The position numbers and the translations under genes were made by a program. DNA of 64,000 bases, taken from assembly GCF_017811155.1 (NCBI RefSeq), contig NZ_JACVCV010000001.1, forward strand, positions 248,001-312,000, read 5' to 3'. This DNA comes from Lunatimonas salinarum. GTDB taxonomy: Bacteria; Bacteroidota; Bacteroidia; Cytophagales; Cyclobacteriaceae. This document shows, in pieces, positions 1 through 64,000 of this stretch (the stretch's first letter is position 1; every line of letters starts with the position of its first letter). The notes beneath the pieces were generated by a model. It saw only the letters and a list, made by a program, of their open reading frames with translations. It was not told the origin of the DNA and ran no database searches.

Positions 1-865
1 CATGTTCCACCAGCACGACGGGCGTGTCGGGATGCGCCTCTTTAAGGTTTAGCACGGCAGTCTTTAACCGGGATTTCACATCCTCCTCAGTCCAATTGGT
101 AGGAACCAAATTGGGGAGGCAATCCAAGATATAGACAGATGCCGGAATCTGATGGATAAACTCCAGTACTTCCGGCTCGAGCCGGCCGTTTCCGGAGAAT
201 CCGAAATTGATAACCTCCCGGCCTAACAGTCTGCCCATGATAGCCGGCCAAGCCATACCCGGTCGGGATGCGCAGGCACCCTGCGCAATGGAGGTTCCAT
301 ATACCACGATGGGTAAGCTACCTACGCCTCTCGGAAGTATACTCAGCTTGGATAAGGCTGCGACACCCAACGTCAATTGATCCACTCCATTGTATAGCGG
401 CAAGTACAAGCGATATTCTTTTGTTGCCGCCGGAGCCGGATTTACTTTAAAGGTATAGGAAACGGTGTCCTTAAACGAGTAGCTTCCCCTCACCCATTGC
501 CAGTTGCCATCTTCGGCCAAAACGTACAAATCCAATCCACTCACTCCGGTCGCCGACATGTGAGGCATTTCCAGGCGGCTGGAAGTTGGGACCAAACGGG
601 CGTGTATTTCTGAGGCATCGGTAGTAAAATGTATCTCCAGCCCGGCCGAATGGCGGGAGAGATTCCACACGGCATCCCTTATTTTTCCTTCGGCTTCCGG
701 AGGTAGGCGGTTATAGCCAATCCCGTCAAACCCTTGGGCATGGATACTGTGGGAAAAATCAAGAGGATCTATCCAACTAAGGTTCTGCTGGGACAGCGCA
801 GGACTGGTTAAAAATGTGGTGACCACCAAAAGGGCAACGACGGCACTAGTATAGCTTGTCTTCAT
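1..865 (-). CDS. SGNH/GDSL-family hydrolase, C-terminus cut by window edge
   Basis: Open from an ATG at 865 to the left edge (about 288 residues visible). The protein starts with a clear signal peptide (MKTSYTSAV, hydrophobic run, then ALSQQN), so it is exported. An N-terminal beta-rich region with the SGNH_hydro_N look (WIDPL near the start, GIGYNRLPPEAE, VWNLSRHSAG) is followed by the hydrolase block. The nucleophile motif GTSIAQGACASRPGMAW lies near residue 188, with the Ser at about 190, and block III asparagine-type motifs follow (GFSGNGRLEPEV, YILDCLPN). These are typical of Bacteroidota SGNH/GDSL esterases that act on acylated or acetylated carbohydrates. The catalytic Asp-His pair of block V lies outside the window. 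Substrate cannot be told from sequence. Family call is secure; esterase activity is inference. Confidence 0.85.
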   Translation of the reverse strand, partial: MKTSYTSAVVALLVVTTFLTSPALSQQNLSWIDPLDFSHSIHAQGFDGIGYNRLPPEAEGKIRDAVWNLSRHSAGLEIHFTTDASEIHARLVPTSSRLEMPHMSATGVSGLDLYVLAEDGNWQWVRGSYSFKDTVSYTFKVNPAPAATKEYRLYLPLYNGVDQLTLGVAALSKLSILPRGVGSLPIVVYGTSIAQGACASRPGMAWPAIMGRLLGREVINFGFSGNGRLEPEVLEFIHQIPASVYILDCLPNLVPTNWTEEDVKSRLKTAVLNLKEAHPDTPVVLVEH

Positions 866-1016
866 AAGAAAAACAGGATAAGATCAACAAGTTCGGATAT
901 TTACGGGGAAATATCAAACCATCGACTCTATAGCTAACGCTACGTCTAAGAAGTACCCTACAAGCTCAGAAGACGGTTGACTAGCTTATCAAAGGACGGG
1001 CTCAATCTGATTGGAT

Positions 1017-1892
1017 TTAAAAAAAATTCCGCATCAGCAACGCTTCTATCAAGGCAGTTTGTTTGGTCTGCCAATTGGTTGGATAGTTTTCCAAGGCATT
1101 CTTGGCGTGCAATCGAGCCCTTTCGGAGTCGCCAACCTTGTCGTAAATTACAGCTGCTAAAAATTGATTAAAATAATAGTCGCCCAGCTGCAACGATCTT
1201 TCCAGGTATTGCAAGGCGTTGTTTTCATTTTCAGCCAAAAGGTGAAAATCCTCCCAGCCTACAGATTTGGGGTCAGAAAAATCAAGATTATCAGGCAGCT
1301 CCAATTGGTGATAGGCCAACATCGTGGCCGACAGCATTTCTAAGGAGCGCTTTGTTCTGGGGTACATGCTATTATTAAAATACGTTCTGAAAAATAAAGG
1401 AACCTGGGTTTTTTGCAGTAGTCCCTTTTTCGCAACCCGCCTTAGTCTTTTCTCAATATCCCTACTACCATTAAAAAAATAGGTAATTTCCCCCTGCGGG
1501 TTTAAAAAGAAAAAGTTAGGGGATACAAAATAATTCGACAAGACTGATTCTTCGTTATTTTCCAGTACAACATTGGTGCTGTCAATACCTGAATGCATAA
1601 GCTCACCAATCGATTTAGCTTTCAGCCCGTCCTTATGGCCGTATGCCACATTGATGAACCGAGCGTTCATAAATTCGCCGATCTCACGGTTTGTCCCCAG
1701 TCGTTGATAGGTCATCATAGAATACCCACAGTGCGTACTCCCGAACATCACAAAGACGTGCTTTTCTTCTTCCTTTGCTTTTTCCAAGGCCTCTTTGAGC
1801 GTGATTGCCTTAAAGTCTACACCTTGACCTATTGATGTAAATTCCACAAAAAAAAGCCCAATAACCAATAATATGGTTTTACAATCATTCAT
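1017..1892 (-). CDS. Exported thioredoxin-fold protein with CxxS active site
   Basis: 291 residues with an N-terminal hydrophobic signal (ILLVIGLFFVEF). A thioredoxin-like domain spans about residues 30-160. The usual CxxC redox pair is replaced by CGYS in the stretch FVMFGSTHCGYSMM, so only one cysteine remains. The later motif FVSPNFFFLNPQGE supplies the cis-Pro region (SPN). The C-terminal third (LDFSDPKSVGWEDF... ALQYLERSLQLGDYYFNQFLAAVIYDKVGD) reads as alpha-helical TPR-like repeats. The protein probably sits in the periplasm. A CxxS site cannot do dithiol oxidoreduction alone, so it may be a disulfide isomerase-like, mixed-disulfide trapping or structural protein. A possible Bacteroidota -7 element lies about 160 bp upstream. 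No operon partner is evident. Confidence 0.7.
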   Translation of the reverse strand: MNDCKTILLVIGLFFVEFTSIGQGVDFKAITLKEALEKAKEEEKHVFVMFGSTHCGYSMMTYQRLGTNREIGEFMNARFINVAYGHKDGLKAKSIGELMHSGIDSTNVVLENNEESVLSNYFVSPNFFFLNPQGEITYFFNGSRDIEKRLRRVAKKGLLQKTQVPLFFRTYFNNSMYPRTKRSLEMLSATMLAYHQLELPDNLDFSDPKSVGWEDFHLLAENENNALQYLERSLQLGDYYFNQFLAAVIYDKVGDSERARLHAKNALENYPTNWQTKQTALIEALLMRNFF

Positions 1893-2052
1893 ATCATCTT
1901 TATATACCTTTCAAAATCAGGATATTAACCTAATTCATTTCAATAAAAACCATAGGTTAGGGCACAACCGAAAAAAGGCACAAACCTTGGCCTCAGGTCA
2001 ATCTAGGAATCTAACCCGTGCAATTCCCATCCCTAATTTACCACTTACTGCT

Positions 2053-2060
2053 CAAAGTTA
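2053..2060 (-). promoter_or_regulatory. Possible -7 promoter element for the thioredoxin-fold gene
   Basis: On the minus strand this reads TAACTTTG, matching the Bacteroidota -7 consensus TAnnTTTG. It lies about 160 bp upstream of the ATG at 1892. No convincing -33 TTTG is seen at the expected spacing, so this is tentative. Confidence 0.25.
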
Positions 2061-2081
2061 CAGCTTTCGCCCTTTAACCTT

Positions 2082-2118
2082 AAAAAAAATCCCCCTCCGG
2101 ATGATCGAAGGGGGATTT
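2082..2118 (-). terminator. Rho-independent terminator of the oxidoreductase gene
   Basis: A perfect 10-bp stem (AAATCCCCCT at 2087-2096 with AGGGGGATTT at 2109-2118) with a 12-nt loop. On the minus strand it is followed by a run of eight Ts. It lies 31 bp past the stop of the gene ending at 2149. Confidence 0.8.
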
Positions 2119-2148
2119 CATAATGTATCAACTCACCTGTCTGGAACC

Positions 2149-3546
2149 TTAGGACCTGTCAGCCGTCGGCTTAAGATCAGTCAGACTGGCGATTTTTACC
2201 GGGGCGTTACGCTCTATGCTTCTGCGCGCGGCCACTCCAATCAGCACCGACATCACACCGTCCCTGATACCTGCTGAATGCTTGTAGGGATCTTCCGCAT
2301 CGGGGTTTTTGAAGATTTTATCGTGCAGTCTACGGTCACCACCACCGTGGCCACCCCGCTCGCTCACCACATTGACGAACTGGGGCTTTTCAAAATTCTT
2401 GTGTACCACCAATGGCTCTTGATTCATATCGTCCAGGTTTTGGTTCATCTCTGCTGCGTGCAACGCTTCCTGGTCCAAGTTTTCCTTACTCATAAATGGG
2501 ATATCCAACCAAGCATCTATTCGTCCGTTTTGGCCGTTGAAAGATACCTTCCAGCCTTCGTAGGGACTATAGGTAGTCAAAGAATAGTTCACAACGGCCT
2601 TATTTGCATACTTGATCTGCGCCGACATTTTATCGTGTATGTCGATTTCATGACGGTATACGCAACCATCTCGAATATAGCCATCATGATGTTCATTGTT
2701 TGCGTAGAGATTCATTTCATGACGACTCTTGGAAATATCCCAATAATACCTGCAATTAGCCTTATGGGCGCAGGATCGGCAACTTTTGCCTCGAAATGGG
2801 CCGTTGCTGCCATAATGCTCCAAGGCTCCGTAAGCAAACACTTCCTCAGGATCAGAATCCAGCCACCAATTTAACAAGTCGAAGTGGTGTGTGGCTTTAT
2901 GTACCCAAAGTGAGCCTCCGTTTTCAGTAACACCGTGCCATCGTCTGAAATAAGAAGCACCGTGGTGAATGTTTAGGTACCAGTGGAAATCGACAGAGGT
3001 AATTTCACCTATTTCCTTGTTTTGGAGCAGCTCTTTAATTTTGGTGATATAGGGACTCCATCGGTAATTAAATCCTACAATGAGGTTCTTATTGGACTTT
3101 CGCTCAGCATCCAGAATCTGCTGACATTTGTTTTCGTCCGTGGTCAATGGCTTCTCGGTAAGCACATCGCATCCAAACTCGAGCCCTTTAATGATAAACT
3201 CGTGGTGGGTTGAGTCTTTGGTGGTGACAATTACTAGGTCTGGCTTGGTTTTGGTGAGCATCTCATCAAAATTAACAAACGTTGGGCAACTGACTCCCAT
3301 ATACTGTTTGCCGTAGGCCAACCGCCCTGGGTTGATGTCGCTTAGCCCTACGAACTCCAACAAATCCCCATATTGCTCCACAAGACGTTTACCCCAAAAC
3401 GAAATACCTCTTACACCGGTACCCACCAGCACTACGCGCATTTTTCTGTTCATCCCAAAGCCTGTCAACGGCGCAGCAAAGGCAGTGCCTGCTGCCAGCA
3501 TGCTCACAGCGTGGAGAAAAGACCTTCTTGATAACTTACTTTCCAT
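2149..3546 (-). CDS. Gfo/Idh/MocA oxidoreductase, Tat-exported, with Cys cluster
   Basis: 465 residues. The N-terminus has a twin-arginine signal (KLSRRSFLHAVSMLAAG), so the folded protein is probably exported with its dinucleotide cofactor. A Rossmann fold follows (RVVLVGTGVRGISFWGKRL) and then the family signature ..EKPLTTDENKC, whose EKP lysine is the catalytic and cofactor contact. An insertion around residues 260-275 carries GKSCRSCAHKANCRYYWD, a CxxCx(5)C cluster that could bind a metal. The family oxidises sugar or inositol hydroxyls with NAD(P); in Bacteroidota the Tat-exported members are often found with sugar isomerase-like proteins in glycoside-oxidation loci. The gene stands alone between a terminator and a 510-bp upstream region holding a LacI-type palindrome, so it is probably sugar-regulated. 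Exact substrate unknown. Confidence 0.88.
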   Translation of the reverse strand: MESKLSRRSFLHAVSMLAAGTAFAAPLTGFGMNRKMRVVLVGTGVRGISFWGKRLVEQYGDLLEFVGLSDINPGRLAYGKQYMGVSCPTFVNFDEMLTKTKPDLVIVTTKDSTHHEFIIKGLEFGCDVLTEKPLTTDENKCQQILDAERKSNKNLIVGFNYRWSPYITKIKELLQNKEIGEITSVDFHWYLNIHHGASYFRRWHGVTENGGSLWVHKATHHFDLLNWWLDSDPEEVFAYGALEHYGSNGPFRGKSCRSCAHKANCRYYWDISKSRHEMNLYANNEHHDGYIRDGCVYRHEIDIHDKMSAQIKYANKAVVNYSLTTYSPYEGWKVSFNGQNGRIDAWLDIPFMSKENLDQEALHAAEMNQNLDDMNQEPLVVHKNFEKPQFVNVVSERGGHGGGDRRLHDKIFKNPDAEDPYKHSAGIRDGVMSVLIGVAARRSIERNAPVKIASLTDLKPTADRS

Positions 3547-4056
3547 GGTTATTAAAATTAAGAAACTGCTGAATTTTTAGACATTTTCACCCGCACAGCA
3601 TATTTGTGCAAACGTTTGCATTTTAGCCAGAATTTTGGGTTTTGTCAACAAAAAATATATTTCGACCAACCTTCAAAATACATTTAGCTAAAACAGCACA
3701 TGTTAACAAAATTCTACAATCGCACATTTATACCCAACTAAACAATATATTATAATGAATTTAATTCAAAATTAGCGCTTTATTTCATTTACCTCCTTAA
3801 GGGATTACCCCCCTATTGATGCTTATTTATAATCGTTTTTAATAATTTGCATGGCTTTACGCCTTATTCCAACCCAAATTTCCTAACTTGGATGGCAGGA
3901 AAATAGGGAAATATCACGTAATCGGAGCTTTTTTCCGGTTGTTCACATCCTCTTGGTTCCGACTACACCACTTCAATGGTACCGAACATCGTGAACGTAC
4001 CACCCTTCTCCAGCTTGAATAGCGTACAACATTTCACCATAAAAGAATAATACCAT
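3547..4056. other. Divergent intergenic region, AT-rich, with operator
   Basis: 510 bp separate two divergent oxidoreductase genes. Apart from the LacI-type palindrome at 3607-3620 and a possible minus-strand -7 element at 3767-3774 (TAATTTTG), I see no gene, RNA or repeat here. Confidence 0.6.
3607..3620. promoter_or_regulatory. LacI-family operator palindrome
   Basis: TGCAAACGTTTGCA is a perfect 14-bp palindrome with a central CG, the classic LacI/GalR-family operator form. It sits 61 bp upstream of the ATG of the Tat oxidoreductase at 3546 and downstream of a candidate -7 element at 3767-3774, so a bound repressor could act as a roadblock. No LacI gene is adjacent; the only one in the window is at 39895, and its own gap carries a related palindrome. 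Confidence 0.65.
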
Positions 4057-5058
4057 ATGCAAAAAATCAGATGGGGGGTGCTTGGCGCCGCCAAAATCGC
4101 CCGCGAAAAAGTGATACCCGCCATGCAGGGAAAGGAACATTACGAAGTAACCGCCATCGCTTCGAGAAGTTACGAAAAGGCCAAAGCTACTGCAGAAAGC
4201 TTGGGAATTTTGAAGTATTACGGATCTTACGAAGCATTGATAAATGATCCGGACATCGACGTAATCTATAACCCTCTACCAAACGACCTGCATATACCCT
4301 ATACCTTGAAATGTATCGAAGCCGGCAAACATGTACTCTGTGAAAAACCGTTGGCCCTGAATACGGAAGACGTACAGTTGCTCATGCGAGCTAGGGATAA
4401 AGCAGGCGTAAAGGTGGGTGAAGCGTTTATGGTGGCATCAAACCCTCAATGGAAAAAGGCTCGAGAAATCATTGCTAGCGGGCAACTAGGTACCTTGCGT
4501 GCCGTGCAGGGATTCTTCAGTTACTTCAATAGACAAAAAGATAATATTCGGAATATCCCGGAAAATGGTGGAGGTGGGGTATGGGACATAGGATGTTACC
4601 CCGTATTCACTTCCCGTTTTGCCTTGGGCGAAGAACCGCAGCGCTTAGCCGCACTACTCGATTTTGATCCGGACTTTGGGACTGACCGAGTAGGATCAGT
4701 CATCCTGCAATACCCGTCGGTTCAAATGACCTTTTCCATCAGTACCCAGCTAATGCCCTATCAGCGGATGATGTTCTATGGCGAAAAAAAGGCGCTGGAA
4801 GTGCGCATACCCTTTAATGCCCCGGTAGATCAGCCCAACGAACTACATATCCACCACGGGGATATTTTGGGACATCAAGTGGAGGTGCTACAACTTCCGG
4901 TAAGTGACCAATATACGGAACAGGCAGAGGAATTTTCGCAAGCGATACTACAGAATACCGATGTACCGGTTAGCTTGGAATCTGCCTATCAAAACACGCG
5001 AATACTCCAGGCAATCTTTCAGGCAGCCAAGGAGGAACGATGGGTAAACTTGACGTAA
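4057..5058 (+). CDS. Gfo/Idh/MocA-family oxidoreductase, cytoplasmic
   Basis: 333 residues with no signal peptide. It has an N-terminal Rossmann fold (RWGVLGAAKIARE), the signature HVLCEKPLALNTEDV with the EKP motif, and the C-terminal alpha/beta domain (GGGGVWDIGCYPV, typical of dimeric dihydrodiol dehydrogenase or xylose dehydrogenase-like members, which use NADP to oxidise a sugar or diol). The ATG follows an AT-rich leader. It converges on nagA with only 4 bp between the stops, so the two are separate transcripts. Substrate unknown. Confidence 0.85.
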   Translation: MQKIRWGVLGAAKIAREKVIPAMQGKEHYEVTAIASRSYEKAKATAESLGILKYYGSYEALINDPDIDVIYNPLPNDLHIPYTLKCIEAGKHVLCEKPLALNTEDVQLLMRARDKAGVKVGEAFMVASNPQWKKAREIIASGQLGTLRAVQGFFSYFNRQKDNIRNIPENGGGGVWDIGCYPVFTSRFALGEEPQRLAALLDFDPDFGTDRVGSVILQYPSVQMTFSISTQLMPYQRMMFYGEKKALEVRIPFNAPVDQPNELHIHHGDILGHQVEVLQLPVSDQYTEQAEEFSQAILQNTDVPVSLESAYQNTRILQAIFQAAKEERWVNLT

Positions 5059-5062
5059 AAGG

Positions 5063-6256
5063 TTATAATCCGCCTACCGAATACACTATTCTCCCTTCGA
5101 CTATGGTATGTTGCACGCAGATATCGTCGTTAAAGACCACGATATCTGCGTCCTTTCCTACGGTTAGTGATCCCTTCCGCTGCTGCACACCGCAAATTCT
5201 CGCGGGTGTGGTACTCATCATCCGTATAACTTGAATCAAAGGAACGTCTCCCTCCCTCATCATTGTGCGAACGAGCCGGTCAGAAGTAGCTACACTGCCC
5301 GCAAAAGAACTGCGGTCCGGCAGTTTGGCAACGCCATCTTCAACAATGACTGCTAACCCATCCTCCTTGTGGCCTAAGATACTCTCCGTGGAAGAAGTAC
5401 CTGCAGCCCGCATGGCATCGGTAATTAGTGCAATTTTATCAGGCCCTTTTATCTTATAAATGAGCTTTAAAAAGGGTGCGGGCAAATGTACCCCATCACC
5501 GATTATTTCCACATCCAGTTCATCCAATAATAGGGAACTTTCAATCACTCCTGCAAAACGAAAAGCATTTCTGCGGGTAACTCCAGACATCCCCGAATAC
5601 AGGTGGGTAGACAAAGAATAGCCACTCTCTATGGCCGCTAACACCTCTTCATACACCGCATCGGTATGGGCGATTGCGGCGAGTATACCGCATTCCCGTA
5701 GTCTGCGGCCAAATGCCAAAGCACCGTCTCTTTCGGGAGCTGCGCTCCAGCGGTTTATTAAATGGGCTTTTGCCAATATGGGCTCATATTCCCTGGGATC
5801 TGGATCGCGAATATATCTGGGATCCTGCGCCCCGCGCTGATTCATCGAAAAGTAAGGACCCTCCAAATGTAGCCCCAGAAACGATGCCCCCCGCTTATTT
5901 ACAGCGAGCGCTTTTTCGTAGATTTCCAAAATACGGAACAAATGAGACGACTCGCTTGTGAGGGTGGTCGGAACCATGGCAGTGGTGCCGTATCTAGCAT
6001 GCAGTTCCGCAATCTGAAGGAACCCCTCCACCTCTGCGTCCATAAAATCACACCCCCCACCTCCGTGTACGTGGATGTCGATAAAACCAGGGGAAACGTA
6101 GTGACCCTGAGCATCCAATTCAGGAATGCCTGGGATCAGCCCATTGTTTCTGTCGATTTTAGCAATTTTGCCATCCTTTATCCATAAACTAGCCTCAGAC
6201 AACACCTCGAAGGGAGTGATAACCTTTCCGTTTATAATCTGAAAATCTTTGCTCAT
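5063..6256 (-). CDS. nagA: N-acetylglucosamine-6-phosphate deacetylase
   Basis: From the ATG at 6256 the product is 397 residues, the usual NagA length. Motifs: metal-binding start of the amidohydrolase barrel (SPGFIDIHVHGGGG), acetyl-sugar site GLHLEGPYFS, the AIAHTDA and STHLYSGM metal/substrate loops, and the catalytic aspartate in IALITDAMRAAG. NagA hydrolyses GlcNAc-6-P to GlcN-6-P and acetate in amino-sugar and peptidoglycan recycling. The frame is open further upstream to an ATG at 6349, and another ATG lies at 6274, but homology to the family begins at DFQIINGK, so I chose 6256. NagB and GlcNAc transport genes are not in the window. A TACTTTTG element lies at 6292-6299 on the minus strand. 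Confidence 0.9.
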   Translation of the reverse strand: MSKDFQIINGKVITPFEVLSEASLWIKDGKIAKIDRNNGLIPGIPELDAQGHYVSPGFIDIHVHGGGGCDFMDAEVEGFLQIAELHARYGTTAMVPTTLTSESSHLFRILEIYEKALAVNKRGASFLGLHLEGPYFSMNQRGAQDPRYIRDPDPREYEPILAKAHLINRWSAAPERDGALAFGRRLRECGILAAIAHTDAVYEEVLAAIESGYSLSTHLYSGMSGVTRRNAFRFAGVIESSLLLDELDVEIIGDGVHLPAPFLKLIYKIKGPDKIALITDAMRAAGTSSTESILGHKEDGLAVIVEDGVAKLPDRSSFAGSVATSDRLVRTMMREGDVPLIQVIRMMSTTPARICGVQQRKGSLTVGKDADIVVFNDDICVQHTIVEGRIVYSVGGL

Positions 6257-6291
6257 TGTCTGTTTACTACCCATTGAAGTTACTTCACCTA

Positions 6292-6299
6292 CAAAAGTA
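6292..6299 (-). promoter_or_regulatory. Possible -7 promoter element for nagA
   Basis: Minus strand reads TACTTTTG, fitting TAnnTTTG, 36 bp upstream of the chosen nagA ATG. This supports a start at 6256 or 6274, since the longer frame from 6349 would begin upstream of the promoter. No clear -33 element. Confidence 0.35.
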
Positions 6300-6426
6300 G
6301 GAATTTTATTGGTTTTGGATGAAAGAACCTGACAGATAAGCCTATCCATCTGGACTGATTACCAGAGGATAGAAAACTTTTATAAATTTTAACTTTAAAA
6401 AAGATTTTTTTTAGTTGGTAAAACCA

Positions 6427-6526
6427 TATATTTGTATTCCAACAATTACGTTGTCTTCCTTTATTGTTGGAATTAACCTACTAACTTACTCAAAACCCCA
6501 CAGGCTTTGCTTGCGGGGTTTTTGGT
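6427..6526 (+). ncRNA. Candidate small RNA: promoter, two hairpins, terminator
   Basis: A -7 element TATATTTG (6427-6434) is followed at once by a perfect 11-bp stem (ATTCCAACAAT at 6436-6446 with ATTGTTGGAAT at 6463-6473, 16-nt loop), an unpaired linker rich in CTAACTTACT, and a terminator hairpin (AAAACCCC 6492-6499 with GGGGTTTT 6515-6522, with an inner stem closing on a TTT loop) ending in Ts. The unit is about 90 nt and sits in the 410-bp space between nagA and the isomerase gene, in which no protein gene is seen. There is no ORF inside. The family is not recognised. A further GC-rich hairpin-like stretch lies at about 6552-6580. Confidence 0.5.
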
Positions 6527-6666
6527 TGCTTTTGAGTTACTTAGGGCTTTTCAGGCCGGGCTTTGCTCGGATTCTCCGTTCTTAATAGCCATTAAAAAAG
6601 CTTTCCCGGATTACTCATCCAAGAAAGCTGATCATCGTGCAATTCTATAAACCCGAGGAAAGCGGA

Positions 6667-7515
6667 CTAACCAAGTGCGGCCACTACACCTCGGTAATAT
6701 CCCACAGACTCAGAAATTCCCTGTAGTGGTGTTTTCATATCCTTTTCATACTCCAAGCTAACCTTTCCCGTGTATTTCACCTTACGTAGCATCGTTACAA
6801 AAGCTGGAATATCAATCACTCCCCTACCCAGTTCGCAGGTCTTGCCTTCCGCTGCAGCAGCGGTTACGTTCTTCAGGTGTATGTCAAAAATGCGGTCCTT
6901 GTACTTCTTGAGATCTGCTATGGGATCGTGGCCATCACGAATATTATGCCCCATATCGAAACAAAGCCCGATGCGCTTGTCCAGATCTTTGATAAGGTTC
7001 ACCGTTACGGTCGCATTCGGATAAAGCTTATCTTCCGGACCGTGATTGTGGATAGCAAAACGGATATTGTATTCCTTCACTTTTTGGTCCAGATAGGGCA
7101 AATCCTCATGAAGCGGTATACCTACGATCAGGTCTACACCTACTCTTTTGGCATACTCAAAAGCCCGATCCATTTCCTCTCGGGTGCGGCAATAGATAGG
7201 CCCAACCGCATAGCCTGTCACGTTGGATGCCGCCAATTGCGCATGGAAGGCCTTAATGGTGTCTGAATTGGCATCTAGCGGAAGATGAAAATCCTTGATA
7301 CACAGGTAATTTACCTCCAATTTGTTAACCATCTCCAAGGTATCCTCCAGGTTAAAGTGAACAAATGTATAGCCTGCAAATCCAAGGTGGAAGGAATCTT
7401 CTTCCTTCGAAGGCTTCGCTATCGATGGTAGCGGGGATGAGGTGATCGCCGTACCGGCTACGACACCCAGCAATCCCTTCTTCATAAAATTTCTTCGAGT
7501 ATTGTTTTGTGACAT
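6667..7515 (-). CDS. Tat-exported sugar phosphate isomerase/epimerase-like protein
   Basis: 282 residues. Twin-arginine signal (NTRRNFMKKGLLGVVAG) followed by a xylose-isomerase-like TIM barrel. Metal ligands typical of the AP-endonuclease-2/IolE superfamily are visible: the His in FAIHNHGPED, the Asp-His of CFDMGHNIRDG, the His of DIHLKN and the Glu of SLEYEKDM. The members exported by Tat in Bacteroidota are commonly paired with Gfo/Idh/MocA oxidoreductases and are thought to act on oxidised or keto sugars. No such partner overlaps it here, but two lie within 5 kb. It is divergent from the creatininase-family gene. Enzymatic reaction unknown. Confidence 0.85.
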   Translation of the reverse strand: MSQNNTRRNFMKKGLLGVVAGTAITSSPLPSIAKPSKEEDSFHLGFAGYTFVHFNLEDTLEMVNKLEVNYLCIKDFHLPLDANSDTIKAFHAQLAASNVTGYAVGPIYCRTREEMDRAFEYAKRVGVDLIVGIPLHEDLPYLDQKVKEYNIRFAIHNHGPEDKLYPNATVTVNLIKDLDKRIGLCFDMGHNIRDGHDPIADLKKYKDRIFDIHLKNVTAAAAEGKTCELGRGVIDIPAFVTMLRKVKYTGKVSLEYEKDMKTPLQGISESVGYYRGVVAALG

Positions 7516-7686
7516 GATGTTTATTTTGGTTTATTATGAGTTATGTTCCCTGGAAAGTTCTACAATCTGTTACAGAAGCAAACGCAAGATAGAGGGTTCT
7601 CTTAAAAGTTGGATGGTTTTTAAGCAAAAATTGTGCTTTCTTTACACCAGCAGAATTGCATAGGCTATAAATCGAATAACACGGAA

Positions 7687-8448
7687 ATGAGACCTTACAT
7701 ACTTGCAGAGACTAACTGGAAAGCGCTAAAAGATGAGTCCATCGAATTGGCCGTTTTGCCATGGGGGGCTACAGAGGCCCACAATTACCACCTACCCTAT
7801 GGCACCGATGTATTTGAGGCCGATGCCATAGCGGCAGCTTCCGGAAAAATCGCATGGGAAGCAGGTGCCAAGGTCATGATCCTACCCACCATTCCATTTG
7901 GTGTAAATACGGGACAAGCAGACATTTACCTGGATATAAATTTAAATCCCAGTACTCAACTCGCTATTCTGAAAGACATCGTAGCCGTTCTACACCGACA
8001 GGGAATTCCTAAACTACTTATACTAAACAGCCACGGAGGCAACGATTTCAAAACCATGCTTCGCGAAATCGGACTGATTTATCCAGATATGTTTTTCAGT
8101 ACCTGCAACTGGTTTCAGGCCATGGATAAAACGGAGTATTTTGATGAAATGGGCGATCATGCAGATGAGATGGAGACCAGCCTAATTCAGTACCTACATC
8201 CCAGCCTGGTACTACCATTAGAAGAAGCCGGAGAAGGAAGGGAAAAAAAATCCAAAATCAGCGGCCTGCGCGAGGGCTGGGCTTGGTCGGAGCGTAAATG
8301 GTCGATGGTCACCCAAGATACCGGTATTGGTAATCCCAAATGCTCCACTCCCGAAAAGGGTGAGCGCTTCCTCAGGGATGTGAGCCAAAAACTCGGTCAG
8401 CTTCTCATTGAAATTGCTTCCGTAGACATTCAAAATCGGTATGAATAA
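7687..8448 (+). CDS. Creatininase-family amidohydrolase
   Basis: From the ATG at 7687 the product is 253 residues. The creatininase fold is shown by LPWGATEAHNYHLPYGTDV (Glu, His and Asp metal ligands), NSHGGND (substrate loop) and DHADEMETS (late metal ligand Glu). Members hydrolyse cyclic amides (creatinine) or act in riboflavin, F420 or mycofactocin-type pathways; many Bacteroidota homologues are of unknown substrate. The frame is open upstream to 7633, but homology starts at 7687. Its stop overlaps the next gene by 8 bp, so the two are translationally coupled. Confidence 0.85.
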   Translation: MRPYILAETNWKALKDESIELAVLPWGATEAHNYHLPYGTDVFEADAIAAASGKIAWEAGAKVMILPTIPFGVNTGQADIYLDINLNPSTQLAILKDIVAVLHRQGIPKLLILNSHGGNDFKTMLREIGLIYPDMFFSTCNWFQAMDKTEYFDEMGDHADEMETSLIQYLHPSLVLPLEEAGEGREKKSKISGLREGWAWSERKWSMVTQDTGIGNPKCSTPEKGERFLRDVSQKLGQLLIEIASVDIQNRYE

Positions 8449-10093
8449 ACCTCGAAAAACAATGCAAAAACTCATCTATTTGGTTCTATTCGGAACACTG
8501 CTTATACAGATGAACCTGAACGCACAGGAGTTTACGAGACAGGATACCCTGCGGGGCTCAGTGACACCGGAGCGCGCTTGGTGGGATTTGGTGTACTATG
8601 ACCTAGACATTCAGGTAGACCCGGACGCCAGGACAATCGTCGGCAAAAACACCATCTATTACACCGTCCTAAGTCCCAAACAAGTTATTCAAATCGATCT
8701 ACAAGAACCCATGGAGGCCAAGACGTTTTTGCAGGATGGCAAAAAGCTGAACTACCGTCGTGAAGGTAATGTGTATTTTGTGCAACTGGAAGAACGGCAG
8801 CGGACGGGTGATTTAAATGCGATCGAAGTATCGTATGGTGGTGAACCCGTAGTAAGCACCAATCCCCCTTGGTCAGGAGGTATTACCTGGTCTACCGACA
8901 GCAATGGCAACCCGTTTATTGCCAACTCCAACCAAGGCGACGGTGCCAGCATTTGGTGGCCTTGCAAGGACCACATGTACGACGAGCCAGACAGTATGCA
9001 AATCAGCGTTAGGGTGCCAAAGCCCTTGATGAACATCTCCAACGGACGGTTGAGAAACGTGATTGAACACCCCGATCATACCAGAACCTTTCAATGGTAT
9101 GTGGACAATCCGATCAATAACTATGGAGTAAACATCAGTATAGCTGACTATGCACAATTTGGTGAGATCTATGTGGGTGAAAAGGGTCCTTTGACCCTTG
9201 ACTATTTCGTGCTTCGGGAAAACCTAGAGAAAGCCAAAGAACATTTCAAAGATACTCCGAAGATGATGCGTGCTTTTGAGTATTGGTTCGGTCCCTACCC
9301 ATTTTATGAGGATGGGTTTAAACTTATTGAGGTTCCCTACTTGGGAATGGAACATCAGAGTGCGGTTACCTACGGCAATAAATACCAAAAAGGGTACCTG
9401 GGAAAGGATTTTAGTGGAACTGGATGGGGGATGACTTTTGACTACATCATCATTCACGAGGCGGGCCACGAATGGTTTGCCAACAATATTACCTACAAAG
9501 ACATCGCCGATATGTGGATACACGAAAGTTTCACTACCTACAGCGAAGCCTTATTCGTCGATTACCATTATGGGAAACAGGCCGGAAATGAATATATTAT
9601 TGGTGCCAGGCAGGTCATCCGGAATGACAAGCCCATCATTGGGATCTATGACCTGAATCAGCGCGGATCCGGAGATATGTACTTTAAAGGTGCCAACATC
9701 CTACACACCCTGCGCCAATGGGTAAATGACGATGAAAAATGGCGGCATATTCTTCGGCAGATGAATCGTGAATTTTACCATTCTACTACCACTTCAAAAG
9801 AGGTAGAAAATTTCCTCATACGGGAAAGTGGATTACCGCTTGGCCCCTTCTTCGACCAATACCTCCGTACGGCTGATGTACCCATCTTGGAATGGAAAGC
9901 CGAAAACGGCAAGCTAGCCTATCGTTGGACAGAGACGGTAGCCGGATTTTACATGCCTGTACGTGTGGTACAGGGGGACACTACCCACACACTCCATGTA
10001 ATCAATGAATGGCAAGTAACCGATCAAGTGAATCCCCATACCCCGTTTGAAATAGATCCTAACCTGTATATCTTTCAACAAAATAGCCGGTAA
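8441..10093 (+). CDS. M1-family zinc metallopeptidase, secreted
   Basis: 550 residues with an N-terminal signal (second ATG at 8462 gives MQKLIYLVLFGTLLIQM and may be the true start). Catalytic zinc site HEAGH at residues 339-343 with the third ligand Glu 19 residues later (HEXXH-X18-E). The substrate-binding GAMEN-type motif is GMEHQ at about 302-306, as in cold-active aminopeptidase-like M1 members. The N-terminal saddle domain (residues 40-240) is present; the C-terminal ERAP1-type domain is absent and replaced by a short beta domain, giving the compact Bacteroidota form. It probably trims peptides in the periplasm. It overlaps the creatininase gene by 8 bp. Confidence 0.9.
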   Translation: MNKPRKTMQKLIYLVLFGTLLIQMNLNAQEFTRQDTLRGSVTPERAWWDLVYYDLDIQVDPDARTIVGKNTIYYTVLSPKQVIQIDLQEPMEAKTFLQDGKKLNYRREGNVYFVQLEERQRTGDLNAIEVSYGGEPVVSTNPPWSGGITWSTDSNGNPFIANSNQGDGASIWWPCKDHMYDEPDSMQISVRVPKPLMNISNGRLRNVIEHPDHTRTFQWYVDNPINNYGVNISIADYAQFGEIYVGEKGPLTLDYFVLRENLEKAKEHFKDTPKMMRAFEYWFGPYPFYEDGFKLIEVPYLGMEHQSAVTYGNKYQKGYLGKDFSGTGWGMTFDYIIIHEAGHEWFANNITYKDIADMWIHESFTTYSEALFVDYHYGKQAGNEYIIGARQVIRNDKPIIGIYDLNQRGSGDMYFKGANILHTLRQWVNDDEKWRHILRQMNREFYHSTTTSKEVENFLIRESGLPLGPFFDQYLRTADVPILEWKAENGKLAYRWTETVAGFYMPVRVVQGDTTHTLHVINEWQVTDQVNPHTPFEIDPNLYIFQQNSR

Positions 10094-10121
10094 TCAATCG
10101 GAGAAAAATTATAAAACGAAA

Positions 10122-10925
10122 ATGCAAGAAAACGTTAAAATCGCCATTATCGGTTGTGGAAACCTCGGTTTATCTATAGTCAACGGCTTACTGGACAGTC
10201 CCGATTTTACCGGAAAAAATCTAGTGGTCACAAAACGACATCCCGAAAGCCTCTTTTATTTACAATCCCAGGGAATCACGGTTTTGGCAGACAATAAAGA
10301 AGCCGCAAAAGACGCAGACTTGGTAGTCTTGGGGGTAAAACCCTACAATGTGTCCGCTGTCTTAAAGGAAATTAAACCGGTATTATCTAAGGACAAACAA
10401 ATAGTCGTATCCCTGGCTACGGGCATCACACTAGACTTTATGGCCGATCACCTGGAGGCTGGCACCTCGGCATTTCGCGTCATGCCCAACATAGCGGCGG
10501 ATATACAAGCATCCGTTACCTGTCTTTGCGGGGCGAACTTCAGCGAGGACGACGAAATCATGGTGAAGAAAGTGTTTGGCTGTATCGGGATATGTATCAC
10601 AATCGAGGAACACCTGATGGAAGCAGCCACCGTACTTGGGGCCAGTGGGATTGCCTTCGTGTTGCGCTTTATGCGTGCAATGACGCAGGGAGGTATTCAA
10701 ATCGGATTTGACGCGAAAACGGCAAATAAAATTGTCACCCAAACGGTGATGGGTGCTGCGGAATTGATTCAAAAGAAGGGACTCCACCCCGAGGCTGCTA
10801 TTGACAAGGTAACTACACCCAAAGGCTGTACCATTGAGGGGCTGAATGAAATGGAACATCATGGCTTTAGCGCTGCGATGGTCCGTGGGGTATTGGCATC
10901 GTACCGATTAATTGAAAAAGGATGA
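10122..10925 (+). CDS. proC: Pyrroline-5-carboxylate reductase
   Basis: 267 residues, standard ProC length. Rossmann motif IAIIGCGNLGLSIVNGLL at the N-terminus, VLGVKPYNVSAVL, MPNIAA (substrate-loop motif) and the C-terminal dimerisation and signature segment KVTTPKGCTIEGLNEME. It performs the last step of proline synthesis, reducing P5C with NAD(P)H in the cytoplasm. The stop overlaps the next ATG in the sequence ATGA, suggesting co-translation with the hydrolase gene, although no metabolic link is known. Confidence 0.93.
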   Translation: MQENVKIAIIGCGNLGLSIVNGLLDSPDFTGKNLVVTKRHPESLFYLQSQGITVLADNKEAAKDADLVVLGVKPYNVSAVLKEIKPVLSKDKQIVVSLATGITLDFMADHLEAGTSAFRVMPNIAADIQASVTCLCGANFSEDDEIMVKKVFGCIGICITIEEHLMEAATVLGASGIAFVLRFMRAMTQGGIQIGFDAKTANKIVTQTVMGAAELIQKKGLHPEAAIDKVTTPKGCTIEGLNEMEHHGFSAAMVRGVLASYRLIEKG

Positions 10926-11950
10926 AGAAGGTTCTTGTTTGGCTATTGGGTGCTTCGGTAGTACTGGCCATTGTTTTTATGGTAGGCCCCAAGGAAAGCA
11001 CCCGTGACCTTAGTGGTTCGTACCCCGAAGTGCCAAGTGATTTGGCATTGCTGGAATCCTACGTCAAACAGGGCGAAGATTCAGTAGTGGGGCTTAAACC
11101 CAACAACGAAGCCCGCATTGTTTGGGCTAACCCCCAAGAAAAGTCAAAGACACCGTATAGCATCCTGTATGTACATGGCTTCGGTGCCAGTCAAATGGAG
11201 GGAGACCCGGTACACCGGACGATTGCCGAGCATTTTGGGGCCAATCTGTTTCTCACCCGCCTTCCCGAACACGGCATCGACCGGGAAAATGCATTTGAAT
11301 ACCTCAGTCCCGAAAAATTGGTTCAAGGAGTGCGAGATGCCTACACCGTTGCCGCCCAGCTGGGAGATCGCGTAATTGTGATAGGGACCAGTATGGGAGG
11401 TGCATTGTCTTTGATACTAGCATCCGAACGCCCCGAAATACACGCGGTGTTGCTTTATTCCCCCTGCATTGTGGAGTATGGAAATCAATTGGAACCCCTT
11501 TTTCAGCCTTGGATGAAACAGTTAATGAAAGCCACCATGACAAATGACCAAGGCGTACAGGAAGTGCCAAGAGAGGGAGATAAGGCCAAATATTGGGCTA
11601 ACCGGTACCATATCAATGCCTACACCAGTCTAGCAGTTATGCTACGCAGCACCATGACCCCAAGTACCTTTTCAAAAGTATCACAGCCGATATTGATGGC
11701 ATATTACTACAAAGACGAAGAAAATCAGGACAAAGTAGTTTCGGTACCTGCCATGTTGGAAATGTTTGAGGCGATCTCAACCCCTGAAGCTAAAAAGGTT
11801 AAAAAGGCCTTTCCCGAATCAGGAGACCATGTAATCGCTTCCAGCATTACGTCCAAGGATTGGGAGGGTGTATTGGAAGAATCTATCCGATTTCTAGCGG
11901 AAGTAGTGAACGTTCCCCAAGCAACGATACCAAGCCTCTTACCTGAATAA
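10922..11950 (+). CDS. Alpha/beta hydrolase, membrane-anchored or exported
   Basis: 342 residues. An N-terminal hydrophobic segment (VLVWLLGASVVLAIVFMV) points to export or membrane anchoring. Serine-hydrolase features: oxyanion-hole motif VHGFGAS at about 84-90, nucleophile GTSMGG with Ser157, an acid in the YYYKDEE region and a C-terminal His in SGDHVIAS. The type resembles carboxylesterase/monoacylglycerol-lipase-like hydrolases. Starts in an ATGA overlap with proC and is followed by a hairpin terminator. Substrate unknown. Confidence 0.8.
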   Translation: MKKVLVWLLGASVVLAIVFMVGPKESTRDLSGSYPEVPSDLALLESYVKQGEDSVVGLKPNNEARIVWANPQEKSKTPYSILYVHGFGASQMEGDPVHRTIAEHFGANLFLTRLPEHGIDRENAFEYLSPEKLVQGVRDAYTVAAQLGDRVIVIGTSMGGALSLILASERPEIHAVLLYSPCIVEYGNQLEPLFQPWMKQLMKATMTNDQGVQEVPREGDKAKYWANRYHINAYTSLAVMLRSTMTPSTFSKVSQPILMAYYYKDEENQDKVVSVPAMLEMFEAISTPEAKKVKKAFPESGDHVIASSITSKDWEGVLEESIRFLAEVVNVPQATIPSLLPE

Positions 11951-11977
11951 GAAAAACCATACAACGGATCCCTAAAA

Positions 11978-12005
11978 GCCCGTTTGCCGTTGTAGACAAA
12001 CGGGC
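11978..12005 (+). terminator. Hairpin terminator after proC-hydrolase pair
   Basis: Perfect 9-bp stem GCCCGTTTG (11978-11986) with CAAACGGGC (11997-12005), 10-nt loop, followed by a short T-rich stretch (CATTTATG). It lies 27 bp after the hydrolase stop. The T tract is weak, so strength is uncertain. Confidence 0.6.
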
Positions 12006-12035
12006 CATTTATGAATCGCTTCTAGGGAAACCTTA

Positions 12036-12200
12036 TTAAAAGCCACTGGCTATTCCGATAATAAAACTAATTACCAGTAATACCAGAAACAAGTAGAAAA
12101 TCACCTTTGCTAAAGAGGCCAACCCAGAAGCTATCCCAGTGAATCCCAAGATAGCAGCGATCAATGAAAGTACCAGAAAAACAATGATCCAAGTTATCAT
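12036..12200 (-). CDS. DUF1328 small membrane protein
   Basis: 54 residues from the ATG at 12200. The frame is open upstream to 12338, but that part overlaps htpX and has no family character. Almost the whole protein is two membrane helices (ITWIIVFLVLSLIAAILGF and LAKVIFYLFLVLLVISFIIG), with the GFTGIASG turn typical of DUF1328 (YtjA-like) proteins. Function unknown in the family; often stress-linked. It lies 85 bp downstream of htpX on the same strand, so cotranscription with lemA-htpX is possible. Confidence 0.85.
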   Translation of the reverse strand: MITWIIVFLVLSLIAAILGFTGIASGLASLAKVIFYLFLVLLVISFIIGIASGF

Positions 12201-12285
12201 AGCGTAAAACGTTTGGTTAGTTATACCCCTTACGTTACAAACACTATTCCACGAATGAGCGAATGGAAAATTATTTCCCTTTGAA

Positions 12286-13227
12286 TTAAAATTGTTCCAG
12301 TATTTTAATCCGTTTTTCAATAGGCGGGTGCGTAGCAAAAAGACCGGTGATCATACTCATTATTCCCGAAGATTTATCGGGTCGGTTCTCAATAAACATC
12401 TCCGCCACATCCTCACTTTTCACCGAGGCAACCCGATAATTTCCTGAAATTTTACGCAATGCTGAAGCCAACGCCATAGGGTTTTTCGTCATCTCGGCAG
12501 CACCACTGTCGGCCATGTATTCCCGCTTGCGGGATATGGCAAATCGAAATAACATGCTTAGCAGAAAAGCGACAAACGCAATCACCATGGCAATCAAAAT
12601 AGCCCTGTTGTCTTTGTTTTCTCGCCTTCTTCCGCCTCCATAGATCATGTTGCGGAATAAAATCTGGGCCACAAAGGAAAAAATACCCACAAAAATGACC
12701 GAAACAATCAAAAGCCTCACATCCTTATTCCGGATATGCATCAACTCATGGGCGATGACTCCTTCTAGCTCTTCATCGGTAAGCTTGTCAATAATTCCCC
12801 GGGTCAATGTGACGGTATAGGTTTTTTCATTGATGCCGCTGGCAAAGGCATTCAGCGCCGGATCTTCAATTACATTCACTTTGGGCATCCGCATTCCTTT
12901 GCTCATACAAAGATTTTCTACTAAGTTATACACCCGCATATTGTCCTTTCGCTCCAGACTTTTAGAACCAGCTGCACTATTGATCAGATGACTGTGAAAC
13001 AGAAAAGCAATACCAAACCAAATGGCCACTGCGATCAGTACACCCGGGATGGTTTGTACAAAAACCTCGTTGACATCGTAAGCAGGCCCGGTCTCGTACT
13101 GAGGCGTCGTGAGGTAAAGGAACGCATAGACCGCCGCAAGGACTAACAAAGGAAAGCCCAAAAGCAGCAAAACCGAACGGGTATTGTTTCGGCGGATTTG
13201 GGTGTGAATCCCTACATACTGAGCCAT
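12286..13227 (-). CDS. M48-family membrane zinc protease, HtpX-like
   Basis: 313 residues with four predicted membrane helices: about residues 18-40, 60-78, 175-195 and 210-230. The zinc site HELMH is at residues 160-164, and the third ligand Glu is in SRKREYMADSGAAEM. The C-terminus has the family motif ATHPPIEKRIKILEQF. HtpX proteases degrade damaged membrane proteins with the active site facing the cytoplasm. LemA lies 6 bp upstream, an arrangement common in bacteria. The gene symbol is left blank because this is the LemA-associated subfamily rather than classical enterobacterial HtpX. Confidence 0.9.
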   Translation of the reverse strand: MAQYVGIHTQIRRNNTRSVLLLLGFPLLVLAAVYAFLYLTTPQYETGPAYDVNEVFVQTIPGVLIAVAIWFGIAFLFHSHLINSAAGSKSLERKDNMRVYNLVENLCMSKGMRMPKVNVIEDPALNAFASGINEKTYTVTLTRGIIDKLTDEELEGVIAHELMHIRNKDVRLLIVSVIFVGIFSFVAQILFRNMIYGGGRRRENKDNRAILIAMVIAFVAFLLSMLFRFAISRKREYMADSGAAEMTKNPMALASALRKISGNYRVASVKSEDVAEMFIENRPDKSSGIMSMITGLFATHPPIEKRIKILEQF

Positions 13228-13233
13228 AAATTG

Positions 13234-13797
13234 TTAAAATTTGATCTCTGGGGCTTTGTCCATACGGTCTCTCTCTGATCCACCCAAATCAAACATTGGT
13301 TCGGTATGAAACCCGAACATGCCCGCAATGAGATTAGCAGGAAAACTCTGTACCGCCACATTGAACTCTCTTGTGGCGGAGTTAAAAAACCTCCGAACCG
13401 CCGCCAATTTATTTTCCACGTCCGATATCTCCGCCTGAAGCTGCATAAAATTGGTATTTGCTTTCAGATCCGGATAGGCTTCCACTTGAATGCGCAATCC
13501 TTGCAGTGCCGTGCCTAGCTCTTGTTCAGCGGCAATTTTACCTTCGATGCTGCCGGCATTCATTGCGCGTGACCTCGCTTCGGTCACACGAGTGAGTACA
13601 CCAGCCTCATGTTCCATATACCCTTTAACCGTATTTACCAGTTGGGGGATGAGGTCATGCCGTTGTTTAAGCTGCACATCGATATCCGCAAAAGCGTTTT
13701 CTCGATTATTCTTCAGCGCCACTAACCTGTTATAAAGGGAAATGACAAAAAGCGCCAATACGATGACAACGATAAGGACAATCCATGTAGTGCTCAT
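13234..13797 (-). CDS. lemA: LemA family protein
   Basis: 187 residues, the usual LemA length. One N-terminal membrane helix (TWIVLIVVIVLALFVISLY), then a coiled-coil helical domain with the hallmark motifs NAFADIDVQLKQRHDLIPQ, LTRVTEARSRA and RFFNSATREFN. The C-terminus ends PEIKF. Function is not established; LemA and M48 proteases are recurrently encoded together. It begins the lemA-protease pair. Confidence 0.92.
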   Translation of the reverse strand: MSTTWIVLIVVIVLALFVISLYNRLVALKNNRENAFADIDVQLKQRHDLIPQLVNTVKGYMEHEAGVLTRVTEARSRAMNAGSIEGKIAAEQELGTALQGLRIQVEAYPDLKANTNFMQLQAEISDVENKLAAVRRFFNSATREFNVAVQSFPANLIAGMFGFHTEPMFDLGGSERDRMDKAPEIKF

Positions 13798-13924
13798 AGG
13801 GGTTATGTTTTGGTCGGTTGAATAGTAACCTAAAATTAGACAATTACAAACGGATACACTATTGCGAAGGCCATTTAAATTCCTGCATTTCTGGTTATAT
13901 TTGGAAAACTATACGAAACTATCC

Positions 13925-14320
13925 ATGAAAAAGTTTGTAGGCCCCGTAATTATCGGATTGGTAGTGATCTTATCCATTGTGATTTGGTGGAGATATTATT
14001 TTGTGTTTGCGGAAGGCGTTAAGGCCGGAAATCTGAATTACTTTGAAAAAAAGGGATTTATATTCAAGACCTGGGAAGGAAGGCTGGTGCAAGACGGCTT
14101 CCAAAGCCCCAACCCCGGTGATTTGCAAAGCAATGAGTTTCGGTTTAGCACAAATAGTGATTCTGTCGCCGTGATACTTGAAAGGTCTGGTGGACAGTTC
14201 GTAGAACTGCGCTACAAGGAATACCTAAACCCCTTGCCCTGGCGTGGAGCCAGCAAATACGAAGTCACCGAAATTGTCCAAATCCGCAATTCTGGAAGAG
14301 AAGGACTTCCCATGCAATAG
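13925..14320 (+). CDS. Conserved single-pass membrane protein, unknown function
   Basis: 131 residues from the ATG at 13925, chosen because the product then begins with a membrane helix (FVGPVIIGLVVILSIVIWW). The rest, with motifs VFAEGVKAGNLNYFEKKGFIFKT and LRYKEYLNPLPWRGASKYEV, is a small soluble beta-rich domain. I recognise it as a widely conserved Bacteroidota protein sometimes mislabelled 6-phosphogluconate dehydrogenase; no dehydrogenase motif is present. Divergent from lemA. Confidence 0.75.
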   Translation: MKKFVGPVIIGLVVILSIVIWWRYYFVFAEGVKAGNLNYFEKKGFIFKTWEGRLVQDGFQSPNPGDLQSNEFRFSTNSDSVAVILERSGGQFVELRYKEYLNPLPWRGASKYEVTEIVQIRNSGREGLPMQ

Positions 14321-14889
14321 GGAAAGGCAAACCGGATAATTTTATTTTTCTTCAAAAGTGGGCTATTAAGTTCACTTTAAAAGGTCTATATTTTTTATTT
14401 ATAACAAAATCAACTATTATACACTTCCAACAAATCGACTCTCAGAAGGAAGAAAAAAAACAGGTAAGCAAACTATCCATGCAAAATTGCACGGTATCAA
14501 GCACCATCCCAAAAGAATCCTAGTACCTGCATTACCTACTCTAACTAGAAATGCTGAAATGGCTGAAATTAAAAACCTATGGGATAAACGTTTAAAAGCC
14601 TCGCTATCTTTGCTTTTTAGCGGAAAGGTCGCATTTCTCACATCCACAACCGGCCCTGCCCTTAGAGGATATTCGAAAAAACCGCCGGTATATCCAACTA
14701 GAAATCACCGTCAGAAAAAGTAATCCAACCAGTATATCCTGCCAATTCATCAATAACGAAGTTTATATAAGGGTGATCGAGATGATCCATCACCCGATAA
14801 AATCGCCTGGTTCAGCGAATGCGTATGGCTATTTCCCCCAAATCCTAAAACCCCTTCCATTAGCTTTCCGTGCGTCATCACCTATCTCG
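14321..14889. other. 569-bp intergenic region with no recognised gene
   Basis: Two overlapping open frames (minus 14417-14647, plus 14487-14723) have no convincing start context or family. A small stem GGGTGAT/ATCACCC lies at 14771-14795. No tRNA, repeat or known RNA was seen. It may be a decayed gene. Confidence 0.5.
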
Positions 14890-17034
14890 TTAACTAAACA
14901 GTTGATAAGTAAAAAGCGCTGCTAAATATGCAACAACCGTCATGATCACTGTCTGTAAGAGTGGCCACTTCCAACTTTTTGTTTCCCGATACACGACAGC
15001 TAAGGTGCTCATGCATTGCATCGCAAACGCATAAAAAACCATCAACGAAAAGCCGGTTGCCCGATCAAACACCTTTTCACCGGTGTCTGGACGGGTTTCC
15101 AATGACAATTTTTCCCTAATGGTAAGTTCATCTTCTATATCGCCACCAATACTGTAAATAGTGGCTATCGTGGCTACAAAAACCTCCCTTGCCGCGAACG
15201 ATGTAATGAGCGCAATACCAATCTTCCAATCATACCCTAAGGGACGAATTGCCGGCTCTATCGCCTTTCCCATGATACCAATGTAGGAGTTTTCCAGCTC
15301 TTTTGAGGCGAAAAAGCTTTCCACCTCATCCATTTCCTCCGGTGCGGACTCCGCAAAGGCAGCTTCCTTTTCCAACCTCAGTGGATCCATTCTGGAATTG
15401 GGTCCATAAGAAGCCAACACCCATAATATGATGGAAATGGAAAAAATGACTTTGCCGGCTTCCAGGACAAATACCTTAGATTTACCGAACATGGTGAGGA
15501 ACACAGCCTTCCACCGAGGCATTCGGTAAATGGGTAAATCACAAATCAAATAACTTTTCTGCCCCTTTTTTAACACAAATTTCAACGCCAAGGCACCCAA
15601 AAATGTCGCCGCTATTCCCAGTAAGTACATGAAAAGAAGCGCTATGGCCTGCATGTTAATGCCCCACACAGGATCTGACGACACGGTCAGTCCAATCAAA
15701 ATAATGTATACAGGCAGCCTGGCCGAGCAACTCATCCAAGGAGTGACCAAAATCGTGATCAATCGTTCTTTGTTGCTACTGATATTTCTGGCGGCCATGA
15801 TGCCTGGAATTGCACAAGCCATCCCGGATATTAGCGGAACCACACTCTTTCCATGAAGGCCAAAGGGCTTCATAATACGGTCCATAAGAAATACGACACG
15901 CGACAAGTAACCGGTATCTTCCAAAAAGGCCAGAAACCCAAACAACAAGGCAATCTGAGGAATGAATATGACAACTCCCCCAATCCCAGGGATTACACCT
16001 TCAGCCAGTAAGTCTGTAAACACACCCGCTGGCAGTGCTTCGTACACAGTAGCACCTAGGGATGCGAACGCAACATCTATCCAATCCATGGGTAATTCTG
16101 CCCAAGCGAAAATAGCCTGAAAAACCAATAACATGATTGCCAAGAAAACCAAATACCCAAAGATTGGATGAAGCATCACGCGGTCAAAAGCCAGCGTAAA
16201 CCCGCTCTTCCTTTCGCTTCGTTTGACTACACTTGTTCTAAGCAACTCGGCAATTCGTTGGTATCGCTTTACCGTCTCGGCTACTTGAAGCTTTTCCAAA
16301 TCAACCCCGTGTTTTTCCGCTTCACTGCACAGCCAGAGACGATCAGCACCTGACAGGCTTGCGCTCTTGGCCGAAAAAACCAACATTTGAAAAGCTTGGT
16401 AGGCAGTCTTCAAGCAGTACTTATCTTTAATCGAAGCTGTTAATGCCGCAGGCAAAAAAAGTCCTACATCTATCAGCGGTGGTGCAACCTCGAACCTATT
16501 GGAAAAAATCAACTCCTTGATCGACTCAATACCTTCGCTCTTTCGGGCATCTGTCAGAATTAATGGAACCCCCAGCTGCTTGTAGAGTTCAAATACCTTA
16601 ATATCTACCCCATTTCTCTCGGCAAGGTCTTTCATATTTACCAAAAAGGCCATCGGAATACCCAAATCCATAACTTGGGTACCAAGCAAAAGACTCCGCT
16701 CTAGGTTGCATGCATCCAAAATCACCAAGACAAAATCCGGCCTTTCCTCCCCTAATCCATTGAGTACCCGATGGGCGATTTCTTCATCCTCGGATTTCGG
16801 ATACAGGCTGTAGGTTCCTGGTAGGTCAATCAGCTGATAAGAATCAGAACCCTGCCTAACAGTACCGACCATCTTGTCTACCGTGACACCCGGATAATTG
16901 CCTATCTTTTGATTTAACCCGGTAAGGTGATTAAATATACTGGATTTCCCGACATTTGGATTACCGATGATCGCTATGGATTTCACTCGGTTGCCTGACT
17001 GGACTATATCCATAACCTCAGGAATAATCAACAT
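14890..17034 (-). CDS. feoB: Ferrous iron transporter FeoB
   Basis: 714 residues (707 if the internal ATG at 17013 is used, which would avoid overlapping feoA's stop). An N-terminal GTPase domain has G1 GNPNVGKSS, G2 in GVTVDK, G3 DLPG, G4 NMKD and G5 TDARKSEG. The membrane core has about eight helices, with the Fe2+ pathway motifs GIMAARN and ITPWMSCSARLPVY-like VTPWMSCSARLP. A C-terminal gating region holds AAREVFVATIATIYS. It imports Fe2+ across the inner membrane, powered or gated by GTP. It is downstream of feoA with overlapping ends, forming an operon. Confidence 0.95.
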   Translation of the reverse strand: MLIIPEVMDIVQSGNRVKSIAIIGNPNVGKSSIFNHLTGLNQKIGNYPGVTVDKMVGTVRQGSDSYQLIDLPGTYSLYPKSEDEEIAHRVLNGLGEERPDFVLVILDACNLERSLLLGTQVMDLGIPMAFLVNMKDLAERNGVDIKVFELYKQLGVPLILTDARKSEGIESIKELIFSNRFEVAPPLIDVGLFLPAALTASIKDKYCLKTAYQAFQMLVFSAKSASLSGADRLWLCSEAEKHGVDLEKLQVAETVKRYQRIAELLRTSVVKRSERKSGFTLAFDRVMLHPIFGYLVFLAIMLLVFQAIFAWAELPMDWIDVAFASLGATVYEALPAGVFTDLLAEGVIPGIGGVVIFIPQIALLFGFLAFLEDTGYLSRVVFLMDRIMKPFGLHGKSVVPLISGMACAIPGIMAARNISSNKERLITILVTPWMSCSARLPVYIILIGLTVSSDPVWGINMQAIALLFMYLLGIAATFLGALALKFVLKKGQKSYLICDLPIYRMPRWKAVFLTMFGKSKVFVLEAGKVIFSISIILWVLASYGPNSRMDPLRLEKEAAFAESAPEEMDEVESFFASKELENSYIGIMGKAIEPAIRPLGYDWKIGIALITSFAAREVFVATIATIYSIGGDIEDELTIREKLSLETRPDTGEKVFDRATGFSLMVFYAFAMQCMSTLAVVYRETKSWKWPLLQTVIMTVVAYLAALFTYQLFS

Positions 17035-17248
17035 CCAAAACTACCAAATTTGCCTCTTCTTCTCGGAGAGCAATTAGGTGGTCATCGATCAAAAAAGCTA
17101 AAGGCCCGCCAAAGGGTGCACGCTGTATTAGTTGAAGGGATTTCCCCGGAAGGATCCCTATCTCGAGGAAATTTATCGAAAGAGGAGATTCCATTATCTC
17201 CCGGATTTTGTACCGGGTACCAAACGGGATTTTTGAGGTTTTTACCAT
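17018..17248 (-). CDS. feoA: Ferrous iron transport protein A
   Basis: 76 residues, an SH3-like fold matching FeoA (MVKTSKIPFGTRYKIRE, NFLEIGILPGKSLQLIQRA, GPLAFLIDDHLIALREEEA). FeoA is a small cytoplasmic accessory protein that binds FeoB. It shares 17 bp with feoB if FeoB starts at 17034. A good Bacteroidota promoter lies just upstream. Confidence 0.92.
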   Translation of the reverse strand: MVKTSKIPFGTRYKIREIMESPLSINFLEIGILPGKSLQLIQRAPFGGPLAFLIDDHLIALREEEANLVVLDVDYS

Positions 17249-17288
17249 GTGTGGAACACTAAGTCCGAATCCTTTATTAAGATTAAGT

Positions 17289-17320
17289 CAAAATTAAACG
17301 ATTATTTCTTTGAACCCAAA
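17289..17320 (-). promoter_or_regulatory. Promoter of feoAB
   Basis: On the minus strand a TTTG (-33) at 17320-17317 is followed after 20 bp by TAATTTTG (-7, TAnnTTTG) at 17296-17289, about 41 bp upstream of the feoA ATG. This is the best full Bacteroidota-type promoter found in the window. No clear Fur or DtxR palindrome was identified around it. Confidence 0.6.
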
Positions 17321-17362
17321 TACAGCAAAAAAAATTCCCCGGTAGTTGCTACAGGTAAAAAA

Positions 17363-17402
17363 TGAAATCCGGCTCTTAGGATTGTCGCAGAACCGGATTT
17401 CA
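17363..17402 (-). terminator. Terminator of the giant secreted-protein gene
   Basis: Perfect 10-bp stem TGAAATCCGG (17363-17372) with CCGGATTTCA (17393-17402) and a 20-nt loop. On the minus strand it is followed by a T-rich tract (AAAAAA on plus at about 17357-17362). It is 71 bp past the stop at 17473 and separates this gene from feoAB. Confidence 0.75.
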
Positions 17403-17472
17403 AATAAAATAAACGAAAGCTTCTAGTATAGTACCCTTAAAGAAACCTGCCTTGGTCGTATTTTCAAGCTCC

Positions 17473-20400
17473 CTATTTCCGAATCAGTAGACGAAGTGTT
17501 TGCACATGTCCCATGTCGGAAACCAAGTGTACAGTATAAACGCCGGCATTCAGTTCATTCAGACTGACCGTAACTGAACCGGAAAGAATTTCCCCATTTC
17601 CGAGACTGGCAACAATGCGCCCCTGCATATCGGAAACGAATAATTGATCAACCTTTAGAGAAGCTGGAATATCCACCGTTACATGGTCACGAGTAGGATT
17701 TGGATACAGAGAAGCATGCCCACGTATTGTTTCTACTCCGGGAATTTCCAATCGATTCACACTTACACGTGGGTTGTTCAATACCCGTTCATTCCCTGAC
17801 AATGAGGAAAGTTGAATGATAGACAAGCCGGATATACTCGCATTATTTACCGCCCGTACCAAGTTTAGATTCAATATTCCATCGCTGACTATCACGCCAT
17901 CGAATACCAGTTCTGTGGGTTCATTATTCCCTTCTACGAAAATGTCAAAATTTTCCTTGACCAATTGCCCTTCTAGGAATATGTCAAAAACCCGCAATCC
18001 CGGAGCTGCTACTGGCCCGCCCTTTCCAAACCAAAGTTCGTTGTGGTAGGTTTTTACCGTATAGATGCCGTTTTCTACTGGCAGCGCATAAGACAGGTTC
18101 GTAGAAAAACGCTCTGTTTGAAACAAAGGACTGGAACTTGCCGCCGAATTACTATACGAATTATTACTTGAATAGATGGAAGGTGTAAGTGCGTCACCGA
18201 CATAATCGATGCCATTCCAGTTGACCGTAGTTGTGCTACCGGTGTTAAAATGCCATTGATTGAGCGGCGCTGTTTCCAACACAATAATTTCCAATTCATC
18301 TGTCGCCGTAGCATCTTCTCCATTTGTTACGGTGAGAACTACAGAATAGACGCCAGGTTCGGTAAAGGTTTTGGTCAATGCCGCCAATTCAGAAGATGTT
18401 CCGTCTCCAAAATCCCATAAATATCCAAGCACGCCTTCTCCGATGGAGTTTTCAGCATTAAAAGACACTTCCAGCGGTGCCACCCCATTCAGAATTGATG
18501 CCTCTGCAACGGCACTTAATAGCGTTTGATCGTCTGCCGAAGTGATGGATATACCGGAAATAGTGGCGTTGTTCACCACGGCACTCAAGGAAATATTCAA
18601 TACACCGTCTATAACGAGTATGTCTTCGTAGGTAAAAGCGACAGGGCCATCAGCGGATGCCAAAAATAAATCCACATTTTGATCTACCACAGCACCTTCT
18701 ACTCCGATATTAAACACCCGGTTTCCAGGTTGACTAGCAGGCCCGCCTCTGCCGAACCAAAGTTCATTGTGATGCGTCGTTACGTTGTATATCCCGTTTG
18801 GAACAGGAATGGCAAATTGAATATCTTTTGCAAACCGTTCCGTATGGTAAAGCGGATTGACACCCGATATAGTCGTTGAATTCGTTCTACCTCCGACCAC
18901 ATAGCTTGGGAATCCCAAATCTCCTTGGTACACATTTCCATCCAACGTAGCAGTGTTGCCCGTACCTGCATTCAAGTAAAACCCAAAGCTGGGTGGTGCA
19001 TCGAATACACTGATCTCTATGGACTCAGTGTCTTCCGTACCGAAGGCATCAGTTACGGTAAGTCTAACTTCATATACCCCTGGTGATGAGTAGGTAAACA
19101 ACGGGCTTTCACTGCTTGATGATGAACCATTTCCAAAATCCCAAGCAAAAGATAATGGCTGCACACCCGACGACTCTGATCCGGAAAACTGTACCGTAAG
19201 TGGTGCTATCCCGCTGGTATTGGAGGTACCTATCCGTGCGATTGGAACAGCATTACCCCCCTCCTTGCTTATCAGTTGAAATCCTGATATGGTTGCATTA
19301 TTAACCTGGGCCACTAAAGAGAGGCTAAGGATGCCATCGGTTACCTCTACATCCTCAAAAGAAAACGAGGTCGGCTGGTTATTCGAAATCTGAAATAGAT
19401 CGATATTTGTTTGTACGGGAATTCCCTGAACGATAATACTAAATACCCTCTTACCTGGTCCGGCCTCACCCCCATTTGGCTTTCCAAACCATGTTTCATT
19501 ATGGTACGTGATCAGGTCATACACCCCGTTAGGTACTTCGACCTGATAGGATAAGCTACTGGCGAATCGCTCAGTCTGAAACAATGGCTCTGAGGCAGCC
19601 TGACTATTGCCATAGACCCTACTTTGCGTAAATGATATCCCGGCGCTATTGTCAGACACAAACAGATTTCCCTCGTAATTCACATTTTGATTCGAACCTG
19701 CGTTAACAAACAAGGAAACAGGCTCAAAAACACCGTCTCCGGTCAATAGCATCGTTTGCTCGTTACCATCTCCGAAAACTATTTTCAATTCGGCACTTGC
19801 CGAGATATTGGTGCCTATATATCCCAAGGTAATCTCTTCCACATGGCCGGCGGCCCAAAAAACATCTTGGCGTTTATTGCTTGATAGCCAAATAAAGGAA
19901 TCCGCATCCTCACCTTCAATCTCCATAGAGCGAACGTAAATACCTGAGTTTCCACCAGCCACTGTTAAGGAAGCCACCGAATTCACTCCCTTCTTCACAT
20001 TCAATTCAGAAGCCATTTCAAGGTCACTGGCACGCAATGTCACACCCATCGGTTCATCAAAACCAAAATATTCCATGTTCTTTTGATTTCCGTCTCCCCG
20101 GTTTGGAGATCCCCCGAGAACGTATAGCCCCTTACCGGACACGATACCTTGCGTACCGTGCCTAGGGAAGTTCATGGTGGCAATCGACTGCCACTGCTGA
20201 ACTGAGGGATCGTAGAATTCGGTCACATCAAGCGCTGATTCAGCATCTGGAACCTCCCCACCGGCAACGATAAGCTTTCCTAGGTAGTTGTTGGTAATCG
20301 CTCCTGCACGCGGTGTAGGCAGGTTTTGGTCCTCTGGAAGTGTAGACCATGATTTATCGAGAAAATCGTAGACATCCACCTCCGGAATAACAGGTCCAAA

Positions 20401-23400
20401 AACACCTCCAGGACCTCCGGTTTTCCTTCCACCCGCCACGTACATCTTATTGCCAATGACTGTTGCAAAAAAGTGATCCCTTGGTCTCGGAGAATTATCG
20501 AGAATCGTCCATTCACCCGTTTTGGGATTAAACTCATCAAGGAAGTTGACATAACCATCCCTATGCCCACTTTTATTCCCATTTACTAGGTAAAACTTGT
20601 CACGGTGGAGGACGAGCCCCGCACCTCCTCGTCGCCTTTCTTCAGGAATTTCAGGTCCCATGATCCAAATTTTATTCGAGGGATCAAACAACCAAATATT
20701 TTCCGCCGGAACTTCATCGGGGTAATTGTTTGTTTCAAAAGCCCCTATCACCCAGATATATCCTCCGTATTCAATTGCCTGAAAATGATTGAAATCCTTC
20801 GGACTGATATTCTCCAGTGACTCCCATTTGTCTTTCTCAAAGTCGTAAACGTCAATCGTTCGGGCATTTTCACGACCACCCATCAGGTAAAAATTCTTGC
20901 CCGCCTGTACAAACGCGTTTTCATGCCGACCTGTGTAGGAAGTTGACTCATCTCGTAGCGTCCATGATTGGGACTCCAAAGGAGGGCTGATGGTCCATGT
21001 AAAATTAAAATACTCTGCATCCGAACTGATTTCATCCTCATCGTCTATCGTTACCCTTACCCGATAAGGGCTGTTTGCCAGGGCGTCGTCGGCAATCTTA
21101 CCATAAATTAGCCCATTGGTGGGATCGATAAACAATCCTGGGGGCAGTCCTGATGCTTGGTAACTCAAGTTCCCGTCTCCTCCACGCGCTCTCACTATTA
21201 AAGAACCGTCAGGTTCATCTCCTGCAAAACTGATTCGATCCTCAAGCACATCGAACAGAATGGGTGTTTGAATGGGCTTGCCCACGATCTCAATACCATT
21301 CACCAAAGGATTCTCAATGATTTTGACAAAGTTAATAGTGAGTTCGCCGTCCTGCAGCAACACAGGATAAGATTTCATACCGCCCACCTTGTGACCAAAC
21401 TCCGTGACCAGATCCATTTGTGATGCGACCACTTCATCTTCAATCTCAATGTCAAAGACCCTTTTTAACGGTGTAGAAGTACCGTCAAAGCCATTTCCCA
21501 TATACAAATTGACAATATAGCTGCCATTTGGAAGTGGAATGCGGAAGGTCATTTCAGGATCTGTCGCAAAACGTTCTCGATTAAAGAGGGCTGTATAGGT
21601 TTCATCTGAAATATAGGCCGGAATGGAAGGATGCCGGTCAGCGGCGTTAAAAACATTGGTAAATCCGCGACCGGAATTAACGGAATACTCGGGTGTATTC
21701 ATGGGTCCAGTCAGCGCATTTGCCAGCCAATTGGGCGACCCGACTCCACCTGCCAACTGCGGCCCTCCCGCATTGATCCGTAACAATAACTCGACGTCCT
21801 GCTGTACATCTACCTCAAAGCGCTGCTCAACAAAAAACCCACTTTGATCAGTCGCCCGAATCGTAACAAGCCCGTTGGCCTCGTCGTTTGGAAAATCCAA
21901 GGTCAGGATTTGATCCGCTATACTGACTCCGATTTTTGGATCGGTAATCTCTTCTACCGTAAAGGTAAGCTGCTGAAGCCCTTCGTTATCATCAAAATAC
22001 TGACCCAAATTGATTTGAAGATCCGGATCATCCATTAGCCTGGAAACCTTCGAAAGTTTTCGTATGGCAAAGGGTTGTTCTCCGATAACCCTGAAGTAAT
22101 TCCAAACACCTATAAACGACTTTTCGAAATCACGGGAAGTTCCATACACCCCAACCGCCAAGGGGCTGGACTTGTCCTGCACGGCGGTCAGAATTGGCCC
22201 GGCCGCTAGCATTGACCCTAAATAAACCACCGGTTCGTTATCCAGTTTGAAAAACGGCCTCACTTCTCCACTATAGGGATCTACTTCAAATCCTAATTTG
22301 ATCAGCGTATTGGGGCCAATATCGTCGAAAGGAATGTCTACAAACAGCGAATCCGCCTGAGGCACATCTGAGATCTCCTGAACAGCCACTACGTGTGATT
22401 TAGTAAACACAAGCTTGAAAAAATCCGATTGGGTACCCGTACCCATCTGAATGCCCACTTCCCCTGCACCATCAAAGTCAAAAAGCTGACCGGGCGAAGC
22501 CAGTCCGATAATGCCGGCAGAAACCACAAAAGGCCCTGTTTCAATTCCGACAATCGCTCCAAATTGGAAACCTTTTTCCTGACTATTAACAGGCCCATTG
22601 GCGGTTCCCCCGGTGAGGGAAATCTGAATAGCGCCCGCGGTACCACCGAAAATATCATTTGGACCCGGCCTTACCCGATCTCGGTCTATCCAATTCATCC
22701 AATTGGGATTAGGCGCACCATTATTCATGAAGCCGGTTAACCCGAGTCCCAAATAACCATACTGTCTTCCTTCCGTGTCTATTTGATTGGTAAATAGCTC
22801 GTTGTCTATAGGCAGGTCATTGGGATCTCCAAGTTGAATTGGATCCTGCCAATCTTCCAACCCGTCACCATCGTCATCCAGATCATTCAAATCGGATACC
22901 AAATCCTGATCATAGTCGCTTGGACGGGAAGCTCCCGAGCAATAATCAGTAGCATTATCTAATTCATCCTGATTGGTATAACCATCGTAATCATAATCCG
23001 CCAGGGGATCAAAGTCAGGATCGTCGATTTCCACGCAAAAGACATCATCCGCCGGAGTCAATACCATAATCCGGTTATCGAAAGTAGCTACCCAAATCGT
23101 CCCTGGAAATATCTCTCCGTCGCCATTGGTAGAGATCCCAAGTGCATTTCCTCCATTTAGGTTCCATTTTCCTACTTCTATGCTTTTAAGCGATCCGTCT
23201 TCATTCAATTGGACCAAATGGAGGTCTCCTCCATTTTTTCCGGCGATCAGTGCACCCTTCAATGCTCCGTTAAAATTTGAAGCCTTATATTCATCTATAC
23301 CATTCGTATTGTTGGGAAACACCGTTACGATAGCAGGCGGTGGGCCATTTGGATTACCTAGCGTAGGGGCTATAAAATCGGCTTCGGCCGGGTTTGCCAT

Positions 23401-24807
23401 TGATAGCGGTACGGGAGGCCAGTTCGCGGGCAGGCTATTCGCCGCATACTCTTCGTAGCCTGCACCACCAGGGGCAACTGGCTCCATGATTTGTGTGCGA
23501 AAACCATCGGAAGGGGTGAAAAGCGGCGTGATATTAGCCCAGTTGCCATCATCTCCTACAAACTTAGTATATAGACCGGCACCCCCTGGTTCATAGGGAA
23601 AGGAACTTCCCTGGGCATATGCAGTTCCAGGATTGGCACGAATCGGCGTAGGATGACCACCATAAAAAGAGCCAAACACATAGGACTCCAAATCCGCGGT
23701 AATTAGTAGCAAGTGATCCTGATTGTCCACATGCTCACCACCCAATGTAGGATTGAGGGGGCCATTTCCGGGCTCGTCCGGGTCGTACGCATTACTCACC
23801 AAAGCGGGATCTCCCTCTCCTATTGGCAACCCTCCCCAGTTTATGTTAGCACCGTTGTCCGTCGCAAAAACCTTTCCAGACTCGGTAACCACCAAATCAT
23901 ACGCATTGCGAAATCCCGGCGAAAAAACCTGCACTGGCCCATTTTCCACCACCATGGCCATGTTTAACCCATCGTTTCCGCCAAAGGGATCGTTTACGTC
24001 TACCCCGTTGTAATTAGGATCATTGGGGTTGTAAATGCCGTTTAAATTTGGGCGAGTCGGATCGTCAAGGGTTGGAATATCATAAATGAACTTGCGCCCC
24101 GATACGGCATCTGTAGATACACCCAACAAGTCAATCGCCTCCAAATCCACGCTCAAAATCGCAGCCGAAAGCGCATACTCTGTGATGTAGGCAAAATTCT
24201 TTGACGGAGCTCCGGCATTGGTTAATCCCCCACTGGCAACCAATAAATAGGGTTTACCACCGATCTCCGTATATTCAAGCCCATTGGTTGAATGATTTTC
24301 CTCTGACCTTGGCAAGCCCCTAACGATATCAACGGCATCCCAAGTAGTGCCATTCCAAATGATTCTAGTGATAATTCCGGAATTGGTGTCCAATAACTTA
24401 TCACCACTAGGTCCACCCCACTTGGGATCGGAGGATGTGGCGTAGATTACCGGATTTGAAGATGTTCCGGCCACGGTAATTCCTGTGATCTGCCGGTTAT
24501 TTCGATTGTCAAAGGCAAGCGAACCGGTATCATCGTGATTTGGAATCTCCTTCACGTGCATCAATACTTCCTCTCCAACGACTTCATAACTATTCGGACC
24601 ACTTTTGAAGATGGTATATACTTTAATTACGCCGTTTAGTTGTGCCACATACAGCCGTTCGTCTGGTCCGAATTTTAGCGAAGTGCCAAAATTAACCGGA
24701 TCAAATTCCTTAAAATCGAGCGAAGCCTGGTTAAAGCTTATGGTTTGTGACTGCAGCATGGTAGCGGCTGCAAAAAACAACAGAGCGAAAAGAGATAGCT
24801 TTTTCAT
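17473..24807 (-). CDS. Giant T9SS-secreted kelch/malectin/PKD multidomain protein
   Basis: 2444 residues. Signal peptide at 1-20 (KLSLFALLFFAAATML). Residues about 25-590 form a beta-propeller-like region (ERLYVAQLNGVIKVYTI, many N/D/G loops). At about 599-669 is a Ca-binding TSP3/EF-hand-like acidic stretch (DYDYDGYTNQDELD, DLDDDGDGLEDWQDP). A lectin-like sandwich lies at about 680-900, then a cadherin-like domain. Malectin 1 starts near 1004 (LLRINAGG), a putative Ig (He_PIG) domain lies at about 1185-1275, and kelch repeats at about 1289-1575 (FYLMGGRENARTIDVYDF and similar). There follows malectin 2 (about 1697-1849), PKD (AWDFGNGS), malectin 3 (1939-2092), PKD (LWDFGDGTS) and malectin 4 (2181-2331). 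The last 80 residues are a type A T9SS sorting domain (LYPNPTRDHVTV, DMQGRIV, LNAGVYTVHL). It is probably an exported, surface-held carbohydrate-binding protein; no catalytic residues were recognised. Single-gene unit. Confidence 0.88.
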   Translation of the reverse strand: MKKLSLFALLFFAAATMLQSQTISFNQASLDFKEFDPVNFGTSLKFGPDERLYVAQLNGVIKVYTIFKSGPNSYEVVGEEVLMHVKEIPNHDDTGSLAFDNRNNRQITGITVAGTSSNPVIYATSSDPKWGGPSGDKLLDTNSGIITRIIWNGTTWDAVDIVRGLPRSEENHSTNGLEYTEIGGKPYLLVASGGLTNAGAPSKNFAYITEYALSAAILSVDLEAIDLLGVSTDAVSGRKFIYDIPTLDDPTRPNLNGIYNPNDPNYNGVDVNDPFGGNDGLNMAMVVENGPVQVFSPGFRNAYDLVVTESGKVFATDNGANINWGGLPIGEGDPALVSNAYDPDEPGNGPLNPTLGGEHVDNQDHLLLITADLESYVFGSFYGGHPTPIRANPGTAYAQGSSFPYEPGGAGLYTKFVGDDGNWANITPLFTPSDGFRTQIMEPVAPGGAGYEEYAANSLPANWPPVPLSMANPAEADFIAPTLGNPNGPPPAIVTVFPNNTNGIDEYKASNFNGALKGALIAGKNGGDLHLVQLNEDGSLKSIEVGKWNLNGGNALGISTNGDGEIFPGTIWVATFDNRIMVLTPADDVFCVEIDDPDFDPLADYDYDGYTNQDELDNATDYCSGASRPSDYDQDLVSDLNDLDDDGDGLEDWQDPIQLGDPNDLPIDNELFTNQIDTEGRQYGYLGLGLTGFMNNGAPNPNWMNWIDRDRVRPGPNDIFGGTAGAIQISLTGGTANGPVNSQEKGFQFGAIVGIETGPFVVSAGIIGLASPGQLFDFDGAGEVGIQMGTGTQSDFFKLVFTKSHVVAVQEISDVPQADSLFVDIPFDDIGPNTLIKLGFEVDPYSGEVRPFFKLDNEPVVYLGSMLAAGPILTAVQDKSSPLAVGVYGTSRDFEKSFIGVWNYFRVIGEQPFAIRKLSKVSRLMDDPDLQINLGQYFDDNEGLQQLTFTVEEITDPKIGVSIADQILTLDFPNDEANGLVTIRATDQSGFFVEQRFEVDVQQDVELLLRINAGGPQLAGGVGSPNWLANALTGPMNTPEYSVNSGRGFTNVFNAADRHPSIPAYISDETYTALFNRERFATDPEMTFRIPLPNGSYIVNLYMGNGFDGTSTPLKRVFDIEIEDEVVASQMDLVTEFGHKVGGMKSYPVLLQDGELTINFVKIIENPLVNGIEIVGKPIQTPILFDVLEDRISFAGDEPDGSLIVRARGGDGNLSYQASGLPPGLFIDPTNGLIYGKIADDALANSPYRVRVTIDDEDEISSDAEYFNFTWTISPPLESQSWTLRDESTSYTGRHENAFVQAGKNFYLMGGRENARTIDVYDFEKDKWESLENISPKDFNHFQAIEYGGYIWVIGAFETNNYPDEVPAENIWLFDPSNKIWIMGPEIPEERRRGGAGLVLHRDKFYLVNGNKSGHRDGYVNFLDEFNPKTGEWTILDNSPRPRDHFFATVIGNKMYVAGGRKTGGPGGVFGPVIPEVDVYDFLDKSWSTLPEDQNLPTPRAGAITNNYLGKLIVAGGEVPDAESALDVTEFYDPSVQQWQSIATMNFPRHGTQGIVSGKGLYVLGGSPNRGDGNQKNMEYFGFDEPMGVTLRASDLEMASELNVKKGVNSVASLTVAGGNSGIYVRSMEIEGEDADSFIWLSSNKRQDVFWAAGHVEEITLGYIGTNISASAELKIVFGDGNEQTMLLTGDGVFEPVSLFVNAGSNQNVNYEGNLFVSDNSAGISFTQSRVYGNSQAASEPLFQTERFASSLSYQVEVPNGVYDLITYHNETWFGKPNGGEAGPGKRVFSIIVQGIPVQTNIDLFQISNNQPTSFSFEDVEVTDGILSLSLVAQVNNATISGFQLISKEGGNAVPIARIGTSNTSGIAPLTVQFSGSESSGVQPLSFAWDFGNGSSSSSESPLFTYSSPGVYEVRLTVTDAFGTEDTESIEISVFDAPPSFGFYLNAGTGNTATLDGNVYQGDLGFPSYVVGGRTNSTTISGVNPLYHTERFAKDIQFAIPVPNGIYNVTTHHNELWFGRGGPASQPGNRVFNIGVEGAVVDQNVDLFLASADGPVAFTYEDILVIDGVLNISLSAVVNNATISGISITSADDQTLLSAVAEASILNGVAPLEVSFNAENSIGEGVLGYLWDFGDGTSSELAALTKTFTEPGVYSVVLTVTNGEDATATDELEIIVLETAPLNQWHFNTGSTTTVNWNGIDYVGDALTPSIYSSNNSYSNSAASSSPLFQTERFSTNLSYALPVENGIYTVKTYHNELWFGKGGPVAAPGLRVFDIFLEGQLVKENFDIFVEGNNEPTELVFDGVIVSDGILNLNLVRAVNNASISGLSIIQLSSLSGNERVLNNPRVSVNRLEIPGVETIRGHASLYPNPTRDHVTVDIPASLKVDQLFVSDMQGRIVASLGNGEILSGSVTVSLNELNAGVYTVHLVSDMGHVQTLRLLIRK

Positions 24808-25038
24808 GGGTTAAAAATGATAACTAAATTCCTTTTGGTTTTGACGCAAACACACCCCTCCTCAAACGATAGGGAATCTAAGTATAAAATTAAGTATTAT
24901 TTTCGAATATCCGTCACATATTATACGATTTTTTTTATTTGTAATTCGTTTTTATGTATATAAATATAAAAATAAAAAAGCAGAACTTATCAGGAACAAA
25001 CCCTGTTAAGCATCCAAAGGTAAATTTTTGGCTCGCAG

Positions 25039-26265
25039 ATGTCCACAAAACAAAGTCAAACAATCTTAATACTAATCTTAGGAGCACTAAGCACAATCAG
25101 TCCTTTTTCGGTGGACATGTACCTGCCAGCTTTCCCCTCCATAGCCAAGTCGCTTGATACAACGATATCCGACGTGCAGCTTTCTCTAACAAGCTATTTG
25201 ATTGGCATCGCCATAGGCCAGCTGTTTTACGGACCACTTTTGGATCGATACGGAAGAAAGAAACCGTTGTACGCTGGGATGGTAATATATGTGTTGGCTT
25301 CTCTGGGCTGCGCCATGGTGGAATCAGTTGAATCACTAATTTGGATGAGATTCCTGCAGGCTATAGGAGGGTGTGCCGGGATGGTTGCTGCACAGGCTTT
25401 GGTGAGAGATCTATTTCCGGTAAACAAAATCGCCCAAGCTTTTGCACTTCTTACGTTAGTGATAGCTGTTTCTCCGATGATCGCTCCTACCATTGGGGGA
25501 TACTTGGCCACAAAAATGGATTGGCATTACCTATTTATTGTGCTTGCGGCCATCACAACGGCAATTTTGTTTCTTTCATTGGTCTACTTGCCGGATGGCG
25601 CCTCACCGGATCAACAAATTTCGTTGAAACCAATGGAAGTAATAAGAAAATATATCTTTGTCCTTAAAAACAAACAGTTTCTCACCTATATCCTTGTGGG
25701 CGGCATCGCGGGCGCTGCACCCTTTGCCTACATAGGTGGTTCCTCGGACGTATTTATTAACCTCTATGGTCTGACAGAAACAGAGTACGGTTGGGTATTT
25801 GCTTTTCTGGCGACCGCCATGATCGGCTCTACTCAGCTAAACCATTTGTTGCTACGCAGATTCCGCAACCAGCAAATCGTGATCACAGCCCTCTCCTATC
25901 AACTGGTGGTAGGTGCCATTATCTTTTTGGGTATCTATTTGGATTGGTTTAACGTGCAGATGTTCATTCTTTCTCTTTTCGTTTTTTTGACCGGGCATGG
26001 ACTCAGCATCCCTAACGCCGCCGCACTTTCGTTGAGTCCATTTAGTCAAAATGCGGGCAGCGCTTCCGCGATGATGGGATTTATGCGCATGGCCATGGGA
26101 GGTTTGGTCACCGGATTAGTCAGCCTATTTCACGACGGAACCGCCATCCCCATGGTTTTGATGATGTTCGTTTGCATTCTCTTGGGACTGGTAGTGCTTG
26201 CCTTTTACTACTCCAAAAAGCTCTTTTTAAGAAAGGAAACCGTAAGGGTAAAAACTTGGGCGTAG
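25039..26265 (+). CDS. Bcr/CflA-family multidrug efflux MFS transporter
   Basis: 408 residues with 12 predicted membrane helices. The family signatures are present: SPFSVDMYLPAFPSIA in helix 1 (the acidic residue in the DMYLP motif), the loop 2-3 motif GPLLDRYGRKKPLY, and RFLQAIGGCAGMVAAQALVRD. These drug:H+ antiporters export antibiotics such as bicyclomycin or chloramphenicol; the substrate here is unknown. It stands alone, divergent from the giant protein gene. Confidence 0.88.
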   Translation: MSTKQSQTILILILGALSTISPFSVDMYLPAFPSIAKSLDTTISDVQLSLTSYLIGIAIGQLFYGPLLDRYGRKKPLYAGMVIYVLASLGCAMVESVESLIWMRFLQAIGGCAGMVAAQALVRDLFPVNKIAQAFALLTLVIAVSPMIAPTIGGYLATKMDWHYLFIVLAAITTAILFLSLVYLPDGASPDQQISLKPMEVIRKYIFVLKNKQFLTYILVGGIAGAAPFAYIGGSSDVFINLYGLTETEYGWVFAFLATAMIGSTQLNHLLLRRFRNQQIVITALSYQLVVGAIIFLGIYLDWFNVQMFILSLFVFLTGHGLSIPNAAALSLSPFSQNAGSASAMMGFMRMAMGGLVTGLVSLFHDGTAIPMVLMMFVCILLGLVVLAFYYSKKLFLRKETVRVKTWA

Positions 26266-26298
26266 ATGCATCGCATCCGGTATTTTCCCATAGCTTGA

Positions 26299-27999
<1,701 letters not shown>

Positions 28000-28011
28000 C
28001 CTTTAGGGCAA

Positions 28012-29406
28012 TTGCTAGCGGTATCTATAGGTCTATACCTGCTTTTCACCATTGCCATCGGTGCATGGGCTTCCAGAAAAGTAAACAGCGCCAATGACTT
28101 TATGCTGGCAGGCCAGCAATTGCCCTTGTTTCTGAGTACCTCGGCGTTATTTGCCACTTGGTTTGGCTCAGAGACCATCTTTGGTGCCTCTTCGGAATAC
28201 TTGGAGCATGGTCTGTTAGGTGTCATAGAGGATCCGTTCGGTGGTGCGCTTTGTTTGGTGTTGTTCGGTTTATTTTATGTAAAACCCATCTACCGCATGC
28301 GGGTCAGTACCCTTGGGGATGTGTATGTACGACTGTTCGGTAAAAAGATCGGATTCATCGCATCGCTGTGTATGGTGCCCGCATTTTTCGGATACACGGC
28401 GGCGCAACTTGTGGCGCTGAGTCTGATCTTGGGGGCGGTAACCGGCGTTACCCTTATACCGGGAATCTTGATTAGTGTGGCCATTGTGGTTCTTTACACC
28501 TTTTTGGGTGGGATGTGGGCCATTTCTATTACCGATTTCATACAGACGTTGGTGATCATTGTTGGGCTTATCTGGGTGACCGTCGTAATTCTAGAGGAAG
28601 CCGGTGGCGTGAGCGATATATTGGCGGAAGCGCCACCCGAAAGCTTTAAGTTTTTTCCAGCACCTGATTTCTCATCCTGGGGAAGTTATTTTGGAGCTTG
28701 GGCCATTTTAGGGCTGGGAAGTATTCCCAGTCAGGACATTTATCAGCGGGTAATGGCTTCCAAGTCAGAGCGTGTTGCCAGGCGCTCTCTATACCTCGCT
28801 GCCGGTTGTTATCTAACCTTCGGATTGTTACCTTTACTCATTGCGCTTGGGGCAAAGACGCTTTATCCAGACATATACTTAGAAAATCCCCAAATGCTCT
28901 TGCCGCAGATGGTTCTGCAACATACCGGATTGGGTGTACAAATCATCTTCTTCGGTGCCCTCCTTTCTGCAATCATGAGTACTACAAGTTCTTCCCTACT
29001 AGCTCCCGCAGCCATCCTTTCGGAAAACATATTCAGGCAGTTTCTCCGGCCGTATTCAGACCGAAAGATGCTTTGGTTGTTGAGGTTAAACGTTATGGCG
29101 GTTGCCATCGTGGCGGTTTTTATGGCTACCTGGAAGGCAAATATTTATGAATTGGTGGCGGATGCTTCCATCTTGCTGTTGGTATCGCTTTTTGTACCAC
29201 TCACCGCCGGGTTATATTGGAAAAAGGCCTCCAAACCTGGCGCTGTTCTTTCCATTTTCTTGGGCATGGGTTCTTACTTTATCTTAGATCAGTTTACCTT
29301 TGCAATCCCTTCATTCCTCTTGGCCACTGCATTTAGCGCATTGGGCATGGCGGTTGGGACCTACATCAAACCGAAAAATCCAAAATGCAATCCAATTATC
29401 CGGTAG
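28012..29406 (+). CDS. Sodium:solute symporter family protein
   Basis: 464 residues from a TTG codon at 28012. No in-frame ATG exists before codon 30 and a stop lies just upstream, so a TTG start, 12 bp after the ABC-F stop, is most likely. About 13 membrane helices with SSS-family character: AGQQLPLFLSTSALFATWFG (Na+-site region of helix 1), PAFFGYTAAQLVALSLILG, GSIPSQDIYQRVMASKS and GALLSAIMSTTSSSLLAPA, the last being the conserved helix-8 Na+ site. It imports a solute with Na+; the solute is unknown. It overlaps the methyltransferase gene by 22 bp. Confidence 0.88.
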   Translation: MLAVSIGLYLLFTIAIGAWASRKVNSANDFMLAGQQLPLFLSTSALFATWFGSETIFGASSEYLEHGLLGVIEDPFGGALCLVLFGLFYVKPIYRMRVSTLGDVYVRLFGKKIGFIASLCMVPAFFGYTAAQLVALSLILGAVTGVTLIPGILISVAIVVLYTFLGGMWAISITDFIQTLVIIVGLIWVTVVILEEAGGVSDILAEAPPESFKFFPAPDFSSWGSYFGAWAILGLGSIPSQDIYQRVMASKSERVARRSLYLAAGCYLTFGLLPLLIALGAKTLYPDIYLENPQMLLPQMVLQHTGLGVQIIFFGALLSAIMSTTSSSLLAPAAILSENIFRQFLRPYSDRKMLWLLRLNVMAVAIVAVFMATWKANIYELVADASILLLVSLFVPLTAGLYWKKASKPGAVLSIFLGMGSYFILDQFTFAIPSFLLATAFSALGMAVGTYIKPKNPKCNPIIR

Positions 29407-30569
29407 TTCAGTTAAAAAAGGGCAAAGAAATCTCTCTACAGCGTAGACACCACTGGATTTTTTCCGGTGCCATCGCCAAAATAGACGGGGGACTATCTGC
29501 CGGTGATCTGGTAGAAGTGGTGGATGAAAAAGGAAAGTTTCTTGCGATAGGCTTTTTCGGCGAAGGATCCATCGCGGTGCGAATCGCGGCATTTGAACAA
29601 AGTCCCCTGGATACTTCTTTCTGGATCCGATTGCTTAAAAAGGCCCACCGGCTTCGGCAGCTACTTGGCCTAACCGACAATCCGGACACGAACGTATACC
29701 GCCTTTTTCACGCTGAGGGAGACCTAATGCCCGGATTGATCATTGACTTTTACAATGGAACGGCGGTGGTACAGGCGCACCACGAAGGTATTCATCGGCA
29801 TCTAGTAGAAATTACGTCGGCTCTGCAATCCATCTATGGAGAGAAACTGAAGGCGGTATACGACAAGAGTAAGGCCACGCTTCCTAACGCCATTGCCGTT
29901 ACAGACGGTTTCGTTTTTGGGGCTCCCGAAACGCAACAAGTCAGCGAATATGGTAACTTCTTTGAAATTGACTGGGAAAAAGGACAAAAAACCGGATTCT
30001 TTATCGATCAGCGAGAAAACCGTCAACTCCTCGGAAGGTATTCCGCAGGCAAAAAGGTACTGAACACTTTTTGTTACTCGGGAGGTTTTTCGGTTTACGC
30101 CTTGAGTCAGGGTGCTAAAGAAGTCCACTCGGTAGACATCTCTGCAGCAGCAATTGCCCTAACGGATCAAAATGTAGCCATTAACCGCCTTGCCGGTGAC
30201 CGACATAAGAGTGTTGCGGCGGATGTAATGCACTATCTAAAAGAGGTAAGCCAAGACTTTGAAATAATCGTATTGGACCCCCCTGCATTTGCCAAACATG
30301 TCCGTAGCCGCCATCAAGCGGTACAGGCATACAAGCGGATCAATAGTATGGCTATCAAGAACATCCGTCCGGGGGGTCTTTTATTTACCTTTTCCTGTTC
30401 CCAAGTGGTGGACATGTCGCTCTTTACCCACACCATTACCGCCGCAGCCCTGGAAGCCAACCGACAAGTTAAAATCATCCACCAACTCACGCAGCCTGGT
30501 GACCATCCGGTCAATATCTTTCATCAGGAAACCGCCTACTTGAAAGGGCTGGTACTCTATGTGGTCTGA
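29385..30569 (+). CDS. Class I SAM-dependent rRNA methyltransferase, RlmI-like
   Basis: 394 residues. N-terminal PUA domain (KKGKEISLQRRHHWIFSGAI, GDLVEVVDEKGKFLAIGFF), central EEHEE-type region, then a Rossmann methyltransferase domain. This has FIDQRENRQLLG, motif I LNTFCYSGGFSVYAL, VDISAAAIAL, catalytic motif IV DPPAFAK and GGLLFTFSCSQVVD. RlmI methylates C5 of a cytosine in 23S rRNA; which base this orthologue modifies is inference. It starts inside the end of the symporter gene. Confidence 0.9.
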   Translation: MQSNYPVVQLKKGKEISLQRRHHWIFSGAIAKIDGGLSAGDLVEVVDEKGKFLAIGFFGEGSIAVRIAAFEQSPLDTSFWIRLLKKAHRLRQLLGLTDNPDTNVYRLFHAEGDLMPGLIIDFYNGTAVVQAHHEGIHRHLVEITSALQSIYGEKLKAVYDKSKATLPNAIAVTDGFVFGAPETQQVSEYGNFFEIDWEKGQKTGFFIDQRENRQLLGRYSAGKKVLNTFCYSGGFSVYALSQGAKEVHSVDISAAAIALTDQNVAINRLAGDRHKSVAADVMHYLKEVSQDFEIIVLDPPAFAKHVRSRHQAVQAYKRINSMAIKNIRPGGLLFTFSCSQVVDMSLFTHTITAAALEANRQVKIIHQLTQPGDHPVNIFHQETAYLKGLVLYVV

Positions 30570-30661
30570 TGACACCAAAAGAAAAGCAAGACAGCTCCTT
30601 AGCTACAAGGGCATCGTTATAGATAAACAAGACAATGGTTCCAATTGAAAATCAGTATTTT

Positions 30662-32779
30662 CTACCTCTCCAGCCATTTCCCCAAGTATTCCTGACGTTC
30701 TTGGGTTGTTCGGGTAACGATTCGCTGCGCAGCACCTGTGGCTGGGCTGGGAAGCGCCTCGAGCTGTACCCCTTCACCGGCTGGGAACTCTGAAGAAAGA
30801 ATCAATGGCTTACGGTCAGACAAGTAATTTAAAAGCTGTGGCAAGTCATACGCTTTGCCAGAATACGGAACGGTATAGGCTGTCATGGAAGGGTCATATT
30901 GAGGATCTTTCACCAACTCCTGAAAGGAAATTAGTGGATTTACCAACGCGATTTTTGAAATATTGGCATTAAATGCCGCTGCATGAAGCAAGACCGAACT
31001 CATGGCACCTTTGGCTAGGCCACGAATCTCAGTAGCCTTTTCTTTTTCCTGAAGGACGCTTACCAAGCGGTTGGCATCGCCGGCGTGTATGCCGACAATA
31101 CTCCTGCCTATCAGAATACTTCCAAACCACAAATTATAAGAATGCCCTTCAAAATTGGAATCTCCGGTAAATCCCCCTTGTCCCATTTCTCCGACATTCA
31201 GCAGATCCGGGGCCAATACCATTGCACCCCCCCGCACCAAAGCCTCCATATCACCCTGAATTGCCGCATCTGTACCTTTACCGGACGGATCCAGGTATAA
31301 AACAGCCTTGGTGGTTGCTTGATTTGGCTTCAAAAGCAGGTAGGGAATCCAATAGTCTCCTTCTCCCTTCATCAGGTGCTTCTCAACAGAATATCCATCT
31401 CGCTGAAATCTCCCAACCATCATCGACTCCGCGGGATGTTTCGGTGCCACGTATCCCGAAAGATCCTGGGCTGTGTTCACCAGGTCATTTGGCAGGTCGG
31501 GCAACACTGCGAGTACACGCTGATTAAGATCAACTACACGTTTTCCCTTATAAGTTGTGAGCACCTGGCCGGTCCGCGTGACCTGAAGGTCTTCCACAGA
31601 AAGGGTATCCACCGGTTCATCCCTGGAATGTCCTGGCAACCGAAGGTGACGCTGAAAAAAAGCATACATAGCCTCTCTGTTTTTTGGCGTAGAGGCATGT
31701 GGGGCATCGTCCTCAACCATCTCAAACTGTCCTTCGGCTCCATAGCTTTGATACACTTTCTGGATCTGAGAGGCTGCCTCTCTTGCCCCTTCGATATTGA
31801 ATATATCCCGTGTGGTGGTGATCATCAAGTTGGGCTTCGGTGCACGGACTATCAACAAGTCCGGCTGATCCAACCCCTGCTGTATGCCCCTGTAAAAATT
31901 CTGTTCGGCATCCTGAGGTCCATGGGTAAGCCACAAACGCTTGAAATTGGTAATGTAGTTTTCCGGGGCCGATGCGTATATTCGTTCGTCAAATGCCGCA
32001 ATGTACGAAGACTGTGTGCCTCCGCCCGATCTCCCCGTAATGCCTATGCGTGAGGCGTCAACTTCCTTACGCGTGAGCAAATAATCCACCGCTCGAATGC
32101 CATCCCATATCATGTAGGTCGCTTGAGAGGTACCGGCAATAAACGCCTGCGCTCCTGGGTAAGAATGCTGCTTGGTAGGTCCTCCGATGGTGGATTCGTT
32201 TGTCACAGGGTCGAAATATTCCAGCCGCTCCCCTTGGCCTACCGGATCAAACGCAAATACAATAAACCCTTTGGCAACCAGGTTCAATATCATGTGCTGA
32301 TAGGTTGCGCTTCGGTAGGCCTCTGCCGCATGACCACTGCAGAATAGGATGGCCGGGGCTTTACCCCGTAACCCATTGGGAATAAACAGTGTGGACGTTA
32401 CATAAAAACCGGGCTGTGATTCAAACACCACATGCTCCAACGAAAATTTTTCCTTTTCAATCCGGCGGGTGATTCGCGGATTTAGCGGCGTCTTTTCAGG
32501 AAATGGCCCGACAACATCCAAAAGCGTCCTTTTGGTCCACTCTTGTCGCGCCTTCCACTGATCCAGGGATCCAATGGCTGCAATCGCTGCATCTCGCTTA
32601 TCCAATTGGGAAAACGCCTGTACCGTCAAATGCTTATAAAGCGCATTGGGCCCATCCTTGAAGTTAACCCAATGGGGCTGGATAACCTTTAAATCCTCCT
32701 GGGCCGATAAGATACCGGGAATCTGTAAAACGAGTAAAAACATACTAACCGTGATACGAAAGCGCCTATTCAGAGCCAT
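30662..32779 (-). CDS. Secreted alpha/beta hydrolase with degenerate second domain
   Basis: 705 residues from the ATG at 32779, where a signal peptide begins (MALNRRFRITVSMFLLVLQ). The frame stays open to 32980, but that extension has no signal or family character. Domain 1 (about 80-330) is an acetylxylan-esterase/dienelactone-like hydrolase: oxyanion region FCSGHAA, FDPVGQGER, nucleophile GRSGGGTQ with Ser251, late His in DDAPHAS. Domain 2 (about 420-700) resembles a second hydrolase, but the nucleophile elbow reads GLAKG near residue 586, with Ala in place of Ser, so it is probably inactive. Likely a periplasmic carbohydrate esterase. It converges on the methyltransferase gene. Confidence 0.8.
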   Translation of the reverse strand: MALNRRFRITVSMFLLVLQIPGILSAQEDLKVIQPHWVNFKDGPNALYKHLTVQAFSQLDKRDAAIAAIGSLDQWKARQEWTKRTLLDVVGPFPEKTPLNPRITRRIEKEKFSLEHVVFESQPGFYVTSTLFIPNGLRGKAPAILFCSGHAAEAYRSATYQHMILNLVAKGFIVFAFDPVGQGERLEYFDPVTNESTIGGPTKQHSYPGAQAFIAGTSQATYMIWDGIRAVDYLLTRKEVDASRIGITGRSGGGTQSSYIAAFDERIYASAPENYITNFKRLWLTHGPQDAEQNFYRGIQQGLDQPDLLIVRAPKPNLMITTTRDIFNIEGAREAASQIQKVYQSYGAEGQFEMVEDDAPHASTPKNREAMYAFFQRHLRLPGHSRDEPVDTLSVEDLQVTRTGQVLTTYKGKRVVDLNQRVLAVLPDLPNDLVNTAQDLSGYVAPKHPAESMMVGRFQRDGYSVEKHLMKGEGDYWIPYLLLKPNQATTKAVLYLDPSGKGTDAAIQGDMEALVRGGAMVLAPDLLNVGEMGQGGFTGDSNFEGHSYNLWFGSILIGRSIVGIHAGDANRLVSVLQEKEKATEIRGLAKGAMSSVLLHAAAFNANISKIALVNPLISFQELVKDPQYDPSMTAYTVPYSGKAYDLPQLLNYLSDRKPLILSSEFPAGEGVQLEALPSPATGAAQRIVTRTTQERQEYLGKWLER

Positions 32780-33381
32780 TTTACTACCGGCCAAGCTCAT
32801 TTTTTGGCTAGAGAAACCAACACGCAATCTATCAATGCTCCGCATCAGACTCCAGTTAGGGAAGTGTGAAAGCTCTTTTATACATTTGTCAGTACGTTGG
32901 ATATCTGAAGAATCAGTGAAGGGCATAACGCTTGTAAATTTGCCTGAATAGGTGTGTTTGCTAGGTTCTTCTTTTTTCATCGGATAGGTACTTCAATAAT
33001 CCTACTTGTATCAATTCCTAAAATGTCAACCAATCGCCAAAATGCTAGCAGTACGTCGAAAGGCCCCACATGCATAAGCCTGGCTGATTTTTGACTTTGC
33101 AATGCACCATACCCTTCAATGCGTTTGGTTTGGTGTCGGTGCCCACCTTTCCCTGGGAGACAATATTTTAAAACGATCAGAAAAATTCATTCATTTACTT
33201 ATGCCTCGTTCAAAGGTAGTATTTTTTACCGTTATTTTTTACCGGACCTGATTGTTCTTCTCCTCGAGACTACAAGTAAACAGGCGCAAAAATTTCATCC
33301 CTATGTTACACTAAAAAGCTTACCCACTGTGTGTTGGAAAAAACACAAAGGGGTAAGCTTTCGTTGGGACTAGTCGACCTT
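32780..33381. other. Intergenic region with hairpin, no gene
   Basis: About 600 bp between the esterase start and the oxidoreductase stop. The first 200 bp are an open but non-homologous upstream extension of the esterase frame. Only the hairpin at 33315-33361 is recognisable; the rest is AT-rich with no ORF of note. Confidence 0.5.
33315..33361 (-). terminator. Strong hairpin terminator of the five-gene minus-strand run
   Basis: Perfect 11-bp stem AAAGCTTACCC (33315-33325) with GGGTAAGCTTT (33351-33361). An inner stem TGTGTT/AACACA lies inside the loop. It is followed on the minus strand by Ts, and sits 21 bp after the stop at 33382. Confidence 0.75.
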
Positions 33382-34755
33382 TCAGACTTGATCCGGAACC
33401 ACATAAGGTGGTCTGCTAGGCCTGGAAAGCATGGTATCCGCCTCTGAATCATTGGCAAATTTCTCATACTCGCCCATAAAGTTTAATCCCCTACCTAATC
33501 TGTAGGAAATATTTGCCATTAGGGGCAATGCAGAAGAATAGTGTCCTTCCCTTATGTCACAATTAAGCGCATATCGGTCATGTTTGCGCACAGCATCCAG
33601 GAAGTTAGCATAATGCTCTGAACCGCCAGGGGCGGCCATGAGATTAGATCCGCCTCCTGCTTGGGGTTGTGCCTTTTCTGACTGGGCAAAGGGTTCTTTC
33701 TCATCTTTTCGAAATGCCTTCCAAGTACTCCCGTTTAGCTCCAAATAACCGTCCGTGCCATAGAAAACATTTCCGATGTGGGTATCCAAGCTGGATTCCC
33801 CGTTGGTATATCTACCCCTTGTTTCAAACTCCAATACTTTGCCATCTGCATACTTGAAGATGGAGGTCTGGGTATTGGGGGTTTCCTGTGAACATTCCGA
33901 AGGGGAAATGCCGTATATACCACCGGTGGAGTAAACCGATATGGGATGTTCATTTTTGTTTAGTCCCCAGCGAGCCACATCAAATTGATGCGGACCTTGA
34001 TTTCCGGTATCTCCGTTTCCGGTATCCCAATGCCAGTGCCAATTATAGTGTCCTCGTTTTTCATTATAGGCCCGATAGGGTGCAGGGCCTAACCACAAGT
34101 CGTAATGCAGGCCTGCAGGTGGCATGGAATCCTTGGCAATACCGAAGGAATGGCGCGGCTTGTAACAGAGGCCTCTTGCCATGTACACCTCACCGATTCC
34201 GCCCTCGTGCAAAAACTTCATCGCCTGCATGACGTTGGCAATGGATCGGTTTTGGAAACCCGTCTGCATCACCACGTTGTATTTTCTGGCTGCTTCGATC
34301 ATCTTACGCCCCTCAAATATATTGTGGCTGGCAGGCTTCTCCACATAGACGTGTTTACCTGCCTGCGCAGCCCAAATAGCTCCTAAGGCATGCCAATGGT
34401 TTGGGGTAGCAAACGAAACCGCATGAATCTCTTTGTCCTCAAATACTTTTCGCATGTCATAAGCCGTACCTGGCTTGTCTCCTGTCTGATCCTGAACTAA
34501 CTTGACTTTTTGCGCCCAAGTATTTTCATCGACATCGCAAAGCGTTTTAATAACTACATTGCGACTATCTTTTAGCTTACAGAATTGATTGATGTGGTTG
34601 GTTCCCTGGCCCCTGATTCCGATTACGGACAGATGCATACGGTCATTGGCTCCCATGATATTACCATAGGATTTGGCACTCATGGTCATTCCCGCCACGG
34701 CAATCCCTGCACTCCCCATTAAACTCTTCTTAATAAATTCTCGTCTTTCTGTCAT
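33382..34755 (-). CDS. Tat-exported Gfo/Idh/MocA oxidoreductase
   Basis: 457 residues. N-terminal twin-arginine-like signal (TERREFIKKSLMGSAGIAVAG). NAD(P) fold (LSVIGIRGQGTNHI) and the signature VYVEKPASHNIFEGRKM with the EKP motif. The C-terminal domain has HYNWHWHWDTGNGDTGNQG and GPHQFDVARWGL, typical of the large family of exported Bacteroidota and Planctomycetota oxidoreductases. It probably oxidises or reduces a sugar moiety in the periplasm with a tightly held cofactor. Last gene of a five-gene minus-strand run (gaps 50, 53, 28 and 27 bp), ended by a strong hairpin. Confidence 0.88.
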   Translation of the reverse strand: MTERREFIKKSLMGSAGIAVAGMTMSAKSYGNIMGANDRMHLSVIGIRGQGTNHINQFCKLKDSRNVVIKTLCDVDENTWAQKVKLVQDQTGDKPGTAYDMRKVFEDKEIHAVSFATPNHWHALGAIWAAQAGKHVYVEKPASHNIFEGRKMIEAARKYNVVMQTGFQNRSIANVMQAMKFLHEGGIGEVYMARGLCYKPRHSFGIAKDSMPPAGLHYDLWLGPAPYRAYNEKRGHYNWHWHWDTGNGDTGNQGPHQFDVARWGLNKNEHPISVYSTGGIYGISPSECSQETPNTQTSIFKYADGKVLEFETRGRYTNGESSLDTHIGNVFYGTDGYLELNGSTWKAFRKDEKEPFAQSEKAQPQAGGGSNLMAAPGGSEHYANFLDAVRKHDRYALNCDIREGHYSSALPLMANISYRLGRGLNFMGEYEKFANDSEADTMLSRPSRPPYVVPDQV

Positions 34756-34805
34756 GTTACATTGTATGGTTACTTGGTTATGAAATTCAGTTACTCGCAG
34801 GAATT

Positions 34806-35690
34806 TTAAAGCTTGCTGACCATTTGGTCAAAAAGCTGCTTTTCCTTTTGCAACGCTGCGATTTTATCAGATGGATTGCTATGCGCCTCCAAGAGAATCC
34901 AACCCTCATAATTTGCGCCGCTGAGCAACCCGAACAAATCCTGAAACGGATAGTTGGTTTCACTGAAGGCCCGGCAATGGGTGGTATCACCGATCCATTG
35001 CTTTACCATGTTAAAGTTAGCTGTCAAGCCGGGCTCCTTCAGGTCGGTGTCATTGCTGTTCCAGCAGATCACCACATTCTTTTCAGTCACTTGGTCAAAT
35101 ATTTCCTTCATTACCGGAAGTTCTTGTGTGATACGACCATGAACTTCCACTCGGATCAACTGACCGTAATCTTGCGCAAATTTCCCAACTTCGTTAAAAG
35201 AGGCAGCAATTTGTGCAATGGTTTTTTCTCTCGCTACGCCTTCCGGAAGGGTATTGGGCTTCACCTTGATTCCAGAGGCACCTATGTCCTTACATAGTTT
35301 GATGTATTCCTTCGTTCCCTCTATATTTTTACGCAATACGGCGGGTTCAGGACTGTGGTATTCGTAGTTGCTTCCATAGCCCAAACAAGTCACCGGACTA
35401 TCCTTAAAGCGCTTCTTCACCTCCTTGCGCGCTTTCTTGGACAGGCTGATTTCCACACCATGGGCATGCTCGGTTCTCAGTTCCACCGCGCCATAGCCAG
35501 TTTTCTCACACGCAGCGATCAATTCGGGCAAGGTCATATCCTTACCCCATTGGTAGGTAACCAAGCCCAATTTCAAAGGAGCCCTGCGCGCGTACACCGG
35601 CTGTATAGACGCTGCACCCAGTAGTCCAACTGCGATACCGGAGGCCAACCCCCGTTTTACAAATTCCCGTCTGTCTAACAATTGTTTCAT
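34806..35690 (-). CDS. Tat-exported sugar isomerase/epimerase-like TIM-barrel protein
   Basis: 294 residues. Twin-arginine-type signal (LLDRREFVKRGLASGIAVG). Xylose-isomerase-like TIM barrel with visible metal-site residues: AVELRTEHAHG, IRVEVHGRIT, VICWNSNDTD (where relatives often have DxxH; here Asn replaces it) and WILLEAHSNPSD. It lies between an oxidoreductase and an esterase in the same operon, which suggests joint action on an oxidised sugar. Reaction not known. Confidence 0.83.
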   Translation of the reverse strand: MKQLLDRREFVKRGLASGIAVGLLGAASIQPVYARRAPLKLGLVTYQWGKDMTLPELIAACEKTGYGAVELRTEHAHGVEISLSKKARKEVKKRFKDSPVTCLGYGSNYEYHSPEPAVLRKNIEGTKEYIKLCKDIGASGIKVKPNTLPEGVAREKTIAQIAASFNEVGKFAQDYGQLIRVEVHGRITQELPVMKEIFDQVTEKNVVICWNSNDTDLKEPGLTANFNMVKQWIGDTTHCRAFSETNYPFQDLFGLLSGANYEGWILLEAHSNPSDKIAALQKEKQLFDQMVSKL

Positions 35691-35743
35691 TTTTGGTTAT
35701 TTTGGTTTCAAGCATTGATTAGTTCAATCGGGCTTTGGAAATC

Positions 35744-36949
35744 CTACTTCCATACTACCCCATCGTTGTGTTTTATACCATTGGGAGGGAAAGAAATTTC
35801 ACCGCTAAACACATACAGATCCTGTTGATCCTCCAGCGTAACGGCACTCTCGTTGAGAGTGCCATCGGCATGTAATGCCTTGCTGAGGTCCAACCCCAAA
35901 TGTTTGGCCAGAAAGGGATATACGGCTTGACGCTTCTTCTCGTCGTATCCGTGCTGGTCTTCCGGTATGTGGACGTTCTCAACAGAAGTAGTACTCCCCA
36001 TTAGGGAATAGATATGCTGCAAATGCGGGTATTCTACCTCCGGGTTATTTTTTGTCCAATCTCCACCTACTGAAACCAATAGCATGGGTCTTGGCGCTGC
36101 CAGGCCCGCAATCTCCACGTTGTTGGTCTGGAAATTTTTTGCCCTGTGAATCTGCATCCCGCTCTCACATACACAACCCCCAAAGAAGTGGGCCGACACC
36201 ATGACCACCGGTACGGATACGCTGACACGGTCATCCACCGCGGCTAATAAAAAGGACTGGGTACCACCACCCGAAGCACCTGTCACAGCAATTCGCTCTG
36301 GATCCGCTCCTAATTCCAACAAAAAGTCCACACCTCGAATGCTATTCCAAAGCTGTTGCTTAAGGGCATCGGGATGCTTGTGTTCCCATCCGATCTCTTC
36401 CATTTCAGCATACCCTACGGCATCGTATGCCCAAACCATCGCTCCCATTCTGGCCATACTGGCAAACCGCTTTTGCGCATCAGCCCGATACCTGCCTACA
36501 TCACCCGGCTGACCCCAATGCCCATGCGGGCTGAGAATTCCCGGTAAACTCCCCGTAGCACCGGAGGGCTGATACAAGCTACCGGTCACAAACACCCCTG
36601 GCAAACTCTCAAAAGCCACGTTTTGCACAGTATATCCGTCAAATTGCCGCTTTTCTCCAAAAATGGCATTAAGCGGGTTCTTCTTGGGTGCTTTATCCAA
36701 GCCGGTTCCCTTAAGGATTTGGCGACGAATGGCATTGGCTCGCTTTTCCCAAGCTTCCTTATTTAGGTAGGTTTGCTTCATCTTTAGCAGAAAAGCAGCC
36801 CCCTCCTCCTCCGTCCAATGGTTTCCCACACAGAGCATGGTTTGATCTACCGGCTTCCGCTGCGCATGTAGGGATGAAGACATCGCGGCGAACATCAAGC
36901 AGGTAAGTACTGTCAGGTAAAATGGTTGGTGGTGACTTTTAGCTATCAT
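35744..36949 (-). CDS. Secreted acetylxylan-esterase-like alpha/beta hydrolase
   Basis: 401 residues with an N-terminal signal (FYLTVLTCLMFAAMSSSLHAQ). Serine hydrolase motifs: SPHGHWG (oxyanion region), VWAYDAVGYAE, nucleophile GASGGGTQ with Ser226, and a His in DQHGYDEK near 350. It resembles AXE1/CE7-like deacetylases and related glucuronoyl- or pectin-type esterases. In this operon it probably removes acyl groups from an exported sugar substrate. Fourth gene from the regulator-side promoter is downstream; it follows the 418-residue hydrolase gene by 28 bp. Confidence 0.82.
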   Translation of the reverse strand: MIAKSHHQPFYLTVLTCLMFAAMSSSLHAQRKPVDQTMLCVGNHWTEEEGAAFLLKMKQTYLNKEAWEKRANAIRRQILKGTGLDKAPKKNPLNAIFGEKRQFDGYTVQNVAFESLPGVFVTGSLYQPSGATGSLPGILSPHGHWGQPGDVGRYRADAQKRFASMARMGAMVWAYDAVGYAEMEEIGWEHKHPDALKQQLWNSIRGVDFLLELGADPERIAVTGASGGGTQSFLLAAVDDRVSVSVPVVMVSAHFFGGCVCESGMQIHRAKNFQTNNVEIAGLAAPRPMLLVSVGGDWTKNNPEVEYPHLQHIYSLMGSTTSVENVHIPEDQHGYDEKKRQAVYPFLAKHLGLDLSKALHADGTLNESAVTLEDQQDLYVFSGEISFPPNGIKHNDGVVWK

Positions 36950-36977
36950 GGGTGTATTGTTAGTAGCAATTTATGCA

Positions 36978-38234
36978 TCATTTGAGCCATTTATCGAACC
37001 AATCGAACGCTTCCTGCTGCATAGCCTTGTCAAATTTATGTGGACCTGGATAGTACGAACAACGGTACTTGTCAGATGCCCCTGCTTTGTCAAAGACCTC
37101 TGCGAGGATGTTATCGGCCCTTTCCATTTCAGGCATGGTATATAGCGCATCGTCTATGTCGTTCAGCACCAACGTGGGATTTGGTGCACGCAAACCCAAT
37201 ATCTCCGGAAAATCCAGCTCTTGCGGCAATATGGGCACATAGGCCATCCAGGTATGGGTAAATGACTTATGCAACAAGAAGTCCGTCCACGTGCTCATAA
37301 ATCCCACACAAACCGCACAGCTAATCCGGGGATCCAGACCACCGGTCATTACCGTCCGAAGTCCGCCTCCGGAAAGACCCGCACAGCCGATCTTTGAGGT
37401 ATCCACATCCTGACGGGAACAAAGCACATCCAATGCCGCCCGGTCCTCCGCAAGGAAGACGCCCGGCCAGGTGGTACCGGCACAAAAAAGGGATTTGGCC
37501 ATTACATGTTCGTGGTTGCCTGCCCAAGTATTGTACGCTTCAATATTCTTGGGGTCTTCCGGGTTCTCATCCGTAAGTCCGTGGCGCTGCCGCTCTGGGA
37601 CATCGGAAAGCATCACCCTGCGACTGGCAAAGGTAAAAGCATCTGCTACCAATACTACATAGCCTCGCTTTGCGATTTCATTGGCCCAGGCTGTACCCTC
37701 ATAATAATGATCCTGATGGGCGACCATCAGTTCGTGTGGATTGTCACTGGTACGGGTGATTTTACGCAGGCCAAAATACTTGTTGCCGCCGTGACAGTGA
37801 AGCCCAAGGATAGCAGGGAGTTTCCCCGTTGCTCCTAGTGGCTTCAGTACTACCGCTTTGGTAGGGTTGCCATAAGGTAACTGCCAACTAACCTCTTCCA
37901 CCTGTAACCCATCGTAGGAGTAGGTACGGTGCACGGTAACCTGAGGGGTAGGACCCAGATCGGGAATACCCAAACGGTCTTTCACCTTCTCCAGCGCCTG
38001 CTGCTTCCATGCGTCGAGGTCAGTAAATTGCCTGTTTCTAAAAGAAAGCCTCGGAAGCCCCTCTAAATGGAGCGAATTGGCCCAAGATCCGTAACCACCT
38101 ATTAAATTTTCCATGAGCGCTTGTCGGTTATCGAGTTGAATGCGTTGGCCTTCCATGGACCAAACCGGCCCAGTAGCCAACGCCATGCCAGCAAGTCCAG
38201 TGGTTTTCAGAAAATCTCTTCGGTTTCGTTTCAC
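36978..38234 (-). CDS. Tat-exported alpha/beta hydrolase (esterase-like)
   Basis: 418 residues. Twin-arginine signal (MKRNRRDFLKTTGLAGMALA). Hydrolase core: GLHCHGG (about 144-150), VLVADAFTF, nucleophile GLSGGGLR with Ser288, acid near NDIDD and a C-terminal His in YPGPHKFD. It belongs to the abhydrolase group found with acetylxylan and dienelactone hydrolases. It is paired with a second esterase (36949) in the same operon, so two different acyl or ester linkages may be targeted. Confidence 0.83.
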   Translation of the reverse strand: MKRNRRDFLKTTGLAGMALATGPVWSMEGQRIQLDNRQALMENLIGGYGSWANSLHLEGLPRLSFRNRQFTDLDAWKQQALEKVKDRLGIPDLGPTPQVTVHRTYSYDGLQVEEVSWQLPYGNPTKAVVLKPLGATGKLPAILGLHCHGGNKYFGLRKITRTSDNPHELMVAHQDHYYEGTAWANEIAKRGYVVLVADAFTFASRRVMLSDVPERQRHGLTDENPEDPKNIEAYNTWAGNHEHVMAKSLFCAGTTWPGVFLAEDRAALDVLCSRQDVDTSKIGCAGLSGGGLRTVMTGGLDPRISCAVCVGFMSTWTDFLLHKSFTHTWMAYVPILPQELDFPEILGLRAPNPTLVLNDIDDALYTMPEMERADNILAEVFDKAGASDKYRCSYYPGPHKFDKAMQQEAFDWFDKWLK

Positions 38235-38261
38235 GTGATTGTCGCTATTGGGTGGAATTCG

Positions 38262-39677
38262 TTATTTTTTCGCCATTTCCAACGCCGAGGTGGTCACATA
38301 GTACTTGGCGATCATGTTAGGCACCTCCCAATCAGGCAACTCACCCGCTACGAGGTACTCTAGGTATTTTTCGGTTACTTCACGGAAATGGTCTTCATGG
38401 CTCGTACGGAATGCCTCGGGGATTTCCACCCTCCATGCATTTGCATCCGTGACTTTCACTACGCCGAGTCCCGGAAATTTCCCACTAAGCTTTTGTACCG
38501 CCGCAAAGAGCTGATCCTGATATTCTTTTAACCCGGTGGAAGAAAGAGGCTCTATGTACAGCTCCGGCCTGTAGTTTTCTTTTTTATCCTGCCGGATCAC
38601 CAAGTTGGCCTTGGTGCCGCGCATAATGGAATAATGCGTGTCGGCAGAGCCCTCGGGAGCCACGTAGTTCCAGATAACAGAAACCTTGGCATGTACACCA
38701 TTGATTTTGTAGTTGATTTCTCCATTTCCATATACCTTTAAAATACCGTCTTCGATATAGGGGGCCAAATAATCCGGAAACTCTTGCAATCCAGTAGAAC
38801 GGGTAAACTCTTCCAAGGTCAGGTCGGTAGGCCATCGTGTGGCATTGATCAACTCAATATCGGTCGTATAATCAATGATTTTTCCGGGAAAACATTCCCA
38901 CTGCACCAAGTCCACCAAATGCGTGGTCACATCCACAATTCCCTCTCCCTGTTGCGTCACATCGTAAAACCAACCCGGTCTTTGGAGTGGCTTACCAGAT
39001 ACCGTCTTATAAAAATGGTGAACACTTTCTTTGGTCACCGCGGGTTCTTCGACGGTACCGTTTTGCAGGGTCCCAAATACTTCTTCAACCAGGCTGAACT
39101 CTTTCTGTAGGATGGTGCTGATTTCAAACCGTTCTGTCATGATGTCAAAAAGCAGTACATCGTTTTTTTCGGCAACCTCAAACGCTTCCTTCAGCACCGC
39201 AAATCCCGCGGGATCAATGGCCATTGGCTTATCCGCCAACACATGAAATCCTCCCTTTACGGCAGCCAGCAGGTTTTTGGTCTTGTTTCGGTTGTTTCCG
39301 GCCGTCACCATCACGTTACCCTTCTTTTCTGCGACCATCTTTTCCAAAAAATCATCCCCTGCATACACCTCCATCTGCCAGTCGGTGGGATCCTCCGCAC
39401 GGGTATTGTAAGACTCAATCGCCGCTAGATAAGCCTGAAGGTCCGGTCCCGCAGGAGCATAGACATGTACTTTGGGGTCAACCTGCGGGTAAGTAGCCTT
39501 TTTCACCAGGTGGGCATGAAAGTGCCCCGGATCCAAAGTGACCAATTTGATCTCATTCTCTTTTCCTTCAAATTTGGTTTGGGTAGTTGTTTCCATTTTA
39601 GTTTCACTCGAGCAGGAAAGGGTTAAAAATAAGGAAGAAAGGCAAACGCCTGTCAAAAACCTAGACGATACATTCAT
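38262..39677 (-). CDS. Lipoprotein Gfo/Idh/MocA-type oxidoreductase
   Basis: 471 residues. Lipoprotein signal with lipobox LTLSC near residue 22, so it is probably membrane-anchored rather than Tat-exported. The NAD(P)-binding region is unusual (LVTLDPGHFHAHLVKKA) and the signature is FHVLADKPMAID, with DKP in place of EKP. The C-terminal part is the putative oxidoreductase C-terminal domain (GIVDVTTHLVDLVQWECFPG). First gene of the five-gene run, divergent from the LacI regulator across a 217-bp gap containing an operator-like palindrome. Confidence 0.85.
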   Translation of the reverse strand: MNVSSRFLTGVCLSSLFLTLSCSSETKMETTTQTKFEGKENEIKLVTLDPGHFHAHLVKKATYPQVDPKVHVYAPAGPDLQAYLAAIESYNTRAEDPTDWQMEVYAGDDFLEKMVAEKKGNVMVTAGNNRNKTKNLLAAVKGGFHVLADKPMAIDPAGFAVLKEAFEVAEKNDVLLFDIMTERFEISTILQKEFSLVEEVFGTLQNGTVEEPAVTKESVHHFYKTVSGKPLQRPGWFYDVTQQGEGIVDVTTHLVDLVQWECFPGKIIDYTTDIELINATRWPTDLTLEEFTRSTGLQEFPDYLAPYIEDGILKVYGNGEINYKINGVHAKVSVIWNYVAPEGSADTHYSIMRGTKANLVIRQDKKENYRPELYIEPLSSTGLKEYQDQLFAAVQKLSGKFPGLGVVKVTDANAWRVEIPEAFRTSHEDHFREVTEKYLEYLVAGELPDWEVPNMIAKYYVTTSALEMAKK

Positions 39678-39824
39678 AGAAATTGGTGATTTATTTGGTA
39701 TTAATTTGAAAATTAGGATTTAATGAGCTGATTTCAAAGGCCTAGGATGAAACCCACATGGCTCTCCGGTCTTTCTTGGGAATAAATATAGAGAAAGAAA
39801 AAGAAGAATAAAACAGAATTGTGC

Positions 39825-39836
39825 GCAATCGATTGC
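39825..39836. promoter_or_regulatory. LacI-type operator in the divergent promoter region
   Basis: GCAATCGATTGC is a perfect 12-bp palindrome with central CG, as expected for a LacI-family operator. It is 59 bp upstream of the lacI-type gene and 148 bp upstream of the five-gene operon, so one site could control both directions. It differs from the site at 3607 (GCAAACGTTTGC) at two symmetric positions. Confidence 0.65.
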
Positions 39837-39894
39837 ATTTAATGGATTAAATTCCTAATATTCCCAAAAATAGCCGTTTTACTCCCGCAATTCA

Positions 39895-40962
39895 ATGAGT
39901 AAAAAAGACAAAGCCACCATCCACGACATCGCCAACAAATTGGGCATTACTGCATCCACGGTCTCCCGGGCGCTGAACAACCACCCGAGGATCAGTGCCC
40001 GCACCAAAGAACTTGTGCACGAAGCGGCTAAAGAAATCAACTACAAACCAAATTCCTTTGCGGTGGCCCTACGAAACGGACGAAGCCGGCTCATCGGAAT
40101 TATTATACCTACGGTAAACAGAAACTTTTTCTCCTCCATCGTAAGGGGTATTGAAGAATACGCCAACCAACACGACTACCGGGTCGTCATCACCCAATCA
40201 TACGACAATTACGAAAAAGAGAAGCAAACCGTCAATGCCCTGATCGATGCGCAAGTAGACGGCATCATGGTGTCCCTGGGAAAGAATACCACGGCCTTAA
40301 CACATTTTAAAAAGGCGATTGAAAGGGGTATCCCCCTTGTATTTTTCGACAGGGTGGCGGAAGAGCTTCCGGTCAGTCAGGTAGTCATCGACGATTTTCA
40401 GGCAGCGTTTCAGATGACAGAACATCTGATACAGCAAGGATACCGTAGAATAGCCCATTTCAACAGTCCCATGAAAATCAACATCTTTCAAGAAAGGCTG
40501 AGAGGTTATCGGCAGGCACTGGAAAACTATGGCCTAAAGGTAGATCCTGAACTTATCCTTTACAGTAACCTACAGTTGGAAGACGGCCGCGAAAGTGTCG
40601 CCTCCCTGCTAAACCAAGGAATTCCCTTCGATGCGATCTTTTCTGCGTCCGACTATTCCATCGTAGGCGCCCTGCAAGAACTCAAAAAAAACGGTATAAA
40701 GGTCCCGGAAGCGGTCGGTTTGGCCGGGTTTGGTAACGAACCCTTCACGGAATTTACCGACCCTCCGCTTTCTACGGTGGACCAAGTGAGTATTCCGATG
40801 GGACAATCTGTTGCCAAAATGTTCTTTGACCTCCTGGAAAGTGAAGAAAAGTCCCTTCCTATTCAAAAGGTGATGCTCCGCCCGAAGGTGATTTTCCGAA
40901 AATCTACACAAAAAATAGCCTCAAACCCTGTTGCCAAAATTGCTCCGGCAACTCCCTTTTGA
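39895..40962 (+). CDS. LacI-family transcriptional regulator
   Basis: 355 residues. N-terminal helix-turn-helix and hinge (ATIHDIANKLGITASTVS, RALNNHPRISARTKELV, EINYKPNSFAVALR), then a periplasmic-binding-protein-like sugar domain (LIGIIIPTVNRNFFSSIVRG, VDGIMVSLGKN, VPEAVGLAGFGNEPF). It probably represses the flanking divergent operons until a uronate-derived or other sugar ligand binds. uxaB follows after 12 bp, pointing to hexuronate control. Confidence 0.92.
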   Translation: MSKKDKATIHDIANKLGITASTVSRALNNHPRISARTKELVHEAAKEINYKPNSFAVALRNGRSRLIGIIIPTVNRNFFSSIVRGIEEYANQHDYRVVITQSYDNYEKEKQTVNALIDAQVDGIMVSLGKNTTALTHFKKAIERGIPLVFFDRVAEELPVSQVVIDDFQAAFQMTEHLIQQGYRRIAHFNSPMKINIFQERLRGYRQALENYGLKVDPELILYSNLQLEDGRESVASLLNQGIPFDAIFSASDYSIVGALQELKKNGIKVPEAVGLAGFGNEPFTEFTDPPLSTVDQVSIPMGQSVAKMFFDLLESEEKSLPIQKVMLRPKVIFRKSTQKIASNPVAKIAPATPF

Positions 40963-40974
40963 ACGAACCTCCCG

Positions 40975-42399
40975 ATGCAAAAATTGAATAGAACAACTGC
41001 CGCCGTCACCATTGTGCGACCGATAAAAATCCTCCAGTTCGGTACCGGAAATTTTTTACGGGGATTCACCGATTGGATGGTAGACCTCATGAACGAAAAA
41101 GTTGGTTTCAACGCAGCGATTCAGCTAGTACAGGTACACGGCAAACGCCCGGCCACGGACATAGCCGACCAAGAGGGGCTTTACCACGTGATTACACGAG
41201 GATTTCAGCAGGGTCAAACGATTGATGAAAGCCGTTTGGTCACCTGCGTCCATGGTGCCACCAATCCTTACCTGGACTATGCGGGGTTTTTGGCATTGGG
41301 ACTCAACCCCGATCTAACCTGGATCGTGTCCAATACCACCGAGGCGGGGATATTCGTGGATAAATCCGACAAAAATCCTGAACAAACCCCCAACAGCTTT
41401 CCCGGAAAACTGACGGCATTGCTCTACCATCGGTTTTCCGCAAACCATGATTTGATGACACCTGATCTCCATATACTGCCCTGCGAGCTGATTGAGGGCA
41501 ACGGAGAGAAGCTGAAAAGTTGTGTGTTGGAGTATGCCGCACTTTGGAAACTACCCGAGACCTTCACCGCGTGGCACGAGGAGTGCGTGCATTACTACAA
41601 TACGTTGGTAGACCGGATTGTCCCCGGTTATCCCACCGATGAAGCGGCCGAGATCCAGAAGCGACTTGGGTTCCAGGACGAGCTCATGGTAGTGGCAGAA
41701 CCCTTTCATTTTTGGGCTATCGAGGGCCCGGAAAGTCTTAAGGAAATCTTCCCCGCAGAAAAGACCGGTTTGAATGTGCTGATAGTGCCGGACCTCACTC
41801 CGTACCGCACTCGAAAAGTCCGCATTCTAAACGGTGCCCATACCACCTTTGCCCCTCTCGCATACCTGCAAGGCCTCCGCATCGTCAAAGAAGCCGTGGA
41901 TGACCCGACCATGGGAGCCTTTCTGAAAAGTGCCCTTTACGAGGAAATCATCCCCTCCATGGATAGGTCCCCCGAAGAGTTGATCCCCTTTGCCGAGGCG
42001 GTCATGGACCGGTTTAAAAACCCCTTTATCCGCCACCAATTGAGTGCCATCGCATTGAATTCCATTTCCAAATTCCGTGTACGTGTACTGCCCTCCCTGC
42101 TGGGGTATATCCGAAAAAAAGAATCCCTGCCTCCACTTCTGACCCGGTCATTGGCCGCCTTGTTGGTCTTTTACCGGGGCAGGTATAAAGGACAGCAACT
42201 GCCTGTAAATGATACGGAAGAAGTCATGAAATACTTTTCAGACGCTTGGCGCAGCGATGATGCCTATGAAGTAGTCCCGGAAGCACTGGCCAGGATTTCC
42301 TTTTGGGGTCAAGACCTGAACCAATACCCCGGGCTATCCGATGTGGTCATTCGGGAGGTTAAGGCATTGCTTGGAGAGGAGTTGGAGAGGAGGGCTTAA
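40975..42399 (+). CDS. uxaB: Tagaturonate reductase
   Basis: 474 residues, normal for UxaB. Mannitol-dehydrogenase-like NAD fold (KILQFGTGNFLRGFTDWMVD), the family segment WIVSNTTEAGI, and the conserved C-terminal catalytic block RKVRILNGAHTTFAPLAYL (Lys, Asn, His). It reduces D-tagaturonate to D-altronate in galacturonate catabolism. The partners uxaA and uxaC are not in the window. It follows the LacI gene by 12 bp. A GC-rich hairpin without a T tract lies at 42433-42451 after the stop, so some read-through to the MFS gene is likely. Confidence 0.92.
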   Translation: MQKLNRTTAAVTIVRPIKILQFGTGNFLRGFTDWMVDLMNEKVGFNAAIQLVQVHGKRPATDIADQEGLYHVITRGFQQGQTIDESRLVTCVHGATNPYLDYAGFLALGLNPDLTWIVSNTTEAGIFVDKSDKNPEQTPNSFPGKLTALLYHRFSANHDLMTPDLHILPCELIEGNGEKLKSCVLEYAALWKLPETFTAWHEECVHYYNTLVDRIVPGYPTDEAAEIQKRLGFQDELMVVAEPFHFWAIEGPESLKEIFPAEKTGLNVLIVPDLTPYRTRKVRILNGAHTTFAPLAYLQGLRIVKEAVDDPTMGAFLKSALYEEIIPSMDRSPEELIPFAEAVMDRFKNPFIRHQLSAIALNSISKFRVRVLPSLLGYIRKKESLPPLLTRSLAALLVFYRGRYKGQQLPVNDTEEVMKYFSDAWRSDDAYEVVPEALARISFWGQDLNQYPGLSDVVIREVKALLGEELERRA

Positions 42400-42552
42400 C
42401 CGGCTAAACTGTAGGAATGCATCGGAATTCACCTTGCCCAACGGGGGCAAGCCGTGGAAGTACCTGTTGATCCCCCATGACGAGGTCATGTTGAGCAGTA
42501 GTTTTGTGTATTTTTCTGGGAGTTTTAAAGAAAATTAGGGAACACCTATCTG

Positions 42553-43719
42553 TTGAAAAAGCGATTTCTCCTCTTGATCATCTATCTGGCCTTTATCAGC
42601 CTAGGCCTCCCCGACTCCCTGCTTGGATCGGCATGGCCCGCCATGTTTGCATACCTGAGGGTACCGGTTGACTATGCGGGAATCATTTCCATGATCGTCG
42701 CAGCGGGGACCGTAATCTCCAGCCTTTTCAGCGGAAAGGTCATCAATCGTTTCGGTGTACCGCTGATTACCACTATCAGTGTATTTCTTACCGCGCTGGC
42801 ATTGATGGGATTCGCTTTTTCCGGTCAGTTTTTATACCTCTGTCTGCTGGCTGTACCGCTGGGGCTCGGTGCAGGAAGTGTAGATGCCGCATTGAACAAT
42901 TATGTGGCCCTCCACTACGAAGCGAGGCATATGAACTGGCTGCATAGTTTCTGGGGCGTTGGCGCGGCGGCAGGACCTATGATCATGGCGGCTTATCTGG
43001 CAAAAGGCGCTTCGTGGTCCAGTGGCTATGGTACGGTAGCTTGGATTCAACTGGTTTTGGTGTTCATCTTAGTGCTCTCGCTTCCGCTTTGGGTCAAAAG
43101 TCCGTCCAGCCATGATTCTAAACAGAAGACCGACGCAATCGCCCAGAATTCCCGCCTACTGGCCCTACCCGGGCTAAAGGAGGCTTTGGTGGTGTTCTTT
43201 TGCTATTGTACCGTAGAAGCTACCTTTGGACTTTGGGGGGCGAGCTACTTGGTACTTGAAAGGAGTTATGAACCCGATCAGGCCGCAAGGCTTACCTCCC
43301 TGTATTTTTTGGGTATCACCATAGGAAGGTTTTTATCCGGCTTTTTGACCGCCCATTTGACCAATCGGCAGCTGGTCTATGCCGGGCAAGGGGTGATCGG
43401 GATCGGCTTGGGATTGCTCTTCCTGCCGTTTGAAACTACGATTGTTCCCGGCTTCCTTTTGGTTGGGTTAGGCTGTGCACCGATTTTCCCGAGCTTGCTG
43501 CACGAAACTCCGGTCAATTTTGGAGAGAAAAACTCCCAAACCATCATGGGATTCCAAATGGCTAGTGCCTATGTGGGAATCACGCTCATGCCCTTCCTAT
43601 TCGGCAAAATCGCCGTATATACCGGTTACCATTTTCTTTTGGGATTTTTGGTACTATTTCTGCTTTTGATTTTTGGAATGACACGGCGGATGGACCAAAA
43701 GGTGAAAATGGGAAAGTAG
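42553..43719 (+). CDS. MFS transporter, probable sugar or sugar-acid importer
   Basis: 388 residues from a TTG codon at 42553; no suitable ATG lies nearby. About 12 membrane helices with MFS features: helix 1 LAFISLGLPDSLLGSAWPAM, loop 2-3 FSGKVINRFGVPL, and FLSGFLTAHLTNRQL in the second half. It resembles the FucP/YfkL-like MFS branch. Its position after uxaB suggests uptake of a uronate or a sugar released by the adjacent operon. The stop is followed 13 bp later by a run of nine Cs (43732-43740). Confidence 0.82.
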   Translation: MKKRFLLLIIYLAFISLGLPDSLLGSAWPAMFAYLRVPVDYAGIISMIVAAGTVISSLFSGKVINRFGVPLITTISVFLTALALMGFAFSGQFLYLCLLAVPLGLGAGSVDAALNNYVALHYEARHMNWLHSFWGVGAAAGPMIMAAYLAKGASWSSGYGTVAWIQLVLVFILVLSLPLWVKSPSSHDSKQKTDAIAQNSRLLALPGLKEALVVFFCYCTVEATFGLWGASYLVLERSYEPDQAARLTSLYFLGITIGRFLSGFLTAHLTNRQLVYAGQGVIGIGLGLLFLPFETTIVPGFLLVGLGCAPIFPSLLHETPVNFGEKNSQTIMGFQMASAYVGITLMPFLFGKIAVYTGYHFLLGFLVLFLLLIFGMTRRMDQKVKMGK

Positions 43720-43803
43720 CCCATAAACCCACCCCCCCCCTTGATGAACTCAATACGAAACGAGTCCCACATTTTCCGTATATTTGGGTATGCAAGCAAT
43801 CCA

Positions 43804-44085
43804 TTATAGGCAACCCAAATCGAAAACAATCTCAGTATCTGTAACTTCAATTATCTGTGGATTTGCGTTTCGTATTTCCATAACAACAGGAATTAAGACC
43901 ATTTCTTCAAACCAATCTTCATGCTTATCATTGACCTTAAAACCTTTGTAGTTTTTATCTCTACCATACAATGTAATGTACTTACCGTCATAAACCAATC
44001 TATACCCACCTGCAAAGTAATCAAAAATAGGTAGGCGTATAACGCGAGTTAGGCAAAATGCCTGTTCATTAAATCTATTTGACAT
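43804..44085 (-). CDS. Hypothetical protein, 93 residues, unknown
   Basis: No family recognised. A soluble mixed alpha/beta composition with motifs GGYRLVYDGKYITLYGRD and EEMVLIPVVMEIRN. The middle has many aromatic and charged residues. No signal or membrane segment. Codon use is more AT-rich than the carbohydrate genes to its left. It is a plausible real gene in an accessory patch, 256 bp downstream of the double-glycine peptide gene on the same strand. Confidence 0.5.
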   Translation of the reverse strand: MSNRFNEQAFCLTRVIRLPIFDYFAGGYRLVYDGKYITLYGRDKNYKGFKVNDKHEDWFEEMVLIPVVMEIRNANPQIIEVTDTEIVFDLGCL

Positions 44086-44341
44086 CTTATATTAAAGATA
44101 TAAAGTTTGTTATTTCAATTTAGCTTTAGGTACATCCACTTCGCCAAACCTAAACCCAATAGACCTCTCTACGATTGATTTCTATACAAAGAAATAGAAT
44201 AGTACCTTGATAACAATAACGTAACCCTACTTGCTTAAAATACATACATTAAATACTGTAATAGTAATATTTAATTCGACCAAAACGAAAAAGATCCCGA
44301 TCATCCCGACAGGCTCAATAAACTCAACTAGAAATGTCCAA

Positions 44342-44506
44342 CTAGGATCCAGCGGTACCTAAAATAAATCCACCATTCACTGTTGTACCTGCATCAAAAC
44401 TCTCATTAAAATTAACCAAAATCCCTCCGTTGATATTCATAAGTTCCATCTTGGGATCAACCCACTCTTTTTTACGTGCTTTGCTTACTGTTTTTTCGCT
44501 TTCCAT
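44342..44506 (-). CDS. Candidate double-glycine leader peptide (RiPP/bacteriocin-like precursor)
   Basis: 54 residues. A charged N-terminal leader (MESEKTVSKARKKEW) is followed by WVDPKM at 15-20 and then ELMNINGG at 21-28. That last segment fits the double-glycine leader consensus ELxxIxGG exactly, so cleavage after Gly28 would release a 26-residue, cysteine-free peptide, rich in Gly, Asn and hydrophobics, ending GFILGTAGS. The NGG motif recurs at 26-28 and 44-46. WxxPxM also resembles the YxxPxL motif recognised by RiPP-recognition elements, and Gly27 or Gly28 to Glu35 would fit a 9- or 8-residue macrolactam, but the lasso-type penultimate Thr is missing. No modification enzyme, C39 peptidase or ABC exporter is nearby. 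The call rests on motif and reading frame only. Confidence 0.55.
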   Translation of the reverse strand: MESEKTVSKARKKEWVDPKMELMNINGGILVNFNESFDAGTTVNGGFILGTAGS

Positions 44507-44535
44507 AATAGTTTAATTTTGAAGAATACTACTTA

Positions 44536-44760
44536 TTTAGTTGACCTAGCCAACGTTTTGGTAATGCCGCTCCGGTTTTTATCGAGCAGTGCGGTAGAAT
44601 AGATGTTCGGTCTGAACGGTATCCTGCTGCCTTCGGGTTGTACTTCCCGGCTAGGGGTTTCGCCCGAGTGATACACCCCTCCCCGGCGATGCCCGCCCGC
44701 TGTCAGTGTTAAGGGGCGCCTGCCCAGCTTTAATGGATTATCCTTTTTCAGATATTTTAT
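44536..44760 (-). other. GC-rich open block of unknown origin
   Basis: Open for 75 codons on the minus strand between a stop at 44763-44761 and a stop at 44535-44533, with no ATG in frame. It is much more GC-rich than the surrounding DNA. Translation (including GETPSREVQPEGSR and FRPNIYSTALLDKNRSG) matches no family I recognise. It contains CCCGAAGGC/GCCTTCGGG-type and GTTC-GAAC inverted segments. It may be a gene remnant or a structured leader of the peptide gene, which starts 30 bp downstream. Confidence 0.3.
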
Positions 44761-44969
44761 TCACAAAGACAAATAAAAACGATACACCGGAAAGGAAAAT
44801 AATTCCCGCATATACAATTGGACTACAGGCAAAAAATCCCAGTAACATTAACATTACAAACCACCCTTTTTACCTCATTATCAATAAATTAAATACCATA
44901 AATATATTTGGGTTTGTCACTTTGAAAAAGGGCTGAAATGGGCGAAATGTAAATTTAAAAAAGTCTCAT

Positions 44970-46607
44970 TCAAAACCTAGACAAAAAGTCATACAGATCC
45001 TGATCGCTGTGGGTTATATTTAATTTCCTTCTCAACCTGGTCTTGGCCATATTGAGGGTGGTTTTGCTTTGCCCGGTAAGTGCCGAAATTTCCCGGCTGT
45101 TCAAGTTTAGCCGAATTAACGCGCAAAGCCGCCGTTCGTTTGGCGTAAGGTCCGGAAAGGAATTCAACAGGTTATTGTAAAAATCTGTGTGCAAGTCCAA
45201 GAAGGACGTCTCGAATTCCGCAAGAATATTATCCTGATCAAGCTGACTCAATTCTCCGACAACGCTGCTGACTATTGCCTTTCCTTGCTTGGAAAATTCA
45301 TTTCTATTCCCTACCAGTTTATCTACCGTGTCTTTGACGATGCGAAGTCTTTTGGTTTCGTAAAGTAATTTGGTCGTAAGTTGTTTGCTTTTTTCTTGGA
45401 GCTTTGCCTCTAAGAGCTGCTTTTCCTGTTCCTTTTGTTTGGAAACGAGCGTTAGCTGCATCTTTTCCAAGCTGACCCGCTGATATCTTTTACGAATATT
45501 GAAGTATAGAAAAAGAAGTATCCCCAAAATCAGAAGGCTTAACAGCAAGAATAAAAAAAGGCTCTTATAGCTCTTTTCTGATTCCTCCACTAACGCTTCC
45601 TTTTCCAGGGCATGCATTTCATCCAGGCTTTGGGTCAATAAGTTTTTCTCCGCCTTACTTTGGTTGATTTGCTTGAATAATTGCTCCTTCTCCTCCAGAA
45701 AAAACAACGCAGAATCAAGCCTACCCGACTCCTTGTACAAGTTGGCCAATAAATCACTACAATTGTGCTGCACCGCTAATATTTCTCCGACCGCCGCTAG
45801 TTGATTGCATTCTCTGCCATAACGGATAGCCAAAGGGATATTACCCATTTTTTGGTAGGTTTCCGCCATATAGCTGTAGCTGGTAGCCAAATCCGGAGAA
45901 TTATTACTTTTAAATGCAATCTCTTCGGCAACCCCAAAAGCTTCGAGGGCTGCCTCGTAATTTTTCATTTGGAGGTAAACTAATCCGAGGTTATTGTAAA
46001 GGTACCCTAGATTCTTATTTTCGGGATCGAGTGTTCCGATTTCTTTAATTCCCGCTTCCAAAAAACTATACGCCCGCACCAGATCACCTTTTTCCCTGTA
46101 GATTATACCAAGATTATTGATGATCGCAGAAAGGGTCGGATAATCAGGTTCTGGAAGCTCCTTCAACATCTCCTCTACCTGAATAAAATATTCCTCGGCC
46201 GAGTCGTAATTCTCTAAGAATAAGTAATTGATTCCAATACCCAAAAGGGTACTGATCTGATCGATTTGGGGAAGGTCGACGGCTTCATTTAGGATTTCGT
46301 AACTTTTCACATAGTATTCAGAAGAAAGTTCCGCCAATCCCGCTGTAAAATAAACTCTACCATATTGATTGAAAACTTTGACTAAAAGGCCCGGTTTTTC
46401 CAATGAATCTGCATACCCCCTAGCCTGATCTACAAAATAAAGGGACTTCTTTAGATCTTTATTTTGAAAGGTACGGGATGAATCCAGAAAGGCAAAATAA
46501 CGTTTCACCATCAACGAATCCTGTGAAACAGTGTCATCGTTAGCGGCATGGGCTAACCCGCTCACCGCTATTAAAAATATATATAATAATAATTTAATGT
46601 AAATCAT
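44970..46607 (-). CDS. TPR protein with C-terminal LuxR-like HTH
   Basis: 545 residues from the ATG at 46607, giving a signal peptide (MIYIKLLLYIFLIAVSGLAHA). About 7-8 tetratricopeptide repeats span residues 50-330 (for example LYNNLGLVYLQMKNYEAALEAF). They are followed by a membrane helix (SLFLFLLLSLLILGILLFLYF), a coiled coil (about 380-440) and a C-terminal helix-turn-helix with LTPNERRLCALIRLNLNSRE and GQSKTTLNMAKTRLRRKLNI. This is the Bacteroidota one-component membrane regulator type: the TPR part senses in the periplasm and the HTH acts in the cytoplasm. Target unknown; it is nearest the peptide gene downstream. Confidence 0.85.
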   Translation of the reverse strand: MIYIKLLLYIFLIAVSGLAHAANDDTVSQDSLMVKRYFAFLDSSRTFQNKDLKKSLYFVDQARGYADSLEKPGLLVKVFNQYGRVYFTAGLAELSSEYYVKSYEILNEAVDLPQIDQISTLLGIGINYLFLENYDSAEEYFIQVEEMLKELPEPDYPTLSAIINNLGIIYREKGDLVRAYSFLEAGIKEIGTLDPENKNLGYLYNNLGLVYLQMKNYEAALEAFGVAEEIAFKSNNSPDLATSYSYMAETYQKMGNIPLAIRYGRECNQLAAVGEILAVQHNCSDLLANLYKESGRLDSALFFLEEKEQLFKQINQSKAEKNLLTQSLDEMHALEKEALVEESEKSYKSLFLFLLLSLLILGILLFLYFNIRKRYQRVSLEKMQLTLVSKQKEQEKQLLEAKLQEKSKQLTTKLLYETKRLRIVKDTVDKLVGNRNEFSKQGKAIVSSVVGELSQLDQDNILAEFETSFLDLHTDFYNNLLNSFPDLTPNERRLCALIRLNLNSREISALTGQSKTTLNMAKTRLRRKLNITHSDQDLYDFLSRF

Positions 46608-46883
46608 ATTTTTATACACTGATTTTTTTATTAATTGACCTAAAATAGTATTTACTTTTATTATTTCATACTTTTGGAATTTATAGAAAATAGAACAGTT
46701 CACCATTGGGGGGCAACTACTCTGACCCTAAAAATCCCACTACTAGTAAACACTGTGAACCATTAACGAATTCTACTGCAAAGAAGACAGTTGCTAATCC
46801 ATCCCTGGGCTTTGAATAATGAAATGATCATTTTTGTAAACAAAAAGACCATACAGTACGCTTCATTTACGTTATATTTAGGC

Positions 46884-47510
46884 ATGCAAGCAATCCACAC
46901 TGCACTCATTTTATTGGCAGCAGGGAACTCCTCCCGTTTGGGTAGACCCAAGCAACTGCTCCCGGCAGGACACTCCCACCTCATGGGGCGCATGATGGAG
47001 GAATCGGGAAAAGTGCCCTTCCGACAAAAAGTGTTGGTTCTCGGCGCTTACAGTAGCCAGTTAATAACAAATCTATATTCTAATGATTTTCAGTTAGTTA
47101 TAAACAACCAATGGCATCAAGGAATGGCTACCAGTATCCGGGCCGGTTTGGAACATGTGTTAAAAGATCCCTCCATAGATCAGGTGATGATTTTGCTTTG
47201 TGACCAGCCGTTTGTCGATGCTTCCTTGCTTCTGCGTCTGTTGGCATGCAGTCGGAAGAGTACAAAAGGCATCATCGCCAGCACCTACGCAGACACTCTA
47301 GGTGTACCTGTAGTATTCAAAAAACCCTATTTTTCCTATATGTTAAAAATGCAGGGCCAGGGCGGGGCAAAGCAGCTTATTGGGCGGCATAGGGATGACG
47401 TAGACACCGTAGCGTTTCCCAATGGCCATATTGATATTGATACGGAAGAGGACTACGATGCCTACACAAAAAATGACCTCGGACATTTTTTAAACAAGAA
47501 GGAACTTTGA
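46884..47510 (+). CDS. MobA-like NTP transferase (molybdenum cofactor type)
   Basis: 208 residues from the ATG at 46884. Nucleotidyltransferase motif LILLAAGNSSRLGRPKQLLP at the N-terminus, ending in the conserved GxxK region, then MILLCDQPFVD (metal-binding Asp) and GVPVVF. It resembles MocA/MobA-like CTP:molybdopterin cytidylyltransferases, usually found with xanthine-dehydrogenase-type enzymes; none is in this window. The frame extends upstream to 46791, but homology begins here. Confidence 0.82.
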   Translation: MQAIHTALILLAAGNSSRLGRPKQLLPAGHSHLMGRMMEESGKVPFRQKVLVLGAYSSQLITNLYSNDFQLVINNQWHQGMATSIRAGLEHVLKDPSIDQVMILLCDQPFVDASLLLRLLACSRKSTKGIIASTYADTLGVPVVFKKPYFSYMLKMQGQGGAKQLIGRHRDDVDTVAFPNGHIDIDTEEDYDAYTKNDLGHFLNKKEL

Positions 47511-47640
47511 CGGATTAGATTAGTATAAAATGCCAAAAAAAAAGTACGTTTTATTGATTTTAACCAATAAGACCGAAATAAATACCTTTAATCCCCAGAA
47601 ACGCTAGGTATATTTAATCCGGAAAATCAGGCAACAAATT

Positions 47641-48192
47641 ATGAAAAAAATCTTACTCACCTCTTTCGTGGTGGTCATTTGCCACATGACTTTCGGGCAA
47701 GATGTCACCAACCATTCCGGTGCCAATGTATTCCTTGAACTTGGTGGGGCGGCGGGGGTTTCTGCAAATTTTGAGAAAATGTACCCGATCGCCAACCGAT
47801 ATTTCGCTTCTGGTCGCGCCGGTATGGGTCTTTTCCCAAGCGACGGAGGGATGTTCCACTTCGGAAGCTGGGTACCCATGATACCACTAGGGGTAAATCT
47901 GGGTTATGGCAAAACCCTTTCACTGGAAACCGGCCTGGGGGTGGTTTTAGGGTTTTCCGACCTTCAGCGTGATTACAGAAATCTGAAAAAAACCCTGAAA
48001 TGGTGGGTCCCAACGATTGGCTTTCGATATCAGCGGCAAGGCAAAGGATTATTTCTCCGGTTAGGCTATACGCCCCATATTTTAAACGCCGGTTGCAGCG
48101 ATCCTATTTGCAAGGGTCCCGCCACAAACCAGGGATATTTTCACATGGTCGGGTTGAGCATTGGCACAAGGGTAGGGATAAAGGGAAACTAG
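47641..48192 (+). CDS. Small outer-membrane beta-barrel-like protein, unknown
   Basis: 183 residues. Signal peptide ILLTSFVVVICHMTFGQ. The rest alternates hydrophobic and polar residues with aromatic girdles (ANVFLELGGAAGVSANF, YGKTLSLETGLGVVLGF, FLRLGYTPHI, HMVGLSIGTRVGIK), consistent with an 8-stranded outer-membrane barrel. No specific family recognised. It stands alone. Confidence 0.65.
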   Translation: MKKILLTSFVVVICHMTFGQDVTNHSGANVFLELGGAAGVSANFEKMYPIANRYFASGRAGMGLFPSDGGMFHFGSWVPMIPLGVNLGYGKTLSLETGLGVVLGFSDLQRDYRNLKKTLKWWVPTIGFRYQRQGKGLFLRLGYTPHILNAGCSDPICKGPATNQGYFHMVGLSIGTRVGIKGN

Positions 48193-48293
48193 TCAATAGA
48201 AAAACCAATCAGGGTTACTCAAAAAGTCTGCCCAGTATCTTCTACCCCAACCAACGCCACCCTGTCACTACGAGCAACCATTGAACCCGGCGG

Positions 48294-49589
48294 CTAAGCC
48301 TGCCAAGCCCAGCGTATCAGCGCAATGGTCAATCCGACCAAGCCACCGACCACAGCCCCGTTAAGCCGGATATACTGTAGATCGTTTCCGACCTTATCCC
48401 GAATTTGTTCCATCAACCCTTGGTTATCCAGTTTTTCCAAACTTTCCCGCACGATGTTGCCGATTTCCGGGTGGTAGGTGTTGAGCAGCTTAGAAAGGGT
48501 GGCTTTTAGCCAGTTATCCATGGCATCCACGCTACGGCGGTCTGCCATAAGCTCATGTAAAAACCGCTGTGTTCTTTCAATCAAAAACTGCATCAAGGAG
48601 GTCTCTGCGTGCGACAAATGATCATGTATGGTTTCCTTGGCGCCATTTAGTGCTTGCCGGATAATCGATTGTGCCCCCTTATGCAGAATCAGGTTGCGCT
48701 TTAGGTTTTGGACATACTCCCGACTGCCTGTTCCTGTGTCCATCAGGCTGGCTGCGAATTCCAAAACGGACCGGTCCAGCTTTTGCCGAAGTGGGTGTTC
48801 GCGATCCCTTCCCACCTCCTCTGCAAGCACCAAAGCGATATCAATCAGCCGATCAGCCAAAAGATCTATGTCTATTCCACCCGTCCGTTTCCCTATCCAA
48901 ACCGTGGTACCCTTTACCCAATCCTGCCTGCTATAGGCATCCAAGGCGCTTTTAAGCTTTTTGTAAACCACTTCCCGAGTCTCGGGCTTGTGGATAGACT
49001 CAGTCATCTCGTCCAACAGCAATTCCAGCAGCGGGTGGTGCTTGCCCTCCTTGATGATTTCCTGAATCCATTCACCGAGGGGTTTTTCGATTTCCAGTCT
49101 CTCCATTTGGTTTTTAAGGATCCTTTGCATCCAAAGGACCAACTTTGGGCTGTCCAGATGATCGGACAGGCTGAGAATGATCCTTCTCAATACATCCATT
49201 AACCGCCCTAGGGTATCCGGGTTATTAAGTTCTTGGATCAGGCTTTCGCCCAGGTCTACACCTGCTAATTTATCGCGGATACTTTCGGGCGAAAGCCACT
49301 TGTTGGTAACCATATCGACTATTCCCTCGGTCAATTTCCGCCGGTTTTTAACAATAATATTGGTGTGCCTGCGGACAATCGGAATGGGAATTTCATAAAA
49401 CAAGGCACTTACCGCAAACCAATCGGCTACAGCCCCAATTGTAGCGGCCTCAAAACCCGCGGCCAGTATGCGCCAAAGAGGCTCGCTCAGCCATCCTAAA
49501 TAGATTGAAACCTCCAACGACACAAAACCAAGTATCGCGAAAAAAAGAGAATGTTTCCCGACATTACTTTTTGATAGATGCATAGGCAA
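48294..49589 (-). CDS. DUF445 membrane protein (YjiN-like)
   Basis: 431 residues (a second ATG at 49583 is equally possible). N-terminal membrane helix (FFAILGFVSLEVSIYLGW), then the DUF445 hallmark FEAATIGAVADWFAVSALFYEIPIPI. A long helical middle region follows, and a C-terminal membrane helix (LNGAVVGGLVGLTIALIRWA). Function unknown in the family. Single gene. Confidence 0.88.
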   Translation of the reverse strand: MPMHLSKSNVGKHSLFFAILGFVSLEVSIYLGWLSEPLWRILAAGFEAATIGAVADWFAVSALFYEIPIPIVRRHTNIIVKNRRKLTEGIVDMVTNKWLSPESIRDKLAGVDLGESLIQELNNPDTLGRLMDVLRRIILSLSDHLDSPKLVLWMQRILKNQMERLEIEKPLGEWIQEIIKEGKHHPLLELLLDEMTESIHKPETREVVYKKLKSALDAYSRQDWVKGTTVWIGKRTGGIDIDLLADRLIDIALVLAEEVGRDREHPLRQKLDRSVLEFAASLMDTGTGSREYVQNLKRNLILHKGAQSIIRQALNGAKETIHDHLSHAETSLMQFLIERTQRFLHELMADRRSVDAMDNWLKATLSKLLNTYHPEIGNIVRESLEKLDNQGLMEQIRDKVGNDLQYIRLNGAVVGGLVGLTIALIRWAWQA

Positions 49590-49825
49590 GACTCGACTCT
49601 TTGAAATTCTCCGGTTAAAATATCAAAAATCATTCAAAACTTCGTAGTTATCCCGTAGCGGAGGGCCTAGTCGGCTTCTATTAGCCTTACCCAACCATTG
49701 GAGCCTGTAGGTATATGTTGTCGTAAACAGGCCAAAGGCAAAATTTAAGTTGTTGCCCGTGTAAATATGTCGGAAAATATAAATATCATTGTAATTGTGT
49801 TTTCATTTTTCGGTTCAGCTGAAAG

Positions 49826-52800
49826 ATGATCTTTCGCGTCTCGACTAACTTCAAAAAATTCATTGAAACTATTTTTGGAATGGTTTACCGGTTTTTGACA
49901 TATAGTTCCTTTTTCAGACGCGGTCTCGTTGGGGTTTTGGGAGTTTTTTTGACTGCATTGACCCTATATCATTCAATCGGCGGCGGCGAGTTTACATTTG
50001 ACACCATTGTAATTACCGGTCAGAGACCACAGCTTGCAATGCTATATCGCGAAGAGCTGACTATAGATTTGTCGTTTATCGAATATACCTATAGCGGCAG
50101 TGATGGATTGACCCTTTCCATTTTGCCAGGGGATGGATATGACGTGTTGCCAAATAATCAGATAGTTCCTACGGTTACCTATATCCCAAGTTGGCCTGCC
50201 GAAGGTGTCCGTATTCTTGTAAATGTACAACTAAGCGACGGTACGGATCAAAGCAATGTATTTCCAATGGAAATAGTGGTAATTCCCCCTATACTTGCAT
50301 TGAACTACAATGAAAGTAGCTGTCAGGGTACAATAAGCATTACGGCATCCGCCTATAAGCCAACGCTTACCAGCGTGGTTTCCTTTCCCTTTATCTTTCA
50401 ACTTTTCGACAGCGAGGGTAATTTATTTGACGAACGTATTGTAACCAACGGATCCCCGTTCGACCAAAGTGCCACGGCGACCTTCGGGACGCTTGCCAAT
50501 CCATTGGATCGGGAAGAGCCCTATCGGCTGGTGGTAATAGACAGATTGGGTAGAGTGTATGAACGGGCTGCGGGGCCTTTGGGACAGGCCTACTCCTTGG
50601 ATATCGCCATGAATTTTAGCGGGTTGGTCTGCCCGGGAGACAATACCGGCATAGCAGAATTTGTCATCAACAATGCTGCGTTGCCCCTTTTGGAGTTTTT
50701 GGTATATGACCAAAACGACAACTTGGTGACCATGGACTACACGATACAGTCTCAAGAGGGAGGGCTGGTGGTAGCACAGGTACAAAACCTCCTACCAGGA
50801 AGCTACCGGGTAGAAATCCGCGACAGGTTTACCTGCGAAGGAGGCAGGGAGTTTGAGCTTGTCATACCTAATCCCCTTAGCTTCGAGTCGGATATCACAC
50901 CCATTACCTGTCCGGAAAACTTTGATGGTTCCATCCGTCTGGACATCACTGGTGGTTGGTCAGAGCCGTTTCCGGGTAATCTCCGAGAGCAATGGACTAC
51001 TTATGGTGTCCTTTGGTACAGTCAGTCTGGGGAGCTCCTGGGGAATTCTGAAAGTAACTTTATCTTAGATGGAGCGGGTGAAATCGTCGGTGTGCGAAAC
51101 GAACTATCAGGACTGACATCCGGGAGTTACTATGCAGAAATTTACGACCGAGGGCGGGTGTTTGAGTTTCCCGAATCGGATCCGCTGGTATGTATTACAC
51201 GAACGCCTCTTTTCGAAATCGAAGGGCCTGAGGTGCTGCGATTAAACAGCCAATTTTCCAATATATCCTGCTTTGGGCAGCAGGATGGGTTTATTTCCAT
51301 TGATCCCACCGGCGGTGTGGGCACTTATCAGATCACTTGGTACAGAGGTAATTTTGTCGATTTACTGAATCCCGATCCAATCGGATTGACCGTATTTGCG
51401 CCACCTGCCGGAACCACACCGATGGAGCGAGAAAATTTACCGGGTGGAGACTATGCCATTTTACTGCGTGATGAAAACGGCTGCTTTATTGCTGAAAATT
51501 TCACCATTGAAGAGCCTGCAGAACTGGCCATTAGTGAAAATCCCGATGAACGCGTAAACATTCTTTGTTTCGGCGAAACGTCCGGTTCATTTACGCTAGC
51601 TATCGATCAAGCTTCTACGGCGCCGTTTTTAGTGCAGATTCATGAGACAGGAGAGGAACCCGGTTCTACGCAAACCCTTACCAGAAACGAAGAAGGCCCT
51701 TTCGTCGTATCGAATCTGGCAGCTGGGGAATATTCCGTCATTGTCACTGACGCACGGGGATGTACAGAGGAAATCGAAGGCATCGAACTTACGCAGCCTT
51801 CGCAAGAACTTAGGATAGAAGGGCTAAGAACATCCAGGTTTGGCGATTATCAGATTAGCTGCTTTGGAGCAACGGATGGGTTTATTGACCTTTTCGTTAC
51901 CGGTGGAGTGGGTGATTACACATTTTCTTGGACAGGGCCCAACGGATTCACGGCAGACACGGAGACAATTTCCGGCGTTTCCGGTGGTACGTATGTCTTT
52001 GTCGTCACCGATGAAAATGGCTGTTCTGAATCCTTTGGGCAGCTTACGCTTGAGCAACCACCCCAACTAACGGTCAGTTCGGAGGTATCTGATTTCAACG
52101 GTTTTCAAATCAGCTGTCACGGTGCGAATGACGGCTATATCCGAAATGTGGTTCAGGGTGGCAGCGGCAGTTACTATGTAGAATGGACCGGTCCGAATGG
52201 TTTTTCTTCTACAGAGGCTGATATCAGTGGTCTTACACCGGGTACTTACGAACTTACCATTTCCGACGATAATGGATGCGCTTTAGAGCCTAGAATCTTC
52301 GAGATAAACGAGCCGGATCCGTTGGAAATTGAAGAGGACGAGTCGCTGCGTGAAGACGTTGGCTGCTTCGGACAGGAAACCGGTGTCATTCATGTTGATT
52401 TCTTGTCCTCGTCCGTAGGCCCCTACGTGATTGAATTGGTTGAATCCGAGTCTCCCCTTCCTGTTCGTAGTATATCGGGGTTTGATGGAAGCAGCTATAC
52501 CTTCGAAAACCTATCCGCTGGGCTGTATACCGTGCGGGTCATAGATGCCAACGGGTGCCAAGATACTTTGGAAGAAATCCCTATCATCCAACCCGAAAAT
52601 GGATTGGAGCTGAGCAACCTAGTAGTTTCGAATTTCAATGGTTTTGAAATATCTTGCCATGGTGCCGCAGATGGAAGCATTTCGTATATATTAACCGGAA
52701 GTCAAGGAGACGTAAGCTACAGTTGGCAGGGACTTGACGGCTTTACCTCCAACTCTCCTACCCTTACCGGTCTAGGTCCTGGAGAATACCGGCTGCTAGT

Positions 52801-55606
52801 TGAAGACGAGAGTGGATGTACTTTGGAAGAACTTTTTACACTCACCGAACCCGATCCCCTGGTACTTAGCGACGACGTCTCAGATTACAATGGTTTTCAG
52901 ATACAATGCAACGGCGCATCAGATGGTTTTATCAGATTGTTGCCGTCGGGTGGAGCCCCTGAATACCAGTTTAGCTGGACAGGTGACAATGGATTCGTGA
53001 GCGATGCTGCCAACCTCGAAAATATTCCGGCAGGCACCTACATTGTGACCATCACCGATTTGAATGGCTGCCAAATCACCGAAACCTACCAAATCACCGA
53101 GCCCGAAAGCCTAGAGATCACGGAATACGTAGACCTCAGGCAAAATGTACAATGCTTTGGAGAAAGCAACGGGGAGATTCACGTAGAGATCACCCGCCCC
53201 TCCGCAGGCCCATATAACTACTACATTCAGGTGGAAGGCGAAGCACTAGGCAGTGCCGGTTCAGCCGAGAATCTACTTGATACAGAATGGGTATTCCGCA
53301 ACCTCCCGGCAGGCATCTACGAAGTGACGGTGGTGGATATAAACGGCTGCACCCAGTCCATCGATGGATTGGAAATCACCCAACCTGAAACGGGAATTGC
53401 CATTTCTGAAGTACGTGTGGAGGACTACAACGGTTTTCAGATATCCTGTTTTGGGGCAAATGATGGCAGAATCGAAGTAGTGCTTTCCGGGGGAACGGGA
53501 GATTACACGTATTCCTGGACCGGACCTAATGGATTTACCGCGTCCAGTCCGTCCATTGAAACCCTCCTACCTGGAAGCTATGAACTGACCATCAGCGATG
53601 ACAATGGTTGCGTGGTGGAAACGGGCCCCATTGATATCATCGAACCGGCACCTGTTTCCCTGACCGAAACGCTATCTGACTATAACGGATTTTCGGTTAG
53701 TTGCTTTGGAGGAAATGATGGATTTATCGACCTAGACCTGGGAGGTGGTACTGACACCTACACCATCGAATGGAACGGCCCGAATGGGTTTACCTCCGGA
53801 GATCGGCGGATCGAAAACCTTCCGGCAGGCACCTACGCCGTTTTAGTTACCGACGAAAATGAATGCGTCATTGCCGGCACCTTTGAGTTAACGGAGCCCC
53901 CTCTCCTGGAAGCGTCGGCTACTGCCGTGGTGGATGTCCTCTGCCATGGGCAGAATACGGGTGCGATAAGCCTAAACATGTCAGGAGGCGTATCTGACAA
54001 CTATTCTTTTGCTTGGTTCAGGGATGGCAATCTGACGAATGAAATCGATCAGAACCCTGCCAATTTATTTGCGGGAAATTACACGGTGATCGTTTCCGAT
54101 GACAATGGTTGTCAAGTGACGTTGGACAACCTAGTGATTCTGGAGCCGCCTACTCCGTTAACACTATCACTTACCGCAACGGAGGTTAGCTGCTATAACG
54201 CAAACGATGGAAGCATTACTTCCGAAATCAACGGGGGAGTTGCCCCTTACCAGATAAGTTGGAATTTTGGATCCATTCAGCCAAATCTAACCGGACTGGG
54301 CCCTGGATTATATGAGCTGACGGTGATCGATGCCAACGGATGTATGACGGTAGAAGCCGTGACCATTCCCGAGGTTCCTGTATTCGATGTAGATCCGGAG
54401 GTAGGGCAGGTGACTTGTTTTGGTGAGAATGATGGGTATATCAACCTGAATCTGGTAGGTGGTCAACGGCCTGTTCGTGCCATCTGGGACCACGGACCTG
54501 AAGGTGCTGCATTGTTTAACCTGCCTCCCGGCGAGTACGGTGTGACGATCACCGAAGAGGCTGGATGCGTGATACGTAGGGAATTCATTATTACAGAGCC
54601 AGATATCCTGATCGTCACAGGCATCGTGGAAGATGCGCTGGCATGTGACAATGGGCAGAGCGGCAGCATCAACCTCGTGGTTTCTGGCGGAAGGCCTCCG
54701 TTTCAATTTCGGTGGAGCAATGGAGCGGAAACGCAAAATATCCAAAACCTTTCTTCTGGACAGTATGCCGTTGAAGTATTGGACAGCGCGGGTTGCTTTG
54801 CCACGCAGCGGTTTCAGGTACGTAGGCCGCGTCCCATTGAGGTTTCCACCGTTCAATACCAAGAAGCCCAATGCGAACCAAGGGAAATTAAAACCGTATT
54901 CGAGCTGAATATCGATGGTGGGGTGGCTCCCTACACGATTCAATGGAGCAGCGGACAGGTATCCAACGATGGATACCGAATGGAATCCGAAGAACCTGGT
55001 CTTTATACTGTCACGGTCACTGACGCAGCAGGCTGCCAATATGTGGAATCCCATGAAGTTGCCAATAGCCGAGTGGTAATCGCCGGAGAGTACCGTTCCC
55101 AGTCGTTTCTTCAATATCAGGCCCACTTGGTTAATTTTGACATGGAGTTTATCAACCAAAGCAGCGGGGATATCAGAAGTTTCTATTGGGACTTTGGCGA
55201 TGGCAATGCCAGCGATGAGGCGAACCCGGTGCATCGGTACCAATCAGAAGGTACTTATGACGTGACCTTACGGGCTGTGGATGCGTTTGAGTGTGAGCAC
55301 ATTTTCCCCATGCAGATTACCATACTCGACCATTTTATGATGGTGCCAAACATCTTCAGTCCCAATGCAGATGGCATGAACGACTACTTTGTTCCGAAAT
55401 TCCTGCAGGTTGCAAGTATGGACTTCCGAATAATGAACAAATGGGGTGAGATTGTCTTTCATTCCAATGAATTACAGACAGTGGGTTGGGATGGGCGACT
55501 AAACGGCGAAGAGGCCATACCGGGGAATTACGTGTATCAAGTAAAATATAGCACGATGGATGGAAGGCCTTTTACCAAAACAGGGGTATTTTTACTGGTA
55601 AGATGA
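49826..55606 (+). CDS. SprB-like gliding adhesin with T9SS type B sorting domain
   Basis: 1926 residues. N-terminal hydrophobic export segment (FRRGLVGVLGVFLTALTLYHS; a later ATG at 49880 is an alternative start). About 17 SprB-type repeats follow, each with C[FH]G..DG.I.....GG...Y...W.GPNGF and a DxNGC end. Three of these groups form a higher-order tandem unit of about 263-266 residues (from Cys codons at 51566, 52364, 53153 and 53942). Near the C-terminus is a PKD domain (SFYWDFGDGNASDEANPVH). Last, a gliding-motility-associated type B sorting domain (IFSPNADGMNDYFVP, MNKWGEIVFHSNE, VGWDGRLNGE). In Flavobacterium and relatives such adhesins are exported by T9SS and moved along the surface. 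The stop overlaps the SprF-like gene. Confidence 0.92.
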   Translation: MIFRVSTNFKKFIETIFGMVYRFLTYSSFFRRGLVGVLGVFLTALTLYHSIGGGEFTFDTIVITGQRPQLAMLYREELTIDLSFIEYTYSGSDGLTLSILPGDGYDVLPNNQIVPTVTYIPSWPAEGVRILVNVQLSDGTDQSNVFPMEIVVIPPILALNYNESSCQGTISITASAYKPTLTSVVSFPFIFQLFDSEGNLFDERIVTNGSPFDQSATATFGTLANPLDREEPYRLVVIDRLGRVYERAAGPLGQAYSLDIAMNFSGLVCPGDNTGIAEFVINNAALPLLEFLVYDQNDNLVTMDYTIQSQEGGLVVAQVQNLLPGSYRVEIRDRFTCEGGREFELVIPNPLSFESDITPITCPENFDGSIRLDITGGWSEPFPGNLREQWTTYGVLWYSQSGELLGNSESNFILDGAGEIVGVRNELSGLTSGSYYAEIYDRGRVFEFPESDPLVCITRTPLFEIEGPEVLRLNSQFSNISCFGQQDGFISIDPTGGVGTYQITWYRGNFVDLLNPDPIGLTVFAPPAGTTPMERENLPGGDYAILLRDENGCFIAENFTIEEPAELAISENPDERVNILCFGETSGSFTLAIDQASTAPFLVQIHETGEEPGSTQTLTRNEEGPFVVSNLAAGEYSVIVTDARGCTEEIEGIELTQPSQELRIEGLRTSRFGDYQISCFGATDGFIDLFVTGGVGDYTFSWTGPNGFTADTETISGVSGGTYVFVVTDENGCSESFGQLTLEQPPQLTVSSEVSDFNGFQISCHGANDGYIRNVVQGGSGSYYVEWTGPNGFSSTEADISGLTPGTYELTISDDNGCALEPRIFEINEPDPLEIEEDESLREDVGCFGQETGVIHVDFLSSSVGPYVIELVESESPLPVRSISGFDGSSYTFENLSAGLYTVRVIDANGCQDTLEEIPIIQPENGLELSNLVVSNFNGFEISCHGAADGSISYILTGSQGDVSYSWQGLDGFTSNSPTLTGLGPGEYRLLVEDESGCTLEELFTLTEPDPLVLSDDVSDYNGFQIQCNGASDGFIRLLPSGGAPEYQFSWTGDNGFVSDAANLENIPAGTYIVTITDLNGCQITETYQITEPESLEITEYVDLRQNVQCFGESNGEIHVEITRPSAGPYNYYIQVEGEALGSAGSAENLLDTEWVFRNLPAGIYEVTVVDINGCTQSIDGLEITQPETGIAISEVRVEDYNGFQISCFGANDGRIEVVLSGGTGDYTYSWTGPNGFTASSPSIETLLPGSYELTISDDNGCVVETGPIDIIEPAPVSLTETLSDYNGFSVSCFGGNDGFIDLDLGGGTDTYTIEWNGPNGFTSGDRRIENLPAGTYAVLVTDENECVIAGTFELTEPPLLEASATAVVDVLCHGQNTGAISLNMSGGVSDNYSFAWFRDGNLTNEIDQNPANLFAGNYTVIVSDDNGCQVTLDNLVILEPPTPLTLSLTATEVSCYNANDGSITSEINGGVAPYQISWNFGSIQPNLTGLGPGLYELTVIDANGCMTVEAVTIPEVPVFDVDPEVGQVTCFGENDGYINLNLVGGQRPVRAIWDHGPEGAALFNLPPGEYGVTITEEAGCVIRREFIITEPDILIVTGIVEDALACDNGQSGSINLVVSGGRPPFQFRWSNGAETQNIQNLSSGQYAVEVLDSAGCFATQRFQVRRPRPIEVSTVQYQEAQCEPREIKTVFELNIDGGVAPYTIQWSSGQVSNDGYRMESEEPGLYTVTVTDAAGCQYVESHEVANSRVVIAGEYRSQSFLQYQAHLVNFDMEFINQSSGDIRSFYWDFGDGNASDEANPVHRYQSEGTYDVTLRAVDAFECEHIFPMQITILDHFMMVPNIFSPNADGMNDYFVPKFLQVASMDFRIMNKWGEIVFHSNELQTVGWDGRLNGEEAIPGNYVYQVKYSTMDGRPFTKTGVFLLVR

Positions 55607-56619
55607 TGAAGAAGATCACCGTCATATCGATCCTCATCCTATGTATGGCCGCCCAGGTTCGTGCACAGGATTTTCAGTTTTCGCAGTTTTACGCTGCTCC
55701 CCTTTACTTAAGTCCTGCCTTTGCCGGCTCCACGGATCTCTCGCGTGTCGGGGTAAATTACCGCAAACAATGGCCGGGACTAGGGTACGATTTCAATTCC
55801 TACTCTGCCTATATAGACCATTACATCTTGGATTACAATAGCGGCGTGGGCTTCGCCATTAACAGTTTTGAAGAAACCCACATGAAGCTGAAATTCACCG
55901 ATGTGAGCCTTCACTATGCCTACAAATTAGCACTTGACGACTATAGTTCGTTGCGGTTCGGTGGGCAGCTTTCCTACGTCATGCGCAATGCCGCCTTGGA
56001 CCACCTTGTTTTTGGCGATCAGATTAATCTGTTTGACAGAACGGTGAACACTACTAGCTTGGATGCTATGGCCCTTCAGGAGCCAGTCAATTATTTGGAT
56101 TACGCTTTTGGTGCCCTGTTTATGAACCACCGGTTTTGGCTGGGAACCAGTGCCCATCACGTATCCCGCCCCAGCTATACGTTTTTCATGGACGACAACG
56201 ACAATCGCCTGCCCGTTAAGTGGAGCGTACATGGAGGATATATGATCGATGTCAATGCCCGTGATTTTAGAAACGGCATTCCGGACAACTATATCATTCT
56301 GTCTGCAAACTACAAAGAACAGGGGCCGTTCAAGCAGATCGATCTCAACGTACAGCAGCAGTATGGCATATTTGTCGGTGGATTGGGTTACCGGGGGTTG
56401 GTCAGTTCCGAGGAGCTTCCCTATCAGGCCACCTTGGTAGGGCTAATGGGCGTAACGCTGGAGTCCGGACTATCCATCGGTTACAGCTACGATTACATGC
56501 TTTCTGCCTTTGGCCGCAGCACTGCTGGGGCCCACGAAATTTCAGTCCGCTATGCCTGGCTTGCGGGAGATCCGCGAAAGCGTAACCAACGGAGAACCAT
56601 TCTTTCCTGCCCTTTTTAA
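55603..56619 (+). CDS. PorP/SprF-family outer-membrane protein
   Basis: 338 residues. Signal peptide (KKITVISILILCMAAQVRAQ). PorP/SprF signature starts (DFQFSQFYAAPLYLSPAFAGS, VGVNYRKQWPG) and continues with barrel strands to LSIGYSYDYMLSAF. SprF-type proteins partner the SprB adhesin for its delivery by T9SS. It begins in ATGATG, overlapping the adhesin stop by 4 bp, so the pair is coupled. Confidence 0.92.
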   Translation: MMKKITVISILILCMAAQVRAQDFQFSQFYAAPLYLSPAFAGSTDLSRVGVNYRKQWPGLGYDFNSYSAYIDHYILDYNSGVGFAINSFEETHMKLKFTDVSLHYAYKLALDDYSSLRFGGQLSYVMRNAALDHLVFGDQINLFDRTVNTTSLDAMALQEPVNYLDYAFGALFMNHRFWLGTSAHHVSRPSYTFFMDDNDNRLPVKWSVHGGYMIDVNARDFRNGIPDNYIILSANYKEQGPFKQIDLNVQQQYGIFVGGLGYRGLVSSEELPYQATLVGLMGVTLESGLSIGYSYDYMLSAFGRSTAGAHEISVRYAWLAGDPRKRNQRRTILSCPF

Positions 56620-56649
56620 AATTACCGTAAAAAATCTGCCTAGAATTTA

Positions 56650-56883
56650 TTAAACGCCTGACTCAAAACAAAATCCCAATTCCTCCAGCGTTGGGGTGTT
56701 TGATGTGGATTTTAGTTGAATGGAAACCAACCGATTCTTATACTTAATTGCCATTACATTTGAACGGTGATATTTGGAGGGAATATCCAATATGGAACCG
56801 AAAAATAAATTCTCACCCTCCGATATTAAATAAACTCCCGAATCTGTGGGCTCCGTGACATTCAATAGATCGATTAATTGCAT
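56650..56883 (-). CDS. Small unknown protein A, paralogue of 57245-57484
   Basis: 77 residues with no known family. It starts MQLIDLLNVTEPTDSGVYL and has SILDIPSKY and AIKYKNRL. Its paralogue reads MRLIEFVNISECSDISVFL, SLVDVPYKY and SIKFIYRNL, so the two align over most of their length. No signal or membrane segment. The ATG directly abuts a repeat copy (56881-56992). Confidence 0.6.
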   Translation of the reverse strand: MQLIDLLNVTEPTDSGVYLISEGENLFFGSILDIPSKYHRSNVMAIKYKNRLVSIQLKSTSNTPTLEELGFCFESGV

Positions 56884-57025
56884 CTGTTTATAATTTGTTC
56901 TTAAGCGGTCAGATGGAATCCCTGCCTACCGGCAGGCAAGTCGCACGTATTATAATCGTCCCTCTGTGCGTCGCTTGCGTCGTGCTCGATTTCATGTGGT
57001 TAATTTTGTTCCCTCTGATAATCAG
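56881..57025 (-). repeat. Repeat copy 1 (112-bp unit plus partial next unit)
   Basis: Unit 56881-56992 begins on the minus strand at an ATGAAATCGAGC segment and ends exactly at the ATG of the 77-residue gene. It includes a 20-bp palindromic insert (CCTGCCTACCGGCAGGCAAG) at 56921-56940. Beyond it, 56993-57013 looks like the degraded start of a further unit. About 90 per cent identical by eye to copies at 59844 and 59936. It contains CGCAC/GTGCG complementary arms. Confidence 0.8.
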
Positions 57026-57042
57026 AGACTAACCCCCGCATG

Positions 57043-57222
57043 TCAGTTTATATAAATTTTAATAACCTTTCGAATGATGCCACTATTAAATTGCTCATAC
57101 ACAAAAACAGAATCAGGAGCCTTCCTACTTGGCACTCTAAATTCTCTGCAAATTTCAATAATATTTCCTATTCCAAACATCATACCGATCGAAAATCCAA
57201 CAAAGAAAATTAATGCATCCAT
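57043..57222 (-). CDS. Small membrane peptide, unknown, 59 residues
   Basis: From an ATG at 57222 to TGA at 57043. One membrane helix (LIFFVGFSIGMMFGIGNII) is followed by a charged cytoplasmic-type tail (CREFRVPSRKAPDSVFVYE). No family known. It lies 22 bp after the upstream paralogue gene on the same strand, and ends at the edge of a repeat copy. The coding call rests on frame, helix and spacing. Confidence 0.5.
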   Translation of the reverse strand: MDALIFFVGFSIGMMFGIGNIIEICREFRVPSRKAPDSVFVYEQFNSGIIRKVIKIYIN

Positions 57223-57244
57223 ACACTGTATTAATTAGATAAAA

Positions 57245-57484
57245 TTATTCTCGAAATTTTAATTCAGTTTCTTTCCGGTTTTTATCATCACTATCTGTTA
57301 AAGATGCATTCTTTAAGTATATAGACAAATTTCTATAAATAAATTTAATTGAAACAATTTCAAAACTAAAATACTTGTACGGCACATCTACTAAAGAATT
57401 AAAATATAATCTTTCGTTATAAACAAAAAGAAAAACACTTATATCCGAACATTCTGAAATATTAACAAATTCAATCAACCTCAT
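57245..57484 (-). CDS. Small unknown protein B, paralogue of 56650-56883
   Basis: 79 residues from the ATG at 57484, chosen because the alignment with the 77-residue paralogue starts here (MRLIEFVNISE versus MQLIDLLNVTE) and it is 19 bp after the upstream stop. The longer frame to 57568 overlaps the 311-residue gene. No family. C-terminal tail is charged (DSDDKNRKETELKFRE). Confidence 0.6.
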   Translation of the reverse strand: MRLIEFVNISECSDISVFLFVYNERLYFNSLVDVPYKYFSFEIVSIKFIYRNLSIYLKNASLTDSDDKNRKETELKFRE

Positions 57485-57503
57485 ACCCAAGCAAAGTCTA
57501 TTC

Positions 57504-58439
57504 TTATAACGACTTATTATCATCTCTCGCCACAAATGTACTGTGATCAGGGAAAATAGAAACAGCAACCTCCTCAGCTATGCTACTTTTTCGAAAGCTC
57601 TTAATTAAAGATAAGCCATAAGCAGATTCAACAGAAGGATTAGTGATAGTTGAAACGGTTCCAAATACCCCAAGTTTATCACGAAACTTATGGTGGAAGC
57701 TTTCGTTCACTTCATTTCCTTCTACATAAAATATGGATAGATCACCGGTAGTACGACAAATAAATTCGATCTTCTTTTTTAGGAAATTGATGTAAAATGA
57801 CTCGAAATCCTCCGATAGTTTTACAGATGATTCTCCCAGCTTCTCTAATAAATTCTCTGCCTCAAAATAAGAACCCGCTTCCTGAATTTTAACAAATTCT
57901 CTGAATCCAGGGCCTAGAACGTATCTCTGATTTAAATAAGGCTTTTTAATGTCAAAAAAAATTCCCTCAAGACTATCCATACCAAAGTATAAAACGACAA
58001 AGGTGTTTAACCCTATAGAATGAGCTATCCAATTTGCCTGACCAAAGAGATTGGGGTAAATATGAAATTTCCGAATACGAATCGATTTGCTTCTAAGTCC
58101 CCCATTGAACATATAGCGAACCTTTTTAAGTGTAATAAAATTTGAAAAGTCGGCATGATTTTGATAGTAATCCTTTAGCCCAACGCCAATATTAAGATTG
58201 ATATTGGATTTTGGTATATTTAATACACAGATTCCGGCGTGAAGCACATAGCTTACCCAATCCTCGAGATTGGGACGCAATGGATACCTAGATTCATGCT
58301 CATGCCTTATCTTTAACTTAAATAAATAGTTGATTCCAAAAATAACAATATTATCACGTTCATGCACATCGTAAAATCCGCTGTCTTCGGTCAATGGATA
58401 CATATCCACCCTATTATCCAATGAAATATTAAACCCCAT
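57504..58439 (-). CDS. Unknown 311-residue protein heading the small-gene run
   Basis: No family recognised. Soluble, with no signal or membrane helix. Segments: IRHEHESRYPLRPNLEDWVS, FGQANWIAHSIGLNTFVVLY, GDLSIFYVEGNEVNESFHHK, TNPSVESAYGLSLIKSF. The last two are faintly reminiscent of the C-terminal part of actin-like ATPases (a VGG/EGN loop then a DPxxANAxG-type segment), but the N-terminal phosphate loops are not clear, so this is not claimed. High Asn, Phe, Lys and Ser content and AT-rich codons suggest an accessory gene. It is followed at 19 and 22 bp by the two small genes, so an operon is likely. Confidence 0.6.
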   Translation of the reverse strand: MGFNISLDNRVDMYPLTEDSGFYDVHERDNIVIFGINYLFKLKIRHEHESRYPLRPNLEDWVSYVLHAGICVLNIPKSNINLNIGVGLKDYYQNHADFSNFITLKKVRYMFNGGLRSKSIRIRKFHIYPNLFGQANWIAHSIGLNTFVVLYFGMDSLEGIFFDIKKPYLNQRYVLGPGFREFVKIQEAGSYFEAENLLEKLGESSVKLSEDFESFYINFLKKKIEFICRTTGDLSIFYVEGNEVNESFHHKFRDKLGVFGTVSTITNPSVESAYGLSLIKSFRKSSIAEEVAVSIFPDHSTFVARDDNKSL

Positions 58440-58775
58440 AACGTTTGGTTTTATTTATTAAATCGTCCAGAAATTTAAACATAGATATCTCCTGAAAAGA
58501 AAATCCAAAATAAAAAGACACTTTCAGTAAATAAAATGCCATTGCAGCAAACTGATGGTTCCTCCAAGTAAAAAAGCAGCGTTAGAAATTTCAGTAGTAC
58601 TTGATTAACATATTTGAATATTGTTTGAATTTGATCAAAATCAACCTATCTTTATTACCAGATAATCACCTAAAGAATTACTAACCTCGGAAGCTTTTAA
58701 TTCAAAAGAAAAATTTGAATACATCTTGCTATTTTCTTAAATTTAAAAGTATATCGGAAAAAATCAGAACTATTT
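58440..58775. other. AT-rich divergent intergenic region
   Basis: 336 bp between the unknown operon and the CheY-like gene. A few ATATTTG-like motifs (around 58611) are seen, but no certain promoter, repeat or gene. Confidence 0.5.
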
Positions 58776-59138
58776 ATGACTAATATCCTATTAGCTGAGG
58801 ACGATCTCGGAATGAACTTAATGGTTTCCAAAGTACTGAAATCGAACAATTACAATGTAATTAGCGCATACAATGGTAAGGAGGCTATTGAAATATTAGA
58901 AAAATCCAAAATAGATATTGTCATCACAGACATAATGATGCCGTTTGTTGATGGTATCGAACTTTTAAATTACATTAAGTCTTCTCAAGGGACGAATAGC
59001 ATTCCAGTTATTGGCTTTTCTGCGGGCAATAAAGAAAAGATATTTGCCAGATTAGGCGATTATAAATTTGACTTTTTTTACGAAAAACCGGTTAACTTAA
59101 AGGTCTTGGTAGAAAAAATAAATGAGTTGCTATTGTAA
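58776..59138 (+). CDS. Stand-alone CheY-like response regulator
   Basis: 120 residues, a receiver domain only. Acidic pocket ILLAEDD at the start, phospho-acceptor Asp in IVITDIMMPFVDG at about residue 51, conserved Thr/Ser position in PVIGFSAG (Ser) and Lys in YEKPVN. No output domain, so it works through a partner or by phospho-transfer. It converges on the LytTR gene with a 9-bp overlap of the ends. Confidence 0.88.
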   Translation: MTNILLAEDDLGMNLMVSKVLKSNNYNVISAYNGKEAIEILEKSKIDIVITDIMMPFVDGIELLNYIKSSQGTNSIPVIGFSAGNKEKIFARLGDYKFDFFYEKPVNLKVLVEKINELLL

Positions 59139-59846
59139 ATATTCATTATTATCCAAAATAGATTTCAATTCGTTATAGTATCCTCTCCGAATGGGGATGG
59201 TCAAATGACCTGCTACGAGGGTTTTACTATTTAGGGATTTTATATACTTGATGTTTACCACATGGGATTTATGTACTCTTATAAATTGATCTTGCGGCAG
59301 TTCGACATGTAGTTCCTTCAATATTTTTCTTTCCAGTATGGTGCTTCGATTACTGGTAATTAACCTAGTATACAACCCCTCTGCTTTAAGTGCTACAATT
59401 TCATAAGTAAAAAGATATGTGATGTAACCCTTATCTCTAACCTTAATTCGTTGACCCCTTTGATCGACATCCTTTGGAATAATCGAAGAAGTAGCCAAGT
59501 ACAACGCTGTTTTAAAGCTATCTTTGGAAATAGGCTTTACCAGGTAATTTAAAGGCTTAGTACTAAATGCATGTTCAAGTGTGCGATCGTCTGAGAAAGC
59601 CGTCATAAAAATTATGGGAACCCCATGATCACGCTGTATAACCTTTGCCAAATCTATTCCGTCAAATTCCCCCTTAATCTTGATATCAATCAAAATCAAA
59701 TCCGGCTTAGCCCCTTTTAGAAAATACAATACAGCAGGAGCATTGTCAAAAATACCCAGCACAGCATATCCCAACTCCTCGATCAACTCCGAATAGTTTT
59801 CAGCTAGATCCGGATCGTCTTCGATAATGATTATTTTGTTTTTCAT
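59130..59846 (-). CDS. LytTR-family response regulator
   Basis: 238 residues. Receiver domain at 1-120 (IIIIEDDPDL, phospho-Asp in LILIDIKIKGEFDG, MTAFSD, VKPIS), then a LytTR DNA-binding domain (IVALKAEGLYTRLITSNRST, FIRVHKSHVVNIKYIKS, RRGYYNELKSIL). It is the usual partner of LytS-type or hybrid kinases in Bacteroidota. Its ATG abuts a repeat copy of the same family that abuts the 77-residue gene. Signal and target unknown. Confidence 0.92.
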   Translation of the reverse strand: MKNKIIIIEDDPDLAENYSELIEELGYAVLGIFDNAPAVLYFLKGAKPDLILIDIKIKGEFDGIDLAKVIQRDHGVPIIFMTAFSDDRTLEHAFSTKPLNYLVKPISKDSFKTALYLATSSIIPKDVDQRGQRIKVRDKGYITYLFTYEIVALKAEGLYTRLITSNRSTILERKILKELHVELPQDQFIRVHKSHVVNIKYIKSLNSKTLVAGHLTIPIRRGYYNELKSILDNNEYLQ

Positions 59847-60076
59847 CTGTTTATAATTTGTTCTTAAGCGGTCAGATGGAATCTCGCACGTATTACAATC
59901 GTCCCTCCGTGTGTCGCTTGCGTCGTGCTCGATTTCATGTGTCTATAATTGTTATTCAGCGGTCAAATGGAATCCCTGCCTACCGGCAGGCAGGTCGCAC
60001 GAATTACAGTCGTCCCTCTGTGTGTCGCTTGCGTCATGCTCGATTTCATCTGTCTATAATTGATTCTTAATGGTCA
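59844..60076 (-). repeat. Repeat copies 2 and 3 in tandem, plus a partial fourth
   Basis: Copy 2 is 59844-59935 (92 bp) and ends at the LytTR ATG. Copy 3 is 59936-60046 (111 bp), directly joined to it. A partial fourth unit runs 60047 to about 60076. Copy 3 carries the 20-bp palindrome (59975-59994). Copy 2 lacks it precisely: ATC joins TCGCACG at 59883/59884, as if the palindrome had been inserted or cleanly excised. Sequence otherwise matches copy 1. Confidence 0.85.
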
Positions 60077-60178
60077 CTACTTGTCCGGGTTTATTCGCAT
60101 GCCCTTCCTGATCATAATCGGGAGAATACCTCATTATAATCATTATTCTATGAAAGAACCTTTCTTTTGGACATTTCA

Positions 60179-61231
60179 TCAAATTTCCGGATTTAATCGG
60201 ATTTCAACGATAAAGTCACCCTTGCTATCGGTATAGGCAGCTAAATCTCCTCCACAACTTCGTAGGTAGTGCTGAGATAGAAACAGTCCTAAGCCCAGGC
60301 CTTGCTGCTCAAAGTACTCTCTGTTTATTTGGGTAAATGGCTTTATCTCAACCGCTAAATTTTCAGGTAGATAGTTTTGCTTATTTTTCATGGTCAGTAA
60401 CCCAGCATCCAGAAAAATCGAAATATTCGAATCTGCCACACTAAATTTTAACGCATTTTCGAATAACTCCGTCACCACAAATTGCCACTGTTCCGCATTC
60501 ATTCGAAATGAACTATCTGACCCGAAAAAGCGAACCCTAGGGCTAATTTCGAGCTTATTTACCGTTTCTTCGATCGATTCTTTTAACGAACGTATGATTT
60601 CTAAAGGCGCATTTGTTTGAGAAACTTCTTGAAAAAGGGTAATCTTAGTCAAACTCCTATTGAGCCGTTCGGCTGATTTCAGGGCCATTTTGAGCAATTC
60701 CTTATTTTCAGGACTTCCCATCTCTTCGGAGGCTGTTTGCACCAAATAGTCCAAAATGGACAAAATACCGAAAAGGGGCGTTCGCAATTCATGGTATTTG
60801 ATATTCCGCTCTGAATGTACGATGCTGTATATTTTTTTATCCAACCACTGCATCCGCTCGCTCCTCCTCCTAATGATAGCGTTAACAGCTGCGATAAGGT
60901 CTTCCTCGTAGATTGGTTTGGTCAAGTAGTCTTCCGCGCCCCCTAACATACCCTTTCGGGCATCCTCCTTGGCTACCCTCGCCGTGAGAAAAATAAAGGG
61001 CACATTCACCAAGTCACTTTGTGAACGGACTTTTTCCAAGAACTCATACCCATCCATCCCAGGCATCATTACGTCTGAAATAATCAGGTCCACGTCGGTA
61101 TGCGGGAGCATTTCCAACGCCGAAGCCGCTGATCCGCAAGCTTGCACCTCGAAGCCGTTGATTTCCAAAATCTCGGAAAGATTTTCCCTTAATTCCGCTT
61201 CATCCTCCACTAACAGAATCTTTGCTGCCAT
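60179..61231 (-). CDS. Receiver-histidine kinase hybrid, G1 box missing
   Basis: 350 residues from the ATG at 61231; the frame extends to 61279, but the receiver domain begins here. N-terminal receiver (MAAKILLVEDEAELRENL, IISDVMMPGMDG with the phospho-Asp, FLTARVAK, TKPIYEED). A HisKA-type helix with HELRTPLFGIL (phospho-His) follows, then a HATPase-like domain with N box ELFENALKF and G2-type GLGLGLFLSQ. The G1 segment expected between them (DxGxG) reads as LLTMKNKQNY, so ATP binding may be altered. It overlaps the end of the upstream multi-PAS kinase gene by 32 bp and is probably co-translated with it. Confidence 0.82.
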   Translation of the reverse strand: MAAKILLVEDEAELRENLSEILEINGFEVQACGSAASALEMLPHTDVDLIISDVMMPGMDGYEFLEKVRSQSDLVNVPFIFLTARVAKEDARKGMLGGAEDYLTKPIYEEDLIAAVNAIIRRRSERMQWLDKKIYSIVHSERNIKYHELRTPLFGILSILDYLVQTASEEMGSPENKELLKMALKSAERLNRSLTKITLFQEVSQTNAPLEIIRSLKESIEETVNKLEISPRVRFFGSDSSFRMNAEQWQFVVTELFENALKFSVADSNISIFLDAGLLTMKNKQNYLPENLAVEIKPFTQINREYFEQQGLGLGLFLSQHYLRSCGGDLAAYTDSKGDFIVEIRLNPEI

Positions 61232-64000
61232 TGGGAATTTTAAGTTTAAATGTAGTTCCTTTATTTTCTTTGCTCTCAAAGGAGATTTTACCTCCTAACC
61301 GCATGGTAAATTCACTTACAATATGAAGTCCTAACCCTGTCCCTTGAATAAGTTCCGCATTCTTGGCCCTATAAAAGGAATCAAAAATATGCTTTTGATC
61401 TTCCTTGGGAATACCTATCCCCTGATCTTTGACCGTTATTTCAAAATCCTGCGCATGGTAGGTAAGATGCAATTCCAACCCCTCCCCATCCGGTCTACCG
61501 TATTTAACGGCATTTTCAATCAAATTGGACACTACGTGCCTGAGTAGGTTTTCGTCGGTGTAGACGATTTTTTCAGCCTCCGGAAAAAACTTCCGTTGCT
61601 TCCGCATTGCTGGCATTTCAGCACAAAATGTATCACACATTTCATCTAAAAACGCCTTAATGGGAACGGGACTTAACGTTACCTTTAAACTTCCGGCAGC
61701 GTTCTTTTCCAGTATGAGAATGTCTTCTATTACTCCACTGAGACGCTTTACCTGCCTGGTAATTTTATCCACATGACCTAATGACTTAGCGGCTAGCTCC
61801 TTGTCATTTATCTTGGCTAGGTAACTCTTTAGCAACTGATTTGAGCTCAATATGGTAGATAGCGGCGTGCGGAGTTCGTGCGAGGTCATGGAAATAAACC
61901 TAGATTTAAGCATATTTAGCTCCTTTTCCTTCTCATACGAACTCACCAGGCGTTGCAGCATCAATTCCCGTTCCGTTACATCTCTGGAAACCGCCAAATA
62001 GGTACCTGAGGGTTCGTCGTCCTTAGAAAGATAATTAATAATGATCTCCAAGTAGACTGTTTTTCGGGAAATTTTATGCGGATACTTGGCAATGATTACA
62101 TTGGATGAATTGCGGGAAAAACTTCGCTGCTCAGATTTGCCAAACGCTTCATCGGGGGTCTTTCCGATTGCTTCTTCGGGCAAATAACCTAAAATTCGAT
62201 AAAGAGAAGGCGAAACATACCGAAATGTGCCGTCAGGATCGTGAAAGGCAATGATGTCATTTGCTGACTCAGAAAGCATTTGAAACAGCTGATTGGTCCT
62301 TTCCCGTTCCTCCTCCGCCAATCTCCGCTGTCTGGATAAACGGATCGTTTGAATAAAGTTTGCATAGCTATTGCTGATGGGACGTAAAAATTCCACATCT
62401 TTTTCCGAATAACCATCCTGACTATTGGCCAAACCTATCATACCGATTAGTTCGCCATTTTTGCTTATAGGTAACCCTAAAAATGCCAATAGCGGAGGGT
62501 GACCTTGGGGCAAGCCCCCACTCCTCGGATCTTGAGACGGGTTATTCGATATCACAGGAACACGGTTTACCAAACAATACCCAAAAAGTGTATCCAAATT
62601 GCGAAATTCGATGCCGACTTTGAAATTTTTTTGATAAAAGGCTTCCGTTTCTTCCGACCAAGAAATATTTGTTATGGTGTGTGACTTTAAATAAGGTTTT
62701 CCATCATCTCCATAAAAAACCTCTCCCATAAATCCAAACCGACTGCCAGTAAGCGTTAATATTTTCACCAGTAAGGCATCCAAAGGCTTCCTAAAGTCCT
62801 CGTCAAACAAAAAGCTAACTTGGATTTCATTTACTGTCTGGAGCAATTCATTTACTTTTAAGAGATCCTTACTAGTCTTTTTTACCTCCGCTTCCTTTTC
62901 CTTTAAATCCGTTATATCGGAAATCCTACCATATATTTTTTGTTCTCCATCCAACTCAGAATATTCGATCCAACGAAGATCATTTACCCAGAAAATTTCC
63001 CCCGCCTTATTGCATATTCGGTAACTTGCGTTTACGGATTTTAAATCTGGCAATTTTTTAAATTGAGCAAACAACTGTGCCTGATCCTCTATGTGAACCA
63101 TGGAACTTAAAAACCCTTCCTTTAGATACTCTTCGGGACCAAAACCAAAATTTTCAATATTCTCCGAAATAAAAACACTCGACCCATTTATATCCAATGC
63201 ATAGATGGTGTCGCTTACATTTTTAAGAACGGTCTCGTACCGGGCACTGATTTCATTCCGAATTAACTCACTTTCCTTTTCCCGATCGATATCTAAGATA
63301 AATCCAAAATAGCGCTTTGCCCCATACGCCTGCTGAGCCTGTATTACAGAGGCCTTGACCCACTTGAAACTCCCCTGGCTCGTTAAAATTTTGACCTCAA
63401 TTTGATGTTCTTGAGAGGTGCTTTTTGTTCTCTTTGCAACAAACTCCCAAAATTTTTCCCTAAAACTCGGCTTTATGAAGTCCTCTATATTTTTCCCTAT
63501 CGCCCGTTGCATGGAAATCCCGGTCATCGTTATCCATGCTTTACTCAGAAATTTAATTCGAAATTTATCGTCCAGTATAAAAAGGACCTCACCTACATGA
63601 TCGATGATATTCTTGTACCTCAACTTTTCACGCTGTATCCGCCGCCTCTGCCGCTTATTTTCAATTATGGCCCCTAAAGTGGCCCCCAACGCATGCAAGG
63701 CCGTTTTCTGTTGTTCACTAAAAAGCTCGTCACTCTTGCAATTGTCAAATCCAATAAATCCCCAGAAGTTGTCTCCACAAAAAACAGGAATAAACAAAAA
63801 GGCCAGAATTCCCTGTACCCGCATGGTTTCCTTAAAATGCTCATTTTCATTCTCCTCTACCCGACCATTGATGACTTTATTTTCCAACAACTGCTCCCCA
63901 ATATTTTCAAAAGCATCCCAAGGAACGTAGGCTAACAAGGGAAGCCCTAATTGCGGCTCCACATTAGGAGCCACCCATTCAAACTTGTAGGAAAAAAATT
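61200..64000 (-). CDS. Multi-PAS/GAF histidine kinase, N-terminus beyond the window
   Basis: Open through the right edge (933 residues visible). The GTG at 63974 is not a start, since the frame continues upstream with GAF-like SYKFEWVAPNVEPQ. Domain order: end of a GAF domain (HALGATLGAIIENKRQ), PAS (IDHVGEVLFILDDKFRIKF), PAS (LKNVSDTIYALDINGSSVF), GAF (LTGSRFGFMGEVF to FIQTIRLSRQ), PAS (LSESANDIIAFHDPDGTF), HisKA (MTSHELRTPLSTIL), HATPase with N box NLIENAVKYG, G1 VKDQGIGIP, F box FDSFYRA and G2 GTGLGLHIV. No transmembrane helix in the visible part, so it may be cytoplasmic. It overlaps the hybrid gene downstream; both lie near the LytTR regulator. Confidence 0.9.
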   Translation of the reverse strand, partial: FFSYKFEWVAPNVEPQLGLPLLAYVPWDAFENIGEQLLENKVINGRVEENENEHFKETMRVQGILAFLFIPVFCGDNFWGFIGFDNCKSDELFSEQQKTALHALGATLGAIIENKRQRRRIQREKLRYKNIIDHVGEVLFILDDKFRIKFLSKAWITMTGISMQRAIGKNIEDFIKPSFREKFWEFVAKRTKSTSQEHQIEVKILTSQGSFKWVKASVIQAQQAYGAKRYFGFILDIDREKESELIRNEISARYETVLKNVSDTIYALDINGSSVFISENIENFGFGPEEYLKEGFLSSMVHIEDQAQLFAQFKKLPDLKSVNASYRICNKAGEIFWVNDLRWIEYSELDGEQKIYGRISDITDLKEKEAEVKKTSKDLLKVNELLQTVNEIQVSFLFDEDFRKPLDALLVKILTLTGSRFGFMGEVFYGDDGKPYLKSHTITNISWSEETEAFYQKNFKVGIEFRNLDTLFGYCLVNRVPVISNNPSQDPRSGGLPQGHPPLLAFLGLPISKNGELIGMIGLANSQDGYSEKDVEFLRPISNSYANFIQTIRLSRQRRLAEEERERTNQLFQMLSESANDIIAFHDPDGTFRYVSPSLYRILGYLPEEAIGKTPDEAFGKSEQRSFSRNSSNVIIAKYPHKISRKTVYLEIIINYLSKDDEPSGTYLAVSRDVTERELMLQRLVSSYEKEKELNMLKSRFISMTSHELRTPLSTILSSNQLLKSYLAKINDKELAAKSLGHVDKITRQVKRLSGVIEDILILEKNAAGSLKVTLSPVPIKAFLDEMCDTFCAEMPAMRKQRKFFPEAEKIVYTDENLLRHVVSNLIENAVKYGRPDGEGLELHLTYHAQDFEITVKDQGIGIPKEDQKHIFDSFYRAKNAELIQGTGLGLHIVSEFTMRLGGKISFESKENKGTTFKLKIPNGSKDSVSGG

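What the first reader, a model, noticed from the sequence alone, without database searches (positions are those of the whole stretch)
44342..44506. Unlisted double-glycine peptide: candidate RiPP or bacteriocin precursor
A 54-codon gene has ELMNINGG, an exact fit to the ELxxIxGG leader cleavage consensus, preceded by a charged leader with WVDPKM (similar to the YxxPxL motif bound by RiPP recognition elements). It is followed by a 26-residue Gly/Asn-rich, cysteine-free core with Glu35 placed to close an 8- or 9-residue ring to Gly28 or Gly27. No maturase is adjacent, so enzymes may act in trans.
Basis: partly seen in the sequence, partly recalled or inferred. Interest (0 to 1): 0.65.

Follow-up and report, generated by a model that had tools for sequence, protein, structure and literature searches.

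The report
Lasso peptide precursor, matured in trans
This tiny gene most likely encodes the raw material of a lasso (knotted) peptide whose processing enzymes sit far away in the genome and appear to serve several scattered precursor genes, which is an unusual layout for this class of natural product.

Summary
The 54-codon ORF is real and lies on the minus strand (44506 to 44342). It belongs to a family of short peptides: I collected 27 members in 7 genomes. They share WxxP 13 residues before an invariant Gly, Glu at core position 8 (23 of 27; at 7 or 9 in the other 4), no core Cys, and C-terminal Ser in 26 of 27. That is the layout of a lasso precursor closing a Gly1-Glu8 ring, not of a double-glycine/C39 peptide: the first Gly of "GG" is kept in 14 of 27. 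In four genomes (three other genera) the same peptides sit in compact lasso clusters: cyclase, ABC exporter, HprK-like gene, B1, B2. In the window's genus the set is split: one B1/B2 locus (C89 here), a matching cyclase alone (C100), precursors scattered over several loci, some beside sulfotransferase, beta-hydroxylase, methyltransferase or glycosyltransferase-like genes. The window gene is at least 212 kb from these enzymes. Product formation is inferred, not shown. New variant of a known kind.

The parts
44342..44506 (-). Lasso-peptide precursor gene (54 codons plus stop)
   Evidence: member of a 27-sequence family; K13, W15, P18, G28 invariant, E35 nearly so
44426..44506 (-). Leader peptide, residues 1-27
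   Evidence: Val/Ile at -3 in 27 of 27, no Thr at -2, 13 residues from Trp to core Gly in all 27
44447..44464 (-). WVDPKM, the [Y/W]xxPx[hydrophobic]-type motif expected to bind the B1 RRE
   Evidence: motif in PMC13381572 passages; the B1 profile matches solved lasso RREs
44345..44425 (-). Predicted core, Gly28-Ser54 (27 residues)
44402..44425 (-). Predicted 8-residue macrolactam ring, Gly28 (core 1) to Glu35 (core 8)
   Evidence: Gly1 27 of 27, Glu8 23 of 27
44345..44347 (-). C-terminal Ser54, candidate phosphorylation site of the HprK-like gene product(s) of C89
   Evidence: C-terminal Ser in 26 of 27; HprK-like genes in the maturase locus, sub-threshold family matches only; paeninodin precedent

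Best explanation
The gene encodes a lasso-peptide precursor that is processed in trans. Shown by sequence: the precursor family, its conserved motifs, and a lasso enzyme set in the same genome. Inferred: the B1 RRE (G000:C89) binds the WVDPKM motif. The B2 transglutaminase-like protease next to B1 cuts before Gly28. An HprK-like kinase of the same locus phosphorylates the C-terminal Ser54 before cyclisation, as in paeninodin. The lone lasso cyclase A (G000:C100), an Asn-synthetase homologue, adenylates Glu35 and joins it to the amine of Gly28, threading the tail through the 8-residue ring. The precursor genes have spread away from the enzymes in this genus, and one B1/B2 pair would serve all of them. 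The confidence below is for 'lasso precursor matured in trans', in either cleavage register (see the Gly27 rival).
For: Precursor family in 5 of 148 family genomes by HMM. All 5 are among the 10 of 148 genomes with a lasso B2 (hypergeometric 4.6e-7 by genome, 3.7e-4 by genus). That profile missed two B2-bearing genomes, G105 and G148, in which I read members beside the B2 genes; both show Gly1 and Glu8, so 7 of the 10 B2 genomes carry the family. Compact clusters with cyclase, ABC, HprK-like gene, PqqD-like B1 and B2 around the precursor in G021, G105, G148 and G152; their B1s are 47-56% and their HprK-like proteins 44-57% identical to the own-genome ones. Own genome: one B2 match, over the NCBIfam cut-off (43.1 vs 33 bits), with Cys88 and His124 invariant in six B2s; B1 overlapping it; cyclase A with SGGxDS and 42-47% identity to the four compact-cluster cyclases. 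B1 profile matches PDB 9x90 (lasso PqqD chaperone), 5v1u (TbiB1), 6jx3 (TfuB1). Core spacing not reached in 100,000 shuffles. dN/dS about 0.27 against the G001 homologue over 30 codons (small sample).
Against: No product, transcript or enzyme assay. The leader lacks the usual Thr(-2), and its motif starts at -13 rather than -17 or -16. Lasso precursors are normally clustered with their enzymes. The dedicated ABC exporter of the compact clusters has no equivalent in G000, G001 or G002 (best 180.5 bits against 1049 in G021), so export is unexplained. B1 (44.7 vs 80) and cyclase A (205 vs 525) score far below the NCBIfam 'exception' cut-offs, the HprK-like genes far below theirs, and the same holds in G105, G148 and G152. 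I set the type A rows apart from type B by eye, so the 27 of 27 Gly1 is partly by choice; pooling all 37, Gly1 is 31 of 37 and Asp/Glu at core 7-9 is 37 of 37. Three of the ten B2 genomes show no member of this precursor family: G073 and G095 have other, canonical-looking precursors, and in the short G153 contig I saw none. The flanking regulator has only partial, weak matches in G001 and G002 (longest 371 residues at 25%), so I could not place this locus there.
Confidence: 0.8

Rival explanations
1. Double-glycine-leader bacteriocin or signal peptide cleaved and exported by a C39 peptidase/ABC transporter.
For: ELMNINGG fits the consensus; a C39 ABC transporter exists in the genome at C89:115144 (neighbourhood); the only NCBIfam match of the peptide, sub-threshold, is to a class IIb bacteriocin leader (14.5 vs 21.5 bits).
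Against: The -2 Gly expected for C39 cleavage is kept in only 14 of 27 relatives. G105 and G152 carry such precursors and have no C39 hit; G148 was not tested. A regex scan for small Gly-Gly/Ala/Ser ORFs around the C39 gene listed one 45-aa ORF, which I did not follow up. Glu8 and C-terminal Ser conservation stay unexplained.
Confidence: 0.06
2. A register variant of the best explanation: lasso precursor with cleavage one residue earlier. The core begins at Gly27, Val/Ile is the penultimate leader residue, and a 9-residue ring closes Gly27-Glu35.
For: Val/Ile at the resulting -2 is invariant (27 of 27), and an Ile(-2) lasso leader is experimentally known (PMC10368454, passages).
Against: Core residue 1 would then be Gly, Ser, Asn or Thr, while the invariant Gly would sit at position 2. 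From recall, Asn and Thr are not known as residue 1 of a lasso peptide.
Confidence: 0.2
3. Another RRE-dependent RiPP or a simple non-threaded macrolactam rather than a lasso.
For: The topology cannot be read from sequence; sister 'type B' peptides, some beside the second cyclase, have an acid at core 7-8 but mostly no Gly1.
Against: B1, B2 and cyclase A of these genomes match lasso family models best in NCBIfam, though B1 and cyclase are below the cut-offs.
Confidence: 0.1
4. Unprocessed relic: an orphan copy left after cluster break-up.
For: Absence of adjacent enzymes; no dedicated exporter in the three genomes of the genus.
Against: All key residues intact; dN/dS about 0.27 and 0.35 in two homologous pairs; three dispersed precursor loci keep their position between species of the genus, though the window locus itself was not seen in another species.
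Confidence: 0.1

Closest known systems
Paeninodin/pseudomycoidin-type lasso peptide clusters (A, K, C, B1, B2, D, with N or sulfotransferase genes)
   Same: WxxPx leader motif, discrete PqqD-like B1, B2, cyclase, HprK-like gene, C-terminal Ser; sulfotransferase and nucleotidyltransferase genes reported in some such clusters, and PF14907 nucleotidyltransferases here in G105, G148, G152
   Different: Precursor far from the enzymes; leader 3-4 residues shorter between motif and core; no Thr(-2), Val/Ile(-3) instead; two cyclases per genome; dedicated exporter missing in the three genomes of the window's genus
BsfA (Bradymonas sediminis), lasso peptide with penultimate Ile in the leader
   Same: Non-Thr leader end, kinase-bearing cluster, B1-dependent processing, Gly1 ring with an acidic residue at 8 (Asp8)
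   Different: Clustered; YxxPxL at -17 to -12; Ile at -2, whereas here Val/Ile is at -3 if Gly28 is core 1
Double-glycine (C39) peptides
   Same: ELxxIxGG string in this one member
   Different: GG not conserved in the family; two carrier genomes without a C39 hit

Membership tests
Lasso peptides | Core with N-terminal Gly (or another small residue) and Asp/Glu at position 7-9 | tested here: met
   27 of 27 type A precursors; window: Gly28, Glu35
Lasso peptides | [Y/W]xxPx[hydrophobic] leader motif for B1 | tested here: met
   WVDPKM; Met/Ile/Leu at the last position in 26 of 27, Asn in 1; Met is not in the set [L/V/I/A/F/Y] quoted in PMC13381572
Lasso peptides | B1 RRE, B2 protease and cyclase in the producer | tested here: met
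   G000:C89 (B1, B2, cyclase B) and C100 (cyclase A); B2 over its cut-off, B1 and cyclases below theirs; the whole genome was not scanned for further B1 copies
Lasso peptides | Thr at leader -2 (usual, not universal: PMC10368454) | tested here: not met
   -2 is Asn in the window; Asn 12, Glu 7, Gln 3, others 5 of 27
Lasso peptides | Precursor clustered with maturases (usual, not defining) | tested here: not met
   Not for the window gene; met in G021, G105, G148, G152
Lasso peptides | Threaded macrolactam product | not testable with these tools
   needs mass spectrometry and a topology test
Phosphorylated (paeninodin-type) lasso peptides | HprK-like kinase and C-terminal Ser | tested here: inconclusive
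   Ser in 26 of 27; two HprK-like genes at L064 5481-6392 and 10803-11705, the latter 44-57% identical to those of the four compact clusters, but family matches are all below the cut-offs
C39 double-glycine peptides | Gly at -2 and Gly/Ala/Ser at -1 of the cleavage site (recalled definition) | tested here: not met
   met by this one member, but first Gly present in only 14 of 27 of the family
C39 double-glycine peptides | C39 peptidase/ABC transporter linked to the peptide | tested here: not met
   one in G000 on another contig; none found in G105 and G152

The most novel reading that the evidence does not exclude
A hub-and-spoke lasso system. One B1/B2 leader-processing hub serves two cyclases, A for Glu8 cores and a divergent B for Asp7 cores. 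Precursor genes are scattered over the chromosome as spokes, several beside their own candidate tailoring enzymes (sulfotransferase plus Asp/Asn beta-hydroxylase-like, FkbM methyltransferase, UDP-glycosyltransferase-like), so that one maturase set makes a family of differently decorated lasso peptides in one bacterium.
Probability: 0.4. Interest if true: 0.7.

Novelty: new variant of a known kind. Interest (0 to 1): 0.52.

Why it matters
From general knowledge, lasso genome mining starts from the enzymes and looks for precursors beside them, so precursors like this would be missed. If one distant enzyme set really matures scattered precursors, there is a hidden reserve of lasso peptides in such bacteria, a naturally permissive B1/B2 pair with a short leader useful for engineering, and a case of tailoring enzymes travelling with precursors rather than with the core pathway.

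Tried and rejected
Direct family look-up: no Pfam hit for the peptide; NCBIfam gave only a sub-threshold match to a class IIb bacteriocin leader (14.5 vs 21.5 bits), the GG-leader resemblance again.

The single genome-contig hit for the peptide (L021) is spurious: an 18-residue match inside a longer reading frame of an unrelated-looking protein. Of the hits with E above 0.1, some belong to the family (for example copies in G001, G002, G021 and G000); most of those lying in long frames were treated as chance without further test. Loci L034 (G003) and L035 (G035), fetched for such weak hits, gave no precursor that I recognised in the regex scan.

C39/double-glycine maturation: tested and not favoured.

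Promoter and terminator scans around the gene gave no more sites than shuffles, and Rfam gave two matches, both below their gathering scores. The flanking TPR/LuxR-type regulator (44970-46706) has only partial, weak matches in G001 and G002, so I did not make it part of the system. The 93-aa ORF at 43804-44085 has no family hit.

PDB sequence search with the B2 profile returned nothing; cyclase A returned four asparagine synthetases and a hydroxyamidotransferase, no lasso cyclase entry. G001 has a second, sub-threshold PF13471 match (22.5 vs 26 bits), not pursued. No structure prediction was run.

Literature: seven searches. In what I saw there is no description of lasso precursors dispersed away from one shared enzyme set, but for most papers I saw only the listing, the library holds open-licence papers only, and other wordings were not tried. 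Passages found by keyword were seen in PMC10368454, PMC8498205, PMC4289311, PMC13352647, PMC13381572 and PMC9266682; no paper was read whole. That Asn or Thr is unknown as residue 1 of a lasso peptide is recalled, not looked up.

Selection to state: the first 21 precursors were picked by me from a regex list that asked for a Lys-then-[WYF]xxP leader and an ATG start. Ten similar-leader peptides without the GG/SG-Glu pattern (type B) were counted apart. Two canonical-looking precursors (G073, G095) and one distant one (G431) were in neither set. The shuffle test used 26 sequences; the 27th (sixth G021 copy) was added afterwards.

Full report
What is there. The ORF at 44342-44506 is on the minus strand and encodes MESEKTVSKARKKEWVDPKMELMNINGGILVNFNESFDAGTTVNGGFILGTAGS. 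The neighbours of the gene are an MFS transporter (42553-43719, +), a 93-aa ORF without family hit, and a TPR/LuxR-type regulator (44970-46706, -). None is a RiPP maturase.

It belongs to a family. A search of 59 relatives and a regex reading of 14 fetched loci turned up many short ORFs of the form M..KK.W..PE[MI]....[VI].[GSNT]G......E...S, often two to six in a row. A profile of 21 found members in 5 of 148 genomes of the family: G000 (4 strong hits), G001 (8), G002 (6), G021 (6) and G152 (1); three weak hits in G000 and three in G002, of the type B kind where I looked, are not in these counts. Two further members, in G105 and G148, were missed by that profile and read next to their B2 genes. 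An updated profile searched in 395 genomes drawn from the phylum hit 4: G000, G105, G152 and, weakly, G431; whether the other carriers were in that draw is not shown.

What is conserved. In the 27 aligned sequences Lys13, Trp15, Pro18 and Gly28 (window numbering) are invariant and Glu35 nearly so. Counting from Gly28 as core residue 1: Gly1 27 of 27; Glu at 8 in 23, at 9 in 3, at 7 in 1; Val/Ile at -3 27 of 27; C-terminal Ser 26 of 27; no Cys in any core; core length 14-27. In 100,000 shuffles of 26 cores none reached the observed 22 Glu8 (mean 1.9). The first Gly of the apparent GG is Gly 14, Ser 8, Asn 3, Thr 2. The conserved unit is therefore not a double-glycine site but a Gly at the start of a segment with an acid seven residues on: the lasso layout. 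I separated type A from type B by eye; over all 37, Gly1 is 31 of 37 and an acid at core 7-9 is 37 of 37.

The enzymes elsewhere. In G021 six such precursors lie with a PqqD-like B1 (NCBIfam lasso_PqqD_Bac, E 2e-9, below its cut-off), B2 (lasso_biosyn_B2, over its cut-off), a lasso-type cyclase (E 1e-60, below its cut-off), an ABC transporter, a sulfotransferase and an HprK-like gene. G105, G148 and G152 have compact clusters of the same kind: cyclase, ABC, HprK-like gene, B1, B2, one precursor and a PF14907 nucleotidyltransferase. Their B1s are 47-52% and their HprK-like proteins 44-55% identical to the own-genome ones. Lasso B2 occurs in 10 of 148 family genomes, and all 5 genomes with HMM-detected precursors are among them (4.6e-7 by genome, 3.7e-4 by genus; the test ignores relatedness). 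With G105 and G148, 7 of the 10 carry the family.

The enzymes at home. In the own genome there is exactly one B2 match, at C89. Beside it are B1, a sulfotransferase, two HprK-like genes and a cyclase B. Cyclase A is alone on C100; it is 42-47% identical to the cyclases of the four compact clusters, whereas the cyclase Bs of the genus are 22-24% identical to the G021 enzyme. All seven cyclases compared keep SGGxDS. The B1 profile finds the solved lasso RREs 9x90, 5v1u (TbiB1) and 6jx3 (TfuB1). G001 and G002 have the same split, B1/B2/cyclase B in one place and cyclase A in another.

Distance. The window gene is 292 kb and 212 kb from the ends of its contig, and the enzymes are on other contigs, so they are at least that far away. 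If the gene is matured, it is matured in trans.

Dispersal. Three precursor loci keep their place between species of the genus. Locus I is C155 in G000, C68 in G001, C50 in G002, next to rimP/nusA/infB-like genes (names recalled from the sequences, not tested). In G000 and G001 it holds a sulfotransferase and an Asp/Asn beta-hydroxylase-like gene beside the precursors. Locus II is C78:492k in G000, C48 in G002 and C55 in G001; in G000 and G002 it has an FkbM methyltransferase and a UDP-glycosyltransferase-like gene, and in G001 the contig ends there. Locus III is C22 in G002 and C33 in G001, with a related glycosyltransferase-like gene (34% identity to that of locus II). That these genes tailor the peptides is a guess from position. 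The window precursor is closest to one in the G001 copy of locus II (49% identity), although it sits about 200 kb from locus II in its own genome; duplication and relocation is the simplest reading (inference). dN/dS was 0.27 over 30 codons for that pair (synonymous differences high) and 0.35 for the syntenic locus II pair: weak support for constraint.

Mechanism. Inferred steps: B1 binds WVDPKM; an HprK-like kinase phosphorylates Ser54, by analogy with paeninodin, where the C-terminal Ser of the precursor is the site (PMC8498205, PMC9266682, passages); B2 cuts before Gly28; cyclase A closes Gly28-Glu35 around the tail. The alternative start at Gly27 would put Val/Ile at -2, a position for which Ile is experimentally known (PMC10368454, passages), with a 9-residue ring; I hold it at about one in five. 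Export is open: the ABC transporter of the compact clusters has no counterpart in G000, G001 or G002 (180.5 bits at best, against 1049 for G021).

What is unusual. Canonical-looking relatives in the same family (G073, G095) have Thr(-2) and Trp at -16 (read). Type A has Trp at -13 and no Thr(-2). BsfA-type leaders have YxxPxL at -17 to -12. [Y/W]xxPx motifs, several precursors per cluster, kinases and sulfotransferases are all known in lasso clusters. What I did not find described, within seven searches of an open-licence library, is precursors scattered over the chromosome away from one shared B1/B2 pair with two cyclases.

Verdict. A real and probably functional lasso precursor, filed as a new variant of a known kind. 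No step has been shown biochemically.

Noticed in passing
L064 15798-18576 (+), L028 9122-9226 (+), L032 5016-9446 (+), L095 1438-1548 (-), L098 1435-1545 (-): A sister 'type B' precursor set with a similar leader start (often MKKEWxNPE) but Asp 19 residues after the Trp (9 of 10; 0 of 20,000 shuffles) and Gly1 in only 4 of 10; some lie near the divergent cyclase B. Ring chemistry unclear.
   Followed up: partly
window 44525-44569; L112 1501-1546; L113 1501-1542: Just upstream of the precursor, about 45 bases match at 83% the very ends of two G001 contigs, suggesting a repeat boundary; one of these contig ends carries a RAYT-like ORF (resemblance recalled; the tested frame gave no Pfam hit).
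   Followed up: partly
G001 C55, C25; G002 C50, C39; G000 C89, C144: Six precursor copies (type A or B) lie within about 0.7 kb of contig ends, hinting at repeated or tandem precursor arrays that break the assemblies.
   Followed up: no
L022 8625-10189: Two precursors flank a sulfotransferase-like (PF03567) and an Asp/Asn beta-hydroxylase-like (PF05118) gene; possible dedicated tailoring.
   Followed up: partly
L133 1468-1575 (-): A precursor-like peptide (METKKQWILPEV...) beside a protein 39% identical to the HprK-like protein of the maturase locus, in G431, a genome of another family in the class.
   Followed up: partly
L137 7360-10948 (-): The genome's single C39 peptidase/ABC transporter match sits beside a glycosyltransferase-like gene with weak UDPGT/EryCIII matches; its substrate is unknown.
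   Followed up: no
window 49826-55606 (+): 1926-aa repetitive surface-type protein with many similar repeats and a C-terminal gliding/T9SS-like end (by eye).
   Followed up: no
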